Origin: Pseudomonas asiatica
GTDB taxonomy: Bacteria; Pseudomonadota; Gammaproteobacteria; Pseudomonadales; Pseudomonadaceae
Assembly (NCBI RefSeq): GCF_040214835.1
Contig: NZ_CP157874.1
Location: forward strand, 5,668,501-5,732,500
Length of the DNA stretch: 64,000 bases
Direction of reading: 5' to 3'
Shown piece by piece: positions 1 to 64,000 of this stretch. A program made the translations under genes and the position numbers. The notes under the pieces are model-generated. The model made no database searches, was not told where the DNA came from, and saw nothing but the letters and a program-made list of their open reading frames with translations. Numbering within the stretch: position 1 is the first letter of the stretch; every line of letters starts with the position of its first letter.

Positions 1-95
1 GCATCAAGGCCAGCTCAACGGCTATGTACCACGCGTTGGCGACAGCCTGCTATCGTGGCACGATTGCCGGGTTAACGACCGAGAACAACCAGATC

Positions 96-1598
96 ATGCC
101 GCAAACCATCGCGAAGAACCTGTCCCTGATCGCCGCCATCGACCTTGGCTCCAACAGCTTTCACATGGTCGTGGCCAAGGCCCACCATACCGAAATCCGC
201 ATTCTCGAGCGGCTCGGCGAGAAGGTTCAGCTGGCCGCTGGCATCGACGAAGAACGCAAGCTCAGTGAAGAGGCAATGGAACGAGGCCTGGATTGCCTCA
301 AGCGCTTTTCCCAACTGATCAACGGCATGCCGGCAGGCTCGGTGCGCATCGTCGGTACCAACGCCTTGCGCGAAGCGCGCAACCGCAACGAATTCATCCA
401 GCGCGCCGAAGCCATCCTTGGCCACCCGGTCGAGGTGATCTCCGGCCGTGAAGAAGCGCGCCTGATCTACCTGGGCGTGTCGCACACCCTGGCCGATACA
501 CCCGGCAAGCGCCTGGTCGCCGATATCGGCGGCGGCAGTACCGAGTTCATCATCGGCCAGCGCTTCGAGCCGCTGCTGCGCGAAAGCCTGCAGATGGGCT
601 GCGTCAGTTTCACCCAGCGCTACTTCCGCGACGGCAAGATCACCCCGGCTCGCTACGCGCAGGCCTACACCGCAGCGCGCCTCGAGCTGATGAGCATCGA
701 GAATGCCCTGCACCGCCTGACCTGGGACGAGGCCATCGGCTCGTCCGGTACCATTCGTGCCATCGGCGCCGCCATCAAGGCAGGCGGCCTGGGCAATGGC
801 GAGGTCAACGCCGAGGGGCTGGCCTGGGTCAAGCGCAAGCTGTTCAAGCTTGGCGAGGTCGACAAGATCGACTTCGAAGGCGTCAAGCCGGACCGCCGCA
901 CCATCTTCCCGGCGGGCCTGGCGATTCTCGAAGCGATCTTCGATGCCCTGGAACTGCAGCGCATGGAACACTGCGACGGCGCCCTGCGCGAAGGCGTGCT
1001 GTTCGACCTGCTGGGCCGCCACCACCACGAAGACGTGCGCGAACGCACCCTGAACTCGCTGATGGAGCGCTACCACGTGGACCAGGGCCAGGCTGCGCGC
1101 GTCGAGCGCAAGGCATTGCACGCCTTCGACCAGGTGGCCGACGCGTGGGACCTCAAAGACGGGAATTGGCGCGATCTGCTGGGCTGGGCGGCGAAAGTGC
1201 ACGAAATCGGCCTGGATATCGCCCACTACCACTATCACAAGCACGGCGCCTACCTGATCGAACACTCCGACCTGTCGGGCTTCTCCCGCGAGGACCAGCA
1301 AATGATGGCCTTGCTGGTGCGCGGCCACCGCCGCAACATCCCCAAGGACAAGATCGCCGAGCTGGGTGAGGAAGGGGTCAAGCTGCTGCGCCTGTGCGTG
1401 CTGCTGCGCTTCGCCATCCTGTTCCACCACATCCGTGGCAACCAGCAGATGCCGAAGGTCGAGCTCAAGGCTGCCGACAGCAGCCTCGATGTGGCCTTCC
1501 CTGAGGGCTGGCTGGAACAGAACCAGCTGACCCAGGCCGACTTCGCCAACGAGGCGGAGTGGCTGGCCCGGGTCGGCTTCGTCCTCAGCGTACGTTGA
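96..1598 (+). CDS. ppx: Exopolyphosphatase (Ppx/GppA family)
   Basis: Processive exopolyphosphatase that releases phosphate from polyphosphate ends; 500 residues, the usual length for the long Ppx form. The N-terminal ASKHA fold shows the phosphate-1 motif [12 protein letters not shown] (residues about 15-26) and the phosphate-2 motif DIGGGSTEF. The C-terminal third is the HD-like all-alpha domain. An in-frame ATG lies at 24, but ATG 96 starts the family's conserved N-terminus, so 96 is chosen. It converges on ppk, which makes the polymer, and the two stop regions overlap by 14 bp. Confidence 0.95.
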
Positions 1599-3828
1599 GG
1601 ACCGGGTTGCTCAGGCGCTCCAGCAGGGTCGCCTGGGCACTGCGCGGGTTCTGGTTGCCGGTCGGCGTGCTGCGCACGTAGCGCCCGTCCGGCTGCAGGG
1701 TCCAGGCGTGGGTGTTGTCGGTCAGGTAGCCTTCCAGCTCCTTCTTCACCCGCAGCAACAGCTTCTTGCCTTCCACCGGGAAGCAGGTCTCGACACGCTT
1801 GTCGAGGTTGCGCTCCATCCAGTCGGCACTGGACAGGTAGATCTGCTCTTCGCCGCCATTGAGGAAGTAGAACACCCGCGTGTGCTCGAGGAAACGGCCG
1901 ATGATCGAACGCACCTGGATGTTGTGCGATACCCCCGGAATGCCTGGGCGCAGGCAGCACATACCACGCACCACCAGGTCGATCTTCACGCCCGACTGGC
2001 TGGCCTTGTACAGCGCCTTGATGACCTTGGCGTCGGTCAGCGAGTTGAACTTGGCGATGATATGCGCCGGCTTGCCTTCGAGGGCGAACTGGGTTTCCCG
2101 CGCGATCATGTCGAGCATGCCCTTCTTCAGGGTGAACGGCGCGTGCAGCAGTTTCTTCATGCGCAGGGTCTTGCCCATGCCGATCAGCTGGCTGAACAGC
2201 TTGCCGACGTCCTCGGTGAGGGCGTCGTCGGATGTCAGCAGGCTGTAGTCGGTGTACAGGCGGGCGTTGCCGGCGTGGTAGTTGCCAGTGCCCAGGTGCG
2301 CATAACGCACGATCTCGCCCTGCTCGCGGCGCAGGATCAGCATCATCTTGGCGTGGGTCTTGAAGCCGACCACGCCGTAGATCACCACCGCACCGGCCGC
2401 TTGCAGTCGGCTGGCCATCTGCAGGTTGGACTCTTCGTCGAAGCGCGCCCGCAACTCGATCACCGCAGTGACCTCCTTGCCGTTACGTGCTGCGTCCACC
2501 AGCGCGTCGACGATTTCCGAGTTGGCCCCGGAACGGTACAGGGTCTGGCGCACGGCAAGCACGTGCGGGTCCTTGGCGGCCTGGCGCAGCAGGTCGATCA
2601 CCGGGGTGAAGGACTCGAACGGGTGCATCAGCAGAATGTCCTGCTTGCCGATCACGCTGAAGATGTTGTCGGCGTTCTGCAGCAGCTTGGGGATCGCCGG
2701 GGTGAACGGCGTGTACTGCAGCTCGGGGTGGCTGTCCAGGCCGGTGATGCTGAACAGGCGGGTAAGGTTGACCGGGCCGTTGACCTGGTACAGCTCGCTT
2801 TCGCTGAGGCTGAACTGCTTGAGCAGGTAGTCCGACAGGTGTTTCGGGCAGGTGTCGGCCACCTCCAGGCGCACAGCGTCACCGTAGCGGCGCGAGAACA
2901 GCTCGCCGCGCAGGGCGCGGGCCAGGTCGTCGACCTCTTCGGAGTCCAGCGCCAGGTCGGCGTTACGGGTCAGGCGGAACTGATAGCAGCCCTTCACCTT
3001 CATGCCCTGGAACAGGTCGTCGGCGTGCGCGTGAATCATCGACGACAGGAACACATAGTTGGCGCCCGGGCCACCCACCTCTTCCGGCACCCGGATGACC
3101 CGCGGCAGCAGGCGCGGGGCCGGGATGATCGCCAGGCCCGAATCGCGGCCGAAGGCGTCGACACCCTCGAGCTCGACGATGAAGTTGAGGCTCTTGTTCA
3201 CCAGCAGCGGGAACGGGTGGGTCGGGTCGAGGCCGATCGGGGTGATGATCGGGGCGATTTCGTCGCGGAAGTAGCGGCGCACCCAGGTCTTGAGCTTGGG
3301 TGTCCAGTAACGCCGGCGGATGAAGCGGATATGGTGCTTTTCCAGCTCTGGCAGCAGCACGTCGTTGAGGATCGCGTACTGGCGCTCCACTTCGCTGTGC
3401 ACCAGGTCGCTGATGCGTGCCAGCGCCTGGTGCGGCTGCAGGCCGTCGGCACCGGCCTGCTCACGGGCGAAGTTGATCTGCTTCTTCAGGCCAGCGACGC
3501 GGATCTCGAAGAACTCGTCGAGGTTGCTGGAGAAGATCAACAGGAACTTGAGGCGTTCGAGCAGCGGGTAGCTCTCGTCCAGCGCCTGTTCCAGCACACG
3601 GATATTGAACTGCAGCTGCGAGAGCTCGCGATGAATGTACAGGCTGCTGTCGTCCAGGCCTGGGATGATGATTGCCGGGGCCGGCGCGGGTGCCGGAGCC
3701 GCAGTTTCTGCCACCGGTTCCGCGGCAGGCAGGGGCGCCGGCGGCAGGTCTGGCGGGGTCTGCACCATCTCTTCGGGGAGCTCCTGGGCATCCTTGATCG
3801 CGACAGGGGTTAGCACTTCATTATTCAT
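1585..3828 (-). CDS. ppk: Polyphosphate kinase 1
   Basis: Makes polyphosphate reversibly from ATP by autophosphorylation on histidine; 747 residues. The first 60 or so residues are a Pro/Ala-rich extension. The PPK N-domain begins near [12 protein letters not shown], and the two phospholipase-D-like catalytic domains follow. The second half contains LMHPFESF and the histidine motif GFKTHAKM expected for the phosphorylated His. Convergent with ppx, whose product degrades the same polymer. There is no cotranscription; the coupling is only positional. Confidence 0.96.
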
Positions 3829-4041
3829 CTGGCGTTCCTGAGGACGTTAACGCCCTATCATCTATTGAGCGGCAAGATAAGCGCCCATTATGACGCCTGT
3901 GTTACATGCCAGGGCAAGCCATGGCGCGTGGCTTCTGGCATTCTCCGAGCAGGAATTGTTCATGTCGAGACACATTTGGACACTTTCACGAACGCGCGCG
4001 AAGGGGTAGGCTTCGCGTTCATTTCGCCAGCACCTCAGAAA

Positions 4042-4686
4042 ATGCTTCAACAATTCCTGCAGGATTTCGGCTACTTCGCCCTTTTTCTAGGCACCTTCTT
4101 CGAAGGCGAGACCATTCTGGTGCTTGCGGGATTCCTTGCGTTCCGCGGTTACATGGATATCAACCTGGTGTGCCTGGTGGCGTTTTTCGGCAGCTATGCC
4201 GGCGACCAGCTGTGGTACTTCATGGGCCGTCGCCACGGGCGCAGGATCCTGGCACGCAAACCGCGCTGGCAGGCGATGGGTGACCGGGCGCTGGACCACA
4301 TCCGTCGCCATCCCGACATCTGGGTACTGAGTTTCCGCTTCGTCTATGGCCTGCGCACGGTCATGCCGGTGGCCATTGGCCTGTCCGGCTACCCGCCACG
4401 CCGCTATCTGCTGCTGAATGGTCTTGGCGCGGCCATCTGGGCAGTGGCCCTGGGCGCGGCCGCGTATCACTTCGGCGCCATCCTCGAAGGCCTGCTGGGC
4501 AACGTGAAGCGCTACGAGCTATGGGTGCTCGGTGGCCTGTTGGCGCTGGGCGGCCTGCTGTGGCTGCGCCGGCGCTTCCGCACGTTGCGCGCGGAGCGCA
4601 AGGCGGCGGGCAAGGCCCAGGCCCCAGAGGCTGAGCAGGCTGTAAGCCACGAGCAGCAACCAGGCCAGCGGCACGACCACCGCTAG
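4042..4686 (+). CDS. DedA family inner-membrane protein
   Basis: DedA/VTT-domain membrane protein of 214 residues. The family is implicated in undecaprenyl-phosphate or phospholipid flipping and membrane homeostasis. Family features: an N-terminal GTFFEGETILVLAG-like segment, the G-x-x-x-G-D-Q region, a central R-F-V-Y-G-L-R-T motif, and hydrophobic helices at the C-terminus. ATG 4042 is chosen because the family N-terminus (MLQQFLQDFGYF) starts there; the frame is open upstream to 3865. The last 56 codons overlap the oppositely oriented desaturase-family gene, and the charged tail (about residues 185-214) is encoded only in that overlap. Confidence 0.85.
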   Translation: MLQQFLQDFGYFALFLGTFFEGETILVLAGFLAFRGYMDINLVCLVAFFGSYAGDQLWYFMGRRHGRRILARKPRWQAMGDRALDHIRRHPDIWVLSFRFVYGLRTVMPVAIGLSGYPPRRYLLLNGLGAAIWAVALGAAAYHFGAILEGLLGNVKRYELWVLGGLLALGGLLWLRRRFRTLRAERKAAGKAQAPEAEQAVSHEQQPGQRHDHR

Positions 4687-5814
4687 GCCCAGTGCGCCGG
4701 CCAGGTACAGCGCCGGCGCATTCGCCAGCAACCGTACCAGCTCCAGGCGCACGGCCCATGGCCGGTTCTCCAGCAGCGCGCCAAGCACGAACAAGCCAAA
4801 CGCCATCAGCGCCCAGCCGAGTACCAGGGCGGAGGTTGGCACGCGTTCGGCCACCTCCATCAGATAGCTGCCCAGCGCCACGTAACCCACGAATTGCGCC
4901 GCCACATAGGCCTGCTGCGCTCGGCCCAGGGCAACCTCGAACTTGCGAAACAACGCCAGGTCCTGCTTGGCCTGCGGGTAGCGTGCAGCCACATCGGCCG
5001 GGCGCCAGCCGGTGGGCATGAACCAGATGCGCAGTTTGTCCCACAGGCTGCCGGCGCGACGGGCGTCGTGCCAGAGCTGGGCATAGAACTGCAGATTGGC
5101 CCACAGCGGGTTCCAGCTGGCCAGCGGCGTGGTTACCCCGAACACCACCGGCTCGGCCGGGTCTTCCTCTTTGAAGGTGCCGAACAGACGATCCCAGAGA
5201 ATGAACACGCCGCCGTAATTGCGATCCAAGTAAGCAGGATTTTGCGCATGGTGGACGCGATGGTTGGATGGCGTGATCAACACCCACTCAAGCCAGCCCA
5301 GCTTGGGAATGTGCCGGGTATGCACCCAGAACTGGTACAGCAGGTTGAGCGACGCCACCGTGATGAACACCAGCGGCGGCACACCGAGCAACGCCAGCGG
5401 CAGGTAGAACAGCCACGAGAAGATGAACCCGCTGCTGGTCTGGCGCAGCGCCGTGGTGAGGTTGTATTCCTCGCTCTGGTGATGCACCGAGTGCGCAGCC
5501 CACAGCACGTTGCGCTCGTGGCCAAGACGATGCAGCCAGTAGTAGCAGAAGTCGTACAGGACAAAGGCCAGCAGCCACACCCACCAGGCCTGCGGCGGCA
5601 GGCGCAGCAACGCCATGTGCTCGAACGCCAGGGCATAGGTCACCAGCCCCACCCCTTTGGTCAGCAACCCGGTACTGGTCGACAGCGCACCGGTGCTGAG
5701 GCTGTTGATCGAGTCAGCCAGGGTGAAGTTGCGCTGGCCGCGCACACGGTCGGCCAGCAGTTCGACGGCGATCAGCACGAAGAAAAACGGCACGGCCAGC
5801 AGGATCAGGTCCAT
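4519..5814 (-). CDS. Sterol desaturase family (fatty acid hydroxylase superfamily) protein
   Basis: Membrane di-iron oxygenase of the FA-hydroxylase superfamily, 431 residues. All histidine-box clusters are visible: HRLGH (95-99), HSVHH (108-112) and HRVHH (185-189), set among hydrophobic helices from residue 1 to about 165. The C-terminal 150 residues form a second hydrophobic region (about 285-400) and a basic, Ala/Gln-rich tail. The substrate cannot be inferred; bacterial members act on lipids and carotenoids as well as sterols. The 3' end overlaps the dedA-family gene by 168 bp on the opposite strand. Confidence 0.88.
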   Translation of the reverse strand: MDLILLAVPFFFVLIAVELLADRVRGQRNFTLADSINSLSTGALSTSTGLLTKGVGLVTYALAFEHMALLRLPPQAWWVWLLAFVLYDFCYYWLHRLGHERNVLWAAHSVHHQSEEYNLTTALRQTSSGFIFSWLFYLPLALLGVPPLVFITVASLNLLYQFWVHTRHIPKLGWLEWVLITPSNHRVHHAQNPAYLDRNYGGVFILWDRLFGTFKEEDPAEPVVFGVTTPLASWNPLWANLQFYAQLWHDARRAGSLWDKLRIWFMPTGWRPADVAARYPQAKQDLALFRKFEVALGRAQQAYVAAQFVGYVALGSYLMEVAERVPTSALVLGWALMAFGLFVLGALLENRPWAVRLELVRLLANAPALYLAGALGLAVVVPLAWLLLVAYSLLSLWGLGLARRLALRAQRAEAPAQPQQAAQRQQATEHP

Positions 5815-5926
5815 GGGTACGACCTCAGGTGTTATCCGCCAAGATTAGGCCGCGCTTGCAGGAATCCCTATGGCTACATCTGCCAAACTAGAGGACATTT
5901 AGCGCCTCGACACTGGAGTAAAAAGC

Positions 5927-6586
5927 ATGACAAAAAAAGTAGCGGTGATTCTTTCCGGCTGTGGCGTTTATGACGGCGCCGAAATCCACGAAAGCGTGAT
6001 CACCCTGCTGCGCCTCGACCAGCGTGGTGCGCAGGTGCAGTGCTTCGCGCCGAACATTGCGCAGATGCATGTGATCAACCACCTGACCGGCGAGGAAATG
6101 CCCGAATCGCGCAATGTGCTGGTGGAGTCGGCGCGCATTGCCCGCGGCGAGGTCAAGGACATCCGCGAGGCCAAGGCCGAAGACTTCGATGCGCTGATCG
6201 TGCCGGGCGGTTTCGGGGCGGCGAAGAACCTGTCCAACTTTGCCGTGGAAGGCGCCAACTGCAGCGTCCACCCAGATGTGCTGGCCCTGGCCGAAGCCTT
6301 TGCCGACGCCTGCAAGCCGGTTGGCCTGATCTGCATCTCGCCGGCGCTGGCGGCGAAGATCTACGGACCAGGCGTGGTCTGCACCATCGGTACCGACGCT
6401 GGCACTGCGGCGGCCGTGACGAAGATGGGTGGCACCCATGAAGAGTGCGATGTGCACGATATTGTCGAGGACACCCAGCGCAAGCTGGTGACCACCCCGG
6501 CGTACATGGAGGCCAAGTCGATCAGTGAAGCGGCTGGCGGGATCTACAAGCTGGTGGATCGGGTGCTGGAGCTGACGCACGAATAG
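5927..6586 (+). CDS. elbB: Isoprenoid biosynthesis glyoxalase ElbB (DJ-1/PfpI superfamily)
   Basis: 219-residue class I glutamine-amidotransferase-like protein of the ElbB group. The start region KKVAVILSGCGVYDGAEIHE and the LIVPGGFGAAKNL turn are characteristic. The nucleophile-elbow Cys is in GLICISPALAAK. Members have glyoxalase activity in vitro and were linked to isoprenoid production; the physiological substrate is unsettled. Single-gene unit, followed by a REP pair. Confidence 0.9.
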   Translation: MTKKVAVILSGCGVYDGAEIHESVITLLRLDQRGAQVQCFAPNIAQMHVINHLTGEEMPESRNVLVESARIARGEVKDIREAKAEDFDALIVPGGFGAAKNLSNFAVEGANCSVHPDVLALAEAFADACKPVGLICISPALAAKIYGPGVVCTIGTDAGTAAAVTKMGGTHEECDVHDIVEDTQRKLVTTPAYMEAKSISEAAGGIYKLVDRVLELTHE

Positions 6587-6606
6587 GTTCTTGCTGGCAC
6601 GCGCTG

Positions 6607-6725
6607 TGTAGGAGCGGCCTTGTGTCGCGATCGGGCCGCGAAGCGGCCCCGGCAATTTATGCGGCGAAGCTGAAAACCTGGGGCCGCGCTGCGGCCCGAT
6701 CGCGACACAAGGCCGCTCCTACAGG
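6607..6725. repeat. REP pair, type B arms
   Basis: Two inverted copies of a palindromic unit carrying TGTAGGAGCGGCCTTGTG, each flanked by GGGCCGCG/CGCGGCCC-type hairpin arms. It lies between the convergent ends of elbB and the DUF188 gene. Confidence 0.85.
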
Positions 6726-6739
6726 GACCGCTCCTGCCC

Positions 6740-7192
6740 TCAGGCTCTGGACAACCGGGCAATGATCCGGTCCAGCGCATTGGCAAACGCCTGTTTCTCG
6801 CGCTCGCCATAAGGCGCCTGCCCTCCCCCCACCTGGCCCTGCTCGCGCAGCTCGGTGAACAGGTTGCGCGCCGCCAGCCGATCACCCATGTTGCGCTCGT
6901 CGAACTCGCGCCCGCGCGGGTCCAGTGCCGCCACGCCCTTTTTCACCAGGCGGTCGGCCAACGGCACGTCACTGCAGATCACCAGCTCGCCAGGCACGGC
7001 GTGCTCCACCAGGTAATCATCGGCCGCGTCCATGCCGCTGGGCACCACGATCAGGCGCACGATCGCGAACGCCGGCTTGGCCACAGCCTGGCCCGCCACC
7101 ATCACTACCTCGAACTTGCGCTTGAGGGCGAACTTGACGATCAGATCCTTGGCCGCCTTGGGGCAGGCGTCGGCATCGATCCACACACGCAT
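6740..7192 (-). CDS. YaiI/YqxD family protein (DUF188)
   Basis: 150-residue DUF188 protein, a PIN-like/NYN-type predicted nuclease fold whose function is not established. The N-terminus MRVWIDADACP carries the conserved acidic cluster. A second conserved acidic motif is SDVPLADRL, and the region GREFDERNMGDRLAARN is typical of the family. Start 7192 is chosen because the family begins MRVWIDADACP; an ATG 15 bp upstream is in frame. Divergent from cyaA. Confidence 0.85.
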   Translation of the reverse strand: MRVWIDADACPKAAKDLIVKFALKRKFEVVMVAGQAVAKPAFAIVRLIVVPSGMDAADDYLVEHAVPGELVICSDVPLADRLVKKGVAALDPRGREFDERNMGDRLAARNLFTELREQGQVGGGQAPYGEREKQAFANALDRIIARLSRA

Positions 7193-7364
7193 CGGAAAAC
7201 CTCGCAATCAGCTTGAGGCCCCCATCATGCCTCAAGCGCAACGAAAGCTGCAGCCGCCGCCCACGCGCGCTGGGAAAATGGCGCCAATATTTCAATTGCC
7301 GCTTATCCGACCCCGCCACTCAGGCTACACTCGCCACAGCTCCGCTGGCCTGCCCGAGTGCGCA

Positions 7365-10220
7365 ATGAACCACCCCCACGAAATCCGCCCCGACCTGGAC
7401 GAAGGCATCGACCGCAAGGTCCTGGCGACATTGCGTGCGCGCTTCCTGCGGCTCAACCAGGGTCGGCTGCAGCGGGCCCTGGAGGGCCTGTCGACGCGCC
7501 AGCAACAGGTGCTGACGCTGCTGCCGCTGCTGTTTCATGTGAACCACCCGTTGCTGCCGGGCTATGTCTCCGGCAGCACCCCCGCCGGCGTATCGGGCTA
7601 CGAGCCAAGCGCCGACCTGGTAGTCGAGGCCCAGCGCCTGGCACGCTCGTTCACCTACAAGGCCCGCCATGGCAATCCGCCGCGGCCGATCCACGGCCTG
7701 TTCCTGATGGGCAGCCTGGGCTCGCTCGCCCAGGCCGAGCACAGCGACATGGACCTGTGGGTGTGCCATGCACCCGGTCTGGCCGACGAGCTGCTGGGCG
7801 AGTTGCGCCGCAAATGCCAACTGCTGGAGGCATGGGCGGAAAGCCTGGGTGCCGAGGCACACTTCTTCCTGATCGACACGCAAGGTTTCGCCCAGGGCCA
7901 ACGCGAGGGCCAGCTCGGTTCCGACGATTGCGGCACCACCCAGCACTACCTGCTGCTGGACGAGTTCTACCGCACCACTATCTGGCTGGCCGGGCGCACA
8001 CCACTGTGGTGGCTGGTGCCGGTCTACCAGGAACACGATTACCACACCTATACCCAGACCCTGCTGTCCAAGCGCTTCATCCGCAGCCAGGACGCCCTCG
8101 ACCTCGGCAACCTGGCGCACATTCCGCCCGGCGAGTTCGTCGGCGCCGGCTTGTGGCAACTGTTCAAAGGCATCGACTCGCCCTACAAGTCGCTGCTCAA
8201 GCTGCTGCTGACCGAGGCCTATGCCAGCGAACACCCCGCAGTACGCTGCCTGAGCCTGGACTACAAGCAGGCAGTGTTCGCCAACCAGCTCGACCTCGAC
8301 GAGCTGGACCCGTACGTGATGGTGTACCGGCGCATCGAGCGCTACCTGCTGCAGCGTGGCGAACACGCGCGCCTGGAGTTGGTGCGGCGCAGCCTGTACC
8401 TGAAGGTGAACAAGAAGCTCAGCGACCCGGCCCGGGCCAATGGCTGGCAACGCCGGCTGTTGCAGCGCCTGGCCGACGAGTGGGGCTGGGACGAGCGCCA
8501 GTTGGCCCTGCTGGACAGTCGCAACCAATGGAAAGTGCAGCAGGTTGCCGTCGAGCGCCGCGAGCTGGTGGCCGAACTGAACCACAGCTACCGCTTTCTC
8601 AGCCAGTTCGCCCGCACTCAGAACGCCAGCAGCCGCGCCGACCAGCGCGATCTCAATGTGCTGGGCCGGCGCCTTTACGCGGCCTTCGAGCGCCGCGCCG
8701 GCAAGGTCGAAGTGATCAACCCCGGTATCGCCCCGGACCTGGCCGAAGGCACCCTGACCCTGGTCCAGGCGCCTAACCGCAAAGAGCCCGGCAGCCACCA
8801 CTGGGAGCTGTACACCGGCAACCTGAGCCCCCATGAGGTGGACCACTTCAGCCCGCTCAAGCGTTGCCGCGAACTACTCGAACTGCTGACCTGGGCCCAT
8901 CGCAACGGGGTGATCGACAGCAGCACGCGTCTGGCGTTGCACCCGGGTGTCAGCGACCTCAGCGAATTCGAGCTGTTCAACCTGGTCGGCTGCCTGCAGC
9001 AGAGCATCCCCCTGCCCTTGCCGACCGTCAGCGAAGTGCGCCTGCTGCAACCCAGCGTTGCCGACGAGGTGCTGCTGCTGGTCAACGTCGCCATCGACCC
9101 ACTGCGCCACCACCGCGACCTGAACATCCTGATGACCACCGAGCGTACCGACTCGTTGAGCTATGCAGGCGTGCGCGAAAACCTGGTCCTGACCCTGGAC
9201 CAGGTCACCCTCAACAGCTGGAACGAGGTACTGGTCCAGCGCTATGACGGCGAGCACGCGCTGGTGCGCTGCCTGCGCGACTTCCTCAACAGCCCCGTGC
9301 TGCGCGGCCACCGGCCGAGGGTGCGGGTGCGCTGCTTCTGCCACAGCCGCGCCCAAGCCATCGGCCAACGCGTGGAGGAAATCTTCGACACCGTGCAGCT
9401 GCTGCTGGACCAGGGCCTGAACCACCGCTACCTGCTGCAGGTGGCCCAGCACACCCATGTGCTGGAGCTGCTGGCCGGGCACGTCGGCCTCACCACCCTG
9501 GCCGAGCACGAGGCACTGCTGGACCACCTAGGCGAAGAGCGTAGCGCCTACAGCCCGCTGTACCTGGATGCCAACGCCCTGCAGGACCATGACCTGCACC
9601 TGGTGCTGGAGCAGGGCCGGCCGGCCTGCATCCAGGTGTTCTACCGCCTGCAGGGTGGCTGGGCCGAGCTGTACGTGCTGGATGAATACAATGCCCTGTG
9701 GCAGCAACGCCTGCCTCTGCACGACGAAGCCCACCTGCTGTTGCCGCTGCAGCGCTTTCTGCGTTCGGTGGTGATGCGCCGTGATGCCCGGCTGCCGCTG
9801 GACACCCAGCGCGCGGCCTCACTGGACATCCACTACGCGCAACTGTTGCCTTCCGGGCCAGGCAAGGCGCGCAGCATCGAGCCGCGCCAGGCCCCGCTCG
9901 AGGGTAGCGACCAGCCTTACTATGAGGTGCAGGCGATCATCCAGGCCGGAGTGGCGGGTGCGGCGCACGTGACGCTGTATTGCGACCAGCAGGAGTTTTC
10001 CGAACTGGAGCATGGTGAACAGCTGTATGCGGTAGCCGCCCGGCAGATCATCGGGCAGCGACATGGTGCAGGGCAGTACCGCTGCTACATCACTGACCTG
10101 GATTTGTCCGAGTTGCTGGATGACCAGCTGGGGTCGACGCAGCTGTACCTGCGCTACAAGCGGGAGCTGGAGCAGGCTTTGAACGAGGGGTTGGAGCAGG
10201 TTTTGGCGCAAGAAGCTTGA
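7365..10220 (+). CDS. cyaA: Class I adenylate cyclase
   Basis: Converts ATP to cAMP; soluble class I enzyme of 951 residues, slightly longer than the E. coli protein. The N-terminal catalytic half has the nucleotidyltransferase signature GSLGSLAQAEHSDMDLW, with Gly116-Ser117 and Asp128/Asp130 as expected for metal binding. The C-terminal half is the regulatory region. ATG 7365 matches the family N-terminus (MNHPHEIRPDLDEGIDRKVL); the frame is open back to 7032. Transcribed alone and followed by a REP pair. Confidence 0.95.
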   Translation: MNHPHEIRPDLDEGIDRKVLATLRARFLRLNQGRLQRALEGLSTRQQQVLTLLPLLFHVNHPLLPGYVSGSTPAGVSGYEPSADLVVEAQRLARSFTYKARHGNPPRPIHGLFLMGSLGSLAQAEHSDMDLWVCHAPGLADELLGELRRKCQLLEAWAESLGAEAHFFLIDTQGFAQGQREGQLGSDDCGTTQHYLLLDEFYRTTIWLAGRTPLWWLVPVYQEHDYHTYTQTLLSKRFIRSQDALDLGNLAHIPPGEFVGAGLWQLFKGIDSPYKSLLKLLLTEAYASEHPAVRCLSLDYKQAVFANQLDLDELDPYVMVYRRIERYLLQRGEHARLELVRRSLYLKVNKKLSDPARANGWQRRLLQRLADEWGWDERQLALLDSRNQWKVQQVAVERRELVAELNHSYRFLSQFARTQNASSRADQRDLNVLGRRLYAAFERRAGKVEVINPGIAPDLAEGTLTLVQAPNRKEPGSHHWELYTGNLSPHEVDHFSPLKRCRELLELLTWAHRNGVIDSSTRLALHPGVSDLSEFELFNLVGCLQQSIPLPLPTVSEVRLLQPSVADEVLLLVNVAIDPLRHHRDLNILMTTERTDSLSYAGVRENLVLTLDQVTLNSWNEVLVQRYDGEHALVRCLRDFLNSPVLRGHRPRVRVRCFCHSRAQAIGQRVEEIFDTVQLLLDQGLNHRYLLQVAQHTHVLELLAGHVGLTTLAEHEALLDHLGEERSAYSPLYLDANALQDHDLHLVLEQGRPACIQVFYRLQGGWAELYVLDEYNALWQQRLPLHDEAHLLLPLQRFLRSVVMRRDARLPLDTQRAASLDIHYAQLLPSGPGKARSIEPRQAPLEGSDQPYYEVQAIIQAGVAGAAHVTLYCDQQEFSELEHGEQLYAVAARQIIGQRHGAGQYRCYITDLDLSELLDDQLGSTQLYLRYKRELEQALNEGLEQVLAQEA

Positions 10221-10222
10221 AT

Positions 10223-10332
10223 TGCCGGGGGGCGCGTTGCGCCCCTTTCGCGACACAAGGCCGCTCCTACAGGGGAATGCGTAATCCTGTAGGAGCGGCC
10301 TTGTGTCGCGATGGGCCGCAAAGCGGCCCCCA
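10223..10332. repeat. REP pair, type B arms
   Basis: Inverted pair of type B units (CGACACAAGGCCGCTCCTACAG and its complement) separated by only about 15 bp. It lies between convergent cyaA and rnk. Confidence 0.85.
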
Positions 10333-10337
10333 GGCCC

Positions 10338-10748
10338 TTACAGGTCGAAATCGCCCGCCGCTTCCGGCTGGTATTCCACTTCCAGCAGCTTCAGCTTGAG
10401 GGTCTTGCCCCCCGGTGCCGGCCAGTCGATCTGCGCGCCCACCGACAACCCCAGCAAGGCGCAACCGATCGGCGCCAGGATCGAGACCTTGCCTTCCGGC
10501 CCGGCATCCTTCGGATACACCAGGGTCAGGTGGTAGTCCTTGCCGCTGGCTTCCTCACGGCAGTGCACGCGCGAGTTCATGGTCACCACGCCAGCCGGGA
10601 CTTCCTCGTGACCGACCACCTGCTCGGCGCGGTCCAGCTCGTCCTGCAGGGCGAGCACACCCGGCGTACTCTCGTCGAGGCTGTCGATCAGACGCTCCAG
10701 ACGTTGTACGTCCAATCGGGTGAGGATGAGGGAAGGCTTGGTGCTCAT
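10338..10748 (-). CDS. rnk: Nucleoside diphosphate kinase regulator Rnk
   Basis: 136-residue GreA/GreB-like protein that binds RNA polymerase; the family affects Ndk and polysaccharide phenotypes. The N-terminal part is a short coiled coil (about residues 5-45). The C-terminal FKBP-like domain shows VTMNSRVHCRE, LVYPKDA and SILAPIGCALLGLSVG, all diagnostic. Start 10748 is used because MSTKPSLILTRLD is the usual beginning; an upstream in-frame ATG at 10784 would add 12 atypical residues. Confidence 0.92.
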   Translation of the reverse strand: MSTKPSLILTRLDVQRLERLIDSLDESTPGVLALQDELDRAEQVVGHEEVPAGVVTMNSRVHCREEASGKDYHLTLVYPKDAGPEGKVSILAPIGCALLGLSVGAQIDWPAPGGKTLKLKLLEVEYQPEAAGDFDL

Positions 10749-10797
10749 GATCCAGTCAGACTCCTTTGAACAGGCGGTTTTCATCGTGCAGATAAAG

Positions 10798-10824
10798 CAA
10801 AACCCCGCCCAAGGGCGGGGTTTG
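10798..10824 (-). terminator. Rho-independent terminator after the DUF1289 gene
   Basis: Perfect stem CCCCGCCC/GGGCGGGG with a short loop, followed on the minus strand by a T-rich run. It separates the cyaY-DUF1289 unit from rnk. Confidence 0.85.
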
Positions 10825-10894
10825 TGAAGGCTTTGGCGTCACCGACGCAGAACCCGACGTTACCACAGCCGGGTAAATACTCAAGCCCCTGCGA

Positions 10895-11119
10895 TCAGTG
10901 TGCCTTAGCCTGGTCGCGCAGGGCCTGGGCCTCGCGGCAGATCTGCCGGCGCCGTTCGTCATCGGCCGAACGCCATTCGCGGATGTGCTCGACATGCCGG
11001 TGGCAACCCGTGCAGACCCGCTGTTCGTCCAGCCGGCAAACGCTGATGCAGGGCGACGGTACTGCGGGGCTGACGTTGCTGTAGAGCGGCTTGGGCGGCC
11101 GGGCCTGGGTGCTGCTCAT
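10895..11119 (-). CDS. DUF1289 small zinc-ribbon-like protein
   Basis: 74 residues with the DUF1289 signature SPCISVCRLDEQRVCTGCHR, four cysteines in a CxxxC...CxxC arrangement suggesting metal binding. A charged helical C-terminus (HIREWRSADDERRRQI) follows. Function unknown. The ATG is one base from the cyaY stop codon, so the two are very likely cotranscribed and perhaps translationally coupled, which hints at an iron or Fe-S connection. Confidence 0.85.
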   Translation of the reverse strand: MSSTQARPPKPLYSNVSPAVPSPCISVCRLDEQRVCTGCHRHVEHIREWRSADDERRRQICREAQALRDQAKAH

Positions 11120-11120
11120 G

Positions 11121-11453
11121 TCAGATCTCGTCGAAGTCCAGCTTCTCGCCGGCCCGCTCCCAGACGATGCGCTCGAGCATTTCGCCCAGCAGCTCCTCGC
11201 TCTTCTCGCACACCCACTTGCCGCTGTCTTCGTCGTAGTCGAAGTGGAAACCGCCGGAACGGTCGGCCAGCCACAGCTGGCGCAGCGGCTCCTGGCGGCT
11301 GAAGATCAGCTGGGCGCCGCCTTCGAACTTGACGGTGAGGACGCCAGCGGAGTTCTCCATGTCCAGGTCCAGGCCGCTCTCGTCGAACAGGTCTTCCAGG
11401 GCCTGTTGGGTCGCGTCGACCAGATCATGGAAACGCGCTTCACTCAAACTCAT
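11121..11453 (-). CDS. cyaY: Iron donor protein CyaY (frataxin)
   Basis: Bacterial frataxin, 110 residues; binds iron and modulates IscS-dependent Fe-S assembly. The acidic first helix (FHDLVDATQQALEDLFDE) and the beta-sheet segments VLTVKFEGGAQLIFSRQEP and LWLADRSGGFHFDYD match the family. It is first in a two-gene unit with the DUF1289 gene, divergent from lppL. Confidence 0.93.
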   Translation of the reverse strand: MSLSEARFHDLVDATQQALEDLFDESGLDLDMENSAGVLTVKFEGGAQLIFSRQEPLRQLWLADRSGGFHFDYDEDSGKWVCEKSEELLGEMLERIVWERAGEKLDFDEI

Positions 11454-11548
11454 TGCAGGAACCTCGAAATTGGCTGCGTTACAGGCAAGCCCGGCAAGAT
11501 ACGGGCGCTTGCCGCCGAATGCAAAGGTTTAGCCGCTACCTTCACTTG

Positions 11549-11641
11549 CCCCTTCGCGGCTAAAGCCGCTCCCACAGGTACTGCACATGGCGTGAGGCCG
11601 ATGCGGTCGAGGTGGGAGCGGCTTCAGCCGCGAAAGGGCCC
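11549..11641. repeat. REP pair, GCTAAAGCC loop
   Basis: Inverted arms CGCGGCTAAAGCCGCTCCCACAG and GTGGGAGCGGCTTCAGCCGCG; the right arm differs by one base in its loop. It sits in the intergenic space between divergent cyaY and lppL, an unusual place for a REP. Confidence 0.85.
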
Positions 11642-11750
11642 TTGCAGGCGGTAAGAATAGCCCGCCAGGCGGGCCGGCCCTTGCATAGGCAAGCCGTCGG
11701 TCGCTCGGTATACTCGGGCGCAATACTGCATATTTCTAAGGATTTCACCC

Positions 11751-11957
11751 ATGAAGCGCCTGATTTCCTCCCTCGCGGCGCTGGTCGCTGTTGCCTGCCT
11801 CGTTTCGGCCTGCGGCCAGAAAGGCCCGCTGTATCTGCCAGAAGACGGCGATAACGGCAAAGCGCACAAGTCGCACCAGCACCAGCCAAAAGCCAAGCCG
11901 GCCCCGGTACAAGAACAGCAGCCGGAGCTCGAGCCCGAGCAGTCGCCAGCGCAGTAA
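11751..11957 (+). CDS. lppL: LptM/LppL-type small lipoprotein
   Basis: 68-residue lipoprotein. The signal peptide ends in a lipobox-like V-S-A-C with Cys21, followed immediately by the LptM motif CGQKGPLYLP. The family (E. coli YifL/LptM) assists oxidative maturation of the LptD LPS translocon. The remainder is low complexity, rich in His, Lys, Pro, Glu and Gln. It ends 9 bp before lysA, the standard Pseudomonas arrangement. Confidence 0.9.
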   Translation: MKRLISSLAALVAVACLVSACGQKGPLYLPEDGDNGKAHKSHQHQPKAKPAPVQEQQPELEPEQSPAQ

Positions 11958-11966
11958 GGAAACCAG

Positions 11967-13214
11967 ATGAACGCTTTCAACTACCGCGACGGCGAGCTGT
12001 TCGCGGAAGGCGTGGGCCTGTCGGCCATCGCCGAACGCTACGGCACCCCGACCTACGTGTACTCGCGCGCCCACATCGAGGCCCAGTACCGTAGCTACGC
12101 CGACGCCCTGCAAGGCACCGAGCACCTGGTGTGTTTCGCGGTCAAGGCCAACTCCAACCTCGGCGTACTGAACGTGCTGGCGCGCCTGGGCGCAGGCTTC
12201 GACATCGTCTCCGGCGGTGAGCTGGAGCGCGTGCTGGCCGCTGGCGGCCGTGCCGACCGCGTGGTGTTCTCCGGCGTCGGCAAGACCCGCGACGACATGC
12301 GCCGTGCCCTGGAAGTCGGCGTGCACTGCTTCAACGTCGAATCCACCGACGAACTGGAGCGCCTGCAAGTGGTGGCCGCCGAGATGGGCAAGGTTGCCCC
12401 GGTCTCACTGCGGGTCAACCCGGACGTCGACGCCGGCACCCACCCGTACATCTCCACCGGCCTGAAAGAGAACAAGTTCGGCATCGCCATCGCCGACGCC
12501 GAGGCCATCTACGTGCGTGCCGCGCAGCTGCCGAACCTGGAAGTGGTCGGTGTCGACTGCCACATCGGTTCGCAACTGACCACCGTCGAGCCTTTCCTCG
12601 ATGCCCTCGACCGCCTGCTGGTGCTGGTCGACCGCCTGGCCGAGTGCGGCATCCACCTGCGCCACCTGGACCTGGGTGGCGGTGTCGGCGTGCGTTACCG
12701 CGATGAGGAGCCGCCGCTGGTGGCCGACTACATCAAGGCGATCCGCGAGCGCGTCGGCGACCGCGACCTGGCCCTGGTGTTCGAGCCGGGCCGCTACATC
12801 GTGGCCAACGCTGGCGTCCTGCTGACTCGCGTGGAATACCTCAAGCACACCGAGCACAAGGACTTCGCCATCATCGATGCGGCGATGAACGACCTGATCC
12901 GCCCGGCCCTGTACCAGGCCTGGATGGGTGTCAGCGCGGTCAAGCCACGCGCAGGCGAAGGCCGTGCCTACGACCTGGTCGGCCCGATCTGCGAGACTGG
13001 CGACTTCCTCGGCAAGGACCGCGTGTTGAACCTGGCCGAAGGTGACCTGCTGGCCGTACAGTCCGCGGGCGCCTATGGTTTTGTCATGAGCTCCAACTAC
13101 AACACCCGTGGCCGTTGCGCTGAAATCCTGGTCGACGGCGACCAGGCCTTCGAAGTACGCCGCCGCGAGACCATCGCCGAATTGTACGCTGGCGAAAGCC
13201 TGCTGCCGGAGTAA
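11967..13214 (+). CDS. lysA: Diaminopimelate decarboxylase
   Basis: PLP enzyme catalysing the last step of lysine synthesis, meso-DAP to L-lysine; 415 residues. The PLP lysine is Lys60 in CFAVKANSN. The SGGEL motif, the HIGSQ motif, the glycine-rich GGGVGV loop and [11 protein letters not shown] follow in family order. It lies within the lppL-lysA-dapF run, 4 bp before dapF. Confidence 0.97.
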
Positions 13215-13218
13215 GCCC

Positions 13219-14049
13219 ATGCTGCTGCGTTTTACCAAGATGCATGGGCTGGGCAACGACTTCATGGTCCTCGACCTGGTCAGCCAGCACGCGCACATCC
13301 AGCCCAAGCACGCCAAGCAATGGGGTGACCGCCACACCGGCATCGGCTTCGACCAGTTGCTGATCGTCGAGGCGCCGAGCAACCCGGAAGTGGACTTCCG
13401 CTACCGCATCTTCAATGCCGACGGCTCCGAGGTCGAGCAGTGCGGCAACGGTGCGCGCTGCTTCGCCCGCTTCGTGCTGGACAAGCGCCTGACCGCGAAA
13501 AAGCGCATCCGCGTGGAAACCAAGAGCGGCATCATAGAGCTGGACGTGCAGAACGACGGCCAGATCAGTGTCGACATGGGCCCACCGCGCTTCATCCCTG
13601 CCGAAATCCCCTTCGTCGCCGACGAGCAGGCGCTGAACTACCCACTGGAAGTCGACGGCCAGGTGCATTCGATTGCCGCCGTGTCCATGGGTAACCCGCA
13701 TGCCGTGCTGCGTGTCGACGACGTGCGTACCGCCCCTGTGCACCAGCTGGGCCCGAAGATCGAAAACCACCCACGCTTCCCGCAGCGGGTGAATGCCGGC
13801 TTCCTCCAGGTCATCGACCGCCACCGCGCCAACCTGCGTGTGTGGGAACGTGGTGCGGGCGAAACCCAGGCCTGCGGCACCGGCGCCTGCGCCGCCGCCG
13901 TGGCGGCGATCAGCCAGGGCTGGATGGACTCCCCGGTGTCCCTCGACCTGCCCGGTGGCCGCCTGCACATCGAATGGGCCGGCCCCGGCAAGCCCGTGGT
14001 GATGACCGGCCCGGCCGTACGCGTCTACGAAGGACAGGTTCGTCTCTAA
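13219..14049 (+). CDS. dapF: Diaminopimelate epimerase
   Basis: Interconverts LL-DAP and meso-DAP for lysine and peptidoglycan; 276 residues. The two catalytic cysteines are visible as Cys75 ([11 protein letters not shown]) and Cys219 ([10 protein letters not shown]). ATG 13219 gives the conserved [15 protein letters not shown] start; the frame is open upstream inside lysA. Immediately downstream of lysA, so the two enzymes acting on the same metabolite are cotranscribed. Confidence 0.97.
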
Positions 14050-14062
14050 GCGAGTAACCGCC

Positions 14063-14773
14063 ATGACCGATCAGCCCCAGGTTGTACCCCAGCAGTCCGC
14101 CGAGCTCGATGCCGAAGCGGTGGTCGCCTACCTGCGCGCCCACCCCACCTTCTTCGCCGAGCACGACGAGCTGCTGATCGAACAGCGCATCCCGCACCAG
14201 CGTGGCGACAGCGTGTCGCTGGTGGAGCGCCAGCTCAAGCTGCTGCGCGACCGCAACATCGAGATGCGCCACCGCCTGTCGCAACTGATGGACGTGGCCC
14301 GCGACAACGATCGGCTGTTCGACAAGACCCGCCGGCTGATCCTCGACCTGCTCGACGCCGGCAGCCTGGAAGAAGTGGTGATGGCGGTCGAAGACAGCCT
14401 GCGCCAGGAGTTCCAGGTGCCCTTCGTCAGCCTGATCCTGTTCGGCGAAAACGTCGCGCCGGTCGGGCGCTGGGTCAGCAACGCCGAAGCGCAGCAGGCC
14501 ATCGGTGCCCTGCTGGGCGGCGGCAAGACGGTCAGCGGCAACTTGCGCGAGCACGAGCTGGCCTTCCTGTTCGGTGAAGAACAGCGCCGGGAAGTGGGCT
14601 CCAGCGCCGTGGCTGCCCTGGAATACCAGGGTCTGCACGGGGTGCTGGCGATCGGCAGCCGCGACCCGCAACACTACAAGAGCAGCGTCGGCACCTTGTT
14701 CCTTGGCTACATTGCCGAGGTGCTTGGCCGCGTTGTGCCACGCGTTACCCAGACCCTGCGCCCGGTACGCTGA
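14063..14773 (+). CDS. DUF484 family protein
   Basis: 236 residues, recognised by its fixed place between dapF and xerC and by its layout. An N-terminal helical motif ([19 protein letters not shown]) and coiled coil are followed by a GAF-like domain from about residue 85. No catalytic residues can be assigned and the function is unknown. Its stop overlaps the xerC start by one base (TGATG), implying translational coupling. Confidence 0.85.
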
Positions 14774-15672
14774 TGGAACGCCAGCTGGAGGCTTATTGCG
14801 CACACCTGCGCAACGAGCGCCAGGTGTCCGAGCACACCCTGCTGGGCTACCGTCGCGACCTGGACAAGGTGGTCGCCTACTGCAAGGAGCACGGCATTGC
14901 CGGTTGGCAGGCGCTGCAGATCCAGCAACTGCGCCAGCTGATCGCCCGCCAGCACCACCACGGCCAGTCCTCGCGCAGCCTGGCCCGGCTACTGTCGGCG
15001 GTGCGTGGCCTGTACCGCTATCTCAACCGCGAAGGCCTGTGCCAGCACGACCCGGCCAGCGGCCTGAGCGCGCCCAAGGGCGAACGCCGGCTGCCCAAGG
15101 TGCTGGACACCGACCGCGCCCTGCAACTGCTCGATGGCGGTGTCGACGATGACTTCATCGCCCGTCGCGATCAGGCCATCCTCGAACTGTTCTATTCGTC
15201 GGGCCTGCGCCTGTCCGAGCTGACCAACCTCGACCTCGATCACCTCGACCTCGCCGCCGGCCTGGTGCAGGTGCTGGGCAAGGGCGGCAAGGCCCGCGTG
15301 CTGCCGGTCGGCCGCAAGGCCCGCGAAGCCTTGCAGGCCTGGTACCGCCTGCGCGGCATCGGCAACCCGCGCGACCGCGCGGTGTTCATCACCCGCCAGG
15401 GCAACCGCATCAGCCCACGGGCCGTTCAGCAACGGGTGAAGGCAGCCGGTGAGCGCGAGCTGGGCCAGCACCTGCACCCACACATGCTTCGCCATTCCTT
15501 CGCCAGCCACGTGCTGGAATCGTCCCAGGACCTGCGCGCAGTGCAAGAGATGCTCGGCCATGCCGACATCGGCACCACGCAGATCTATACCCACCTGGAC
15601 TTCCAGCACCTGGCCGCGGTGTACGACAGCGCCCACCCTCGGGCCAAACGCAGCAAAGGCACAGACTCATGA
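14773..15672 (+). CDS. xerC: Tyrosine recombinase XerC
   Basis: Resolves chromosome dimers at dif with XerD. 299 residues with an N-terminal SAM-like core-binding domain and the C-terminal catalytic domain. Active-site residues are in place: Arg146, Lys170, His237, Arg240, His263 and the nucleophile Tyr272 (TQIYTHLD). Located in the dapF-DUF484-xerC-HAD series as in E. coli and other pseudomonads, so it is housekeeping XerC and not a mobile integrase. Confidence 0.96.
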
Positions 15673-16364
15673 GCATCAAGCTGATCACCTTCGACCTCGA
15701 CGACACCCTGTGGGATACCGCGCCGGTGATTGCCAGCGCGGAAGTCGTGCTGCGCGACTGGCTCGAAGCCAACGCCCCAATCCTTGGCGGCGTGCCGGTG
15801 GAGCACCTGTTCGCCATTCGCGAGCGCCTGGTGCAAGCTGAACCCGGCCTGAAGCACCGCATCAGCGCCCTGCGCCGACGGGTGCTGTTCCATGCCCTGG
15901 AAGAAGTCGGCTACAGCGAAAAGCATGCGCAGGAGCTGGCCAACGAAGGTTTCGAAGTATTCCTGCATGCCCGTCACCAGGTGGAGATCTTCCCGGAGGT
16001 ACAGCCGGTGCTGGAGATCCTGCGCCATCACTACACCTTGGGCGTGGTCACCAACGGCAATGCCGACGTGAGCCGGCTGGGGCTGGCGGACTATTTCCGC
16101 TTTGCCCTGTGTGCCGAGGACCTCGGCATCGGCAAGCCGGACCCGGCGCCGTTCCTCGAAGCCCTGCGCCGCGGCGACGTGGAAGCCAGCGCGGCGGTGC
16201 ACATCGGTGACCACCCGGGCGATGACATCGCCGGCGCCCAGCGCGCCGGGCTGCGTGCGGTGTGGTTCAACCCGCAGGGCAAGGCGTGGGCAGGCGAACA
16301 GGCGCCTGATGCCGAGATCCAGCGCCTGTCGCAGTTACCCGACATCCTCGCGCGCTGGCGCTGA
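15669..16364 (+). CDS. HAD family hydrolase (YigB-like)
   Basis: 231-residue haloacid-dehalogenase phosphatase. Motif I is FDLDDTLWD (first Asp nucleophile) and motif II is the VVTNGNAD segment. Motif III/IV are the Lys in IGKPDPAPF and [13 protein letters not shown]. Position after xerC matches yigB of E. coli, an FMN phosphatase, but substrate specificity cannot be read from sequence. Its ATG overlaps the xerC stop by 4 bp. Last gene of the operon, followed by a REP pair. Confidence 0.88.
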
Positions 16365-16401
16365 CAGGTACTGCACAGCCCTCGAGGCCTGCGCGGCCCG
16401 T

Positions 16402-16521
16402 TGTAGGAGCGGCCTTGTGTCGCGAAAGGGCTGCGAAGCAGCCCCAGCAATTCGTGCATCTACGCGAAAACCCTGGGGCTGCTTCGCAGCCCTTTCGCGA
16501 CACAAGGCCGCTCCTACAGGG
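16402..16521. repeat. REP pair, type B arms
   Basis: Two inverted type B units with GGGCTGCGAAGCAGCCC and GGGGCTGCTTCGCAGCCC hairpins. It lies between the convergent HAD gene and sutA. Confidence 0.87.
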
Positions 16522-16550
16522 ACCGCGTCAACCTGGCCTGAACAGCAGGC

Positions 16551-16584
16551 ACAAAAAAGCCCGCAGCGACGGCGGGCTTTTTTT
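16551..16584 (-). terminator. Rho-independent terminator of sutA
   Basis: Stem AAGCCCGC/GCGGGCTT with a short loop and long flanking A and T runs. The minus-strand T run follows sutA, and the mirror symmetry lets it also stop plus-strand transcripts from the xerC operon. Confidence 0.85.
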
Positions 16585-16595
16585 CGATCAGCCAC

Positions 16596-16925
16596 TCAGA
16601 TAGGGCGGCTGCCGTACTTGTTGTCCGGTTTCTTGGGCGGGTCGGCGACCACGTTGGCCTCGACTTCCTGAACCTTGCCGCCGCGAGCGAGGAACTCTTC
16701 CATGGCCTTGGCCAGGGCGTCACGCTCCTTCTGCTTGGCTTCCATGCTCGGCATCTCGTCTACCGAGACCGCGGCCTTGGATTTGCCCTTGGCAGCGGGT
16801 GCCGGGCTGCTGTCGTCATCGCCAGCGTCTTCGGCGCCGTCATCAGCTGCCGCTTCGAGGCCTTCATCGCCCTCGTCTTCGTCGCCTACTTCGAGGTCAT
16901 CATTTTCCAGATCGTCGTCGCTCAT
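16596..16925 (-). CDS. sutA: Transcriptional regulator SutA
   Basis: 109-residue RNA polymerase-binding protein known from slow-growing P. aeruginosa. It boosts transcription of ribosomal and housekeeping genes during starvation. Features: a very acidic, disordered N-terminus (residues 1-50, runs of D/E), a conserved helix (EAKQKERDALAKAMEEFLARGG), and the C-terminal tail ADPPKKPDNKYGSRPI. Identified by these segments and its position next to amtB-glnK. The upstream region is long and highly structured. Confidence 0.85.
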   Translation of the reverse strand: MSDDDLENDDLEVGDEDEGDEGLEAAADDGAEDAGDDDSSPAPAAKGKSKAAVSVDEMPSMEAKQKERDALAKAMEEFLARGGKVQEVEANVVADPPKKPDNKYGSRPI

Positions 16926-17114
16926 GTTCTACCTCATGACTTGCGAAAAGCAGGTTAGTTATAGACCAGTGCAGCCGTAGACCGGCAGCCACCAGTGAAA
17001 ATTCAACTGGCCGTGGGTTAGGCCACTGCCCTAGGGTCGGCGCTCCTGATGGGAGGCGGCACCCAGCAGGCCCTGCTCCTGGCAGGACCTGACAAATCCT
17101 TTAGCCCCTGCTGG

Positions 17115-17159
17115 CCACACGCTATTGGCAAGCCTAGCAAAGGCTGGCGAAGCGTGTGG
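17115..17159 (-). other. Long stable hairpin in the sutA upstream region
   Basis: Outer stem CCACACGCT/AGCGTGTGG (9 bp) encloses a second stem AGCCT/AGGCT with extra pairing, 45 nt in all. No T run follows, so it is not a classical terminator. It may be a leader RNA structure for sutA, about 190 bp upstream of the start codon. Apart from this and the amtB terminator, the 16926-17310 interval shows no gene. Confidence 0.45.
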
Positions 17160-17310
17160 ACTACTCGTCAAACACCCTTCGGCGCGCATTCTAGCGCGCC
17201 AGCAGAAAAAGCAAAGCACCATGAATGCTCTGCGTTTTGTAAGATTTCCGCCTACGTCGCGAACGTGTCGGATAAACCGTTTGCCGTGCGGGAAATGCTA
17301 AAAATCTGGC

Positions 17311-17334
17311 AAAAAAATGCCCGGCAAGCCGGGC
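17311..17334 (-). terminator. Rho-independent terminator of glnK-amtB
   Basis: GCCCGGC/GCCGGGC stem with a 2-nt loop, followed on the minus strand by A then seven T. It lies 20 bp past the amtB stop. Confidence 0.9.
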
Positions 17335-17354
17335 AAGTTTTTACCGCGTCGCAG

Positions 17355-18686
17355 TTACAGGTTGTAGCCGCGCTCGTTGTGCTGAGCCAGGTCGAGGCCG
17401 ACCGACTCTTCTTCTTCGCTGACCCGCAGGCCCATCACCACATCCAGCACCTTGAGGATCACGTAGGTGACGATGGCGGTGTAGACCACGGTGAAGATCA
17501 CGCCCTTGGCCTGGATCCAGACCTGCATGCCGATGTCGGTGACGGCACCGAAGCCGCCCAGCGCCGGGGCTGCGAACACGCCGGTGAGGATGGCGCCGAT
17601 GATACCGCCGATGCCGTGCACGCCGAAGGCATCCAGCGAGTCGTCATAGCCCAGCTTGCGCTTGAGGCTGGTGGCGCAGAAGTAGCAGACCACACCCGAG
17701 ACCAGGCCGATCACCAGGGCGCCCATCGGGCCTACGGTACCGGCAGCCGGGGTGATGGCGACCAGGCCGGCGACCACGCCCGATGCGATGCCCAGGGCGC
17801 TCGGCTTACCGTGGCCGATCCACTCGGCGAACATCCAGCCCAGGGCCGCGGCGGCGGTGGCGATCTGGGTCACCAGCATGGCCATGCCGGCGGTGCCGTT
17901 GGCGGCAGCGGCAGAGCCTGCGTTGAAGCCGAACCAGCCGATCCACAGCATGGCCGCGCCCATCAGGGTGTAGCCCAGGTTGTGCGGGGCCATCGGGGTG
18001 GTCGGGTAGCCCTTGCGCTTGCCCAGCACCAGGCAGCAGACCAGGCCAGCGATACCGGCGTTGATGTGCACCACGGTGCCGCCGGCGAAGTCCAGCACGC
18101 CCCAGTCCCACATCAGTGCACCGTCACCGCTCCAGACCATGTGCGCGATCGGCGCGTAGACCAGGGTGAACCAGATGCCCATGAACACCAGCATCGCGGA
18201 GAACTTCATGCGCTCGGCGAAGGCACCGACGATCAGCGCCGGGGTGATGATGGCGAAGGTCATCTGGAAGGTGATGAATACCGCTTCAGGGAACAGCGCG
18301 GCAGCCGAGGTCAGGTTCGAGGGCGTGACGCCGCTGAGGAACGCCTTGGAGAACCCGCCGACGAAGGAATTGAAGTTGAGCACGCCCTTTTCCATACCAG
18401 TGGTATCGAAGGCCATGCTGTAGCCGTAGACGACCCAGAGAATGCTCATCAGGCCAGTGATTGCAAAGCACTGCATCATCACCGACAGCACGTTCTTGGA
18501 ACGCACCATGCCGCCATAGAACAGGGCCAGGCCCGGAATGGTCATGAACAGCACCAGCGCCGTTGCGGTCAGCATCCAGGCGGTGTCGCCGGAGTTCAGC
18601 GCTGGGGCAGCTTCCTCTGCCAGGGCAAGCCCGGGCATTACGAGGGACAATAGGGCTCCTAGCCCTGCGATCTTACGCAGAGTCAT
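17355..18686 (-). CDS. amtB: Ammonium transporter AmtB
   Basis: Inner-membrane ammonium channel, 443 residues: a cleavable signal peptide (to about residue 23, ALA-EE) and eleven predicted transmembrane helices. The family signature (DFAGGTVVHINAGIAGL) holds one pore histidine, and the second is in the AFGVHGIGG segment. It is the second gene behind glnK; GlnK blocks the channel when nitrogen is plentiful. The unit reads from a sigma-54 promoter upstream of glnK. Confidence 0.96.
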   Translation of the reverse strand: MTLRKIAGLGALLSLVMPGLALAEEAAPALNSGDTAWMLTATALVLFMTIPGLALFYGGMVRSKNVLSVMMQCFAITGLMSILWVVYGYSMAFDTTGMEKGVLNFNSFVGGFSKAFLSGVTPSNLTSAAALFPEAVFITFQMTFAIITPALIVGAFAERMKFSAMLVFMGIWFTLVYAPIAHMVWSGDGALMWDWGVLDFAGGTVVHINAGIAGLVCCLVLGKRKGYPTTPMAPHNLGYTLMGAAMLWIGWFGFNAGSAAAANGTAGMAMLVTQIATAAAALGWMFAEWIGHGKPSALGIASGVVAGLVAITPAAGTVGPMGALVIGLVSGVVCYFCATSLKRKLGYDDSLDAFGVHGIGGIIGAILTGVFAAPALGGFGAVTDIGMQVWIQAKGVIFTVVYTAIVTYVILKVLDVVMGLRVSEEEESVGLDLAQHNERGYNL

Positions 18687-18732
18687 GTTGTTTTCTCCTG
18701 GGGCGTTGGGTTTGGTGAGGCTTTGTTGCTGC

Positions 18733-19275
<543 letters not shown>

Positions 19276-19320
19276 TTATGTGAATCAGTCGGGATTGGCC
19301 AGTCGCCAGCATGCGAAACA

Positions 19321-19337
19321 TGCACAATTTCGGTGCA
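19321..19337. promoter_or_regulatory. NtrC binding site, promoter-proximal
   Basis: TGCACAATTTCGGTGCA is a 17-bp dyad matching the TGCAC-N7-GTGCA NtrC consensus. It is centred about 110 bp upstream of the predicted sigma-54 start. Confidence 0.75.
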
Positions 19338-19353
19338 TCCCGGCCTGGCGCAT

Positions 19354-19370
19354 TGCTCGAAAAATGTGCA
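19354..19370. promoter_or_regulatory. NtrC binding site, promoter-distal
   Basis: TGCTCGAAAAATGTGCA has one good half-site and one weaker half. It is centred 33 bp (about three helical turns) from the proximal site, the classic paired enhancer geometry. Confidence 0.6.
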
Positions 19371-19392
19371 GTTTCAGAGGTGCGCTGCTTTC

Positions 19393-19510
19393 TGTAGGAG
19401 CGGCCTTGTGTCGCGATAGGGGTGCGAAGCGCCCCCACGATTTGTGCCTGGATACTGATATCGCTGGGGCCGCTGTGCGGCCCTTTCGCGACACAAGGCC
19501 GCTCCTACAC
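19393..19510. repeat. REP pair, type B arms
   Basis: Inverted type B units between the NtrC enhancer of glnK and the divergent ubiK. It may insulate the two promoters. Confidence 0.85.
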
Positions 19511-19586
19511 AAGCCCGCGACCGGATCAGATGCGCATGTGTGCGTGCTACACTGCCGGCCATTTCCCAGTATCAGTGGACAGCCCC

Positions 19587-19853
19587 ATGCTCGCGCCCAA
19601 AGCCCTTCTCGATGCCCTGAGCGACCAGGCCTCGCGCCTGTTCAGCAGCGATACCGCCCAGCCCCGCGCCGAACTGGAAAGCCAGTTCAAGGTGCTGATG
19701 CAAGGTGCCTTCAGCAAGCTGGACCTGGTCAGCCGCGAAGAATTCGACAGCCAGATGGTCGTCCTGGCGCGCACCCGCGCACGCCTCGAAGCCCTGGAAA
19801 AACAGGTAGCCGAACTGGAAGCACGGCTGAATCCAGCCCCGCAGGATGAATGA
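19587..19853 (+). CDS. ubiK: Ubiquinone biosynthesis accessory factor UbiK (BMFP family)
   Basis: 88-residue BMFP/YqiC-type protein that helps the UbiJ-containing ubiquinone-synthesis complex. The second half is a continuous coiled coil (LDLVSREEFDSQMVVLARTR onward to the end). Start 19587 matches the usual MLAPKALLDAL; the frame is open upstream through the REP. Divergent from glnK. Confidence 0.88.
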   Translation: MLAPKALLDALSDQASRLFSSDTAQPRAELESQFKVLMQGAFSKLDLVSREEFDSQMVVLARTRARLEALEKQVAELEARLNPAPQDE

Positions 19854-19992
19854 ATGCGCAAGGGCATGAAAATACAGGGTAACGCCCTAGCCTGAAAAAC
19901 CACGACGCACACTTGTAGCTCCGGCCCGGGCCGCGCTGGCTATGCTTGCAAAGCCGCAGGAAGCGGCCCTTTTCAGCGACAACGGAGCGTCC

Positions 19993-21483
19993 ATGTCCCT
20001 AGCCCTCGTCCACAGCCGCGCCCAGGTGGGCGTGCAGGCACCGGCGGTCAGCGTCGAAACCCACCTGGCCAACGGCTTGCCCCATCTCACGCTGGTCGGT
20101 CTGCCGGAAACCACGGTCAAAGAGAGCAAGGACCGGGTACGCAGCGCCATCGTCAACTCCGGTTTGAACTACCCGCAGCGGCGCATCACCCAGAACCTCG
20201 CCCCCGCCGACCTGCCCAAGGATGGCGGGCGCTATGACCTGGCCATTGCCCTGGGTATCCTCGCCGCCGATGGCCAGGTACCAATGGCCACCCTTGCCGA
20301 GGTCGAATGCCTGGGCGAACTGGCACTGTCTGGCAAGTTGCGCCCGGTGCAGGGCGTGCTGCCCGCGGCACTGGCGGCACGCGAAGCAGGCCGGGCGCTG
20401 GTGGTGCCACGGGAAAACGCCGAGGAAGCCAGCCTGGCAGGCGGGCTGGTGGTGTATGCGGTGGGGCACCTGCTGGAGCTGGTCGCCCACCTGAACGGCC
20501 AGGTGCCGTTGCCGCCGTATGCGGCCAACGGCCTGATCCTGCAACAACGCCCGTACCCGGACCTGAGCGAGGTGCAGGGCCAACTGGCTGCCAAGCGTGC
20601 ACTGCTGCTAGCGGCGGCCGGGGCACATAACCTGCTGTTCACCGGGCCTCCCGGTACCGGCAAGACCTTGCTCGCCAGCCGCCTGCCAGGGCTGCTGCCA
20701 CCGCTGGACGAGCACGAGGCACTGGAAGTGGCGGCGATCCAGTCGGTCAGCGGCCATGCGCCTCTGAGCAGCTGGCCGCAGCGGCCTTTTCGCCATCCAC
20801 ACCACTCCGCCTCCGGCCCGGCGCTGGTCGGCGGCAGCAGCCGGCCGCAACCGGGCGAAATCACCCTGGCCCACCATGGCGTGCTGTTTCTGGACGAACT
20901 GCCGGAATTCGAGCGGCGTGTGCTGGAGGTGTTGCGCGAGCCGTTGGAGTCGGGCGAGATCGTGATTGCCCGGGCCCGCGACAAGGTGCGCTTCCCGGCA
21001 CGTTTCCAACTGGTGGCGGCAATGAACCCCTGCCCTTGCGGCTACCTGGGCGACCCCACTGGCCGCTGCCGCTGCAGTACCGAGCAGATCGCGCGGTATC
21101 GCAACAAGCTGTCCGGGCCGTTGCTGGACCGTATCGACCTGCACCTGACCGTGGCCCGGGAGAGCACCACGCTGAACAACCAGCCCTGCGGCGAGACCAG
21201 TGCCGATGTGGCGGCCAAGGTAGCCGAGGCACGTGAACTGCAACAGCGGCGGCAAGGGTGTGCGAATGCGTTTCTCGACCTTGAGGGGTTGCGCCGCCAT
21301 TGTGGCTTGGCAGCGGCGGACCAGGCCTGGCTGGAGGGGGCATGTGAACGGCTGACCCTGTCGTTGCGCGCGGCACACCGGTTGTTGAAGGTGGCGCGAA
21401 CGCTGGCGGATCTGGAAGGTAGCCAGGCAATTGGCCGGGCGCATCTGGCCGAGGCCCTGCAGTACCGGCCGGGGAGCAGTTAA
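19993..21483 (+). CDS. comM: YifB/ComM family Mg-chelatase-like AAA+ ATPase
   Basis: 496 residues. The N-terminal Lon-protease-like ChlI subunit domain is followed by the AAA+ core with Walker A GPPGTGKT and Walker B-like GVLFLDELPEF. The C-terminal Mg-chelatase domain contains the cysteine-rich NPCPCGYLGDPTGRCRC segment. ComM is a branch-migration helicase that widens recombination during natural transformation. Start 19993 (MSLALVHSRAQVGVQ) is the family start. Follows ubiK by 139 bp. Confidence 0.92.
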   Translation: MSLALVHSRAQVGVQAPAVSVETHLANGLPHLTLVGLPETTVKESKDRVRSAIVNSGLNYPQRRITQNLAPADLPKDGGRYDLAIALGILAADGQVPMATLAEVECLGELALSGKLRPVQGVLPAALAAREAGRALVVPRENAEEASLAGGLVVYAVGHLLELVAHLNGQVPLPPYAANGLILQQRPYPDLSEVQGQLAAKRALLLAAAGAHNLLFTGPPGTGKTLLASRLPGLLPPLDEHEALEVAAIQSVSGHAPLSSWPQRPFRHPHHSASGPALVGGSSRPQPGEITLAHHGVLFLDELPEFERRVLEVLREPLESGEIVIARARDKVRFPARFQLVAAMNPCPCGYLGDPTGRCRCSTEQIARYRNKLSGPLLDRIDLHLTVARESTTLNNQPCGETSADVAAKVAEARELQQRRQGCANAFLDLEGLRRHCGLAAADQAWLEGACERLTLSLRAAHRLLKVARTLADLEGSQAIGRAHLAEALQYRPGSS

Positions 21484-21484
21484 A

Positions 21485-21598
21485 TTGCCGGGGCTGCCTT
21501 GCAGCCCATCGCGACACAAGGCCGCTCCCACAAGAGACACCACAGTTTCAAGGGTTGTGGAGATCCCTGTGGGAGCGGGCAAGCCCGCGAAGGGCCGA
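21485..21598. repeat. Hybrid REP pair (type B left, GCAAGCCC right)
   Basis: The left unit carries CGACACAAGGCCGCTCCCAC, while the right unit is GTGGGAGCGGGCAAGCCCGCG. It is the one pair here whose two arms belong to different families. Confidence 0.75.
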
Positions 21599-21606
21599 CA
21601 CAGGCA

Positions 21607-21975
21607 TCACTGGCTGCCCACCAAAGCATCCTCAACCACCTTCAGCAGCACCTCTTCAGAAAATGGCTTGCCCAGGCAGACCAGCGCCCCAAGCGCCATC
21701 GCCGCCCGCACCGCCCCTTCATCCCAATGCGCCGACATGCAGATCACCGGCAAACGCCACTCCAGCCGGGCCAGTTCGCGCTGCACCGCCAGCCCGCTCA
21801 TTCCGGGCATCCTCAGGTCGAGCAGCACACACCCCGCTTGCCGCGCCAGTGCCGAGGCCAGGAACAGGTCCCCTGCAGCAAACGACAAGGTCTCGAAACC
21901 TGCCGAACGCAGCAGGTTGGCCAGGCTTTTGCGCACCGACGCATCGTCGTCGACGATGCACACCGCTCTGCTCAT
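21607..21975 (-). CDS. Stand-alone response-regulator receiver protein
   Basis: 122 residues consisting of a single REC domain with no output module. The acidic pocket is Asp10/Asp11, the phospho-acceptor is Asp53 (VLLDLRMPG), with Ser81 and Lys103 (LGKPF) in the conserved positions. Its start overlaps the preceding response-regulator stop by 4 bp, so the two are made together. Likely a phosphate sink, or a diverted target of the large kinase encoded divergently (inference). Confidence 0.85.
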   Translation of the reverse strand: MSRAVCIVDDDASVRKSLANLLRSAGFETLSFAAGDLFLASALARQAGCVLLDLRMPGMSGLAVQRELARLEWRLPVICMSAHWDEGAVRAAMALGALVCLGKPFSEEVLLKVVEDALVGSQ

Positions 21976-22964
21976 GCGCCGCCCAGGCCCTCAGGCTGCG
22001 CCCCGATGACGTTGTGCATGGCCACCAGCTCCAGCAGCGAGCGGGACTGCATCTTGTTCATGATGTTCTTCTTGTGCACCTTGGTCGTCACCTCGCTGGT
22101 GCCGATCTGCTTGGCGATCTGCTTGTGCGACAGGCCGCCAACCACCAGCGAGAACACCTGGCGCTCGCGCTGGGTCAGGCGCTGGTACTTTTCCTCGACC
22201 TGCCGCGCATGGTGCCACCTGCGCCCTTCGGCCACGGCACGCGTGCGCACCGCCTGCAGCAGTGTCAGCAGCTGGTCTTCGTCGAACGGTTTGGTCAGGA
22301 ACTCCACGGCCCCGGCACGCATGGCCTGGACGGTCATCGGGATGGTGCCGAAGCCGGTCATGAACACGACCGGCCAGGGCAGCGCCAGCCGGCGCAGCGC
22401 GTCTTGTACCTCCAGGCCGCTGGTATCGGGCAGGTGCATGTCCAGCAACAGGCAGGCATAGGGGGTTTCCAGGCGGGCCTCGAACAACGCCTCGGCACTG
22501 GCGAACAAATGATGCGGAATGTCCTGCGAGCGCAGCAGGCGGCCTAACGCCGTACGCACCGACGGGTCGTCATCCACCACCAGCACCGGCACGTTCAAGT
22601 GCTCATCGAACAACTCGACAGTGTCGGCCACGGCGCACAGCGGCGATTTGCCCAACGCCTCGCCAGGCACCTCGAGACTGATCTCGGCGGCCAGGCGATA
22701 GCCCCGGCGCGGCACGGTCTGGATCAGGCCACGGTCGCCAAAGGCCTTGCGCAGCAAGGACACCTGCACCTGCAGGTTGTTGTCCTCCACCACCGTGCCA
22801 GCCCACACCTGGCTGAACAGCTCGTCCTTGCCGACCACCCGGCCCTTGGCCTTGATCAGCGTAGCCAGCACCTCGAAGGCACGCCCGCCCAACAGGATCG
22901 GCTTGCCATCAACAAAGGCTTCGCGCCGCTCCAGCGACACCTGGGCATTACCTATTCGGATCAT
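21972..22964 (-). CDS. Response regulator with OmpR-type and LuxR-type DNA-binding domains
   Basis: 330 residues with three domains. Residues 1-95 form a winged helix of the OmpR/ToxR (Trans_reg_C) type, ending VPRRGYRL. About 125-240 is a receiver with Asp131/132, phospho-acceptor Asp175 (LLLDMHLPD), Thr203 and Lys225. About 258-320 is a LuxR/FixJ helix-turn-helix (LTQRERQVFSLVVGGLSHKQIA). A normal regulator has one of these DNA-binding domains. Start 22964 is preceded by GAGGAAG; the frame is open to 23033. Divergent from the giant kinase at 23203 and probably its partner. Confidence 0.88.
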   Translation of the reverse strand: MIRIGNAQVSLERREAFVDGKPILLGGRAFEVLATLIKAKGRVVGKDELFSQVWAGTVVEDNNLQVQVSLLRKAFGDRGLIQTVPRRGYRLAAEISLEVPGEALGKSPLCAVADTVELFDEHLNVPVLVVDDDPSVRTALGRLLRSQDIPHHLFASAEALFEARLETPYACLLLDMHLPDTSGLEVQDALRRLALPWPVVFMTGFGTIPMTVQAMRAGAVEFLTKPFDEDQLLTLLQAVRTRAVAEGRRWHHARQVEEKYQRLTQRERQVFSLVVGGLSHKQIAKQIGTSEVTTKVHKKNIMNKMQSRSLLELVAMHNVIGAQPEGLGGA

Positions 22965-23034
22965 GGCTTCCTCGCGCGGGCATGGGCGTTTCCCAGCCCC
23001 GGGCAGCCTAGGCCAGCGTACGCCTTCAGACAAT

Positions 23035-23048
23035 TATCCCGAGGGATA
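23035..23048. promoter_or_regulatory. Perfect 14-bp palindrome between the divergent signalling genes
   Basis: TATCCCGAGGGATA is a perfect inverted repeat about 70 bp upstream of the response-regulator start and 155 bp upstream of the kinase start. Candidate operator for shared or auto-regulation; no experimental basis. Confidence 0.45.
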
Positions 23049-23202
23049 GGTTGGCCTGGGGACTATACAAAAGCCCGCCAGCCCCCAGGGGACGATAACG
23101 GACAACAGCGTGCCCGTTCCTGCCAAGCAGGCTGCAGGCCGCATCCGTGCTGGGCTCGCTGCGTATACTCGCGCGTCAGGATGTCGCTAGCAGGGGTGCC
23201 TT

Positions 23203-26200
23203 ATGCTCGATGAACGCCTTGCCCACAGGCCCATCGATTACGACCAGACCGTCGACGAGGGCTGGCTGAACCGGTGCGACATCAGCGCGCTGGGCCAGGA
23301 AGGTGAGCTCAGCTACTTCCGCCTGCGCGACCCTGCCACCCACCAGGCCTGGATCGCCGTGCGCGCCCCGCGCGAGGCCCCCGCCGCCTGCCAGCGCCTG
23401 GAACGTGACTACCGCCTGCAACTCGACCCGCAGTGGGCGGTGATCCCCTCGGCGTTCGTACGTTCGGCCGAAGGCCCGCTACTGGTGTACCCGGCCGGCC
23501 GCTCAATCGCCGACCTTATCGCAGAAGGCCCAGCAGCCCTGACGCCGTTTCTCGAGATTGCGGTAAACGCGGCCACTGCCTTGGCCCAGGCCCACGAACG
23601 CAACGTGCTGCACGGCGCGCTGCAGCCCGAACATGTGTGCCTGCACTCCAACCAGCGAGTGCGGCTGGGCTGCTTTCGCGCCGACCCGGCGGAGCTGATC
23701 AGTGAACATGGCACCGCGCTCGGCAACTGGGCGTACCTGGCGCCGGAACAGGTCTGCCCACATGGCAGCAGCAGCGACCGACGCACCGACATCTATGCCC
23801 TTGGCGCGATCCTCTATCAGCTACTGCTGGGCGAATTGCCGCTGGCCGGACGCGACACCCAGCACTGGCGCCAGCTGCATGCCGGCGTGCAGCCACGAGC
23901 GGCCTGCGAAGTGGACAGCAATGTGCCGCAACCTCTCAGCCGGATCCTGGCCAAGGCTTTGGCCAAAGAGCCGGACGCCCGCTACCAGAGTGCCCGCGCC
24001 CTGTCGGTGGACCTGGCCCATTGCCAGCGGCAGTGGGCCGCCAGCAAGTCCATGGAGGCCTTCGAACCAGGCTGTGCCGACCCGGTCACGCCCGACCGCG
24101 CACGCCTGTATGGCCGCTGCGCCGAGCAGAAGGCCATCGCCCTGCTGCTCAAGGCCCTGCGCCGTGACAGCAAGCCACAGGCCCTGTTCATCAATGGGGC
24201 TACCGGCATGGGCAAGTCGAGCCTGGTCGAGGCAGCACTCAAGGCCAACGCCCAGGGCTACTGGGCCACCGGCAAGTGCAGCGGCGTTGCCCAGGCCGTG
24301 CCCTACGCGCCCTGGGTCGAAATTCTCGGCGCGCTGACCACCCAGTTGCTGGCCCAGAACAGCCAGGACCTCGACACTCTGCGCCGCGAGATCCTGCGCC
24401 GCATCAAGGGCCACGGCCGGCTGCTCGGCAAGCTGGCGCCAGACCTGCAACTGGTCCTCGGCCCCCTGCCCGAATTGCCGGCCAAGCCCACGCGCCTGGC
24501 GCTGCAGAAGGAGCTGCGGGCGATCGTCGAATTCCTGCAGGTGTTCAGCCGCCCCGGCCAGCCGCTGGTGCTGTTCTTCGATGACCTGCAGTGGGTCGAC
24601 GACGCCAGCCAGCAACTGCTGGCGCAACTGCTGGCTCACGCGCCCGGCAACCTGTTGCTGATCTTCGCCCGGCGCAATGATGCGCCAGCCAGCAGTACCC
24701 CCCTTGCCTTGCCCGCAGCGGTGCGCAGCACCACGCTGAACCTGCGGCCCCTGGCGGTGGGCGCGGTGACCGAGCTGATCGGCGAGCGCTACCATGTCGG
24801 CCCCGAGGATGCATTGCAGGTGGCCGAACTGGTGCACGACAAGACGGCGGGCAACCCGTTCTTCATCAATCAGATTCTCCGGGCCCTGGTCGAGGACCAG
24901 CTGTTCACCTTCGACACCCAGGCCATGCGCTGGTCATGGTGCCTGAAGGCCGTGGCCCGCCACCGCTATTCCGACAATGTCGCCGACCTGATGATCCACC
25001 GCCTGGCGCGCCTGCCAGAGCCGCAGCGCGACCTGCTGCGAGTGGCCAGCGCTGCGGGCAGCCGCTGCGATGAACGCCTGCTTCAGCAGGTGCTCTCTCA
25101 AGTGCCCGGCGAACCGTTGAAAGCCTTGATTGGCGCGGGTTTCCTGCAATCGGGCCAGAACGGCCTGGGCTTCGCCCACGAGCGGGTGATGGAAGCCGCG
25201 TACGCTCTCACGCCCGCGCGCGAGCGTGCCCAGCTGCATGCAAATATCGCCCTGGCCATGCGCCAGGCCTGGCCGGGGCGTCTGCACGAGGCACTGTTCG
25301 AGCTTGCCAACCAGCTGCAACGCGCCAGCCCATGCGGGTTTGCAGCGGATGACTGCGAAGCGTTCCTGCAGCTTTTACGCGAAGCCGCAGCACGAGCACG
25401 CGACGGCGGCGCTTTCGAACAGACAGCTGGCTACCTGCACACGGCCGAGCAGTTGCTGCACCACGGCGCAACGCTGGAAAGCCGCGCCACGCATGGCTTT
25501 GCCATCGCCTGCATGGCGACCGAGTGCGACATGCAACTGTCGCGAATGATCGCGGCCGAGGCCCGCATCACTGAATGCCGCCAGCGCGCTCGCTCGGCGT
25601 TGGACCAGGCGCGGGTGTGCCGCCTGCAGGCGCTGCTGTACACCTTGCGCGGCGACTATCAGGCGGCCATCGACAGCGCCATATCCGGCCTGGACTTGCT
25701 AGGTATAAGCCCGGTGCGGGGTGTCGACTGGCAACAGGTCGAGGCCAGTCATGCCCATGTACAGGCCTTGGTCGAACAGAAAGGCCGCCACTGCCTGGAG
25801 TCGCTGCAGCGCACCGATTCGGAGGAAGTGACGGTTGCCATCAGCCTGCTGGCCACCCTGTCGTCATCGTTTTTCGTAAAGGACGACATCTGCTTCCTGC
25901 ACCTGGCCAAACTCATGGAGCTGTCGCTGGTGCACGGCGTCGCCCCGGGCAGCACCTACGGCATGGCTTGGTACGGAGTGATGATTGCCGAGCGCTTCGG
26001 CGCCTACCATGATGGCCATGCTTGCTGCCTGGCTGCGCTCAAATTGATAGAGCGGCACGGTTTCGACGCTGACTTGACCAGCGCGCTGCTGGCCCTGGAC
26101 CAGGTCAGCGCCTGGACCTCGCCCATGGAGTTCGCCCGCCGTACTGCGCTGGATGCGGTCGACTCAGGGCGCGTGAGCGGTGACCTGGCGATGAGCTGCT

Positions 26201-28251
26201 ATGCCTGCAACCACCTGGTTTCCGATTCGCTGTTCATGGGCCGCTACCTGCCGGACGTGGTGGAGGAACTGGCGCAAGGCCTGGCCACCGTGCGTCGCTA
26301 CGGTTACCGCGACATCGAGCAGATCCTGCAGGCCCAGCAAGCGTTCGTCGGCAAATTGAGCGGCACGCCCTGCCCGGCCTCGGCCACAGCCTCGAAATCG
26401 CCTACCACGCGGTTCTTCCAGTACCTGATGGCCGGCATGTGCGATTTCTACCTGGGCAACATTCCGCAGGCCATGCGCAACCTGGCACTGGCCGGCGACA
26501 ACACCTGGGCGGTACCGGCGCACATCAACCTGGCCGACTATCACCTGTTCCGCGGCCTGGCCCTTGGCAGCCCCGAGGCCATTGGCAGCCTTGCCGACAA
26601 GCTGCGCGAGCTACACGCCCTGCGGGAGCGCTTCGGCCGCTGGGCCGGCTTCAACCCGGCCACCTTCCGCAACAAGCTGTTGCTGATCGAAGGCGTGATC
26701 GCCAAACTCGAAGGCGACGGCCTGGCCGCCATCCGCTGCTTCGACCAGGCACAGATCGCCGCCACCGCCGCCGGTTTCATCCACGAGCAGGCGCTGGCCC
26801 ACGAACAGCTGGCCGAGGTATGCATCCCCAGCGGCCTGATCTCCGGCGCCAACCTGCACCTGCGCATCGCCCGCGACTGTTTCCATATCTGGGGCGCGAC
26901 CGGCAAGGTGCACCAGCTGGAGGCTTTGCACCCGTTCCTGCGCACCCAGCCGATCCAGGAAAGCCACCGCGCCACCCACCAGGCCAAGCTCGACCTGGAA
27001 GCCGGCATCGAGGCAGCCCGGGCGCTGTCCGAGGAAGTGCTGCTCGAGGGCCTGATCGAAACCCTGATGGGCCAGCTGACCCAGCATTCCGGCGCCGACC
27101 ACGGTGCGCTGCTGATCGTCAGCGGTGCCGAATTCCAGATGGCGGCCCTCGCCTACATCGACGACGCCGGGCTGCACGTGAGCATGGACGACTGCCAGAA
27201 GTTCATGACCCAGGCGCCGCTGTCGATCATCAACGCCACCATGCGCACCAAGAAGCCCCTGGTGCTCAACGATGCCCAGAGCGATTGCCCCGAGGCCTTC
27301 CGCCAGCAGTTGCAGGCGCGAAAGGCCCGTTCGGTGCTGTGCCTGCCGCTGGTGATCCAGGGCGTGCTTATCGGCCTGGTGTACCTGGAAAACCGCCTGG
27401 TACCGAACCTGTTCGGCAGCCAGCGCCTGGCCATGCTGGAAATACTCGCCTCGCAGGCGGCGGTGTCGCTGCAAACCGCCAAGTTCTACACACGCCTGGC
27501 CGAAGACAACCAGACCCGCGCCCAGATGGAGGCCGAGTTGCGCCGCTCCCGCGCGGAGTTGGCGCGCACGGCGCACCTGCAGGTGATGAACGAGCTGTCA
27601 GCGTCCATCGCCCACGAGATCAGCCAGCCGCTGCTGGGCATCGCCTCCAACGCCGCTGCCAGCCTGCGCTGGCTGAAGCGCGCCAAGCCCGACCTGGAAG
27701 AGGCGATTGCCGGCCTGGAAGACATCCGCAACGACAGCGAACGGGCCGCCAACATCGTGCGTGCACTGCGCTCGCTGGCCAAGCAGTCACCGATGCAGCT
27801 CAAGGTATTGAAGCTGGACGAACTGATCCGCGAAGTGGTGCGCCTGACCTCGGCCGATGCCGCCAAGGGCACGGTGGATGTGCAGATGCGCTTGCAGGCG
27901 GGGGTGAGCGTGATGGCCGACCCGGTGCAGTTGCAGCAGTTGGTGTTCAACCTGATTACCAATGGCCTGGAGGCGCTGGCGGGGTATCGCAGCGATGGGG
28001 TGCTGCGGATTGCGTCGGCGGTGGTCGGGGATGGGGTGGAAATCTGCGTGGACGACAACGGGCCGGGGATTGCAACGGATGAGCGCGAGCGAGTGTTCGA
28101 TGCGTTTCATACCACCAAGATCGGCGGCATGGGGATGGGCTTGGCGATCTGCAACTCGGTGGTGCAGGCCCATGGTGGGCAGTTGCAGGCGCTGGTGTCG
28201 GAGTTGGGGGGGTGTCGGATTCGCTTTACGCTGCCTGTGAATCCTTCTTGA
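23203..28251 (+). CDS. Giant pseudokinase-AAA-GAF-histidine kinase sensor
   Basis: 1682 residues. Residues about 25-285 are a Ser/Thr-kinase-like domain; the catalytic loop reads HGALQPEH (137-144) instead of HRDLKPxN and the DFG position is CFR (157-159), so it appears catalytically dead. About 305-660 is a STAND/AAA ATPase with Walker A GATGMGKS (332-339) and Walker B LVLFFDD (Asp460-461). A helical, TPR-like stretch follows to about 1240, then a GAF domain (about 1270-1420). A histidine kinase ends the protein: His1471 in SIAHEISQPL, Asn1587, DNGPG near 1618 and GMGMGLAI. It has no transmembrane segment and is probably cytoplasmic. The ligand is unknown. Divergent from two response regulators. 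Confidence 0.88.
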   Translation: MLDERLAHRPIDYDQTVDEGWLNRCDISALGQEGELSYFRLRDPATHQAWIAVRAPREAPAACQRLERDYRLQLDPQWAVIPSAFVRSAEGPLLVYPAGRSIADLIAEGPAALTPFLEIAVNAATALAQAHERNVLHGALQPEHVCLHSNQRVRLGCFRADPAELISEHGTALGNWAYLAPEQVCPHGSSSDRRTDIYALGAILYQLLLGELPLAGRDTQHWRQLHAGVQPRAACEVDSNVPQPLSRILAKALAKEPDARYQSARALSVDLAHCQRQWAASKSMEAFEPGCADPVTPDRARLYGRCAEQKAIALLLKALRRDSKPQALFINGATGMGKSSLVEAALKANAQGYWATGKCSGVAQAVPYAPWVEILGALTTQLLAQNSQDLDTLRREILRRIKGHGRLLGKLAPDLQLVLGPLPELPAKPTRLALQKELRAIVEFLQVFSRPGQPLVLFFDDLQWVDDASQQLLAQLLAHAPGNLLLIFARRNDAPASSTPLALPAAVRSTTLNLRPLAVGAVTELIGERYHVGPEDALQVAELVHDKTAGNPFFINQILRALVEDQLFTFDTQAMRWSWCLKAVARHRYSDNVADLMIHRLARLPEPQRDLLRVASAAGSRCDERLLQQVLSQVPGEPLKALIGAGFLQSGQNGLGFAHERVMEAAYALTPARERAQLHANIALAMRQAWPGRLHEALFELANQLQRASPCGFAADDCEAFLQLLREAAARARDGGAFEQTAGYLHTAEQLLHHGATLESRATHGFAIACMATECDMQLSRMIAAEARITECRQRARSALDQARVCRLQALLYTLRGDYQAAIDSAISGLDLLGISPVRGVDWQQVEASHAHVQALVEQKGRHCLESLQRTDSEEVTVAISLLATLSSSFFVKDDICFLHLAKLMELSLVHGVAPGSTYGMAWYGVMIAERFGAYHDGHACCLAALKLIERHGFDADLTSALLALDQVSAWTSPMEFARRTALDAVDSGRVSGDLAMSCYACNHLVSDSLFMGRYLPDVVEELAQGLATVRRYGYRDIEQILQAQQAFVGKLSGTPCPASATASKSPTTRFFQYLMAGMCDFYLGNIPQAMRNLALAGDNTWAVPAHINLADYHLFRGLALGSPEAIGSLADKLRELHALRERFGRWAGFNPATFRNKLLLIEGVIAKLEGDGLAAIRCFDQAQIAATAAGFIHEQALAHEQLAEVCIPSGLISGANLHLRIARDCFHIWGATGKVHQLEALHPFLRTQPIQESHRATHQAKLDLEAGIEAARALSEEVLLEGLIETLMGQLTQHSGADHGALLIVSGAEFQMAALAYIDDAGLHVSMDDCQKFMTQAPLSIINATMRTKKPLVLNDAQSDCPEAFRQQLQARKARSVLCLPLVIQGVLIGLVYLENRLVPNLFGSQRLAMLEILASQAAVSLQTAKFYTRLAEDNQTRAQMEAELRRSRAELARTAHLQVMNELSASIAHEISQPLLGIASNAAASLRWLKRAKPDLEEAIAGLEDIRNDSERAANIVRALRSLAKQSPMQLKVLKLDELIREVVRLTSADAAKGTVDVQMRLQAGVSVMADPVQLQQLVFNLITNGLEALAGYRSDGVLRIASAVVGDGVEICVDDNGPGIATDERERVFDAFHTTKIGGMGMGLAICNSVVQAHGGQLQALVSELGGCRIRFTLPVNPS

Positions 28252-28253
28252 GC

Positions 28254-28364
28254 CTGTACCGGCCCTTTCGCGGGTGAACCCGCTCCCACAGGGATAGTGC
28301 ACAGCTTGAGAACTGCACGGTTCCTGTGGGAGCGGGTTCACCCGCGAAAGGGCCGGTACAGGTT
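28254..28364. repeat. REP pair, GTGAACCC loop
   Basis: Inverted arms CGCGGGTGAACCCGCTCCCACAG and GTGGGAGCGGGTTCACCCGCG with matching loops, between convergent genes. Confidence 0.9.
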
Positions 28365-28368
28365 TACA

Positions 28369-28995
28369 TCAACGGGCGCTCAGGGCCGCATAGCTGTTCA
28401 TCAGGTTGCGGTAGTTGGGAATGCGCTGCGACAGCAGGTTACCCAGCCCTTCGATGTCATTGCGCCAGTCGCGGTGCAGCTCACAGGCCACCGAGAACCA
28501 GTTCATCATCTGCGCACCCGCCTGGGTCATGCGCACCCAGGCCGCCTGCTGCACGGTTTCGTTGAAGGTGCCCGAAGCATCGGTCACCACGAACACTTCA
28601 AAACCTTCCGCCAGCGCCGACAGGGTCGGGAACGCCACGCACACATCGGTCACCACGCCAGCGATGATCAGCTGCTTGCGGCCAGTGGCCTTGATCGCCT
28701 TGACGAAGTCTTCGTTGTCCCAGGCGTTGATCTGGCCAGGGCGGGCAATGTACGGCGCATCCGGGAACATCTCTTTCAGCTCGGGCACCAGCGGGCCGTT
28801 CGGGCCTTGCTCGAAGCTGGTGGTGAGGATGGTCGGCAGGCCGAAGAACTTGGCCAGGTCGCCCAGGGCCAGCACGTTGTTCTTGAACTCGTTGGGCGAG
28901 AAGTCCTGCACCAGCGAAATCAGGCCGGTCTGGTGGTCGACCAGCAGCACCACGGCGTCGTCTTTGTTCAGGCGCTTGTAATCGGGTTGGCTCAT
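28369..28995 (-). CDS. YcaC-like isochorismatase-family hydrolase (paralogue 1)
   Basis: 208 residues of the cysteine-hydrolase (isochorismatase-like) superfamily, YcaC group. The catalytic Asp20 (LLVDHQ) and Cys119 (VVTDVCVAFP) are present, as is the ARPGQINAWDNEDF stretch. Substrate unknown even for E. coli YcaC. This copy is clearly more diverged than the two other copies in the window (35016 and 43511) and lacks their shared upstream palindrome. Neighbouring AraC and GlxA regulators may control it. Confidence 0.88.
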   Translation of the reverse strand: MSQPDYKRLNKDDAVVLLVDHQTGLISLVQDFSPNEFKNNVLALGDLAKFFGLPTILTTSFEQGPNGPLVPELKEMFPDAPYIARPGQINAWDNEDFVKAIKATGRKQLIIAGVVTDVCVAFPTLSALAEGFEVFVVTDASGTFNETVQQAAWVRMTQAGAQMMNWFSVACELHRDWRNDIEGLGNLLSQRIPNYRNLMNSYAALSAR

Positions 28996-29068
28996 CGGGG
29001 TGACTCCTTGGGTTGGGAAAACAGGCCGGCACTGTTCACAAGGGGCTATACCGGCGGATAGGTTCGGC

Positions 29069-29431
29069 TTAAGGATGGGCCTGCGCCTGGCGCCACGCCT
29101 TGGGTGGCTGGCCGACCAGGCGGCTGAAGGCGCGGGTGAAATGGGCCTGGTCGCAGAAGCCGCATTCCAGGCTCACGTGGGTGATCGGCGCCTCGGTGGC
29201 GAGCAGACGCTTGGCCTTTTCCATGCGTGCCAGCAGGCGCCACGCCTGGGGCGAGAGGCCGGTGTTGACCTTGAACGCACGCGAGAAGTGGCTGCGGGTG
29301 AGGTTGCATAACCCGGCGATTTCGATGATCGACAACGGGCTGTGCAACATCAGTTCCTTGGCCCGGCGCAAGCGCGCCGGCGTCAGTGCGCCGGGGGTTT
29401 GCAGCGGCGCTTGGGGCGTCCCGGGGTGCAT
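29069..29431 (-). CDS. Short AraC-family regulator, HTH domain only
   Basis: 120 residues that comprise little more than the AraC/XylS double helix-turn-helix. First HTH: SIIEIAGLCNLTRSHFSRAFK. Second HTH: THVSLECGFCDQAHFTRAF, then the PPKAWR signature end. No sensory domain. Start 29431 is chosen because AGGAG precedes it by 8 bp; a GTG at 29473 is possible. Upstream neighbour of the YcaC-like gene on the same strand, so a likely local regulator. Confidence 0.8.
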   Translation of the reverse strand: MHPGTPQAPLQTPGALTPARLRRAKELMLHSPLSIIEIAGLCNLTRSHFSRAFKVNTGLSPQAWRLLARMEKAKRLLATEAPITHVSLECGFCDQAHFTRAFSRLVGQPPKAWRQAQAHP

Positions 29432-29611
29432 GGCGGCTCTCCTGTTCAATGCAGAAAGTCTCGCCTCCGGCACATGACAAAGTCCTGAGCCAAACCTGAA
29501 TTGTTGTTAATTGCGCGCTGCTGGCCCTGACGGTTTTGCCGATACCTTAAGATGCGTTTCGTATTCAGCTTCGGGCCGCTGGTGGCGGCCGGCATTCAAG
29601 GCAAAAGAGCG

Positions 29612-30586
29612 ATGCAGGAAAAACCCGCCCACCGCACCGTGGCCATGGTGTTGTTCAATGATGTGTTGTTGCTGGATGTCACCGGTCCCATGGATGCCTT
29701 CGCCATAGCCAACCGGTTCTTGCCTGCAGAGCGGCAATACCGGTTGCTGACCCTGGCCGAGGGGCAAGCGGCGGTGCGCGGCTCATGCGGGCTGAAAGTG
29801 ATGGCCGACCTGCGTCTGGAGGACTTGCCGGAAGCCGTCGACCTGTTGCTGGTGCCAGGCGGCCCGGGCGCCTATGACGTCGCCCTGCCAGGCATCGAGC
29901 GCTGGCTGCCCCAGGCCGTGCGCCGGGCCAAACGCTTTGGTGCAATATGCACCGGGGTATTCCTTCTGGGCCGGGCCGGGCTGCTGGACGGCTATCGCTG
30001 TACCACCCACTGGAACTACGTGGAGCGCCTGGCACAAGCGTTCCCCGAGGCGAAGGTCGAGACAGAGCAGATCTACGTGATCGACCGTTGCCTGATTACC
30101 TCAGGCGGCATCACCGCTGGCATCGACCTGGCACTGGCGGTGGTGGCCGAAGACCACGGCAAGGCGCTGGCCCTGGAAGTGGCCAAGGTGCTGCTGGTCG
30201 CCCGCCATCGCCAGGGTGGGCAAACGCCTTACGGGCCACTGCTGGCGGCTGTGCCGCGGGATGATTCGCCGATTGCACGGGTGCAGGCGTATATCGTCGA
30301 CCATATCGAGCAAGCCTTCACCGTGCAGAAGATGGCCGACCTGGTGGCCATGAGCGGGCGCAACTTCGCCCGCACCTTTCAACGCGAGGTGGGCATCACG
30401 CCGCTGCAATACTTGCAGAACGCACGCATCGACCGCGCGCGCAAGCTGCTGGAAGACACCGACCTGCCGTTGAAGGTAGTGGCGGCGCAGTGCGGGTTTG
30501 GCAGTGACCGGCATTTGCGCAAGGTGTTCTGCGAGCGGATTGGCATGACGCCGGCGCAGTATCGGGCGCAGTTTGGTGGCAGTTGA
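29612..30586 (+). CDS. GlxA-family transcriptional regulator (DJ-1/PfpI plus AraC HTH)
   Basis: 324 residues. The N-terminal class I amidotransferase-like (DJ-1/PfpI) domain runs to about residue 190, with the VPGGPGAYD and AICTGVFLLGRAGLLDG motifs. The C-terminal AraC HTH (about 225-322) contains FTVQKMADLVAMSGRNFARTF and AAQCGFGSDRHLRKVF. GlxA regulators often control amine or betaine catabolism; the effector is unknown here. Start 29612 skips an upstream ATG at 29552 that would add an atypical 20 residues. Confidence 0.87.
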   Translation: MQEKPAHRTVAMVLFNDVLLLDVTGPMDAFAIANRFLPAERQYRLLTLAEGQAAVRGSCGLKVMADLRLEDLPEAVDLLLVPGGPGAYDVALPGIERWLPQAVRRAKRFGAICTGVFLLGRAGLLDGYRCTTHWNYVERLAQAFPEAKVETEQIYVIDRCLITSGGITAGIDLALAVVAEDHGKALALEVAKVLLVARHRQGGQTPYGPLLAAVPRDDSPIARVQAYIVDHIEQAFTVQKMADLVAMSGRNFARTFQREVGITPLQYLQNARIDRARKLLEDTDLPLKVVAAQCGFGSDRHLRKVFCERIGMTPAQYRAQFGGS

Positions 30587-30599
30587 GTATGCAGATTTC

Positions 30600-30704
30600 C
30601 TGTGCCGGCCTCTTCGCGGGTGAACCCGCTCCCACAGGTGTTGCGCAGGCTTGAAGACACCGCTGTACCTGTGGGAGCGGGTTCACCCGCGAAGAGGCCA
30701 GCAC
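30600..30704. repeat. REP pair, GTGAACCC loop
   Basis: Arms CGCGGGTGAACCCGC and GCGGGTTCACCCGCG, loops matching, flanked by GGCCTCTT and AAGAGGCC. Confidence 0.9.
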
Positions 30705-30828
30705 GATTGTCACCTGATTCAGGACAATGTGTCTTCCTCACAGCAGATTGTCTGGCACTCCCACATTCCCCAGAATTGTCCGCCAAACTGATCTAACGCT
30801 GCCCCGGCAGCTCATGGAGTACGAGCCA

Positions 30829-32616
30829 ATGCCACACGAAGGCAGCCTTCTGCAAACCGCGGTGATCTTCCTGCTCGCCGCTGTCCTCGCCGTCCCCCTG
30901 GCCAAGCGCCTGCACCTGGGGGCCGTGCTCGGTTACCTGCTCGCCGGCGTGATCATCGGCCCGCAGGCGCTGGGCCTGATCCGCGATACCGAAAGCGTGG
31001 CGCACATTTCCGAGCTGGGCGTGGTCCTGCTGCTGTTCATCATCGGCCTCGAGCTTTCGCCCAAGCGCCTGTGGCTGATGCGCAAGTCCGTATTCGGCGT
31101 CGGCACCGCCCAGGTGCTGCTGACCGGTGCGCTGATCGGCGCCATCGCCCTGTTCGGCTTCAGCCAGACGCTACCGGCGGCCATCGTGCTCGGCCTGGGC
31201 CTGGCGCTGTCGTCCACCGCCCTTGGCCTGCAGAGCCTGGCCGAAAGCAAGCAGCTCAACGCCCCGCACGGCCGCCTGGCGTTCGCCATCCTGCTGTTCC
31301 AGGACATCGCCGCCATCCCACTGATCGCATTGGTTCCACTGCTGGCCGCCAGTGGCCCGGACACCAGCCACGGCGACAGCCTGGAGCATGGCCTGAAGGT
31401 ATTCGCCAGCATCGCCGTGGTCATCGTCGGTGGCCGCTACCTGCTGCGCCCGGTGTTCCGCACCGTGGCCCGCACCGGCCTGCCGGAAGTGTCCACCGCC
31501 ACCGCGCTGCTGGTTGTGATCGGCACGGCCTGGCTGATGGAAGAAGCCGGCATTTCCATGGCCCTGGGTGCCTTCCTCGCCGGCCTGCTGCTGGCCGACT
31601 CGGAATACCGCCACGAGCTGGAATCGCAGATCGAACCGTTCAAGGGCCTGCTGCTGGGGCTGTTCTTCATCAGCGTCGGCATGGGCGCCAACCTGCGCCT
31701 GCTGATTGAAATGCCTTTGGTGGTGCTGGGCCTGACCCTGCTGCTGGTGGCCGTGAAGCTGGTACTGCTGATCGGCGTCGGGCGCCTGGCCGGTGGCCTG
31801 AACAGCGCCAGCGCCCTGCGCCTGGGCATGGTGCTGGCTGCCGGTGGCGAATTTGCCTTCGTGGTGTTCAAGCTGGGCAAGGACCAAGGCTTGTTCGACA
31901 CCCAGACCTACGACCTGCTGCTGATGACCATCACCCTGTCGATGGCCATTACCCCGCTGCTGATGATTGGCTGCGCCCACGCCCTCAAGCGCCCGCAACC
32001 TGTGCGTGAGGTGCCGGAGCATTACAAGCAGATCCAGGCTGACACGCCACGGGTGGTGATCGTCGGCATGGGCCGCATGGGCCAGATCGTCGCGCGCATC
32101 CTGCGGGCACAGAAGATTCCGTTCATTGCCCTGGAAACCTCGGTGGACACCATCGAGATGACCCGTATGTTCGAACAGGTACCCGTGTTCTACGGCGACC
32201 CGCTGCGCCCCGAGGTGCTGCATGCCGCCAAGGTGGGCGAGGCGGAATACTTCATCATCACCATCGATGACCCGGAAGCTGCCATTCACACGGCGGAACG
32301 GGTGAAACGCCTGTACCCGCACCTGAAAGTGCTGGCCCGCGCGCGTAACCGCCAGCATGTGCACAAGTTGGCGGATGTCGGCGCCGAGCCGATTCGCGAG
32401 ACGTTCTACTCCAGCCTGGAGATGACCCGCCGGGCATTGGTGGGGTTGGGGTTGAGCGAGGCGCAGGCGGCGGACCGGATTGCGCGGTTTACCCAGCATG
32501 ACGAAGAGGTGCTGGTGGCCCAGGGGCAGGTGCGTGATGACCGGGCCAAGGTGATGCAGACGGCCAAGGAGGCCCGGGCGGAGTTGGAGCGGTTGTTTGA
32601 TTCGGATGCGGATTGA
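30829..32616 (+). CDS. Kef-type monovalent cation:proton antiporter
   Basis: CPA2 family antiporter of 595 residues. The first 380 residues form about 12-13 transmembrane helices (VIFLLAAVLAVPLAKRLHLG onward; family motif in the VLGYLLAGVIIGP region). A cytoplasmic RCK/TrkA-N Rossmann domain starts near residue 405 (PRVVIVGMGRMGQIVARIL). The architecture matches KefB/KefC, glutathione-gated potassium efflux systems that protect against electrophiles; the exact subtype is not certain. ATG 30829 is preceded by GGAG at 9 bp; upstream in-frame ATGs lack good ribosome sites. Confidence 0.9.
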   Translation: MPHEGSLLQTAVIFLLAAVLAVPLAKRLHLGAVLGYLLAGVIIGPQALGLIRDTESVAHISELGVVLLLFIIGLELSPKRLWLMRKSVFGVGTAQVLLTGALIGAIALFGFSQTLPAAIVLGLGLALSSTALGLQSLAESKQLNAPHGRLAFAILLFQDIAAIPLIALVPLLAASGPDTSHGDSLEHGLKVFASIAVVIVGGRYLLRPVFRTVARTGLPEVSTATALLVVIGTAWLMEEAGISMALGAFLAGLLLADSEYRHELESQIEPFKGLLLGLFFISVGMGANLRLLIEMPLVVLGLTLLLVAVKLVLLIGVGRLAGGLNSASALRLGMVLAAGGEFAFVVFKLGKDQGLFDTQTYDLLLMTITLSMAITPLLMIGCAHALKRPQPVREVPEHYKQIQADTPRVVIVGMGRMGQIVARILRAQKIPFIALETSVDTIEMTRMFEQVPVFYGDPLRPEVLHAAKVGEAEYFIITIDDPEAAIHTAERVKRLYPHLKVLARARNRQHVHKLADVGAEPIRETFYSSLEMTRRALVGLGLSEAQAADRIARFTQHDEEVLVAQGQVRDDRAKVMQTAKEARAELERLFDSDAD

Positions 32617-32654
32617 GGGTTTCGAGCGCATGGCTGTAGAGATGTAGCGGCCTT

Positions 32655-32688
32655 GAGATCGAGCGCCGCCCGCGCGGCGCTCGGTCTC
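32655..32688. repeat. 15-bp stem inverted repeat downstream of the Kef gene
   Basis: GAGATCGAGCGCCGC pairs with GCGGCGCTCGGTCTC around a 4-nt loop (one G-T pair). It differs from the REP families here and resembles another dispersed P. putida repeat by memory. It may act as a stem-loop end signal for the antiporter mRNA. The following stretch to 32900 shows nothing recognisable. Confidence 0.55.
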
Positions 32689-32900
32689 ATAGGCGCCAGA
32701 AATCTATCGTCAGGCACCTGGAGGCCATTCTGCAACCTCCCGACGGTCACCTCCCTGCCATTACGCGGATACCAAAAAACCATCAAAAAATCGTCCGTCT
32801 CAGCAAGGTCCTACCTCCTAGCGAACCATTTCCTACGTTAATGCTGACCCTGACGAATTATCCTACGCACCGTGTCGACGCCCGTCTGATTGTCCGGGGA

Positions 32901-33061
32901 AAGCCTGCTCTCTAGGCTTGCCGGGTCGCTGTCGGTTCAGCGATCGGGTGTGGAAACCCGTCTCGGTTTGAGGTTCTGTCGTCAATGGCAGTTGTGCGCG
33001 GGAGGCCGTATGGCCTACCGGGTTGCCTCTCACCGGTTTTCCACCCCGCGTACAACTGCCA
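32901..33061 (+). other. Multi-hairpin structured element upstream of the DUF6124 gene
   Basis: A string of consecutive inverted repeats. AAGCCT/AGGCTT lies at 32901-32919, TCGCTG/CAGCGA at 32926-32943 and CGGGT/ACCCG at 32945-32960. A 17-bp stem then pairs 32986-33002 with 33045-33061 (one G-T pair). It encloses two further hairpins, AGGCC/GGCCT (33003-33016) and ACCGG/CCGGT (33017-33037), making a three-way junction. It ends 51 bp before the start codon at 33113. Could be a cis-regulatory RNA leader or a folded mobile DNA unit. Confidence 0.7.
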
Positions 33062-33112
33062 CCCTTCGCGTGGAAACGGATGGTTGCAGTACAACCTAGA
33101 GAGCTTACTGCA

Positions 33113-33406
33113 ATGAAAAAGATTGTCCCCAATCCACCTCTTCCCGACACCAAAGAGCGCGCTTTCAGCCGCTGCGATGCCGGCCATCCACCTTTGTTCA
33201 CAGTAAACCCGGGCGTCTCTGCCCACGACGCCCTGGTGCATATCGCCCAGTACCTGCGCGGCGCCTACGACTGTGGCTACAAAGCCCTGGAACACCTGGA
33301 TGAAACCGGCAAGAGCCTGTTCTGGAGCAACCTGAATGCAGTCGAAATGGCAGAAGGGTTGGTTGAGGCATTGTTGGATGGGATTGAGTCGCAGCCCATG
33401 AATTGA
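33113..33406 (+). CDS. DUF6124 family small protein
   Basis: 97 residues, Pseudomonas-restricted small soluble protein of the DUF6124 (former DUF3077-like) group. Recognisable parts are the MKKIVPNPP start, a central FTVNPGVSAHDALVHIAQYL helix and AVEMAEGLVEALLDG near the C-terminus. No catalytic motif. Function unknown. The structured element immediately upstream is its most striking context. Confidence 0.75.
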   Translation: MKKIVPNPPLPDTKERAFSRCDAGHPPLFTVNPGVSAHDALVHIAQYLRGAYDCGYKALEHLDETGKSLFWSNLNAVEMAEGLVEALLDGIESQPMN

Positions 33407-33412
33407 TGTTGT

Positions 33413-33483
33413 CCTTGCTGGCCTCTTCGCGGGTGAACCCGCTCCCACAAGGATCACCACAGGAGCTGAAACTGTGCAGTACC
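33413..33483. repeat. Left half of a REP pair split by the IS element
   Basis: GGCCTCTTCGCGGGTGAACC arm plus spacer ending GTGCAGTACC. The partner arm resumes at 34912, so the intact pair would read ...GCAGTACCTGTGGGAGCGGG. Confidence 0.88.
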
Positions 33484-33531
33484 TGGACTGCCCCCAAGAA
33501 GTTGGACACCAATCCAACCCTTGGGGGATCT

Positions 33532-34047
33532 ATGGGTAAATACACAGAGCAGTTCAAGCTCACGGCTATCACCGCTTACCTAGAGGGCAGCCGGGGCTTT
33601 CGCAAGGTGGCACAACACTTTGGCATCGATTTCAGCCTGCTTCGGCGCTGGGTTGCTGGCTACCAAGTCGATGCCAGCCTCAGCCCTCGCTCGCATGGTC
33701 GCCGCTACACCGAGGAATTCAAGCGGCGGGTGCTCAAGTACATGCTTGAGCATCGCCTGTCCCTGCGCCAAACAGCGGCGCACTTTGACCTTGGACAGTC
33801 CTCACAGATAGGCATTTGGCTGCGGCAGCACTACAGTGGCAGTCCTGTAGCCACTCTCGCCAAACAAAGAAAATCAGCCGTGCCGAAGAAAATTAAGCCC
33901 ATCAAGCCGACAGACACCAATGACGCAGAGAAATCTCGTGAGCAGTTGTTGAGCGAGCTCGAGTATCTGCGCATGGAGAATGATGTCCTAAAGGAGTTAA
34001 AGGCTCTGCGAGAGGAGAAGGAGCGAACACGGACGAAAAAGCCCTGA
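33532..34047 (+). CDS. IS3-family transposase OrfA (helix-turn-helix)
   Basis: 171 residues. Two tandem HTH/helical repeats (YTEQFKLTAITAYLEGSRGF and YTEEFKRRVLKYMLEHRLSL) followed by a leucine-zipper-like segment (LLSELEYLRMENDVLKELKAL) used for dimerisation. The last codons lie in ACGAAAAAGCCCTGA, a likely slippage site where -1 frameshifting joins it to OrfB to give the OrfAB transposase. Confidence 0.92.
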   Translation: MGKYTEQFKLTAITAYLEGSRGFRKVAQHFGIDFSLLRRWVAGYQVDASLSPRSHGRRYTEEFKRRVLKYMLEHRLSLRQTAAHFDLGQSSQIGIWLRQHYSGSPVATLAKQRKSAVPKKIKPIKPTDTNDAEKSREQLLSELEYLRMENDVLKELKALREEKERTRTKKP

Positions 34048-34088
34048 TCGTCTGCAAATTCAGACATAAATATCCGCTGCCCGACCTC

Positions 34089-34883
34089 TTGCAGATGGTG
34101 GGGTTGGCACGCAGTACCTTTTATTACCAGGTCAAGTGCCAGCAAAAGCCGGACAGGCACGCCTCGCTCAAGGAGTTGGTGCAGCGTGTCTATCACGAGG
34201 AGAAAGGGCTGTATGGCTACCGCCGCATTGCCCTTGCCATCAGGAATCAGGGGACCTTGGTCAACAAGAAGGTCATTGAACGGTTGATGGCTGAGCTTGG
34301 TTTGCAGTCCGTTGTACGCCCGAAGAAGTATCGATCCTATCGCGGCATTGTCGGCAAGGTGGCAATGAATTTGCTGGAGCGTAATTTCGTCGCGCAACGC
34401 CCCAACCAGAAGTGGGTGACCGATGTCACTGAGTTCAAAGTGGCCCAACAAAAGCTCTACCTGTCGCCCGTGATGGACTTGTACAACGGTGAGATCATCG
34501 CCTATGAAACAGCTTGCCGGCCTACCTATGGCTTGGTCGGGAACATGCTGGAAAAGGCGCTCGATGGGTTGGGTGAAAAGCCCAAGCTAGTGATCCACTC
34601 AGACCAGGGATGGCATTACCAGCAGCCCCAATACCGCCATAAGCTCGCAGCGCACGGTGTGAAGCAGAGCATGTCTCGCAAGGGTAATTGTCTGGATAAT
34701 GCAGCGATGGAAAGCTTCTTCGGCACACTGAAGTCAGAGTTCTTCTACCTGAAGCGCTTTGAAAGCGTCGAACAGCTGAAGGCGGGCCTGGAGGAGTACA
34801 TCCATTACTACAACCATGACCGCATCAGGCTGAAACTCAATGGCCTGAGCCCTGTCAGCTACAGGACTCAGGCCACGGGCTAA
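34089..34883 (+). CDS. IS3-family transposase OrfB (DDE integrase)
   Basis: 264 residues from the first ATG, but the open frame reaches back to about 34035 and is read as a fusion after a -1 shift. The DDE triad is visible: Asp in VTDVTEF, Asp in HSDQGWHY, and Glu in NAAMESFFGTLKSE. An HTH_21 segment (HEEKGLYGYRRI) precedes it. No internal stops, so it is functional by appearance. Confidence 0.93.
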   Translation: MQMVGLARSTFYYQVKCQQKPDRHASLKELVQRVYHEEKGLYGYRRIALAIRNQGTLVNKKVIERLMAELGLQSVVRPKKYRSYRGIVGKVAMNLLERNFVAQRPNQKWVTDVTEFKVAQQKLYLSPVMDLYNGEIIAYETACRPTYGLVGNMLEKALDGLGEKPKLVIHSDQGWHYQQPQYRHKLAAHGVKQSMSRKGNCLDNAAMESFFGTLKSEFFYLKRFESVEQLKAGLEEYIHYYNHDRIRLKLNGLSPVSYRTQATG

Positions 34884-34911
34884 AACTGTCCAACTTTTCG
34901 GGGGCAGTCCA

Positions 34912-34949
34912 TACCTGTGGGAGCGGGTTTACCCGCGAAAGGGCCAGCG
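34912..34949. repeat. Right half of the REP pair split by the IS element
   Basis: TACC target duplication followed by TGTGGGAGCGGGTTTACCCGCGAAAGGGCC. Its loop (GTTTACC) does not mirror the GTGAACC of the left half. Confidence 0.88.
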
Positions 34950-34957
34950 CAGCAAAC

Positions 34958-34996
34958 AAAAAAGGCCAGCTCCCTACAGAGGAAGCCGGCCTTTTT
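34958..34996 (-). terminator. Rho-independent terminator of the second YcaC-like gene
   Basis: AAAAAGGCC/GGCCTTTTT stem with a loop of about 20 nt containing further pairing, ending in a T run on the minus strand 20 bp beyond the gene end. Confidence 0.8.
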
Positions 34997-35015
34997 GCAT
35001 TCAACTAACGGACTG

Positions 35016-35645
35016 TTACTTACCCGCAGTCAGCGCGTTGTAGCTGGTAATCAGGTTGCGATAATCCGGAATGTGGTTGGAGCAGAGCGCCGCCAGCCCT
35101 TCGATGTCGTTGCGCCAGTCGCGGTGCAGCTCACAGGCCACGCCGAACCAGGTCATCATTTGCGCGCCTGCGCGGCTCATGCGGTCATGGGCAGCATCGC
35201 GGGTCATTTCGTTGAAGGTGCCGGAAGCATCAGTCACCACGAACACTTCGAACTCCTCTTCCAGGGCCGACAGCGCCGGGAACGCTACACAGACCTCAGT
35301 CACCACTCCGGCGATGATCAGCTGCTTCTTGCCCGTGGCCTTCACCGCCTTGACGAAGTCTTCGTTGTCCCAGGCGTTGATCTGGCCTGGGCGGGCGATG
35401 TAGGGGGCGTCCGGGAACAGGGCTTTCAGCTCTGGTACCAGCGGGCCGTTGGGGCCTTGTTCGAAGCTGGTGGTGAGAATGGTCGGCAGGTTGAAGAACT
35501 TGGCCAGGTCGGCCAAGGCCAGCACGTTGTTCTTGAACTTGTCCGGCTCGATGTCACGGACCAGGGACAGCAGGCCAGCCTGGTGGTCGACCAGCAGGAC
35601 AGCGGCGTCGTCTTTGTTCAGGCGGTTGTAGGTGAATTTGCTCAT
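35016..35645 (-). CDS. ycaC: YcaC-like isochorismatase-family hydrolase (paralogue 2)
   Basis: 209-residue cysteine hydrolase highly similar to E. coli YcaC (LLVDHQAGLLSLVRDIEPD), with catalytic Asp at about residue 20 and Cys at about 119 (VVTEVCVAFP). YcaC crystallises as an octamer; its substrate is unknown. Nearly identical to the gene at 43511 (about a dozen differences by eye), a recent duplication or gene conversion. It shares that gene's upstream palindrome. Divergent from a LysR gene. Confidence 0.9.
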   Translation of the reverse strand: MSKFTYNRLNKDDAAVLLVDHQAGLLSLVRDIEPDKFKNNVLALADLAKFFNLPTILTTSFEQGPNGPLVPELKALFPDAPYIARPGQINAWDNEDFVKAVKATGKKQLIIAGVVTEVCVAFPALSALEEEFEVFVVTDASGTFNEMTRDAAHDRMSRAGAQMMTWFGVACELHRDWRNDIEGLAALCSNHIPDYRNLITSYNALTAGK

Positions 35646-35758
35646 GGTCCGTGCTCCTAAGGGTTATGAATTTTTCAGCATTCGGGGGTGTTTCGCGTTG
35701 ATGGGCACAGATTAAAATCATCACCTTTGTGGCGGTAGATAGCAGAATTTGGCTTTAG

Positions 35759-35776
35759 CGTTCCGTTTTATGAACG
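35759..35776. promoter_or_regulatory. Putative operator CGTTC-N8-GAACG upstream of paralogue 2
   Basis: CGTTCCGTTTTATGAACG dyad about 115 bp upstream of the ycaC start and 150 bp upstream of the LysR gene. The same site, with one difference, lies ahead of the copy at 43511. Confidence 0.6.
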
Positions 35777-35793
35777 ATAGATTCGTAGGGGCT

Positions 35794-35900
35794 GTGCCGG
35801 CCTCTTCGCGGGTAAACCCGCTCCCACAGGGATGGCGCCGGGCTTGAGCCCTGTGCAGTACCTGTGGGAGCGGGTTTACCCGCGAAAGGGCCGGCACAGG
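35794..35900. repeat. REP pair, GTAAACCC loop
   Basis: Arms CGCGGGTAAACCCGC and GCGGGTTTACCCGCG, matching loops, lying between the divergent ycaC and LysR genes. Confidence 0.9.
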
Positions 35901-35925
35901 CAACCAAGTACCCGGAGACCGATCA

Positions 35926-36837
35926 TTGGAAGACCTCAACTCCCTCTACTACTTCACCCAGGTAGTCGAACACGGCGGCTTCGCCCCGGCTGGCCGGGCG
36001 CTGGACATGCCCAAGTCCAAGCTAAGCCGGCGCATTGCCGATCTCGAAGACCGCCTGGGCGTGCGCCTGCTGCACCGCACCAGCCGCCATTGTTCGCTCA
36101 CCGAGATCGGCCAGGCCTACTACAACCGCTGCCTGGCCATGCGCGTGGAGGCCGAGGGCGCGGCGGAGATCATCGAGCGCAACCGCAGCGAACCGCGTGG
36201 CCTGGTGCGTATCAGTTGCCCGACCACCCTGCTCAATTCCTGGGTCGGGCCGATGCTGACCCGCTACATGCTCAAGTACCCGCAGGTGGAGCTGTTCATC
36301 GAGAGCACCAACCGCCGCGTCGACCTGCTGCACGAGGGCTTCGATATTGCCCTGCGGGTGCGCTTTCCGCCGCTGGAGAACACCGACATGGTGATGAAGG
36401 TACTGAGCAACAGTACCCAGTGCCTGGTCGGCCAGCCGCAGTACCTGGAGCAGTTGCCCAAGGGCTTCGACCCGCAGCTGCTCGGCACGCTGCCGAGCCT
36501 GCATTGGGGCAGCGCCCAGCGTGAGTACCAATGGGAGCTGTTCCAGGGTGAGGACAGCAGCCACAGCATCGTCATCCCGCACACACCGCGCATGGTGACG
36601 GACGACCTGTTCGCCCTGCGCCATTTCGTGGTGGCCGGGGTGGGTATTGCGCACCTGCCACGGGTGGCGGTGCGTGAAGACCTGGCGGCGGGGCGGCTGG
36701 TGGAGTTGTTGCCGGAATGGCACCCGCGTTGCGGCATCGTGCATGCGATCTTCCCGTCGCGGCGGGGGTTGCTGCCGTCGGTGCGGGCGCTGATCGATCA
36801 TCTGGCCGAGGAGTTTGCGATCAGCGACATGGCTTGA
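35926..36837 (+). CDS. LysR-family transcriptional regulator
   Basis: 303 residues starting at a TTG codon; CGGAG lies 10 bp upstream, and the next residues EDLNSLYYFTQVVEHGGF are the canonical LTTR HTH start. The winged HTH covers residues 1-60 and the LysR substrate-binding domain about 90-295 (RGLVRISCPTTLL onward). Divergent from ycaC (35016), whose regulatory palindrome is in the shared region, so it is the natural candidate to control that gene and its distant copy. Effector unknown. Confidence 0.88.
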   Translation: MEDLNSLYYFTQVVEHGGFAPAGRALDMPKSKLSRRIADLEDRLGVRLLHRTSRHCSLTEIGQAYYNRCLAMRVEAEGAAEIIERNRSEPRGLVRISCPTTLLNSWVGPMLTRYMLKYPQVELFIESTNRRVDLLHEGFDIALRVRFPPLENTDMVMKVLSNSTQCLVGQPQYLEQLPKGFDPQLLGTLPSLHWGSAQREYQWELFQGEDSSHSIVIPHTPRMVTDDLFALRHFVVAGVGIAHLPRVAVREDLAAGRLVELLPEWHPRCGIVHAIFPSRRGLLPSVRALIDHLAEEFAISDMA

Positions 36838-36850
36838 GTTCTGGGTTGGC

Positions 36851-36959
36851 TGTACGGGCCTCTTCGCGGGCTCGCCCGCTCCCACAGGTATTGCACAGGG
36901 TTCAGAGCCTGCGGTGAATCTGTGGGAGCGGGCGAGCCCGCGAAGAGGCCGGCACAGGC
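36851..36959. repeat. REP pair, GCTCGCCC loop
   Basis: Arms CGCGGGCTCGCCCGC and GCGGGCGAGCCCGCG, loops matching, between the LysR and porin genes. Confidence 0.9.
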
Positions 36960-37040
36960 AAAACCAGCCAGAGCACACACATACAAGACCCCTGGCCTAT
37001 CCTTCATCCACATTCCCGGATCATCCCTCCCGGAGCCCCC

Positions 37041-38303
37041 ATGATCCGCGCCACTCACGGACCAGGCCGCGCCCTGTTCGCCACCCTCGCCCTGTGCCCG
37101 GCGCTCAGCCAGGCCGAAGAGCCCGGCTGGTCGCTGCTCAGCCGCAACTATTTCCTGCACAGCGACTTCCGCTCGCCCTCCGGCAGTGGCCAGAACTACC
37201 GCCAGGAATGGGCTCAGGGCTTCATTGGCGAAATCCGCTCCGGCTTCACCGAGGGCACACTCGGCGTCGGCATCGATGCCCATGGTTTTCTCGGCCTCAA
37301 GCTGGACGGCGGCCGCGGCCATGCCGGCACCGGCCTGCTGCCGCGCGACAGCGATGGCCGCGCCGAGTCCGACTACTCCAGCGCCGGCGCTGCACTCAAG
37401 CTGCGGATGGGCAACACCCAACTGCGCTACGGCGAAATGACCGTGGAAACCCCTGTGTTCGACACCAGCGACAAACGCCTGCACCCGGAGTACGCCACCG
37501 GCTGGTTGCTGGACAACACCGACCTGCCCGACTGGCGCCTGCAGGCCGGGCACTTCACCGCCTTCAACAACCAGGACAACAGCTCCAGCCATGATGACTT
37601 CAGCGGCTACGGCGCTACCACCGACAACCGTGCCATCAGCCTGGCCGGCGCCGCGTTCGCACCCGACGGGCCATTTGGTGGCGCACTGTACGCAGGCCAG
37701 TTGGAGGACACCTGGCGCCAGGCCTACCTCAACCTGAACCTGGCCGAGGGCAACTGGCGCCTGGACGGCAACCTGTACAAGACCCGCGACACCGGCAATG
37801 CCAGTGCCGGGGCAATCGACACCCTCGCCTACAGCCTGCTGGCCAGGTACAGCTTTGGCGCCCAGGCGCTGAGCCTGGCCTACCAGAAGGTCGAGGGCGA
37901 TACCCCGTTCGACTTCGTCGGCGGCGACTCCATCTACCTGGCCAACTCGATCAAGTACGCCGACTTCAACGGCCCCGGCGAGCGCTCGTGGCAACTGCGC
38001 TACGACCTCGACTTCGCCACCCTCGGCGCCCCCGGCCTGAGCCTGATGGGCCGCTACGTCAGCGGCCGTGGCATCGACGGCAGCCATGCCCCGGCAGGCG
38101 GCGCCTATGTGGGCCTGTACGGCGACGGCGGCAAGCACTGGGAGCGCGACATCGACCTGAAATACGTGGTGCAGTCGGGCGCCGCCAAGGACCTGAGCCT
38201 GTCGTTTTCCCACGTCAGCCACCGCGCCAACCAGGCCCAGGCCGGCGATGACATCGACCGGATCTACCTGATCATCGAATACCCACTCAAAGGCAGCTTC
38301 TGA
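37041..38303 (+). CDS. OprD-family outer-membrane porin
   Basis: Substrate-specific porin of 420 residues. A signal peptide ends at ALSQA-EE (about residue 25). The repeated beta-strand pattern with aromatic girdles and the final LIIEYPLKGSF typical of the family follow. The OprD group imports amino acids, aromatic acids and other carboxylates; this substrate is unknown. One base separates its stop from the next gene's start, so it is expected to be coexpressed with the exporter-like MFS protein. Confidence 0.88.
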   Translation: MIRATHGPGRALFATLALCPALSQAEEPGWSLLSRNYFLHSDFRSPSGSGQNYRQEWAQGFIGEIRSGFTEGTLGVGIDAHGFLGLKLDGGRGHAGTGLLPRDSDGRAESDYSSAGAALKLRMGNTQLRYGEMTVETPVFDTSDKRLHPEYATGWLLDNTDLPDWRLQAGHFTAFNNQDNSSSHDDFSGYGATTDNRAISLAGAAFAPDGPFGGALYAGQLEDTWRQAYLNLNLAEGNWRLDGNLYKTRDTGNASAGAIDTLAYSLLARYSFGAQALSLAYQKVEGDTPFDFVGGDSIYLANSIKYADFNGPGERSWQLRYDLDFATLGAPGLSLMGRYVSGRGIDGSHAPAGGAYVGLYGDGGKHWERDIDLKYVVQSGAAKDLSLSFSHVSHRANQAQAGDDIDRIYLIIEYPLKGSF

Positions 38304-38304
38304 C

Positions 38305-39903
38305 ATGAGCACGACCCCTTCAGGCGCCTGGAGCCCATTGCGCAACGCCACCTTCCGCATGCTGTGGATCGCCACCATCGCGTCCAACATCGGCACCTGG
38401 ATGCATGAGGTGGGCGCCGGCTGGCTGATGACCACGCTGTCGGCCAGCCCGTTGCATGTGGCCCTGATCCAGGTAGCCGGCTCGCTACCGATGTTCTTCC
38501 TCGCCCTACCGGCCGGCGCGGCGGCGGATATCGTCGACAAGCGCCGCTACCTGTTGCTGGTGCAACTGTGGATGTCTTCGGTGGCCGTGGTGCTGGCGGC
38601 CCTGACCCTGCTCGGGCTGATGAACGTCACCCTGCTGCTGGTGCTTACCCTGGCGCTGGGCATCGGCACGGCACTGATGATGCCGGCCTGGAGCGCGCTG
38701 ACACCGGAGCTGGTGGGCAAGGACGACTTGGCCAACGCGGTGGCGCTTTCCAGTGTCGGTATCAATGTGTCGCGCGCCATCGGCCCGGCTTTGGCGGGCG
38801 TGGTGGTGAGCATGGTCGGCCCGTGGCTGACCTTCGCCCTGAATGCCATCTCGTTCGCCGGGGTGATTTTGGTGCTGTTCCTGTGGAAGCGCGAGGTGAA
38901 GGAGCCGCTGCTGCCGGCCGAGCGCTTCGTTGGCGCCATGCGCACCGGGCTGCGTTTCGCGCGCAGTGCCAAGCCCTTGCAGGCGGTGATATTGCGCGCC
39001 TTGGCATTCTTTTTCTGCGCCAGCGCCGGCACCTCGCTGCTGCCGTTGATCGTGCGTGGCGAGATGCATGGCACCGCCGCCGATTTCGGCCTGCTGCTGG
39101 CGGCCATCGGCATTGGCGCGGTGGCCGGCGCCACCTTGCTGCCACGCCTGCGCGAACGCATCAGCCGCGACCGCCTGGTGCTGCTGGCCAGCCTGCTGTA
39201 TGCCCTGTTCCTGCTGGCCCTGGCGCTGGTGCGCAACTTCTATGTGCTGCTGCCGGCAATGCTGCTCAGCGGCGCGGCGTGGATTGCCGTGCTGTCCAAC
39301 CTGCAGGTGGCGGCGCAGACCTCGGTGCCAGCCTGGGTACGGGCGCGGGCGCTGTCGGTGTACATCCTGATCTTCTTTGGTGCCATGGCCGGTGGCGGGT
39401 TGCTGTGGGGCACGCTGGCCAGCCATGCAACCATCACCTTGAGCCTGCTGCTGGCCGCAGGAGGCCTGGCACTGGGCACGCTGCTGACCTGCAAGGTGAC
39501 GCTGCCGGAAACCGCAGCCGAGGAGCTGACGCCGTCACTGCATTGGCCGGTGCCGCTGCTGAGCGACGACATGGACAAGGAAAGCGGGCCGGTGATGGTC
39601 ACCGTTGAGTACCACATCGACCCGGCCAAGGCCGAGGCGTTCCAGCAGGCAGCGCGGGAGCTGGAGGCGATGCGCAAGCGCAATGGCGCGTTGTCGTGGG
39701 GGTTGATGCGCGACAGTGCGGACCCGGCGTTGTGGCTGGAGTTCTTCTTCGAGGAATCGTGGCTGGAGCATTTGAGGCATCACCACCGGGTAACCCGGGG
39801 TGAGCTGAAGATCGAGGCCAGGGTGCGGATGCTGCAGACCGATGGGGTGGAAGTTAAGATTCGGCATCTGTTGGCTGGAGCTGAGCACAAGGCTCACCAT
39901 TGA
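38305..39903 (+). CDS. MFS transporter (enterobactin-exporter-like, MFS_3) with C-terminal soluble domain
   Basis: 532 residues. Residues 1-415 form a 12-helix MFS core of the MFS_3/EntS-like type (RMLWIATIASNIGTWMHEVG at the first helix). A hydrophilic extension (about 430-532) reads like a ferredoxin-like ABM domain (MVTVEYHIDPAKAEAFQQAA, SWGLMRDSADP). The extension is a recurring bacterial fusion of unknown purpose. Located one base after the porin gene, so it forms an envelope transport pair. Confidence 0.85.
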   Translation: MSTTPSGAWSPLRNATFRMLWIATIASNIGTWMHEVGAGWLMTTLSASPLHVALIQVAGSLPMFFLALPAGAAADIVDKRRYLLLVQLWMSSVAVVLAALTLLGLMNVTLLLVLTLALGIGTALMMPAWSALTPELVGKDDLANAVALSSVGINVSRAIGPALAGVVVSMVGPWLTFALNAISFAGVILVLFLWKREVKEPLLPAERFVGAMRTGLRFARSAKPLQAVILRALAFFFCASAGTSLLPLIVRGEMHGTAADFGLLLAAIGIGAVAGATLLPRLRERISRDRLVLLASLLYALFLLALALVRNFYVLLPAMLLSGAAWIAVLSNLQVAAQTSVPAWVRARALSVYILIFFGAMAGGGLLWGTLASHATITLSLLLAAGGLALGTLLTCKVTLPETAAEELTPSLHWPVPLLSDDMDKESGPVMVTVEYHIDPAKAEAFQQAARELEAMRKRNGALSWGLMRDSADPALWLEFFFEESWLEHLRHHHRVTRGELKIEARVRMLQTDGVEVKIRHLLAGAEHKAHH

Positions 39904-39913
39904 TGCTGGCCTT

Positions 39914-39955
39914 TCCGGCCTCTTCGCGGGCTCGCCCGCGAAGGGGCCAGCACAG
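39914..39955. repeat. Solitary REP, GCTCGCCC loop
   Basis: Single palindrome CGCGGGCTCGCCCGCG flanked by GGCCTCTT and GGGGCC; no second arm. Confidence 0.75.
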
Positions 39956-39962
39956 AAGGAAC

Positions 39963-39994
39963 AAAAAAGGGGGCCAATAACTGGCCCCCCTTTT
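39963..39994. terminator. Bidirectional terminator between convergent MFS and amidohydrolase genes
   Basis: AAAAAAGGGGGCCA and TGGCCCCCCTTTT form a symmetric stem-loop with A/T tails suitable for both directions. Confidence 0.88.
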
Positions 39995-40008
39995 CACATC
40001 AGCTCAGC

Positions 40009-41991
40009 TTAGAAAGCAAAGCACGAACAACCCAACGCCCCCCAGAAGCCCTGGAAGTCATTCACCGGCACATTCGAATGCCGTGCCTTCTCATGGCTGT
40101 GCGCATGCACCCCGCAAGGCCCGACACACTGGTGCGCCACCGCTGCCAGCGATGGCGTGCCCACGCGCCAGTGGCCCGGCACCTTGGTCACCGGCGACCA
40201 CTCCGGCAGCACCGGCACCAGGGGCGGGCCGAGCTTGTCGAATTCCGCCGCGCCATACACCACCTTACCGTCGACCACCGTCAGCACCGACTCGATGCCC
40301 TTGATCGCCTCTTCATCGACACTGAAGAAGTCCAGCGACAGCGCCGCCAGGTCGGCCAGCTGGCCCACCTTGATCTGGCCTTTCTTGCCCTGCTCGCTGG
40401 AGAACCAGGCGCTGCCCTGGGTGAACAGCTGCAGCGCGGTGTCACGGCTGAGGCCTTCCGGGTACAGTTCCATGCCACCGACGGTCTTGCCGCTGACCAG
40501 CCAGTACAGCGAAGTCCACGGGTTGTAGCTGGACACGCGAGTGGCGTCGGTACCGGCGCCCACCGGCACGCCCATGTCGAGCATGCGCTTGATTGGCGGG
40601 GTCTGCTCGGCAGCCTTGGCACCGTAGCGGTCGACAAAATACTCACCCTGGAAGGCCATGCGGTCCTGGATGGCAATACCGCCGCCCAGCGCACGCACAC
40701 GCTCGATGTTCTGCGGGGTGATGGTTTCGGCGTGGTCGAAGAACCACGGCAGGCCATTGAACGGGATTTCGCGGTTGACCTTCTCGAACACGTCGAGCAT
40801 GCGCGTGATCGATTCGTTGTAGGTGGCATGCAGGCGGAACGGCCAGCGCTGCTCGACCAGGTGGCGTACCACCGGCTCCAGCTCTTGTTCCATGGTTTGC
40901 GGCAGGTCCGGGCGCGGTTCGAGGAAGTCCTCGAAGTCGGCGGCGGAGAACACCAGCATCTCGCCGGCGCCATTGTGGCGCAGGAAGTCGGTACCGCTGT
41001 GCAGCTTCACGCTGGAGGTCCACTTGCGGAAGTCGTCCAGCTCTTCCTTGGGCTTCTGGGTGAACAGGTTGTAGGCAATGCGCACAGTCAGCTGGTTGTT
41101 GTCGGCCAGCTCCTGGATCACCTGATAGTCGTCCGGGTAGTTCTGGTAGCCACCACCGGCATCGATGGCGCTGGTCAGGCCCAGGCGGTTGAGCTCGCGC
41201 ATGAACTGGCGGGTGGAGTTGACCTGGTATTCCAGCGGCAGCTTCGGCCCCTTGGCCAGGGTGGCGTAGAGGATCATCGCGTTGGGGCGGGCGATGAGCA
41301 TGCCGGTCGGGTTGCCGAACTTGTCACGCTGGATCTCGCCGCCCGGCGGGTTGGGCGTGTCCTTGGTGTAGCCGACGGCCTTGAGCGCGGCGCGGTTGAG
41401 CAGTGCGCGGTCATACAGGTGCAGCAGGAATACCGGGGTGTCAGGTGCGGCCTGGTTGATTTCCTCCAGGGTGGGCATGCGCTTTTCGGCGAACTGGAAC
41501 TCGTTCCAGCCACCGACAACGCGCACCCACTGCGGGGTCGGCGTACGCGCAGCCTGGTCCTTGAGCATGCGCAGGGCATCGGCCACCGAAGGCACGCCTT
41601 CCCAGCGCAGTTCCAGGTTGTAGTTCAGGCCACCACGGATCAGGTGCAGGTGCGAGTCGTTCAGGCCGGGGATGACCGTGCGCTGCTTGAGGTCGATGAT
41701 CTGCGTGGTGGCGCCCTTGTGGGCCATGGCTTCGGCGTCGTTGCCCACGGCGATGAAACGGCCATCCTTGATGGCGACGGCGGTCGCGGTGGGCTTTTCA
41801 CGATCAACGGTGTGCAGTTTGCCGTTGAACAGAATCAGATCGGCGGTCATGGAACCTCCTTGGGTGGATGCGTGAGCGGAACCGGCGGAACCGGTAAAAG
41901 GCAATGCGGACCAGAGCGCGCCGGCGGCACCGAGCACGGTACTGGTGGCGAGGAACTGGCGACGGGTCTTGTCGTTGCGGTCCTGGGACAT
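40009..41991 (-). CDS. Tat-exported amidohydrolase (YtcJ-like)
   Basis: 660 residues. A twin-arginine signal (TRRQFLATS, about residues 9-17) ends near AHA (about 41), so export to the periplasm is expected. The metal-dependent hydrolase core follows, with the metal-binding SHLHL motif and the Asp in GAGTDATRVSSYN. The family includes N-substituted formamide deformylases; the substrate is unknown. An extra C-terminal tail of about 40 residues is rich in Cys and His (CVGPCGVHAHSHEKARHS, ending CSCFAF). Start 41991 gives the Tat motif. Minus-strand neighbour of the alpha/beta hydrolase cluster. Confidence 0.85.
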   Translation of the reverse strand: MSQDRNDKTRRQFLATSTVLGAAGALWSALPFTGSAGSAHASTQGGSMTADLILFNGKLHTVDREKPTATAVAIKDGRFIAVGNDAEAMAHKGATTQIIDLKQRTVIPGLNDSHLHLIRGGLNYNLELRWEGVPSVADALRMLKDQAARTPTPQWVRVVGGWNEFQFAEKRMPTLEEINQAAPDTPVFLLHLYDRALLNRAALKAVGYTKDTPNPPGGEIQRDKFGNPTGMLIARPNAMILYATLAKGPKLPLEYQVNSTRQFMRELNRLGLTSAIDAGGGYQNYPDDYQVIQELADNNQLTVRIAYNLFTQKPKEELDDFRKWTSSVKLHSGTDFLRHNGAGEMLVFSAADFEDFLEPRPDLPQTMEQELEPVVRHLVEQRWPFRLHATYNESITRMLDVFEKVNREIPFNGLPWFFDHAETITPQNIERVRALGGGIAIQDRMAFQGEYFVDRYGAKAAEQTPPIKRMLDMGVPVGAGTDATRVSSYNPWTSLYWLVSGKTVGGMELYPEGLSRDTALQLFTQGSAWFSSEQGKKGQIKVGQLADLAALSLDFFSVDEEAIKGIESVLTVVDGKVVYGAAEFDKLGPPLVPVLPEWSPVTKVPGHWRVGTPSLAAVAHQCVGPCGVHAHSHEKARHSNVPVNDFQGFWGALGCSCFAF

Positions 41992-42123
41992 GGTGTTCTC
42001 CGTCTGGGTGCGGCAGCGGGCAGGCGCAACTGCGGAGCATGCCGGTTGGTGTAGGGGCAAGGCTTGGATGGATGTGCGGTGGGTTGTTGAAGGTTAGCCC
42101 TGTTCAGCATTTGTGCTGCCTGG

Positions 42124-42228
42124 GCTGGCCTCTTCGCGGGTGAACCCGCTCCCACAGGGACACCACAGGCCTGGAAGACTGTGATATCCCCTGTGGGAGC
42201 GGGTTTACCCGCGAATGCCCCAGCACAG
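42124..42228. repeat. REP pair, mixed loops
   Basis: Left arm CGCGGGTGAACCCGC, right arm GCGGGTTTACCCGCG; the loops do not match. It sits between the hydrolase and amidohydrolase genes. Confidence 0.85.
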
Positions 42229-43047
42229 TTACTTCTGAAGGAACGCCAGCAAGTCTTGATTGAGTTGCTGTGCATGAGTCACCGCAAACCCGTGCGGCGC
42301 CCCCGCGTACACCTTCAGCTCAGCCCCGCGAATCAGCTCCGCCGCCCGCTTACCGGTACTCTCGAACGGCACGATCTGGTCGTCGTCACCGTGGATCACC
42401 AGGGTCGGCACATCGATCTTGGCCATATCCGGACGGAAGTCGGTTTCGGAAAACGCCGTCACACAATCCAAAGTGCCCTTGATCGATGCCATCAGCGCAA
42501 TGTTCAGGGTCTGGGTCTGCACACCCTGGGACACCTGCTGCCCATGGTTGATGCCATAGAACGGCGCGGCGAAATCGGCGATGAACTGCGCCCGGTCGGC
42601 ACGCAGGCCGGCGCGGATACCCTCGAACACCGACAGGTCGACACCTTCAGGGTTGTCGTCACGCTTGCCGAACACCGGCGTCACCGCGCCCAGCAGCACT
42701 AGCCCGGCCACACGCTCGCTGCCGTGGCGGGCGACGTAGCGGCTGACGTCGCCGCCACCCATCGAGAAGCCCACCAAGGTCACATCGCGCAGGTCGAGGT
42801 GTTCGATCAGCTGGGCGATGTCATCGGCGAAGGTGTCGTAGTCGTAGCCGCTCCATGGCTGGCTCGAACGGCCGAAACCACGGCGGTCGAAGGCGATGGC
42901 GCGGTAGCCGCGGCTGGCCAGGAATTCCATCTGCGAATCCCACATGTCGGCATCCAGTGGCCAGCCGTGGCTGAACAGCACAGGTTTGCCGCTGCCCCAG
43001 TCCTTGAAGTAGATCGAAGTGCCATCGCGGGTAACGAACGTGCTCAT
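42229..43047 (-). CDS. Alpha/beta hydrolase (non-haem chloroperoxidase-like)
   Basis: 272 residues of the alpha/beta-hydrolase fold. Oxyanion turn HGWPLDADMW, nucleophile elbow GFSMGGG, and late catalytic Asp/His (GDDDQIVPF, APHGFAVTH) are all present. Close in pattern to cofactor-free haloperoxidases and esterases; substrate unknown. Third in the minus-strand run ycaC (43511) - membrane protein (43087) - this gene, 39 bp after the membrane protein. Confidence 0.88.
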   Translation of the reverse strand: MSTFVTRDGTSIYFKDWGSGKPVLFSHGWPLDADMWDSQMEFLASRGYRAIAFDRRGFGRSSQPWSGYDYDTFADDIAQLIEHLDLRDVTLVGFSMGGGDVSRYVARHGSERVAGLVLLGAVTPVFGKRDDNPEGVDLSVFEGIRAGLRADRAQFIADFAAPFYGINHGQQVSQGVQTQTLNIALMASIKGTLDCVTAFSETDFRPDMAKIDVPTLVIHGDDDQIVPFESTGKRAAELIRGAELKVYAGAPHGFAVTHAQQLNQDLLAFLQK

Positions 43048-43086
43048 GTCGGTATCTCCTTGAAAATGTCGAGGTAAAGGCCTGGC

Positions 43087-43395
43087 TCAGCCACGCAGCC
43101 AGTTGGCGCAGCGGCGGGTTACCCAAGGCATGATGTAGAACACCACGGGCAGGATGACGAACACATTGACGATCAGGTTGCCGGCAATCACACCGCCCAG
43201 CTGCGGGAAGCGTGCAAACAGCGGTGCCAGCAGTTGCGGAATGATCATGGTCATCGGGCAGATCACCAGGTAGGTCAGCAGCGCCTGTTTCCAGCGCGGC
43301 GGTTGCGCTGCCGTGGTGCCCGGGGTGCTATCAAGAACCTGGTGTTGCAGGCATACGGTTACCACTTCGCGGTTGTCTTGGAGTGCGGTGTTCAT
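43087..43395 (-). CDS. Small two-helix membrane protein
   Basis: 102 residues with a soluble N-terminus (about 1-40) and two hydrophobic segments (ALLTYLVICPMTMIIPQLLA and NLIVNVFVILPVVFYIM). The pattern of the C-terminal half recalls the membrane tail of Pseudomonas ABM-domain monooxygenase-like proteins, but the ABM domain itself is absent. Start 43395 is chosen because AAGGA precedes it. Downstream of ycaC in the same run; function unknown. Confidence 0.7.
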   Translation of the reverse strand: MNTALQDNREVVTVCLQHQVLDSTPGTTAAQPPRWKQALLTYLVICPMTMIIPQLLAPLFARFPQLGGVIAGNLIVNVFVILPVVFYIMPWVTRRCANWLRG

Positions 43396-43510
43396 CAGCG
43401 TTCCTTGGGATGAGCTTGCCCGCATCCACTGTGCAACGGCGGACGGGCGCTGGATTGGACAGGTGTGCTGCCTTGCCGGGCACCGACTGGCGGTGCCCGG
43501 GGCGATCGGT

Positions 43511-44140
43511 TTACTTGCTGGCGTTGAAGGCGTTGTAGCTGGTGATCAGGTTGCGGTAGTCCGGGATGTGGTTGGAGCACAGCGCGGCCAGGCCTTCGAT
43601 GTCGTTGCGCCAGTCGCGGTGCAGCTCACAGGCCACGCCGAACCAGGTCATCAGTTGCGCGCCGGCCTGGCTCATGCGGTCGTGAGCGGCGTCGCGGGTC
43701 ATGGCGTTGAAGGTGCCGGAGGCATCGGTGACCACGAACACTTCGAACTCTTCTTCCAGGGCCGACAGCGCCGGGAAGGCTACGCACACTTCGGTCACCA
43801 CGCCGGCGATGATCAGCTGCTTCTTGCCGGTGGCCTTCACCGCCTTGACGAAGTCCTCGTTGTCCCAGGCGTTGATCTGGCCTGGGCGGGCGATGTAGGG
43901 GGCGTCCGGGAACAGGGCTTTCAGTTCTGGTACCAGCGGGCCGTTCGGGCCTTGTTCGAAGCTGGTGGTGAGGATGGTCGGCAGGTTGAAGAACTTGGCC
44001 AGGTCGGCCAGGGCCAATACGTTGTTCTTGAACGCGTCCGGCTCGATGTCGCGGACCAGGGACAGCAGGCCAGCCTGGTGGTCGACCAGCAGGACAGCGG
44101 CGTCGTCTTTGTTCAGGCGGTTGTATTTGAAGTTGGTCAT
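43511..44140 (-). CDS. YcaC-like isochorismatase-family hydrolase (paralogue 3)
   Basis: 209 residues, nearly identical to the copy at 35016 (differences at the termini and a few internal positions). Same catalytic Asp and Cys. It is the first gene of a three-gene minus-strand cluster with the small membrane protein and the alpha/beta hydrolase. The upstream 100 bp also resemble those of paralogue 2, indicating duplication of gene plus promoter. Confidence 0.9.
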   Translation of the reverse strand: MTNFKYNRLNKDDAAVLLVDHQAGLLSLVRDIEPDAFKNNVLALADLAKFFNLPTILTTSFEQGPNGPLVPELKALFPDAPYIARPGQINAWDNEDFVKAVKATGKKQLIIAGVVTEVCVAFPALSALEEEFEVFVVTDASGTFNAMTRDAAHDRMSQAGAQLMTWFGVACELHRDWRNDIEGLAALCSNHIPDYRNLITSYNAFNASK

Positions 44141-44252
44141 GGTCGTTGCTCCTAAGGGTTTTGATCTTTTCAGTAAGTTGGGTGTTTCGCGTTGATGGGA
44201 GAAGATTAAAACCATGACCTTTCTGGCGGTAGATAGCGGTTTTTGGCTCTAG

Positions 44253-44270
44253 CGTTCTGTTTTATGAACG
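44253..44270. promoter_or_regulatory. Putative operator CGTTC-N8-GAACG upstream of paralogue 3
   Basis: CGTTCTGTTTTATGAACG, one base different from the site before paralogue 2 and about the same distance upstream of the start. No LysR gene sits here, so a trans-acting regulator (perhaps the one at 35926) is implied. Confidence 0.6.
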
Positions 44271-44288
44271 ATGGTTTTGTATGGGCTC

Positions 44289-44394
44289 GACCGGCCCTTT
44301 CGCGGCTAAAGCCGCTCCCACAGGGATTGCGCTGGATTTGAATCGTGCGCAGTACCTGTGGGAGCGGCTTTAGCCGCGAATAGGCCGGCACAGG
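44289..44394. repeat. REP pair, GCTAAAGCC loop
   Basis: Arms CGCGGCTAAAGCCGC and GCGGCTTTAGCCGCG, loops matching, in a divergent intergenic region ahead of the channel gene. Confidence 0.9.
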
Positions 44395-44460
44395 CCCCAT
44401 TGCCTGCCCGGCCAACCTGCTCTATTACTACCCACAGCCCTCCCCTCACCCGAGACCACC

Positions 44461-45888
44461 ATGCTGGCGTTCATCCAGTCATACCCGTTGTTGCTCGGCA
44501 CCGCCCTGATCCTGCTCGACCTCGTGCTTTGGCAACTGATCCCTCTCCAGCACCGGGCCTGGCGCATCGGCGCGCGGCTGGTGCTGTTCCTGCTGTTCAG
44601 CTCGGTGCTGGTGGCTGCCGGCATGAGCCCGCTGCAACCACCACCCTGGCCCGATGATGTCTCGCGCAACCTGATCGCCACGGTACTGGCGATCGGCTGG
44701 TGGCTGTTCGGCGCACGCACGGTGACGGTGGTGTTCGGCCTGTTGCTGGTGGCCCGCGGCAGCCATGGCGGGCGTTTGCTGCAGGATGTGCTGGGGGCGC
44801 TGATCTTCCTGGCTGCCGTGGTCGCTGCCGCAGGCTATGTGTTGCAGTTGCCGGTCAAGGGCCTGCTGGCCACATCGGGGGTAATGGCCATCGTCATCGG
44901 CCTGGCGCTGCAGAGCACACTGGCCGACGTGTTCAGTGGCATCATCCTGAACACCACGCGGCCGTATCAGATTGGCGACTCGATCTCCATCGACAGCACC
45001 GAAGGCAAGGTGCTGGAAATCGACTGGCGTGCCACCCGCCTGCTCACCAGCACCGGCAGCCTGGCGGTGATCCCCAACTCGGTGGCGGCCAAGGCCCGGC
45101 TGCTCAACCACAGCCGCCCGGCCGATGTGCACGGAGTGTCGGTCAGCGTGGTGGTACCGGCCAAGGTGCGGCCCAAACGGGTGTTCGATGCTCTGGAAAA
45201 AGCCTTGCAAGGCGTCAGTGCCATCCTGGCTACACCAAGACCAAAGGTGACGGTGAAAGCCTCGACGCTGGAATCAGTGGAATACGAAGCCAGTGGCTTC
45301 GTGGCCGATGCGGGCGCCAAGGGCGACGCGCGCAACCAACTGTTCGACCTGGCCCACCGGCACCTGGAGGCCAGCGGGGTGATGTGGAACACCGACCTGG
45401 CCATGCCACCACGCAGCCGCCAGCGCGAGGTGCTGGACGAGGTGCGGGTGTTCCGCTCGCTGAGCGCGGAAGAGCGCGATGCGCTTAGCCAGCGCATGAC
45501 GGCGGTGGAATACCTGGCCGACCAGGTAATCCTGGGCGTGGGCGAGCATTCCGATCATTTGCTGGTGATTGGCAGCGGGGTGGTTTCGGCGTCGATTCGC
45601 GATGGCGACAAGCTGGTCGAAGCAGGACGCATGGGGCCGGGCGAGGTGCTGGGAATCGAAGGAATCATCGACGAAGAGGAATCGCTGGCCGAGTTCCGCA
45701 CGCTGACCGGTTGCGTGCTGTATCGGATCGACAAGGAACAGGTGAAGAGCTGCCTGGTGCAACGCGGCGATGTGCAGACGGCCTTGAGCAAGTTGCAACG
45801 GTTTCGGCGGCAGAGCCGGGAGTCGTTGTTGCTGCAGAAGCCGGTTTCGATCAAGAAGGGCGGCTTTCTCAGCTGGTTGCACAAGTAA
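44461..45888 (+). CDS. MscS-like channel with cyclic-nucleotide-binding domain
   Basis: 475 residues. Several N-terminal transmembrane helices lead to an MscS pore and beta domain (GLALQSTLADVFSGIILNTTRPYQIGD at about 140-175). A cyclic-nucleotide-binding fold (about 325-445, with the RMGPGEVLGIEG loop) follows. This matches the bacterial cyclic-nucleotide-gated MscS subgroup, which often responds poorly to tension. A class I adenylate cyclase gene is in the same window, but no functional link is shown. Confidence 0.87.
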   Translation: MLAFIQSYPLLLGTALILLDLVLWQLIPLQHRAWRIGARLVLFLLFSSVLVAAGMSPLQPPPWPDDVSRNLIATVLAIGWWLFGARTVTVVFGLLLVARGSHGGRLLQDVLGALIFLAAVVAAAGYVLQLPVKGLLATSGVMAIVIGLALQSTLADVFSGIILNTTRPYQIGDSISIDSTEGKVLEIDWRATRLLTSTGSLAVIPNSVAAKARLLNHSRPADVHGVSVSVVVPAKVRPKRVFDALEKALQGVSAILATPRPKVTVKASTLESVEYEASGFVADAGAKGDARNQLFDLAHRHLEASGVMWNTDLAMPPRSRQREVLDEVRVFRSLSAEERDALSQRMTAVEYLADQVILGVGEHSDHLLVIGSGVVSASIRDGDKLVEAGRMGPGEVLGIEGIIDEEESLAEFRTLTGCVLYRIDKEQVKSCLVQRGDVQTALSKLQRFRRQSRESLLLQKPVSIKKGGFLSWLHK

Positions 45889-45890
45889 GC

Positions 45891-45990
45891 CTGTGCCGGC
45901 CTCTTCGCGGGTAAACCCGCTCCCACAGAGACCGCGCAAATTCAGAACGCTGCGCAGTACCTGTGGGAGCGGGTTTACCCGCGAAGAGGC
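45891..45990. repeat. REP pair, GTAAACCC loop
   Basis: Arms CGCGGGTAAACCCGC and GCGGGTTTACCCGCG, loops matching, between convergent channel and amaA genes. Confidence 0.9.
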
Positions 45991-45996
45991 CAGTAT

Positions 45997-47283
45997 TTAC
46001 AACACAACTCTCAAACATTGCCCCGCGTGGTACAGCGAGAACCCGGACTCATAGAACGCCGTCCGCAGCGAGGGCGCACTCACGCCCTTCATCGGCGAAA
46101 ACGGAATCGGCAGGCTGCCCGCCTCCCCCTTCAGCAGGAACTCGGCAAACGCCCGGCCAATCACGGTCCCGGTAGTATTACCCCGCCCGTTGTACCCGGT
46201 CACCGCCACCAGCCCCGGCGCCGGCTCGAACAGGCGCATCAGGTGGTCTGGGGTGAAGTCGATGCAGCCGGTCCAGTGCATTTCCCACTCGACCTTGCCC
46301 AGCTCCGGGTAATAGTGGCTCTGGATGCGGTCGGCCCAGCTGCGCACGAACCAGGCCGGCTTGTTGTCGACCCGGCCCAGGCTGCCGAGCAGCAGGCGGC
46401 CCTGGTCGTCGCGACGGATGCTGCTGAGCACGGTGCGGGTGTCCCACGAGCCTTGGCCATGTGGCAGCACCTTGTCGGCTGCAGCACCCTGCAACGGCTT
46501 GGATGCCACCTGGTAGTAGTAGCCACGGAAGAACTGCTTCTGCAGGTTGCTCCAGTCGCCTTCGGTGTAGGCGCCGGTGGAAATCACCACCTTGTCGGCG
46601 CGCACCGAACCACGTGCGGTCTTCACCCGCCAGGCATCGCCGTCACGCTCCAGGCCTTCGACCGAAGACTGCTGGAACAGCTTGCCACCCAGGCGTGCCA
46701 CCGCTGCGGCCAGGCCCTGGGTGTAGCCCATGGGGTTGATGGTGCCGGCGCGGCGGTCGAGCAGCGCGGCGGAAATCTTGTCGGTGCCGCAGTATTCCTG
46801 GCATTGGGCGCCGGTCAGCAGCTCCACATCGGCACCACGGCGGCGCCATTGTTCGTGGCGGGCCTCGAGGTCGGCGATACCGGTGGCGTTGTGCGCCATG
46901 TGCAGCGTGCCTTTGTGCTGGGCCTGGCAGTCGATGCCAAGGCGTTCGATCATGGCGAACACTTCGGCCGGGGCTTCGCCGAGCACCTGGTTCAGGCGGC
47001 TGCCCTGCTGCAGGCCAAGGGTGGCCTCGACATCGTCGGGGCGGATCCAGGTGCCGGCGTTGACCAGGCCGACGTTGCGCCCGGAGCCACCGTGACCGAT
47101 CTTCCAGGCCTCCAGCAGGATCACCGACTTGCCCTGTTCGAGCAGGTGGATGGCCGCCGACAGACCGGTAATGCCGCCACCGATCACGCAGACATCGGCC
47201 TTGTGCTCACCGGCCAGGGCCTGGGCGGCGACGGTCGGTTTGCTGACGAATTCCCACAAGCATTCTTGACGCAGTTCGGACAT
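45997..47283 (-). CDS. amaA: L-pipecolate oxidase
   Basis: FAD enzyme of the DAO family, 428 residues. The N-terminal dinucleotide-binding motif VIGGGITGLSAA and the following LLEAWKIGHGGSGRN are typical of amino-acid oxidases. In P. putida AmaA oxidises L-pipecolate to piperideine-6-carboxylate in D-lysine breakdown. Identified by sequence and by its place directly downstream of amaB and the hglS region. Start 47283 is the usual MSELRQECLWE. Confidence 0.9.
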   Translation of the reverse strand: MSELRQECLWEFVSKPTVAAQALAGEHKADVCVIGGGITGLSAAIHLLEQGKSVILLEAWKIGHGGSGRNVGLVNAGTWIRPDDVEATLGLQQGSRLNQVLGEAPAEVFAMIERLGIDCQAQHKGTLHMAHNATGIADLEARHEQWRRRGADVELLTGAQCQEYCGTDKISAALLDRRAGTINPMGYTQGLAAAVARLGGKLFQQSSVEGLERDGDAWRVKTARGSVRADKVVISTGAYTEGDWSNLQKQFFRGYYYQVASKPLQGAAADKVLPHGQGSWDTRTVLSSIRRDDQGRLLLGSLGRVDNKPAWFVRSWADRIQSHYYPELGKVEWEMHWTGCIDFTPDHLMRLFEPAPGLVAVTGYNGRGNTTGTVIGRAFAEFLLKGEAGSLPIPFSPMKGVSAPSLRTAFYESGFSLYHAGQCLRVVL

Positions 47284-47325
47284 GGCCCGGCTCCAGCAAT
47301 TTGTTCTTGTTTGGGGCCGCGTTAG

Positions 47326-47420
47326 GGCCCATTCGCGGGCAAGCCCGCTCCCACAGGAGGTACACAGGTTTCGAAATCTGTGGGGTACCTGTGGGAGCGG
47401 GCTTGCCCGCGAACCGGGGG
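47326..47420. repeat. REP pair, GCAAGCCC loop
   Basis: Arms CGCGGGCAAGCCCGC and GCGGGCTTGCCCGCG, loops matching, between amaB and amaA on the minus strand. Confidence 0.88.
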
Positions 47421-47450
47421 CTGAGCCCCCGGCCATGCAGCATCAACCCA

Positions 47451-48941
47451 TCAGTCGAACACGATACCCTGCGCCAGCGGCAGTTCGCGCGAGTAGTTCA
47501 CGGTGTTGGTCTGGCGACGCATGTAGCCTTTCCAGGCATCCGAACCGGACTCACGGCCACCGCCAGTCTCCTTCTCGCCACCGAAAGCACCGCCGATCTC
47601 GGCGCCGCTGGTGCCGATGTTGACGTTGGCGATGCCGCAGTCGCTGCCCGAGGCGCTCTGGAAGCGTTCGGCCTCACGGATGTCGGTGGTGAAGATGCAC
47701 GACGACAGGCCTTGTGGCACTTCGTTGTTCAGGCGCAGGGCCTCTTCGAAGTCGTCGTAGGCCAGCACGTACAGGATCGGGGCGAAGGTTTCGTGGCGCA
47801 CCACGTCGCTCTGCGCCGGCATTTCGGCGATGGCAGGCGATACGTAGTAGGCGTTCGGGTACTGGTCGGCCAGCTGACGCTCACCACCAAATACCTGGCC
47901 ACCTTCGTCGCGGGCCTTGGCCAGCGCGCCCTGCATGGCGTCGAACGACTGCTTGTCGATCAGCGGGCCCACCAGGTTGTCCTTGCGTGGGTCACCGATG
48001 CGCACCTTGCCGTAGGCGGCTTTGACACGGGCAACCACTTCGTCCTTGATCGAACGGTGCACGATCAGGCGGCGCAGGGTGGTGCAACGCTGGCCGGCGG
48101 TGCCGACTGCGGAGAACAGGATGCCACGCACGGCCAGGTCGAGGTCGGCGCTCGGGGCCAGGATCATGGCGTTGTTGCCGCCCAGTTCGAGGATGCTGCG
48201 GCCGAAGCGGGCAGCCACACGTGGGCCGACTTCGCGCCCCATGCGGGTGCTGCCGGTGGCGCTGACCAGCGGTACGCGCGGGTCGTCGACCATGGCTTCG
48301 CCGGCTTCACGGCCGCCGATTACCAGTTGTGCCAGGCCAGCCGGGGCATCACCAAAGGCTTTCAGGGCTTTTTCGAACAGCGCCTGGCAGGCCAGGGCGG
48401 TCAGCGGGGTCTTCTCGGACGGTTTCCATACCACCGAGTTACCGGCGACCAGGGCCAGGGCGGTGTTCCAGGCCCAGACTGCGACCGGGAAGTTGAAGGC
48501 GCTGATCACGCCGACCACGCCCAGCGGGTGCCAGGTTTCACGCATGTGGTGGCCAGGGCGCTCGGAAGCGATGGTCAGGCCGTACAGCTGGCGCGACAGG
48601 CCAACGGCGAAGTCGCAGATGTCGATCATTTCCTGCACTTCGCCCAGGCCTTCCTGGGTGATCTTGCCGGCTTCGATCGAAACCAGCTCGCCGAGGTCGG
48701 CCTTGTGCTCACGCAGCACTTCGCCGAACAGGCGCACCAGCTCGCCGCGGCGCGGGGCCGGCACGCTGCGCCAGGCTTCGAAGGCGCTCTGGGCCTGATC
48801 GATGCGGGCGATGGTCTCGGCCTTGCCGAGCAGTTTCACCGAGGCGATCTGGCTGCCGTCGATCGGCGTGTGAACAGGGTAGTCGCCCTGGGTGTAAGCC
48901 TCGGCAGCAACGCCAAGGCGCTCGAGCAGTCCAGCAACCAT
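47451..48941 (-). CDS. amaB: L-aminoadipate-semialdehyde dehydrogenase
   Basis: 496-residue aldehyde dehydrogenase that oxidises 2-aminoadipate semialdehyde, the step after pipecolate oxidation. The catalytic Glu lies in LELGGNNAM and the nucleophile Cys in GTAGQRCTTLRR. Start 48941 has GGAG nearby. Upstream of amaA on the same strand but separated by a 167-bp gap with a REP pair. Divergent from a LysR regulator. Confidence 0.92.
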   Translation of the reverse strand: MVAGLLERLGVAAEAYTQGDYPVHTPIDGSQIASVKLLGKAETIARIDQAQSAFEAWRSVPAPRRGELVRLFGEVLREHKADLGELVSIEAGKITQEGLGEVQEMIDICDFAVGLSRQLYGLTIASERPGHHMRETWHPLGVVGVISAFNFPVAVWAWNTALALVAGNSVVWKPSEKTPLTALACQALFEKALKAFGDAPAGLAQLVIGGREAGEAMVDDPRVPLVSATGSTRMGREVGPRVAARFGRSILELGGNNAMILAPSADLDLAVRGILFSAVGTAGQRCTTLRRLIVHRSIKDEVVARVKAAYGKVRIGDPRKDNLVGPLIDKQSFDAMQGALAKARDEGGQVFGGERQLADQYPNAYYVSPAIAEMPAQSDVVRHETFAPILYVLAYDDFEEALRLNNEVPQGLSSCIFTTDIREAERFQSASGSDCGIANVNIGTSGAEIGGAFGGEKETGGGRESGSDAWKGYMRRQTNTVNYSRELPLAQGIVFD

Positions 48942-49037
48942 TTGTGCATCTCCTACATCGGGTGATGGGGTGGAAAAATGATGTGGATCAGTATTAATCC
49001 GATCACACCGGTGCAACAAACGACCTTTATTCCGCAT

Positions 49038-49058
49038 ATCATTCCGTCAGGTAATGAT
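49038..49058. promoter_or_regulatory. Putative LysR operator between amaB and its divergent regulator
   Basis: ATCATTCC-N5-GTAATGAT, a dyad of about 21 bp with one mismatch. It lies 20 bp upstream of the LysR start, in an AT-rich stretch. Confidence 0.5.
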
Positions 49059-49077
49059 TTGAGCCGCAGAGACCGCT

Positions 49078-49968
49078 ATGTCCAAACGCCTGGTGCCCTC
49101 CATGACCGCCCTGCAGTGCTTCGAAGCTGCAGCCCGCCATTTGAGCTTTACCCGTGCCGCCGAAGAGCTGCACCTGACCCAGAGCGCGGTCAGCAAGCAG
49201 GTGGCGCAGCTTGAAGACATGCTGCGCCACCACCTGTTCCTGCGTATCCGCCGCCGCCTGCAGCTGACGCCGGCGGGCAGCCTGTACCTGGCCGAGGTCA
49301 ACAAGATCCTCACCCAGGTGGACATGTCCAGCCGCTACGTGCTCACCTACGGCGAGCAGACCGAGATATTGAAGGTAGCCACTCAGCCGAGTTTTGGCGT
49401 GCGCTGGTTGATCCCGCACCTCAAGGGCTTTGGCAAGCGCCACAGCAACATCCACCTGGACATCCGCAACGAGATGGAACCGTTCGCCCTGCTGCAGGGC
49501 TCGGCGGACGTGGTGTTCTTCTATGGCCAGGGCACCTGGCCGGGGGCCACCTGCGTTGAGCTGTTCGGTGAGGAGGTGGTGCCAGTGTGCGCGCCGGAGT
49601 TGCTGGCCGGACGTGAACTGAACGATGCCGGGGAGCTGGCCGAACTGGTGCTGCTGCAGAGCACCTCGCGGCCAGAAGCCTGGCACGAGTGGTTCCTGGA
49701 GCTGGGCTTGCAGAGCGTCAGCGCCTACCACGGGCCGCGCTTCGATACCTTCTACATGGCCTTGAGCGCGGCGCAGGCCGGGTGCGGGGTGGCGTTGGTG
49801 CCGCGCTACCTGGCGGCGAAGGAGCTGGCCGAGGGGAGTTTGGTGGTGCCGTGGAACCATGCGATGCGCAGTGCCGGGGCGCATTACCTGGCGTATGCCG
49901 AGCATGCGGCGGAGGTGCCCAAGGTAAGGGCGTTGGTGGAATGGATTCGTGAGCAGCTATCGACCTGA
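49078..49968 (+). CDS. LysR-family regulator of the lysine catabolic cluster
   Basis: 296 residues. The N-terminal HTH (LTQSAVSKQVAQLEDML) and the GcvA-like substrate-binding domain (VATQPSFGVRWLIPHL) are clear. Located between divergent amaB and downstream hglS, so it probably controls one or both in response to a lysine-pathway metabolite (inference). Confidence 0.88.
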   Translation: MSKRLVPSMTALQCFEAAARHLSFTRAAEELHLTQSAVSKQVAQLEDMLRHHLFLRIRRRLQLTPAGSLYLAEVNKILTQVDMSSRYVLTYGEQTEILKVATQPSFGVRWLIPHLKGFGKRHSNIHLDIRNEMEPFALLQGSADVVFFYGQGTWPGATCVELFGEEVVPVCAPELLAGRELNDAGELAELVLLQSTSRPEAWHEWFLELGLQSVSAYHGPRFDTFYMALSAAQAGCGVALVPRYLAAKELAEGSLVVPWNHAMRSAGAHYLAYAEHAAEVPKVRALVEWIREQLST

Positions 49969-50046
49969 GGGCCTCTTCGCGGGCACGCCCGCTCCCACAG
50001 GTATCGCGCAAGGCCTGAACCCTGTGAGGTGCCCGCGAAAGGGCCC
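49969..50046. repeat. Degenerate REP pair, GCACGCCC loop
   Basis: Intact left arm CGCGGGCACGCCCGC; the right arm is reduced to GTGCCCGCGAAAGGGCC. Confidence 0.75.
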
Positions 50047-50065
50047 TTGAGGTCGATCAAAAAAG

Positions 50066-50109
50066 GAATGACACACTCACTTTTTTTCGCTTGTGAGCAA
50101 AGTGCATTC
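50066..50109. promoter_or_regulatory. Imperfect long inverted repeat upstream of hglS
   Basis: GAATG-CAC-CTCAC mirrored by GTGAG-GTG-CATTC around a T-rich centre, 45 bp before the hglS start. It could be an operator or leader hairpin. Confidence 0.4.
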
Positions 50110-50152
50110 CCAGCTTTCATGTAAGCGTCCGAACCCAACCAGGAAGCTAGCG

Positions 50153-51547
50153 ATGCCCGCCCACGATTTCGTCAGCCCCGACAGCATCCGCGCGCAGTTC
50201 TCTGCCGCCATGTCGCTCATGTACAAACAGGAAGTGCCCCTGTACGGCACGCTGCTGGAGCTGGTGAGCGAAATCAACCAGCAGGTCATGGCCCAGCAAC
50301 CCGAGGTTGCCGAGGCCCTGCGCTGGACCGGCGAAATCGAGCGCCTTGATCAGGAGCGCCACGGCGCCATCCGTGTGGGCACCGCCGCAGAGCTGGCCAC
50401 CATCGCCCGGTTGTTCGCGGTCATGGGCATGCAGCCAGTCGGCTACTACGACCTCAGTTCCGCTGGCGTGCCGGTGCATTCCACCGCCTTCCGCGCGGTG
50501 CACGAGCAGTCGCTGCATGTCAGCCCGTTCCGCGTGTTCACCTCGCTGCTGCGCCTGGAACTGATCGACAACCCGCAACTGCGCGAGCTGGCAGAGAGCA
50601 TCCTGGCCAAGCGCCAGATCTTCACCGCACGTGCCCTCGAACTGATCGCCCAATGCGAGCGCGATGGTGGCCTGAACGCCGCCGATGCCGAAGCGTTCGT
50701 GCAGGAAGCGCTGCACACCTTCCGCTGGCACCATGACGCCACCGTCACTGCCGAGCAGTACCAGCAGTTGCACGACCAGCACCGCCTGATCGCCGATGTG
50801 GTGGCCTTCAAGGGCCCGCACATCAACCACCTGACCCCGCGCACCCTGGACATCGATGCAATCCAGCTTGGCATGCCGGCCAAGGGCATCCCGCCAAAGG
50901 CCGTGGTCGAAGGCCCACCCACCCGCCGCCACCCGATCCTGTTGCGCCAGACCAGCTTCAAGGCCCTGCAGGAAAAGGTCGCGTTCAGCGATCAGCAGGG
51001 CAGCGAAGGCAGCCATACCGCGCGCTTCGGCGAAATCGAGCAACGCGGTGCGGCGCTGACGCCGAAAGGTCGCCAGCTGTACGACAAGCTGCTCGACGCC
51101 ACCCGCGCCGCCCTGGGTGGCGCCCCGGCCGAGGCCAATGCCGAACGCTACATGGCGTTGCTGAAGGACACATTTGCCGAGTTCCCGGATGACCTGGCAC
51201 AGATGCGTGAACAAGGGCTGGCCTACTTCCGCTACTTCGCCACCGAAAAAGGCCTGGCTGCGCGCGACCAGGACGGCCGCCCGACCACACTGGAAGGGCT
51301 GATCGAGGCTGGCCATGTGCACTTCGAGGCGTTGGTGTACGAGGACTTCCTGCCGGTGAGCGCGGCGGGGATCTTCCAGTCCAACCTGGGTGACGATGCG
51401 CAGGCCGAGTACGGCAGCAACGCCAACCGCGATGCGTTCGAAGCGGCGCTGGGGCTGCAGGTGCAGGATGAGCTGGCGCTGTATGCGCAGAGCGAGCGTC
51501 GGTCGCTGCAGGCGTGTGCACAGGCTTTGAACCTGGGCTCGATGTAA
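50153..51547 (+). CDS. hglS: 2-oxoadipate dioxygenase/decarboxylase (D-2-hydroxyglutarate synthase)
   Basis: 464-residue DUF1338 iron enzyme that converts 2-oxoadipate to D-2-hydroxyglutarate, linking D-lysine catabolism to the TCA cycle in P. putida. The metal ligands His70, His226 and Glu294, and the substrate arginine Arg74, all fall at the positions reported for the P. putida enzyme (recalled). ATG 50153 with AGGAAG at 8 bp is chosen over an upstream in-frame start. Sits after the LysR gene of the ama cluster. Confidence 0.93.
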   Translation: MPAHDFVSPDSIRAQFSAAMSLMYKQEVPLYGTLLELVSEINQQVMAQQPEVAEALRWTGEIERLDQERHGAIRVGTAAELATIARLFAVMGMQPVGYYDLSSAGVPVHSTAFRAVHEQSLHVSPFRVFTSLLRLELIDNPQLRELAESILAKRQIFTARALELIAQCERDGGLNAADAEAFVQEALHTFRWHHDATVTAEQYQQLHDQHRLIADVVAFKGPHINHLTPRTLDIDAIQLGMPAKGIPPKAVVEGPPTRRHPILLRQTSFKALQEKVAFSDQQGSEGSHTARFGEIEQRGAALTPKGRQLYDKLLDATRAALGGAPAEANAERYMALLKDTFAEFPDDLAQMREQGLAYFRYFATEKGLAARDQDGRPTTLEGLIEAGHVHFEALVYEDFLPVSAAGIFQSNLGDDAQAEYGSNANRDAFEAALGLQVQDELALYAQSERRSLQACAQALNLGSM

Positions 51548-51553
51548 GGCATT

Positions 51554-51738
51554 GCGGCCTCTTCGCGGGTAAACCCGCTCCCACAGGTACAGTGCAGTCC
51601 TTGAGGCCAGCGCTGTCCTGTGGAAGCTTCGGCGCAGGCCTTGAGGCCAGTACTGTACCTGGGAAAGGTTCGATGCAGGCTTTCAGGCCTGCGCTGTACC
51701 TGTGGGAGCGGGTTTACCCGCGAAGAGGCCGGTACAGG
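51554..51738. repeat. REP pair with a tandemly expanded spacer
   Basis: Outer arms CGCGGGTAAACCCGC and GCGGGTTTACCCGCG match. The spacer contains three copies of a 40-bp degenerate unit beginning near 51592, 51632 and 51672, each with GCAG-N2-TT-AGGCC-N-G-CTGT-type sequence. Confidence 0.85.
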
Positions 51739-51741
51739 CGA

Positions 51742-52668
51742 TCAAAGGGCCGGCAGGATCTGCACATTCGGCAAATCCATCGCCGCCACCTCCTCTTCCA
51801 GAAACGCGCTCAAACGCCGCAACCGCTCGCCCCCTGGCCGAGTGCGCGGCCACACCAGGTAATAATCCATCCCGCTGGGCACCGCCGTCGGCCAAGGCAG
51901 GCTCAAGCGCCCCTGCGCCACATCTTCGGCCACCATCAGCAAATCACCCATGGAAATGCCATAGCCACGCGCCGCGGCAATCATGCCCAGCTCCAGGGTG
52001 TCGAACACCTGCCCGCCCTTGAGCGAAACCTTGTCACTCAACCCCATGCGCTCCAACCACTCCCGCCAGTCGCGCTTGTCCACCGTGGGGTGCAGCAGCT
52101 CGATGCAGGCCAGCCGACGCTCGTCCCAGGGTTCTTCGTCGAGCAGGTCTGGCGCACCCACGGGGATCAGCAGCTCCGGGAACAACCTGCGCACTTCCCA
52201 TTCCGGCGGGAACACCCCGTCGCTGAGCAACACCGCGCAATCGAACGGCTCCTGGTTGAAGTCCACATGGTCGACATCCATCCAGGCGCTGGTCAGCTGC
52301 ACTTCGTTGCCAGGCTGCAAGTGGCGAAAGCGGCTAAGGCGCGCCAGCAACCAGCGCATGGTCAGGGTCGAGGGGGCCTTCATGCGCAGGATGTCATCCT
52401 CACCGCGCAAGGTATCGCAAGCCCGTTCCAGCGCGGCAAAGCCTTCACGCACACCGGGCAGCAACACCCGCGCCGCTTCGGTCAGTTGCAGGCTGCGGCC
52501 GCTGCGCACGAACAGGCGGCAGGCAAAATGCTCCTCCAGCGTGCGGATATGCCGGCTGACCGCGCTCTGGGTAATCGACAGCTCTTCGCCGGCACGGGTG
52601 AAGGAGCTTAGCCGCGCGGCGGCTTCGAATGCGCGCAGGGCATACAGCGGGGGGAGCTGACGGGACAT
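51742..52668 (-). CDS. LysR-family transcriptional regulator
   Basis: 308 residues. HTH (ITQSAVSRHIRTLEEHF) and GcvA/AmpR-type ligand domain (MRWLLARLSRFRHLQPG). Start 52668 is MSRQLPPLYALRAFE; the frame is open 18 codons upstream. Divergent from the MATE gene with a perfect palindrome between them, so it is a candidate regulator of that exporter. Confidence 0.87.
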   Translation of the reverse strand: MSRQLPPLYALRAFEAAARLSSFTRAGEELSITQSAVSRHIRTLEEHFACRLFVRSGRSLQLTEAARVLLPGVREGFAALERACDTLRGEDDILRMKAPSTLTMRWLLARLSRFRHLQPGNEVQLTSAWMDVDHVDFNQEPFDCAVLLSDGVFPPEWEVRRLFPELLIPVGAPDLLDEEPWDERRLACIELLHPTVDKRDWREWLERMGLSDKVSLKGGQVFDTLELGMIAAARGYGISMGDLLMVAEDVAQGRLSLPWPTAVPSGMDYYLVWPRTRPGGERLRRLSAFLEEEVAAMDLPNVQILPAL

Positions 52669-52719
52669 GAGGCACCTGCCATACGGGGCTGTGAAATGAA
52701 TCACCGGGAAGCATATATA

Positions 52720-52736
52720 CATGAGTCAGACTCATG
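52720..52736. promoter_or_regulatory. Perfect 17-bp palindrome between LysR and MATE genes
   Basis: CATGAGTCAGACTCATG, a perfect dyad that contains the T-N11-A form bound by LysR regulators. It is about 50 bp upstream of the LysR start and 90 bp upstream of the MATE start. Confidence 0.65.
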
Positions 52737-52824
52737 CCAATGATCGCTTTTATCCTTTTGTGCAAAGTTGACCAAAGCCTCAGAATCGCCCTTCGTTGAT
52801 CACCCCAGGAAAAGGACTGCCCCC

Positions 52825-54213
52825 ATGCATGTCGCGCCCACCACAGAACTCAAGGCTTTGCTGCGCCTGGCCGGGCCGCTGATCGCCTCGCAGTTGGCGC
52901 ACATGCTGATGGTGCTGACCGATACCCTGATGATGGCCCGCATCAGCCCGCAAGCCCTGGCTGGCGGCGGCCTGGGCGCGGCGAGCTACTCGTTCGTGTC
53001 GATCTTCTGCCTTGGCGTGATCGCTGCGGTCGGCACCCTGGTGGCCATTCGCAAGGGCGCCAACGACATCGAGGGCGCCACCCGCCTGGCGCAGGGTGGC
53101 CTGTGGCTGGCCTGGGGCCTGGCGCTGTTCGCTGCGCTGGTGCTGTGGAACCTTGAGCCGGTACTGCTGCTGTTCGGGCAAAAGCCCGAGAACGTTGCCT
53201 CGGCCGCCGAATTCCTCACCCTGCTGCCACTGGCCCTGCCCGGCTACCTGACCTTCATGGCCTTGCGCGGCTTCACCAGCGCGCTGGGCCGCTCGACCCC
53301 GGTGATGGTCATCAGCCTGGTCGGCACGGTGCTCAACTACCTGTTCAACGTGGCGTTGATCGAAGGCATGTTCGGCCTGCCCAAGCTGGGCCTGATGGGT
53401 ATCGGCCTGGTCACCGCGGTGGTGTCGATGGGCATGGCCATTGCCTTGGCGCTGTATATCCGCTGGCACCCGGCCTATGCCGCCTACCCACTGCGCAAGG
53501 GCCTGTCGCGCCCTTCGCTGCCGGCCCTGCGCGAGCTGTGGCGGCTGGGCCTGCCGATTGGCGGCACCTACATGGTGGAAGTCGGCCTGTTCGCCTTCGC
53601 CGCGCTGTGCATGGGCGTGCTGGGCAGCACCGAGCTGGCGGCGCACCAGATCGCCCTGCAGATCGTCTCCACGGCGTTCATGGTGCCGACCGGGTTGTCG
53701 TATGCGGTGACCATGCGCGTGGGGCTGTACTACGGCGCCGGCAACCTGCTGGCGGCGCGCAGTGCCGGGCGGGTGGGCATCGGCTTCGGGGCGATGATCA
53801 TGTTTGCCTTCGCCGCGCTGTTCTGGCTGCTGCCCGATGCGCTGGTGGGGCTGTTCATCGACCGTGACGACCCGGCATTTGCGGCGATCTTCCAGCTGGC
53901 GGTGCAGTTGCTGATGGTGGCTGCGTGGTTCGAGCTGTTCGATGGCATGCAGACGATCGCGATGGGCTCGATCCGTGGGCTGAAGGATGCCAAGACCACC
54001 TTCCTGATCGGCCTGGTGTGCTACTGGCTGGTGGGGGCGCCGAGCGCCTGGCTGTTCACCTTTACCCTGGGTGGTGGCGCGGTCGGGGTGTGGTGGGGGC
54101 TGGCGTTGGGGCTGGCGTGTGCGGCGGTGGCACTGACCTTTGGCTTTGAGTGGCGGATGAAGCGGCTTTTGGGCAAGGCCGGGATTGGTGGAGCAGCGAC
54201 GGCTTCGGCCTGA
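52825..54213 (+). CDS. MATE family multidrug efflux transporter
   Basis: 462 residues with twelve hydrophobic helices in two halves. Family marks are the LAGPLIASQLAHMLMVLTDT first-helix region and a GSIRGLKDAKTTF loop in the second half. NorM-like Na+/H+ drug antiporters share this layout; specificity unknown. ATG 52825 starts the conserved region; the upstream in-frame ATG at 52768 is less likely. Divergent from LysR. Confidence 0.9.
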   Translation: MHVAPTTELKALLRLAGPLIASQLAHMLMVLTDTLMMARISPQALAGGGLGAASYSFVSIFCLGVIAAVGTLVAIRKGANDIEGATRLAQGGLWLAWGLALFAALVLWNLEPVLLLFGQKPENVASAAEFLTLLPLALPGYLTFMALRGFTSALGRSTPVMVISLVGTVLNYLFNVALIEGMFGLPKLGLMGIGLVTAVVSMGMAIALALYIRWHPAYAAYPLRKGLSRPSLPALRELWRLGLPIGGTYMVEVGLFAFAALCMGVLGSTELAAHQIALQIVSTAFMVPTGLSYAVTMRVGLYYGAGNLLAARSAGRVGIGFGAMIMFAFAALFWLLPDALVGLFIDRDDPAFAAIFQLAVQLLMVAAWFELFDGMQTIAMGSIRGLKDAKTTFLIGLVCYWLVGAPSAWLFTFTLGGGAVGVWWGLALGLACAAVALTFGFEWRMKRLLGKAGIGGAATASA

Positions 54214-54217
54214 CTTG

Positions 54218-54313
54218 CGGGCCTCTTCGCGGGTAAACCCGCTCCCACAGGGACTGCGCAGGGTCTGAATACTGTGCAAAGCCTGTGGGAGCGGGTTCAC
54301 CCGCGAAAGGGCC
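54218..54313. repeat. REP pair, mixed loops
   Basis: Left arm CGCGGGTAAACCCGC, right arm GCGGGTTCACCCGCG, between convergent genes. Confidence 0.85.
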
Positions 54314-55981
54314 CTAAAGGGCTGTGCCCAACTGGCAGCCGGTCGCCTGCAGCAAGAACTCCATCAACTCCCCCACCGGCAGCGGCTTGCTGACCAGGAA
54401 GCCTTGAACCTGGTCACAGCCAAACCCGCGCAGCAACGCCATCTGCTCTTCGCTCTCCACCCCTTCGGCCACCACCTCCAGGTTGAGGTTGTGCGCCAGG
54501 TTGATCATGGCGTGCACCAGCTTGCGGTTCTCCTCGCGCATTTCCATTTCCGCGACAAAGCTGCGGTCCACCTTGAGCAAGGTGATCGGCAGGCTGTTGA
54601 GGTGCACGAACGAAGAGAACCCGGTACCGAAATCATCGAGCGAAAAGCGCACGCCCAGACGCCCCAGGGCGTCCATGGTCTGGCGCACCAGTTCGTTGCG
54701 GCGCATCACCGCCGTTTCGGTCAGTTCGAACTCGAGCCAGCGGGCATCCACGCCATGTTCGAGAATCAGGCGGCTCAAGGTCGCCAGCAACTGGCTGTCC
54801 TGGAACTGGCGGAAGCTCAGGTTGACCGCCATGTGCAGCGGCTCCAGGCCGCGCTCGCACAGCGCCTGCATGTCGCGCAGGGCACGGGAAATCACCCAGT
54901 AGCCCAGCGGCACGATCAGGCCGCTCTGCTCGGCCAGCGGCACGAACTCGCTGGGCGGCAACAGGCCGCGCTCGGCATGCCGCCAGCGCACCAGCGCCTC
55001 GAGGCCGACGATGCGCCCGTCGGCCAGGTTCAACCGCGGCTGGTAATGCAGCTCCAGTTCGTCCCGGCGCAGGGCGCGGCGCAGTTCGCTTTCCAGGTCG
55101 GCAAGGCTGCGGGCGTTGCGGTTGATGCGTTCGTTGAACACATGGAAAGTGCAACCCTGGCTGCCCTTGGCCTGGCGCATGGCGATGTGCGCGTGCCACA
55201 TCAGCGGGTCGGCACCACCCTGGGCGCGGGCATGGGCCAGGCCCAGGCTGCAGCCCAGCAGCAGGCTTTCGCCGTCGATCCAGTAGGGTTCGGCCAACGC
55301 CTCGACAATCCGCTCGGCAATCGATTCGGCACGATTGGGGTCGCGTCGGGTGTCGATCAGCAGGGCGAACTCGTCGCTGCCCAGGCGCGCCAGCTGGTCA
55401 CCCGCCTCCAGTTGCTGTTTCAGGCGCGCCACCACCTGCAGGATCAGGCGGTCGCCACTCTGGTGGCCAAGGGCGTCGTTGACGTGGCGGAAGTTGTCCA
55501 GGTCCAGGTGGCCGAGGGCAAGGCCACGGCCGTCGTTCTCGGCCAGCCGCGCGGTCAGCAAGGCCTGGAAGCCCTGGCGGTTGGCGATGCCGGTCAGCGG
55601 GTCCTGCTCGGCCAGGCGCTGCAGGGTGGCCACCAGCACGCCGCGCTCGCGCACATGGCGCAGCGAGCGGCGCAATGTGTCGGCATTGAGCTGGTCACGC
55701 ACCAGCCAGTCGCTGACAGCGGTGGGCGCTACCTGGGGCTCGTGGTCGAGCAGCAGGATGGTCGGCAACTCGCAGCGCCCGGGCGCGGGCTGCAGGGCCG
55801 GGGTTGCCAGCACGATAGCCTGACGGTCCTGGTTGAACAGGCTGTCGACCGACTCCCAGTTCGGCGCCGTCAGCAGTACGGCGCTGCCACCCAGTGCGGG
55901 CGTGCACTCGCGTAGCAGCGCCCCCCATTCCGGCTCATCGGCCAACAGCAGCAAACGCAATGGTTCGACAGGCGTGGACAA
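54314..55981 (-). CDS. GGDEF-EAL protein with degenerate receiver, likely c-di-GMP phosphodiesterase
   Basis: 555 residues. Residues 1-115 resemble a receiver but lack a clear phospho-acceptor Asp. The GGDEF domain (about 125-285) reads RLGSDEF (199-205), so the second glycine of the signature is Ser and cyclase activity is doubtful. The EAL domain (about 300-550) is well kept: EAL 328-330, NLSFRQF, ELTETAV, DDFGTGFSS, LKVDRSFV, VVAEGVE. A Fur-like box is 57 bp upstream, suggesting iron control. Confidence 0.88.
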   Translation of the reverse strand: MSTPVEPLRLLLLADEPEWGALLRECTPALGGSAVLLTAPNWESVDSLFNQDRQAIVLATPALQPAPGRCELPTILLLDHEPQVAPTAVSDWLVRDQLNADTLRRSLRHVRERGVLVATLQRLAEQDPLTGIANRQGFQALLTARLAENDGRGLALGHLDLDNFRHVNDALGHQSGDRLILQVVARLKQQLEAGDQLARLGSDEFALLIDTRRDPNRAESIAERIVEALAEPYWIDGESLLLGCSLGLAHARAQGGADPLMWHAHIAMRQAKGSQGCTFHVFNERINRNARSLADLESELRRALRRDELELHYQPRLNLADGRIVGLEALVRWRHAERGLLPPSEFVPLAEQSGLIVPLGYWVISRALRDMQALCERGLEPLHMAVNLSFRQFQDSQLLATLSRLILEHGVDARWLEFELTETAVMRRNELVRQTMDALGRLGVRFSLDDFGTGFSSFVHLNSLPITLLKVDRSFVAEMEMREENRKLVHAMINLAHNLNLEVVAEGVESEEQMALLRGFGCDQVQGFLVSKPLPVGELMEFLLQATGCQLGTAL

Positions 55982-56037
55982 GCGGGCTCCTTAGGGCTTC
56001 ACGGTGCAACGGAAACTGGCAGGTATGCTACTGCATT

Positions 56038-56057
56038 AATGAAAATGATTTTCAATT
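56038..56057. promoter_or_regulatory. Fur-box-like palindrome in the GGDEF-EAL/rep intergenic region
   Basis: AATGAAAATGATTTTCAATT contains the dyad TGAAAATGATTTTCA, close to the 19-bp Fur consensus. It lies 57 bp upstream of the GGDEF-EAL start and 180 bp from rep. The rest of the 254-bp gap is otherwise plain. Confidence 0.6.
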
Positions 56058-56235
56058 TAATACATGTTTTTACGGGTGTAGCATCCCGACGTATTTTGTC
56101 GTGCATCCTGCGCGAAACTGCGCCAGCCGGCAAATCCCGTTTACATATTTGACTCAGACGTCAGACGGTCGCGCCACAAACGCCCCATGCCTGTTAGAAT
56201 GCGCGGCTATTTTCTGGCGACCCCCGGTTTCTAGC

Positions 56236-58882
<2,647 letters not shown>

Positions 58883-58899
58883 GGCCGCTACGCGATCTC

Positions 58900-58974
58900 T
58901 GTGGGAGCGGGTTTACCCGCGAAGGCGATTTGGGATGCGCCATCGCATTCGCGGGTAAACCCGCTCCCACAGGG
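58900..58974. repeat. REP pair in reversed order, GTTTACCC loop
   Basis: Arms GTGGGAGCGGGTTTACCCGCG then CGCGGGTAAACCCGCTCCCAC, the opposite order from most pairs here. Loops match. Confidence 0.88.
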
Positions 58975-58992
58975 GACAGTATGTCCGAGCGC

Positions 58993-60855
58993 TTATTTTG
59001 CAGCCTGTAAGCCCGCCAGCAGCAACCGCTGGTAAAGCTCTTCCTTCAGCCCCTGCGGCTGATCCAGTTGCATCCGCGCAAGATGCCTCGCATACCCCTC
59101 TGGCCCCGGCGCATCCAGCGCTGCCTTGCCCAGCTCCAGTACCTCGCTCAGCTTGAACTTGCTCTTCAACCAGTTCAGTGCCCGCAGCAAATCCCGCTCT
59201 TCAGCCGTAAAGTCCGTGCCCAGCGGATACTCCGGGAACAACCGCGAGTGCCGCGCCCTGATCGCCTCCAGCCGCTGCGGCGTATTGTCGGTAAAGCACG
59301 CCTCCAGTTGAAAGTCTTTGGCCAGCTTGCCGGCGTCCTTTGCCTGCTCGATCAACCCCTGCTGGAACCGTGAATCACATACCGCCAGCAACCGCGCAAT
59401 CACCTCGCTGTCGGTCTGCCCACGCAGGTCGGCGATGCCGTACTCGGTCACCACGATATCGCGCAGGTGCCGGGGGATGGTGCAATGGCCATAGTTCCAG
59501 AACAGGTTCGAGGTCACCTCCCCGCCCGCCTCACGCCAGCTGCGCAGCAGCAGGATCGAACGCCCGCCCACCAGCGCATGGCCCTGGGCGACGAAGTTGT
59601 ACTGCCCGCCCACGCCACTGAGTACCCGGCCATCCTCCAGCTGGTCGGCCACCCCGGCGCCGAGCAGGGTCATGCCGAATACGGTGTTGATGAAGCGCGC
59701 ATCACGGCGTTGGCGGCGCTTGAGCTCCTCCTGTCCATACAGCTCGTTGATGAAGCTGATACGCGTCATGGCAAACCGTGCGCGCTGTTCCAGCGGCATG
59801 TCGCGCAAGCGCTGGTAGAACGCCTGGGGGCCGAGGAAGAAACCGCCATGCAGCACTGCCGCCCCCTGCTCGTCCGCCGGGCGCCGCAACAGGCCCGCTT
59901 CGGCCAGCGCCAGCAAGCCGTTGACGAACATCTCGCTGCAGCCGTACAGGCCTTGGGCGAAGGTATCCAGGCCCCCTTCCCGTTCGATCAGCGCTTGCCA
60001 CGAGCCAGCACCCAGCGCGTCGAGCACGGCACGATATCCGGCGTTGTCACCCTGGCGCGCCAGCAATGCGGCAGCTACCGCATCGCCCATGGCACCAATG
60101 CCGATCTGTAGCGTGCCGCCGTCGCGAACCAGGCTGCTGGCGTGCAGGCCGATGCAGTGGTCCTGGGTGTTGACCGGCATGTTCGGCGTGGAGAACAGGC
60201 GGCGTTGCTCGGCTGTGTCGATCAGCAGGTCGAACGTATCGATGGGTAGCTCGGCGTCACCCGGCATGTAAGGCAGCTCGGCATGCACCTGGCCGAGCAT
60301 GAGGATGGTCTCGCCGGCGGCGCGGCGCTTGGCGATCATCGGCAGCAGGTCGAGGGTGATGTCGGGGTTGCAGGCCAGGCTCAGGTGCACCGGCCTCTCG
60401 GGGGTGGCGGCCACCAGCTGCGCGATCAGGTTCAGGCCCTTGGCGTTGATGTCGCGTGCGGCGTGGCTGTAGTTGCTGCTGATGTAGCTCTGCTGGGCCG
60501 ACGCGCTGTGCAGCAGGCTGCCGGGCTGCATGAAGAACTGTTCGACGCGAATGTTGGATGGCAACGTGTCGTTGCGAAGGTCGGTGAGGTAGGCGAGTTC
60601 TTCGTAGTCGGCGAAAACGCGTTCGACAAAGGGTTCGAGAAAGCGCCGTTGCAAACCGTCACCCAGTGACGGACGTCCGAGGGACAGGGCCGTGTAGATG
60701 GTCAGCTGCCGTTCGGGCAGCTCGCGGATGCGGGCGTAAAGCGCATTGACGAAGGCGTTGGGCTTGCCCAGGCCCAGCGGCAGGCCCATGTGGATATGGG
60801 CTGGCAGGCGCGACAGGACTTGCTCGACGGCCTGGTCGATGGAGCAGAGGTGCAT
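58993..60855 (-). CDS. Acetyl-CoA hydrolase/transferase family protein
   Basis: 620 residues of the class I CoA-transferase-like acetyl-CoA hydrolase family. Typical segments are MGLPLGLGKPNAFVNALYAR, DGGTLQIGIGAMGDA, SGVGGQYNFVAQG and TEYGIADLRGQTD. Substrate not determined. Start 60855 is chosen because AGGAGG lies 5 bp before it; an ATG 18 bp upstream has no such site and would put the site inside the gene. Confidence 0.88.
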   Translation of the reverse strand: MHLCSIDQAVEQVLSRLPAHIHMGLPLGLGKPNAFVNALYARIRELPERQLTIYTALSLGRPSLGDGLQRRFLEPFVERVFADYEELAYLTDLRNDTLPSNIRVEQFFMQPGSLLHSASAQQSYISSNYSHAARDINAKGLNLIAQLVAATPERPVHLSLACNPDITLDLLPMIAKRRAAGETILMLGQVHAELPYMPGDAELPIDTFDLLIDTAEQRRLFSTPNMPVNTQDHCIGLHASSLVRDGGTLQIGIGAMGDAVAAALLARQGDNAGYRAVLDALGAGSWQALIEREGGLDTFAQGLYGCSEMFVNGLLALAEAGLLRRPADEQGAAVLHGGFFLGPQAFYQRLRDMPLEQRARFAMTRISFINELYGQEELKRRQRRDARFINTVFGMTLLGAGVADQLEDGRVLSGVGGQYNFVAQGHALVGGRSILLLRSWREAGGEVTSNLFWNYGHCTIPRHLRDIVVTEYGIADLRGQTDSEVIARLLAVCDSRFQQGLIEQAKDAGKLAKDFQLEACFTDNTPQRLEAIRARHSRLFPEYPLGTDFTAEERDLLRALNWLKSKFKLSEVLELGKAALDAPGPEGYARHLARMQLDQPQGLKEELYQRLLLAGLQAAK

Positions 60856-60919
60856 CGGGGCCTCCTGAGACATCCATGGGTTCAGGGGTTGGACATGGGC
60901 TTTGGTGGGTTGGTTGCCC

Positions 60920-61074
60920 GTGCCGGCCTCTTCGCGGCTAAAGCCGCTCCCACAGAGACCTCACCGCCCTTGAGTCCTGTGCTGTACCTGTGAGTTCCCA
61001 CAGGGGCCCCACAGCCCTTGAAGCCTGCACTGCACCTGTGGGAGCGGCTTTAGCCGCGAAAGGGCCGGCACAGG
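60920..61074. repeat. REP pair with duplicated spacer, GCTAAAGCC loop
   Basis: Arms CGCGGCTAAAGCCGC and GCGGCTTTAGCCGCG match. The spacer contains two degenerate copies (48-bp period) beginning GCCCTTGA near 60966 and 61014. Confidence 0.85.
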
Positions 61075-61080
61075 CACCAC

Positions 61081-61109
61081 AAAAACAAAGCCCGCCATCA
61101 ATGGCGGGC
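61081..61109 (-). terminator. Rho-independent terminator of the cytochrome c5 gene
   Basis: GCCCGCCAT/ATGGCGGGC stem with a 2-nt loop, then TTTGTTTTT on the minus strand, 22 bp past the stop. Confidence 0.9.
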
Positions 61110-61130
61110 CTCATGCAATTCAGCTGTTTC

Positions 61131-61553
61131 TCACAGCCCGGACATTTTCTTGATCGCCCCTTTCAGGTCGTCATCCGAGCAGTCCGCGCAGGTGCCTTTC
61201 GGTGGCATGGCGTTGATGCCGGTAATGGCCTTGGCCAGGATGCCGTCCAGGCCGCCCTGGTGGTCGGCGCGTTCCTTCCACGCCGCGGTATCGCCAATCT
61301 TCGGTGCGCCGAGCAGTCCGGAGCCATGGCAGGCATTGCAGTGCTTGGCGATGATCTCGTCCGGCGTCTTGGCACCACCGCCACCTGCGGCGGCGGCCAC
61401 TTCCATGCCTTTGCACTCTTGGCCCTGGACGCACACCTGGCCAACCGGCTCCAGGCGCTTGGCGATGTCATCATTGGTCGCAGCGGTTGCGCTCATTGCC
61501 CAGAGGGCGAATACGGCTGCTGGTACGGCCAGCATCTTCTTGATTTGGTTCAC
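61131..61553 (-). CDS. Cytochrome c5 family protein
   Basis: 140 residues. A signal peptide (NQIKKMLAVPAAVFALWAM..ATA) is followed by a Cys pair near VCVQGQECKG. The haem-binding CNACH site and the distal methionine in GINAMPPKG follow, with two more Cys (CADCSDD). Periplasmic electron carrier. The start is GTG 61553 with GAGGG upstream; an ATG at 61535 inside the signal peptide is an alternative. Confidence 0.9.
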   Translation of the reverse strand: MNQIKKMLAVPAAVFALWAMSATAATNDDIAKRLEPVGQVCVQGQECKGMEVAAAAGGGGAKTPDEIIAKHCNACHGSGLLGAPKIGDTAAWKERADHQGGLDGILAKAITGINAMPPKGTCADCSDDDLKGAIKKMSGL

Positions 61554-61689
61554 GCGAACACCCTCATGGTGGCTAATCACGCTCGCGGCCACGGATCGGC
61601 GAGCGTTGAAAAGTATAGCGGGAACCCAGAGGCCGTGAAACGACCCCACACAGGAAAGGGGTATTGCCGAATCAATGCACTGCGCTGGA

Positions 61690-62238
61690 TCAAAAGTTTG
61701 AAGGCGTCGCCGCACTGATCAGCCGCGCCGGCCGGTCGAACGGGTTGCGAAAGCGGTGCGGGCGGGTGCTTTCGAAGTAGTAGCTGTCGCCCTCTTCAAG
61801 GATGAAGATCTCGTTGCCGACCACCAGCTCCAAGCGGCCTTCGAGCAGGATGCCGGTTTCTTCGCCGTCGTGGGTAAGCATTTCGGCCCCCGTATCGGCA
61901 CCCGGTGGATACACCTCGGTGAGAAAGGCGATGGCACGGTTGGGGTGCGACTTGCCGACCAGCTTCATGGTCACCGCACCGTCGGAGATATCGATCAGTT
62001 CATGGGCCTTGTAGACGATCTGCGTGGGGCTTTCAGGTTCCAGTTCGACCGAGAAGAACTCGACCATGGACATGGGAATGCCGCTCAGCACCTTGCGCAG
62101 CGAGCTGATCGACGGGCTCACGCTGTTCTTCTCGATCATCGAGATGGTGCTGTTGGTCACGCCGGCACGCTTGGCGAGTTCACGCTGGGACAGGCCCTTG
62201 AGCTTGCGGATGGCTTGCAGTCGTTCGCCGACGTCCAA
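61690..62238 (-). CDS. XRE-cupin transcriptional regulator
   Basis: 182 residues starting at TTG (AGGAGG 8 bp upstream). HTH_3 domain about 5-60 (LSQRELAKRAGVTNSTISMIEK) and a C-terminal cupin (about 105-175, HDGEETGILLEGRLELVVG). The PuuR-like layout often regulates polyamine or amino-acid catabolism. Next to dadX/dadA, but separate from them by orientation-neutral spacing of 110 bp; target unknown. Confidence 0.87.
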   Translation of the reverse strand: MDVGERLQAIRKLKGLSQRELAKRAGVTNSTISMIEKNSVSPSISSLRKVLSGIPMSMVEFFSVELEPESPTQIVYKAHELIDISDGAVTMKLVGKSHPNRAIAFLTEVYPPGADTGAEMLTHDGEETGILLEGRLELVVGNEIFILEEGDSYYFESTRPHRFRNPFDRPARLISAATPSNF

Positions 62239-62347
62239 AGCTGGAGCCTCCTGAAACGGTGGAAAGGGGGGTGGATGTGAACGATATCATGGCAATGCCG
62301 TTCAGTATTTACAACACACCGCCCCTCAACCTGTCCGCTTCAGCGTG

Positions 62348-63421
62348 TCATTCGCCGATGTAGTCCCGCGGTACTCGCTTCAGGTTGCAGAAAATCTGGT
62401 ACGGAATGGTACCCGCGTGCGCAGCCACCTCACTGGCCAGCACATGCTTGCCCCATAGTTCGACCGGGCTGCCGACGGTGGCTTCCGGCACGTCGGTCAG
62501 GTCGATGCTGAGCATATCCATCGATACTCGGCCGATCAGTTGGGTGCGCTTGCCAGCGACCAGCACCGGGGTACCGTTGGGCGCCTGGCGCGGGTAGCCA
62601 TCGGCATAGCCCATGGCAACCACACCAACGCGGGTTGGCCGTGGGCTGACGAACTTGGCGCCATAGCCCACCGGCTCGCCGGCAGGCAGTTCGCGCACGC
62701 TGATCACCCGCGATTGCAGGGTCATCACCGGTTGCAGGCGCTCGGCCTCGGCCTGAGCCACTTCGAACGGTGTGGCACCGTACAGCATCAGGCCCGGGCG
62801 CACCCAGTCGCTGGGGGCCTGCGGCCAGCCCAGCACACCGGGGGAGTTGCGCAGGCTGCACTCGGCGGCCAGGCCCTGGCGGGCGGCCTCGAACACGGCG
62901 ATCTGCTGGGCGGTAGCGTCGGCATCCAGTTCGTCGGCGCGAGCGAAGTGGCTCATCAGCACGATGCGCGCGACCTTGCCGCTGGCCAGCAGGCGCTGGT
63001 AGGCCTCGTGGTAGTCCTTGGGGTGCAGGCCGACGCGGTGCATGCCGCTGTCGAGCTTGAGCCAGACGGTGAGCGGCTTGTGCAGCTGGGTCTTTTCGAT
63101 CGCTTCCAGTTGCCACAGCGAGTGCACCACGCACCACAGGTCGTGTTCGGCGATCAGGGCCAATTCGCTGGCTTCGAAGAAGCCTTCCAGCAGCAGCACC
63201 GGGGCCTTGATACCGGCGGCGCGCAGCTCCAGCGCTTCTTCGATGCAGGCCACGGCAAAGCCGTCGGCTTCTGCCTCCAGGGCCAGGGCACAGCGCACGG
63301 CGCCGTGGCCGTAGGCGTCGGCCTTGATCACGGCGAGGGCTTTGGCACCGGTCAGTTCACGGGCCAGACGGTAGTTGTGGCGCAGGGCCTGGAGGTCGAT
63401 CAGGGCGCGGGCGGGACGCAT
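62348..63421 (-). CDS. dadX: Alanine racemase, catabolic type
   Basis: 357-residue PLP enzyme. The PLP lysine is Lys33 ([11 protein letters not shown]), and the partner-subunit catalytic Tyr lies in PVGYGAKF. The length and the location downstream of dadA match catabolic DadX, which converts L-alanine to D-alanine for DadA. Start 63421 is the conserved [16 protein letters not shown]. Confidence 0.93.
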
Positions 63422-63464
63422 GGCGGCTGCCTTATGGTGGTTCACAGGTTGAAAACGGTGTTGG

Positions 63465-63563
63465 GTTCTTCGCGGGCTCGCCCGCTCCCACAGGTACTGC
63501 ACAGTTTTCAATATCTGTGGTGTTCCTGTGGGAGCGGGCGAGCCCGCGAAGAGGCCGGTACAG
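63465..63563. repeat. REP pair, GCTCGCCC loop
   Basis: Arms CGCGGGCTCGCCCGC and GCGGGCGAGCCCGCG, loops matching, within the dadA-dadX gap. Confidence 0.9.
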
Positions 63564-63569
63564 GCGAAC

Positions 63570-64000
63570 TTACTGCTGGTGAGCCGGCGCAGTCTGCCCG
63601 TGCTTGGCCACTTCCGGGCTGTTGCCATAACGGGAAATGTCCAGGCCTTCGGCACTGATCTGCGGCTTCTTGCGCGCAATCAGGTCGGCCAGCAGGCGAC
63701 CGGAGCCGCACGCCATGGTCCAGCCCAAAGTACCGTGACCGGTGTTCAGGAACAGGTTGCGGAACGCCGTGGCGCCGACGATCGGCGTGCCGTCCGGGGT
63801 CGCCGGGCGCAGGCCGGTCCAGAAGCTGGCCTGGCTCAGATCACCGCCGCGAGGATAAAGGTCGTTGACGATCATCTCCAGCGTTTCGCGCCGACGCGGG
63901 TTCAGCGACAGGTCAAAACCGGCAATTTCAGCCATGCCGCCGACGCGGATACGGTTGTCGAAACGGGTAATGGCGACCTTGTAGGTCTCGTCGAGAATGG
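63570..64000 (-). CDS. dadA: D-amino acid dehydrogenase small subunit, C-terminal part
   Basis: Only the last 143 residues are inside the window; the N-terminus lies beyond 64000. FAD-dependent oxidation of D-alanine to pyruvate. Recognised by [33 protein letters not shown] and [17 protein letters not shown]. Followed by dadX on the same strand. Confidence 0.92.

Follow-up and report, generated by a model that had tools for sequence, protein, structure and literature searches.

The window, i.e. the whole stretch of 64,000 nt from Pseudomonas asiatica that was analysed (contig NZ_CP157874.1), carries between 28369 and 34883 genes for an isochorismatase, a DJ-1/AraC protein and a sodium/hydrogen exchanger with TrkA_N, as well as an insertion sequence (IS). 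A cluster of short hairpins lies in this neighborhood on the plus strand, in front of a gene for a 97-aa protein, and is thus surrounded by ordinary chromosomal genes and an IS rather than by phage or prophage genes. The IS3-like element of about 1.43 kb lies just behind the small gene (33484–34911; ORFs 33532–34047 and 34089–34883) and features inverted ends with TACC on both sides, as judged by eye. The region is flanked by two mutually similar isochorismatase-like genes: one at 28369–28995, assigned by Pfam, and one on the minus strand at 35016–35645, recognized by eye. Elsewhere in the window, an rnk_pseudo leader (RF01772, 81.8 bits) is found on the minus strand at 10791–10893.

The initial annotation had described five short hairpins around or within a 17-bp stem, and all of them are present. 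Three lie 5' of the stem (32901–32919, 32925–32944, and 32945–32960) and two are nested in it (33003–33016 and 33017–33037); the 17-nt arms (32986–33002 and 33045–33061) are 94% complementary, with a G–U wobble as the sole mismatch. The density of inverted repeats, likewise noted as far above chance, is reflected in the predicted fold: the plus strand of 32901–33061 folds with −82.5 kcal/mol compared with a shuffled mean of −59.1 (z −6.1, reached by 0 of 200 shuffles), and the minus strand folds more weakly (−66.8, z −4.3). A scan with covariance models (cmscan) assigns 32981–33066 (+) to the C4 antisense RNA RF01695 over its full length (76.3 bits compared with a cut-off of 45; E 3.9e-13 over the window) and 32912–32964 (+) to its companion c4-a1b1, RF03163 (50.3 bits compared with a cut-off of 46.7). 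The C4 part folded alone has a z of −6.4. These matches identify the cluster as a C4 antisense RNA, with the 17-bp stem as C4 helix P1 and the nested hairpins as P2 and P3, and the riboregulator that had been offered as one possible reading is borne out by both models.

The functional unit is longer than the hairpins from which it was recognized : it begins with an upstream element at 32855 and extends as far as the start codon. This shared element, GAATTATCCTAC (32855–32866, +), was found by genome-wide pattern matches and is a possible activator site. It is followed by a probable σ70 promoter at 32890–32918 (+), with the −35 box TTGTCC (32890–32895), a 17-nt spacer, and the −10 box TAGGCT (32913–32918), as placed by a consensus scoring that favors a 17-nt spacer. 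The first hairpin, which overlaps this −10 box, probably lies outside the RNA. The −10 box also falls on the conserved CTAG(T/G)CT of the 5' edge in RF03163, so that the Rfam model may here include promoter sequence rather than RNA. The c4-a1b1 region then consists of the two hairpins 32925–32944 and 32945–32960; the loop of the second carries an upstream junction-code site, GTGGAAA (32950–32956), and a weak upstream loop-code site of 5 bp, GAGGT, follows by complementarity at 32970–32974. Within C4, P2 is formed by 33003–33007 and 33012–33016, and P3 by 33017–33021 and 33033–33037. The P3 loop (33022–33032) would carry the code directed to the Shine–Dalgarno (SD) zone, and the junction TTTCCAC (33038–33044) a second code. 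By geometry, these two would correspond to the b' loop and a' of the C4 of phage P1, respectively, as mapped through the description in PMC5320573; in the passages of that paper available, the b' loop covers the ribosome-binding site and a' binds upstream of it. Behind C4 lie a downstream junction-code site, GTGGAAA (33070–33076), and a weak SD and loop-code site, GAGAG (33099–33103). The start codon of the presumed target gene (33113–33406, +) is the ATG at 33113, which confirms the 51-bp gap between hairpins and gene given in the initial annotation.

The structure recurs in a family of related sequences. The family alignment holds 101 matches in 93 distinct rows—99 of 100 loci, L058 being without a match, plus two weak second hits—and was fitted to the structure; in it, 98.8% of the cells are paired, 24 of 27 pairs are changed on both sides, and each of five measures is reached by 0 of 500 shuffles. 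Sliding the partner column by one lowers the pairing to 31–35%. In a plain MAFFT alignment of the 27 copies of this genome alone, 94.8% of the cells are paired and 17 of 27 pairs are changed on both sides (0 of 500 shuffles); the count of additional pair types, though, is matched by 40 of the 500. The check for covariation that had been proposed thus revealed compensatory changes in all three helices, and the C4 structure is, as far as covariation can tell, under selection. The two weak second matches to the C4 model are found at L133 1272–1355 (+, 27.6 bits) and L114 701–787 (+, 26.9 bits), the latter being the reverse strand of a true C4.

The suspicion that the element belongs to a repeated Pseudomonas family proved correct. 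The genome, searched as one contig of 5.85 Mb, carries 27 C4 copies, all above cut-off (26 under stricter filters), and a C4 match is present in 138 of 149 sampled genomes of the genus, this one included (137 above cut-off). Copy numbers in this sample are lower bounds, scoring being capped at 27: as tallied from the genomes listed, at least 10 copies occur in 91 genomes and at least 20 in 55, and 33 genomes reach the cap. The median is 13. Two relatives searched singly carry 42 copies (39 above cut-off) and 43 copies (42 above cut-off). At the level of the order, C4 is found in 29 of 194 genomes and 17 of 96 genera; outside the genus, 1 to 6 copies are usual, and a single genome from the same family has 14. 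The 14 control genomes gave no C4 match. Some copies are closely spaced, perhaps because of tandem duplications: three about 850 nt apart on contig 1 of G005 (3628832–3630617) and others on contig 1 of G097 (2763744–2770104 and 1763300–1769882). The 1.5-kb flanks of the other copies feature no named phage structural family among the 25 of 41 Pfam families listed, nor among 22 PHROGs, most of which are nameless.

The modules of this genome share their upstream layout. The pattern GAANTAYCCTAC, which was drawn from the copies themselves, has 15 matches in the genome and none in a reversed control; in 14 of the 15, a C4 of the same strand follows 118–129 nt after the start of the match. The remaining one (L321) resembles, by eye, a copy of the promoter region of L022 without a C4. 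This apparent promoter copy at L321 1204–1260 lies upstream of a gene pair which we take to be RelE/HigB-like and HigA-like. With mismatches allowed, the element is found at 22 of the 27 copies, compared with 0.55 expected from shuffles, and a consensus scan favoring a 17-nt spacer places a −10 box 51–52 nt behind it in 12 copies (forward) and 58 nt behind it in 7 (reversed), i.e. in 19 of 27 in total. This geometry would suit an activator, for which the element is a candidate site; alternatively, the copies may share it through common descent. The element was also considered as a general motif of C4 modules and dismissed: at a match of 11/14, it occurs in 2 of 30 copies of the relative G005 and in 0 of 30 of G097. 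In these two genomes, the copies have a different common element about as far upstream, which is clearly recognizable in 19 of the 30 copies listed for G005 and in 11 of the 30 listed for G097.

The gene in front of which the element lies had been named DUF6124. By score alone the name does not hold, since the 97-aa protein matches DUF6124 (PF19619) with 20.7 bits (E 4e-4), below the cut-off of 27, and DUF3077 with 17.6 bits, below its cut-off of 21. Its relatives speak for the name: P0009 and P0012 (72% and 69% identity) carry PF19619, and NCBI calls P0009 a "DUF6124 family protein". Altogether, 46 relatives share 43–98% identity and belong, where the organism is named, to Pseudomonas, apart from two entries labelled "Pantoea". 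Structure prediction yields two long helices (mean pLDDT of 86 in the best model and 72–77 in the other four). A Foldseek search gave no match at E ≤ 0.001, a PDB sequence search only best values of E 0.14 and 0.38, PADLOC only a weak match to DpdH (E 0.016), and tblastn no match in 50,697 phage or 72,556 plasmid records. A paralogue of the protein (L018) matches phrog_36471, with no match in the phage records. Orthologue comparisons of the window protein yield dN/dS values of 0.08–0.23 in 8 of 10 cases—the two others were dropped because of a stop within the 291-nt frame, and L187 was left out—and, as judged by these values, the protein is under purifying selection.

All 27 C4 copies of the genome precede an ORF that starts 42–58 nt behind them, truncated to 26–42 codons in four (L004, L006, L007, and L025). 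Among the 23 longer ones, 17 were scanned: at E 0.01, seven match DUF3077, four match DUF6124, and at least six match neither. The expected association with DUF6124 genes is hence present in a wider form, as one with DUF6124- and DUF3077-like genes, and is not exclusive to these. Many target proteins start like MKK(I/L)VPDPP. The best-scoring DUF6124 gene of the genome (L322 1630–1940; 31.5 bits) is the sole one of six genome matches above the Pfam cut-off, and no C4 was found beside it in the stretches searched (L058 and L322), including 4 kb fetched around it. In the genus set, an ORF of at least 55 aa starts 28–80 nt behind C4 in 62 of 90 cases and is missing in 28; by the same measure, it is found in 25 of 29 cases in G005 and 28 of 29 in G097. 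Some copies of the genus are instead followed by a gene for what is, by eye, a BRO-like protein of about 175 aa. In other genera, an ORF lies behind 20 of 27 C4, and several of these ORFs are antirepressor-like by eye.

The two C4 codes are complementary to the leader of the gene that follows. In all 27 copies, the junction after P3 pairs over 6–9 bp with a site 2–6 nt behind C4; among non-cognate pairs, a junction match of at least 6 bp within 0–8 nt is found in 134 of 702 (19%). The best run of the P3 loop (4–12 bp) overlaps positions −14 to −6 before the hand-chosen start codon in 26 of 27 copies, with at least 6 bp in 25—the exceptions being L003 (4 bp) and the window copy (5 bp)—compared with 255 (36%) and 161 (23%) of 702 non-cognate pairs, respectively. 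Further complements of the codes lie upstream, in or after the a1b1 hairpins. When partners were permuted, the loop–leader pairing was reached by 0 of 10,000 permutations in each of three sets: the 27 copies of this genome, 81 of the genus (90 less 9 identical ones; best-scoring listed matches and, hence, skewed to the Rfam consensus), and 26 of 27 from other genera. The junction–leader pairing was reached, by energy, in 53, 1, and 5 of 10,000 permutations in these sets and, by the run measure over the first 20 nt in the set of this genome only, in 0 of 10,000. By the loop alone, the cognate leader ranks first for 11 of 27, 19 of 81, and 7 of 26 C4 (median ranks 2, 4, and 2); by both arms, it is the single best for 9 of the 27 in this genome and ranks 19th for L026.

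The codes are shared to some extent, as the 27 copies feature 26 distinct loops and just 16 distinct junction 7-mers. Selection for orthogonal codes was considered and found unsupported, since non-cognate pairs are no weaker within than between genomes. The comparison covered the 27 copies of this genome and 30 from each of the two relatives (out of 42 and 43, respectively). With both arms together, a non-cognate C4 equals the target's own C4 in strength in 9.5% of pairs within compared with 10.2% between genomes; the values are 19.3% and 19.0% for the loop, and 34.2% and 34.8% for the junction. Hence, copies with a common code probably cross-talk, or each C4 works chiefly on the transcript from which it derives.

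The window copy combines a strong and a weak arm. Its junction pairs perfectly over 7 bp at both the upstream and the downstream site, and its P3 loop matches the SD zone by only 5 bp (CTCTC with GAGAG), tied with a match to CAACC at 33092–33096, off the SD. When both arms are scored, thirteen leaders of other copies do better with its C4 than its own leader, which takes place 14 among the 27; the SD itself is poor by eye. As judged by these predicted pairings, the copy is among the weakest of the 27, and because of the weak SD-directed arm, repression by the window C4 may be leaky.

The orthologous locus behind kefC allows for following the codes of a single module. Here, 80 loci were kept from 442; the best kefC matches, at 95–98% identity, place the organism in the P. 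putida group. In 15 of the 80, blastn and the covariance model agree on a C4 module behind kefC; several other loci end too soon. In one relative, a HigBA-like pair, recognized by eye, lies between kefC and the C4 module (L065 660–1236). Among the orthologues, L193 is without the usual start, and L187 appears frameshifted, since tblastn recovers it as two pieces that differ in frame. When the window is compared with P. inefficax (L183), the promoter region (111/115) and the ORF (282/294) prove nearly identical, whereas identity falls to 71/85 in C4, 26/46 in the leader, and 7/15 in the upstream loop site, at a synonymous divergence of 0.15. The leader is identical at 26/46 positions compared with both L183 and L185 (dS 0.15–0.16) and with L190 (dS 0.45), at 36/46 with L184 (dS 0.19), and at 35/46 with L188 (dS 0.51). 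A code change faster than neutral was therefore discarded as a general rule, only L183 and L185 clearly exceeding the synonymous divergence.

For comparison of the codes, 15 sequences (the window and 14 others; L193 and L065 left out) were sorted by hand into six classes. In five of these, the loop matches the SD site by 7–12 bp and the upstream site by 5–10 bp, with code pairs such as CTATCGGAG with TTCCGATAG, GAGAAGG with CCTTCTC, and TTAGAGG with CCTCTAA; the class of the window has the 5-bp match only. Loop, upstream, and SD sites thus change together, either via recombination of alleles or via stepwise co-evolution. In cross-pairing of these hand-drawn groups, the own allele is the best C4 for five of six SD alleles. 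Full orthogonality of the alleles was rejected, as the rows W, D, and E pair better with the SD of another allele.

In phage P1, c4 blocks ant, and C4 is freed by RNase P. Most likely, the chromosomal C4 module described here acts in a comparable way and blocks translation of the small protein encoded downstream. This reading builds on family membership, covarying stems, cognate pairing that exceeds non-cognate pairing, a recurrent promoter layout, and purifying selection; from these, we infer as follows where the transcript starts, how it is processed, how repression works, and what a1/b1 do. One promoter, perhaps aided by a regulator at the shared upstream element, would drive a transcript that runs through two short hairpins and C4 into the 97-aa ORF. 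RNase P, the enzyme at work in phage P1, would presumably free C4 from this precursor; conserved residues at the 5' foot of C4 and the 3' CCACC are compatible with such a release and say no more. The freed C4 would bind the leader of its own mRNA, with the 7-nt junction anchoring it directly behind C4 and the P3 loop covering the SD zone. The protein would then be made only if transcription outruns C4 or if C4 is blocked. The a1/b1 sites upstream duplicate the target within the transcript; they may titrate C4 or act as competitors in its folding.

That the module is a type I toxin–antitoxin-like addiction system, in which C4 would serve as RNA antitoxin to a toxic small protein, is unlikely. 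An antisense RNA beside a small ORF in many copies, some with truncated ORFs, would fit, as would the fact that c4 of phage P1 is followed by icd, which interferes with cell division. However, the 97-aa protein, with its two predicted long helices, features by eye no obvious membrane segment, in contrast to typical type I toxins; presumed target and antisense share one transcript; and the DUF6124 gene at L322 is without a C4 in the 4 kb fetched. It is quite improbable that the modules are decaying phage relics, which spread from prophages and persist without function. Such decay would account for the longer BRO- or antirepressor-like ORFs that, by eye, often follow C4 in other genera, the four truncated ORFs of this genome, the weak loop–SD pairing of the window copy, the promoter copy without a C4 at L321, and the defects of the kefC orthologues L193 and L187, but is at odds with covarying stems, cognate code pairing, dN/dS values of 0.08–0.23, and the recurrent upstream element.

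The two other readings offered at the outset are hardly tenable. A structured leader is correct only insofar as the antisense RNA sits in the 5' region of the presumed target transcript; a ligand-sensing one, riboswitch or attenuator, would explain the structured 5' region of the gene, yet the loops, expected to be conserved in a ligand pocket, are the most variable part and vary with the leader, and the C4 match extends over the full length, which makes this reading very improbable. A folded single-strand DNA mobile unit would agree with a family that is repeated, palindromic, and dispersed. This proposal is likewise very improbable: promoter, RNA, and ORF all lie on one strand, the plus strand folds better, the conserved pairings are one-stranded and connect the C4 loops, behind a probable promoter, with an upstream site and the downstream leader, the module lies behind kefC in 15 of 80 loci, and the cognate pairing to the SD zone would have no role in single-strand DNA.

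Beyond repression by the single module, a broader reading can be put forward as a speculation that is more doubtful than probable: Pseudomonas may have turned a phage immunity RNA into a chromosomal system of up to about 40 self-addressed switches per genome, with lineage-specific upstream elements and with codes that are exchanged or diversified under a heteroimmunity-like selection—for instance, against incoming elements with a matching C4—while the protein is conserved. The copy numbers, the position of the targets, and the coherent code differences at one locus are its observed components. Since every C4 of this genome has complements in the leader directly behind it, sequence alone is enough to predict a target, and the link gives a regulatory context to the small proteins with DUF3077, DUF6124, and other matches. 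In addition, the modules provide a natural series of antisense codes for testing the evolution of RNA–RNA specificity.

The RNA class and its structure are already known from the Rfam families RF01695 and RF03163, the former reported in Proteobacteria and their phages in the available part of PMC2864571. Among open-licence papers, as far as titles and passages go, none was found that links C4 to DUF6124 or DUF3077, or that treats DUF6124, and DUF3077 has only an unrelated mention. The RNA IsrK (RF01394) of the Salmonella prophage Gifsy-1 features hairpins like those of c4-a1b1; the window element scores just 19 bits with its model, compared with a cut-off of 50. The anrP gene of this system is an antirepressor gene. 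IsrK acts on the small orf45 and through it on anrP, according to the passages available of PMC12197685. In Acinetobacter baumannii, "Group 1" C4-like RNAs are abundant sRNAs with 21 similar members in one genome and a variable a' loop, and RNA-seq points to an RNase P-like processing; the account, in its available passages, names no target and makes no mention of DUF6124 or DUF3077 (PMC5320573), whereas for the modules described here the leader of the next gene is predicted as the target from sequence. A further close likeness is to the C4 of phages P1 and P7 (RF01695 and RF03163), which share with these modules the fold, the order a1b1–C4–target, and the two-part pairing to the leader that is predicted for the modules. 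Code differences between relatives, as seen in the modules, also underlie P1/P7 heteroimmunity in the available passages of PMC12197685. Unlike in P1 and P7, the next gene of the window module is DUF6124/DUF3077-like instead of icd/ant, and the modules lie among ordinary chromosomal genes, in dozens of copies per genome and with a shared upstream element specific to the lineage. Compared with these systems, a large chromosomal set of C4 in front of small genes, many of them DUF3077/DUF6124-like, appears to be new.
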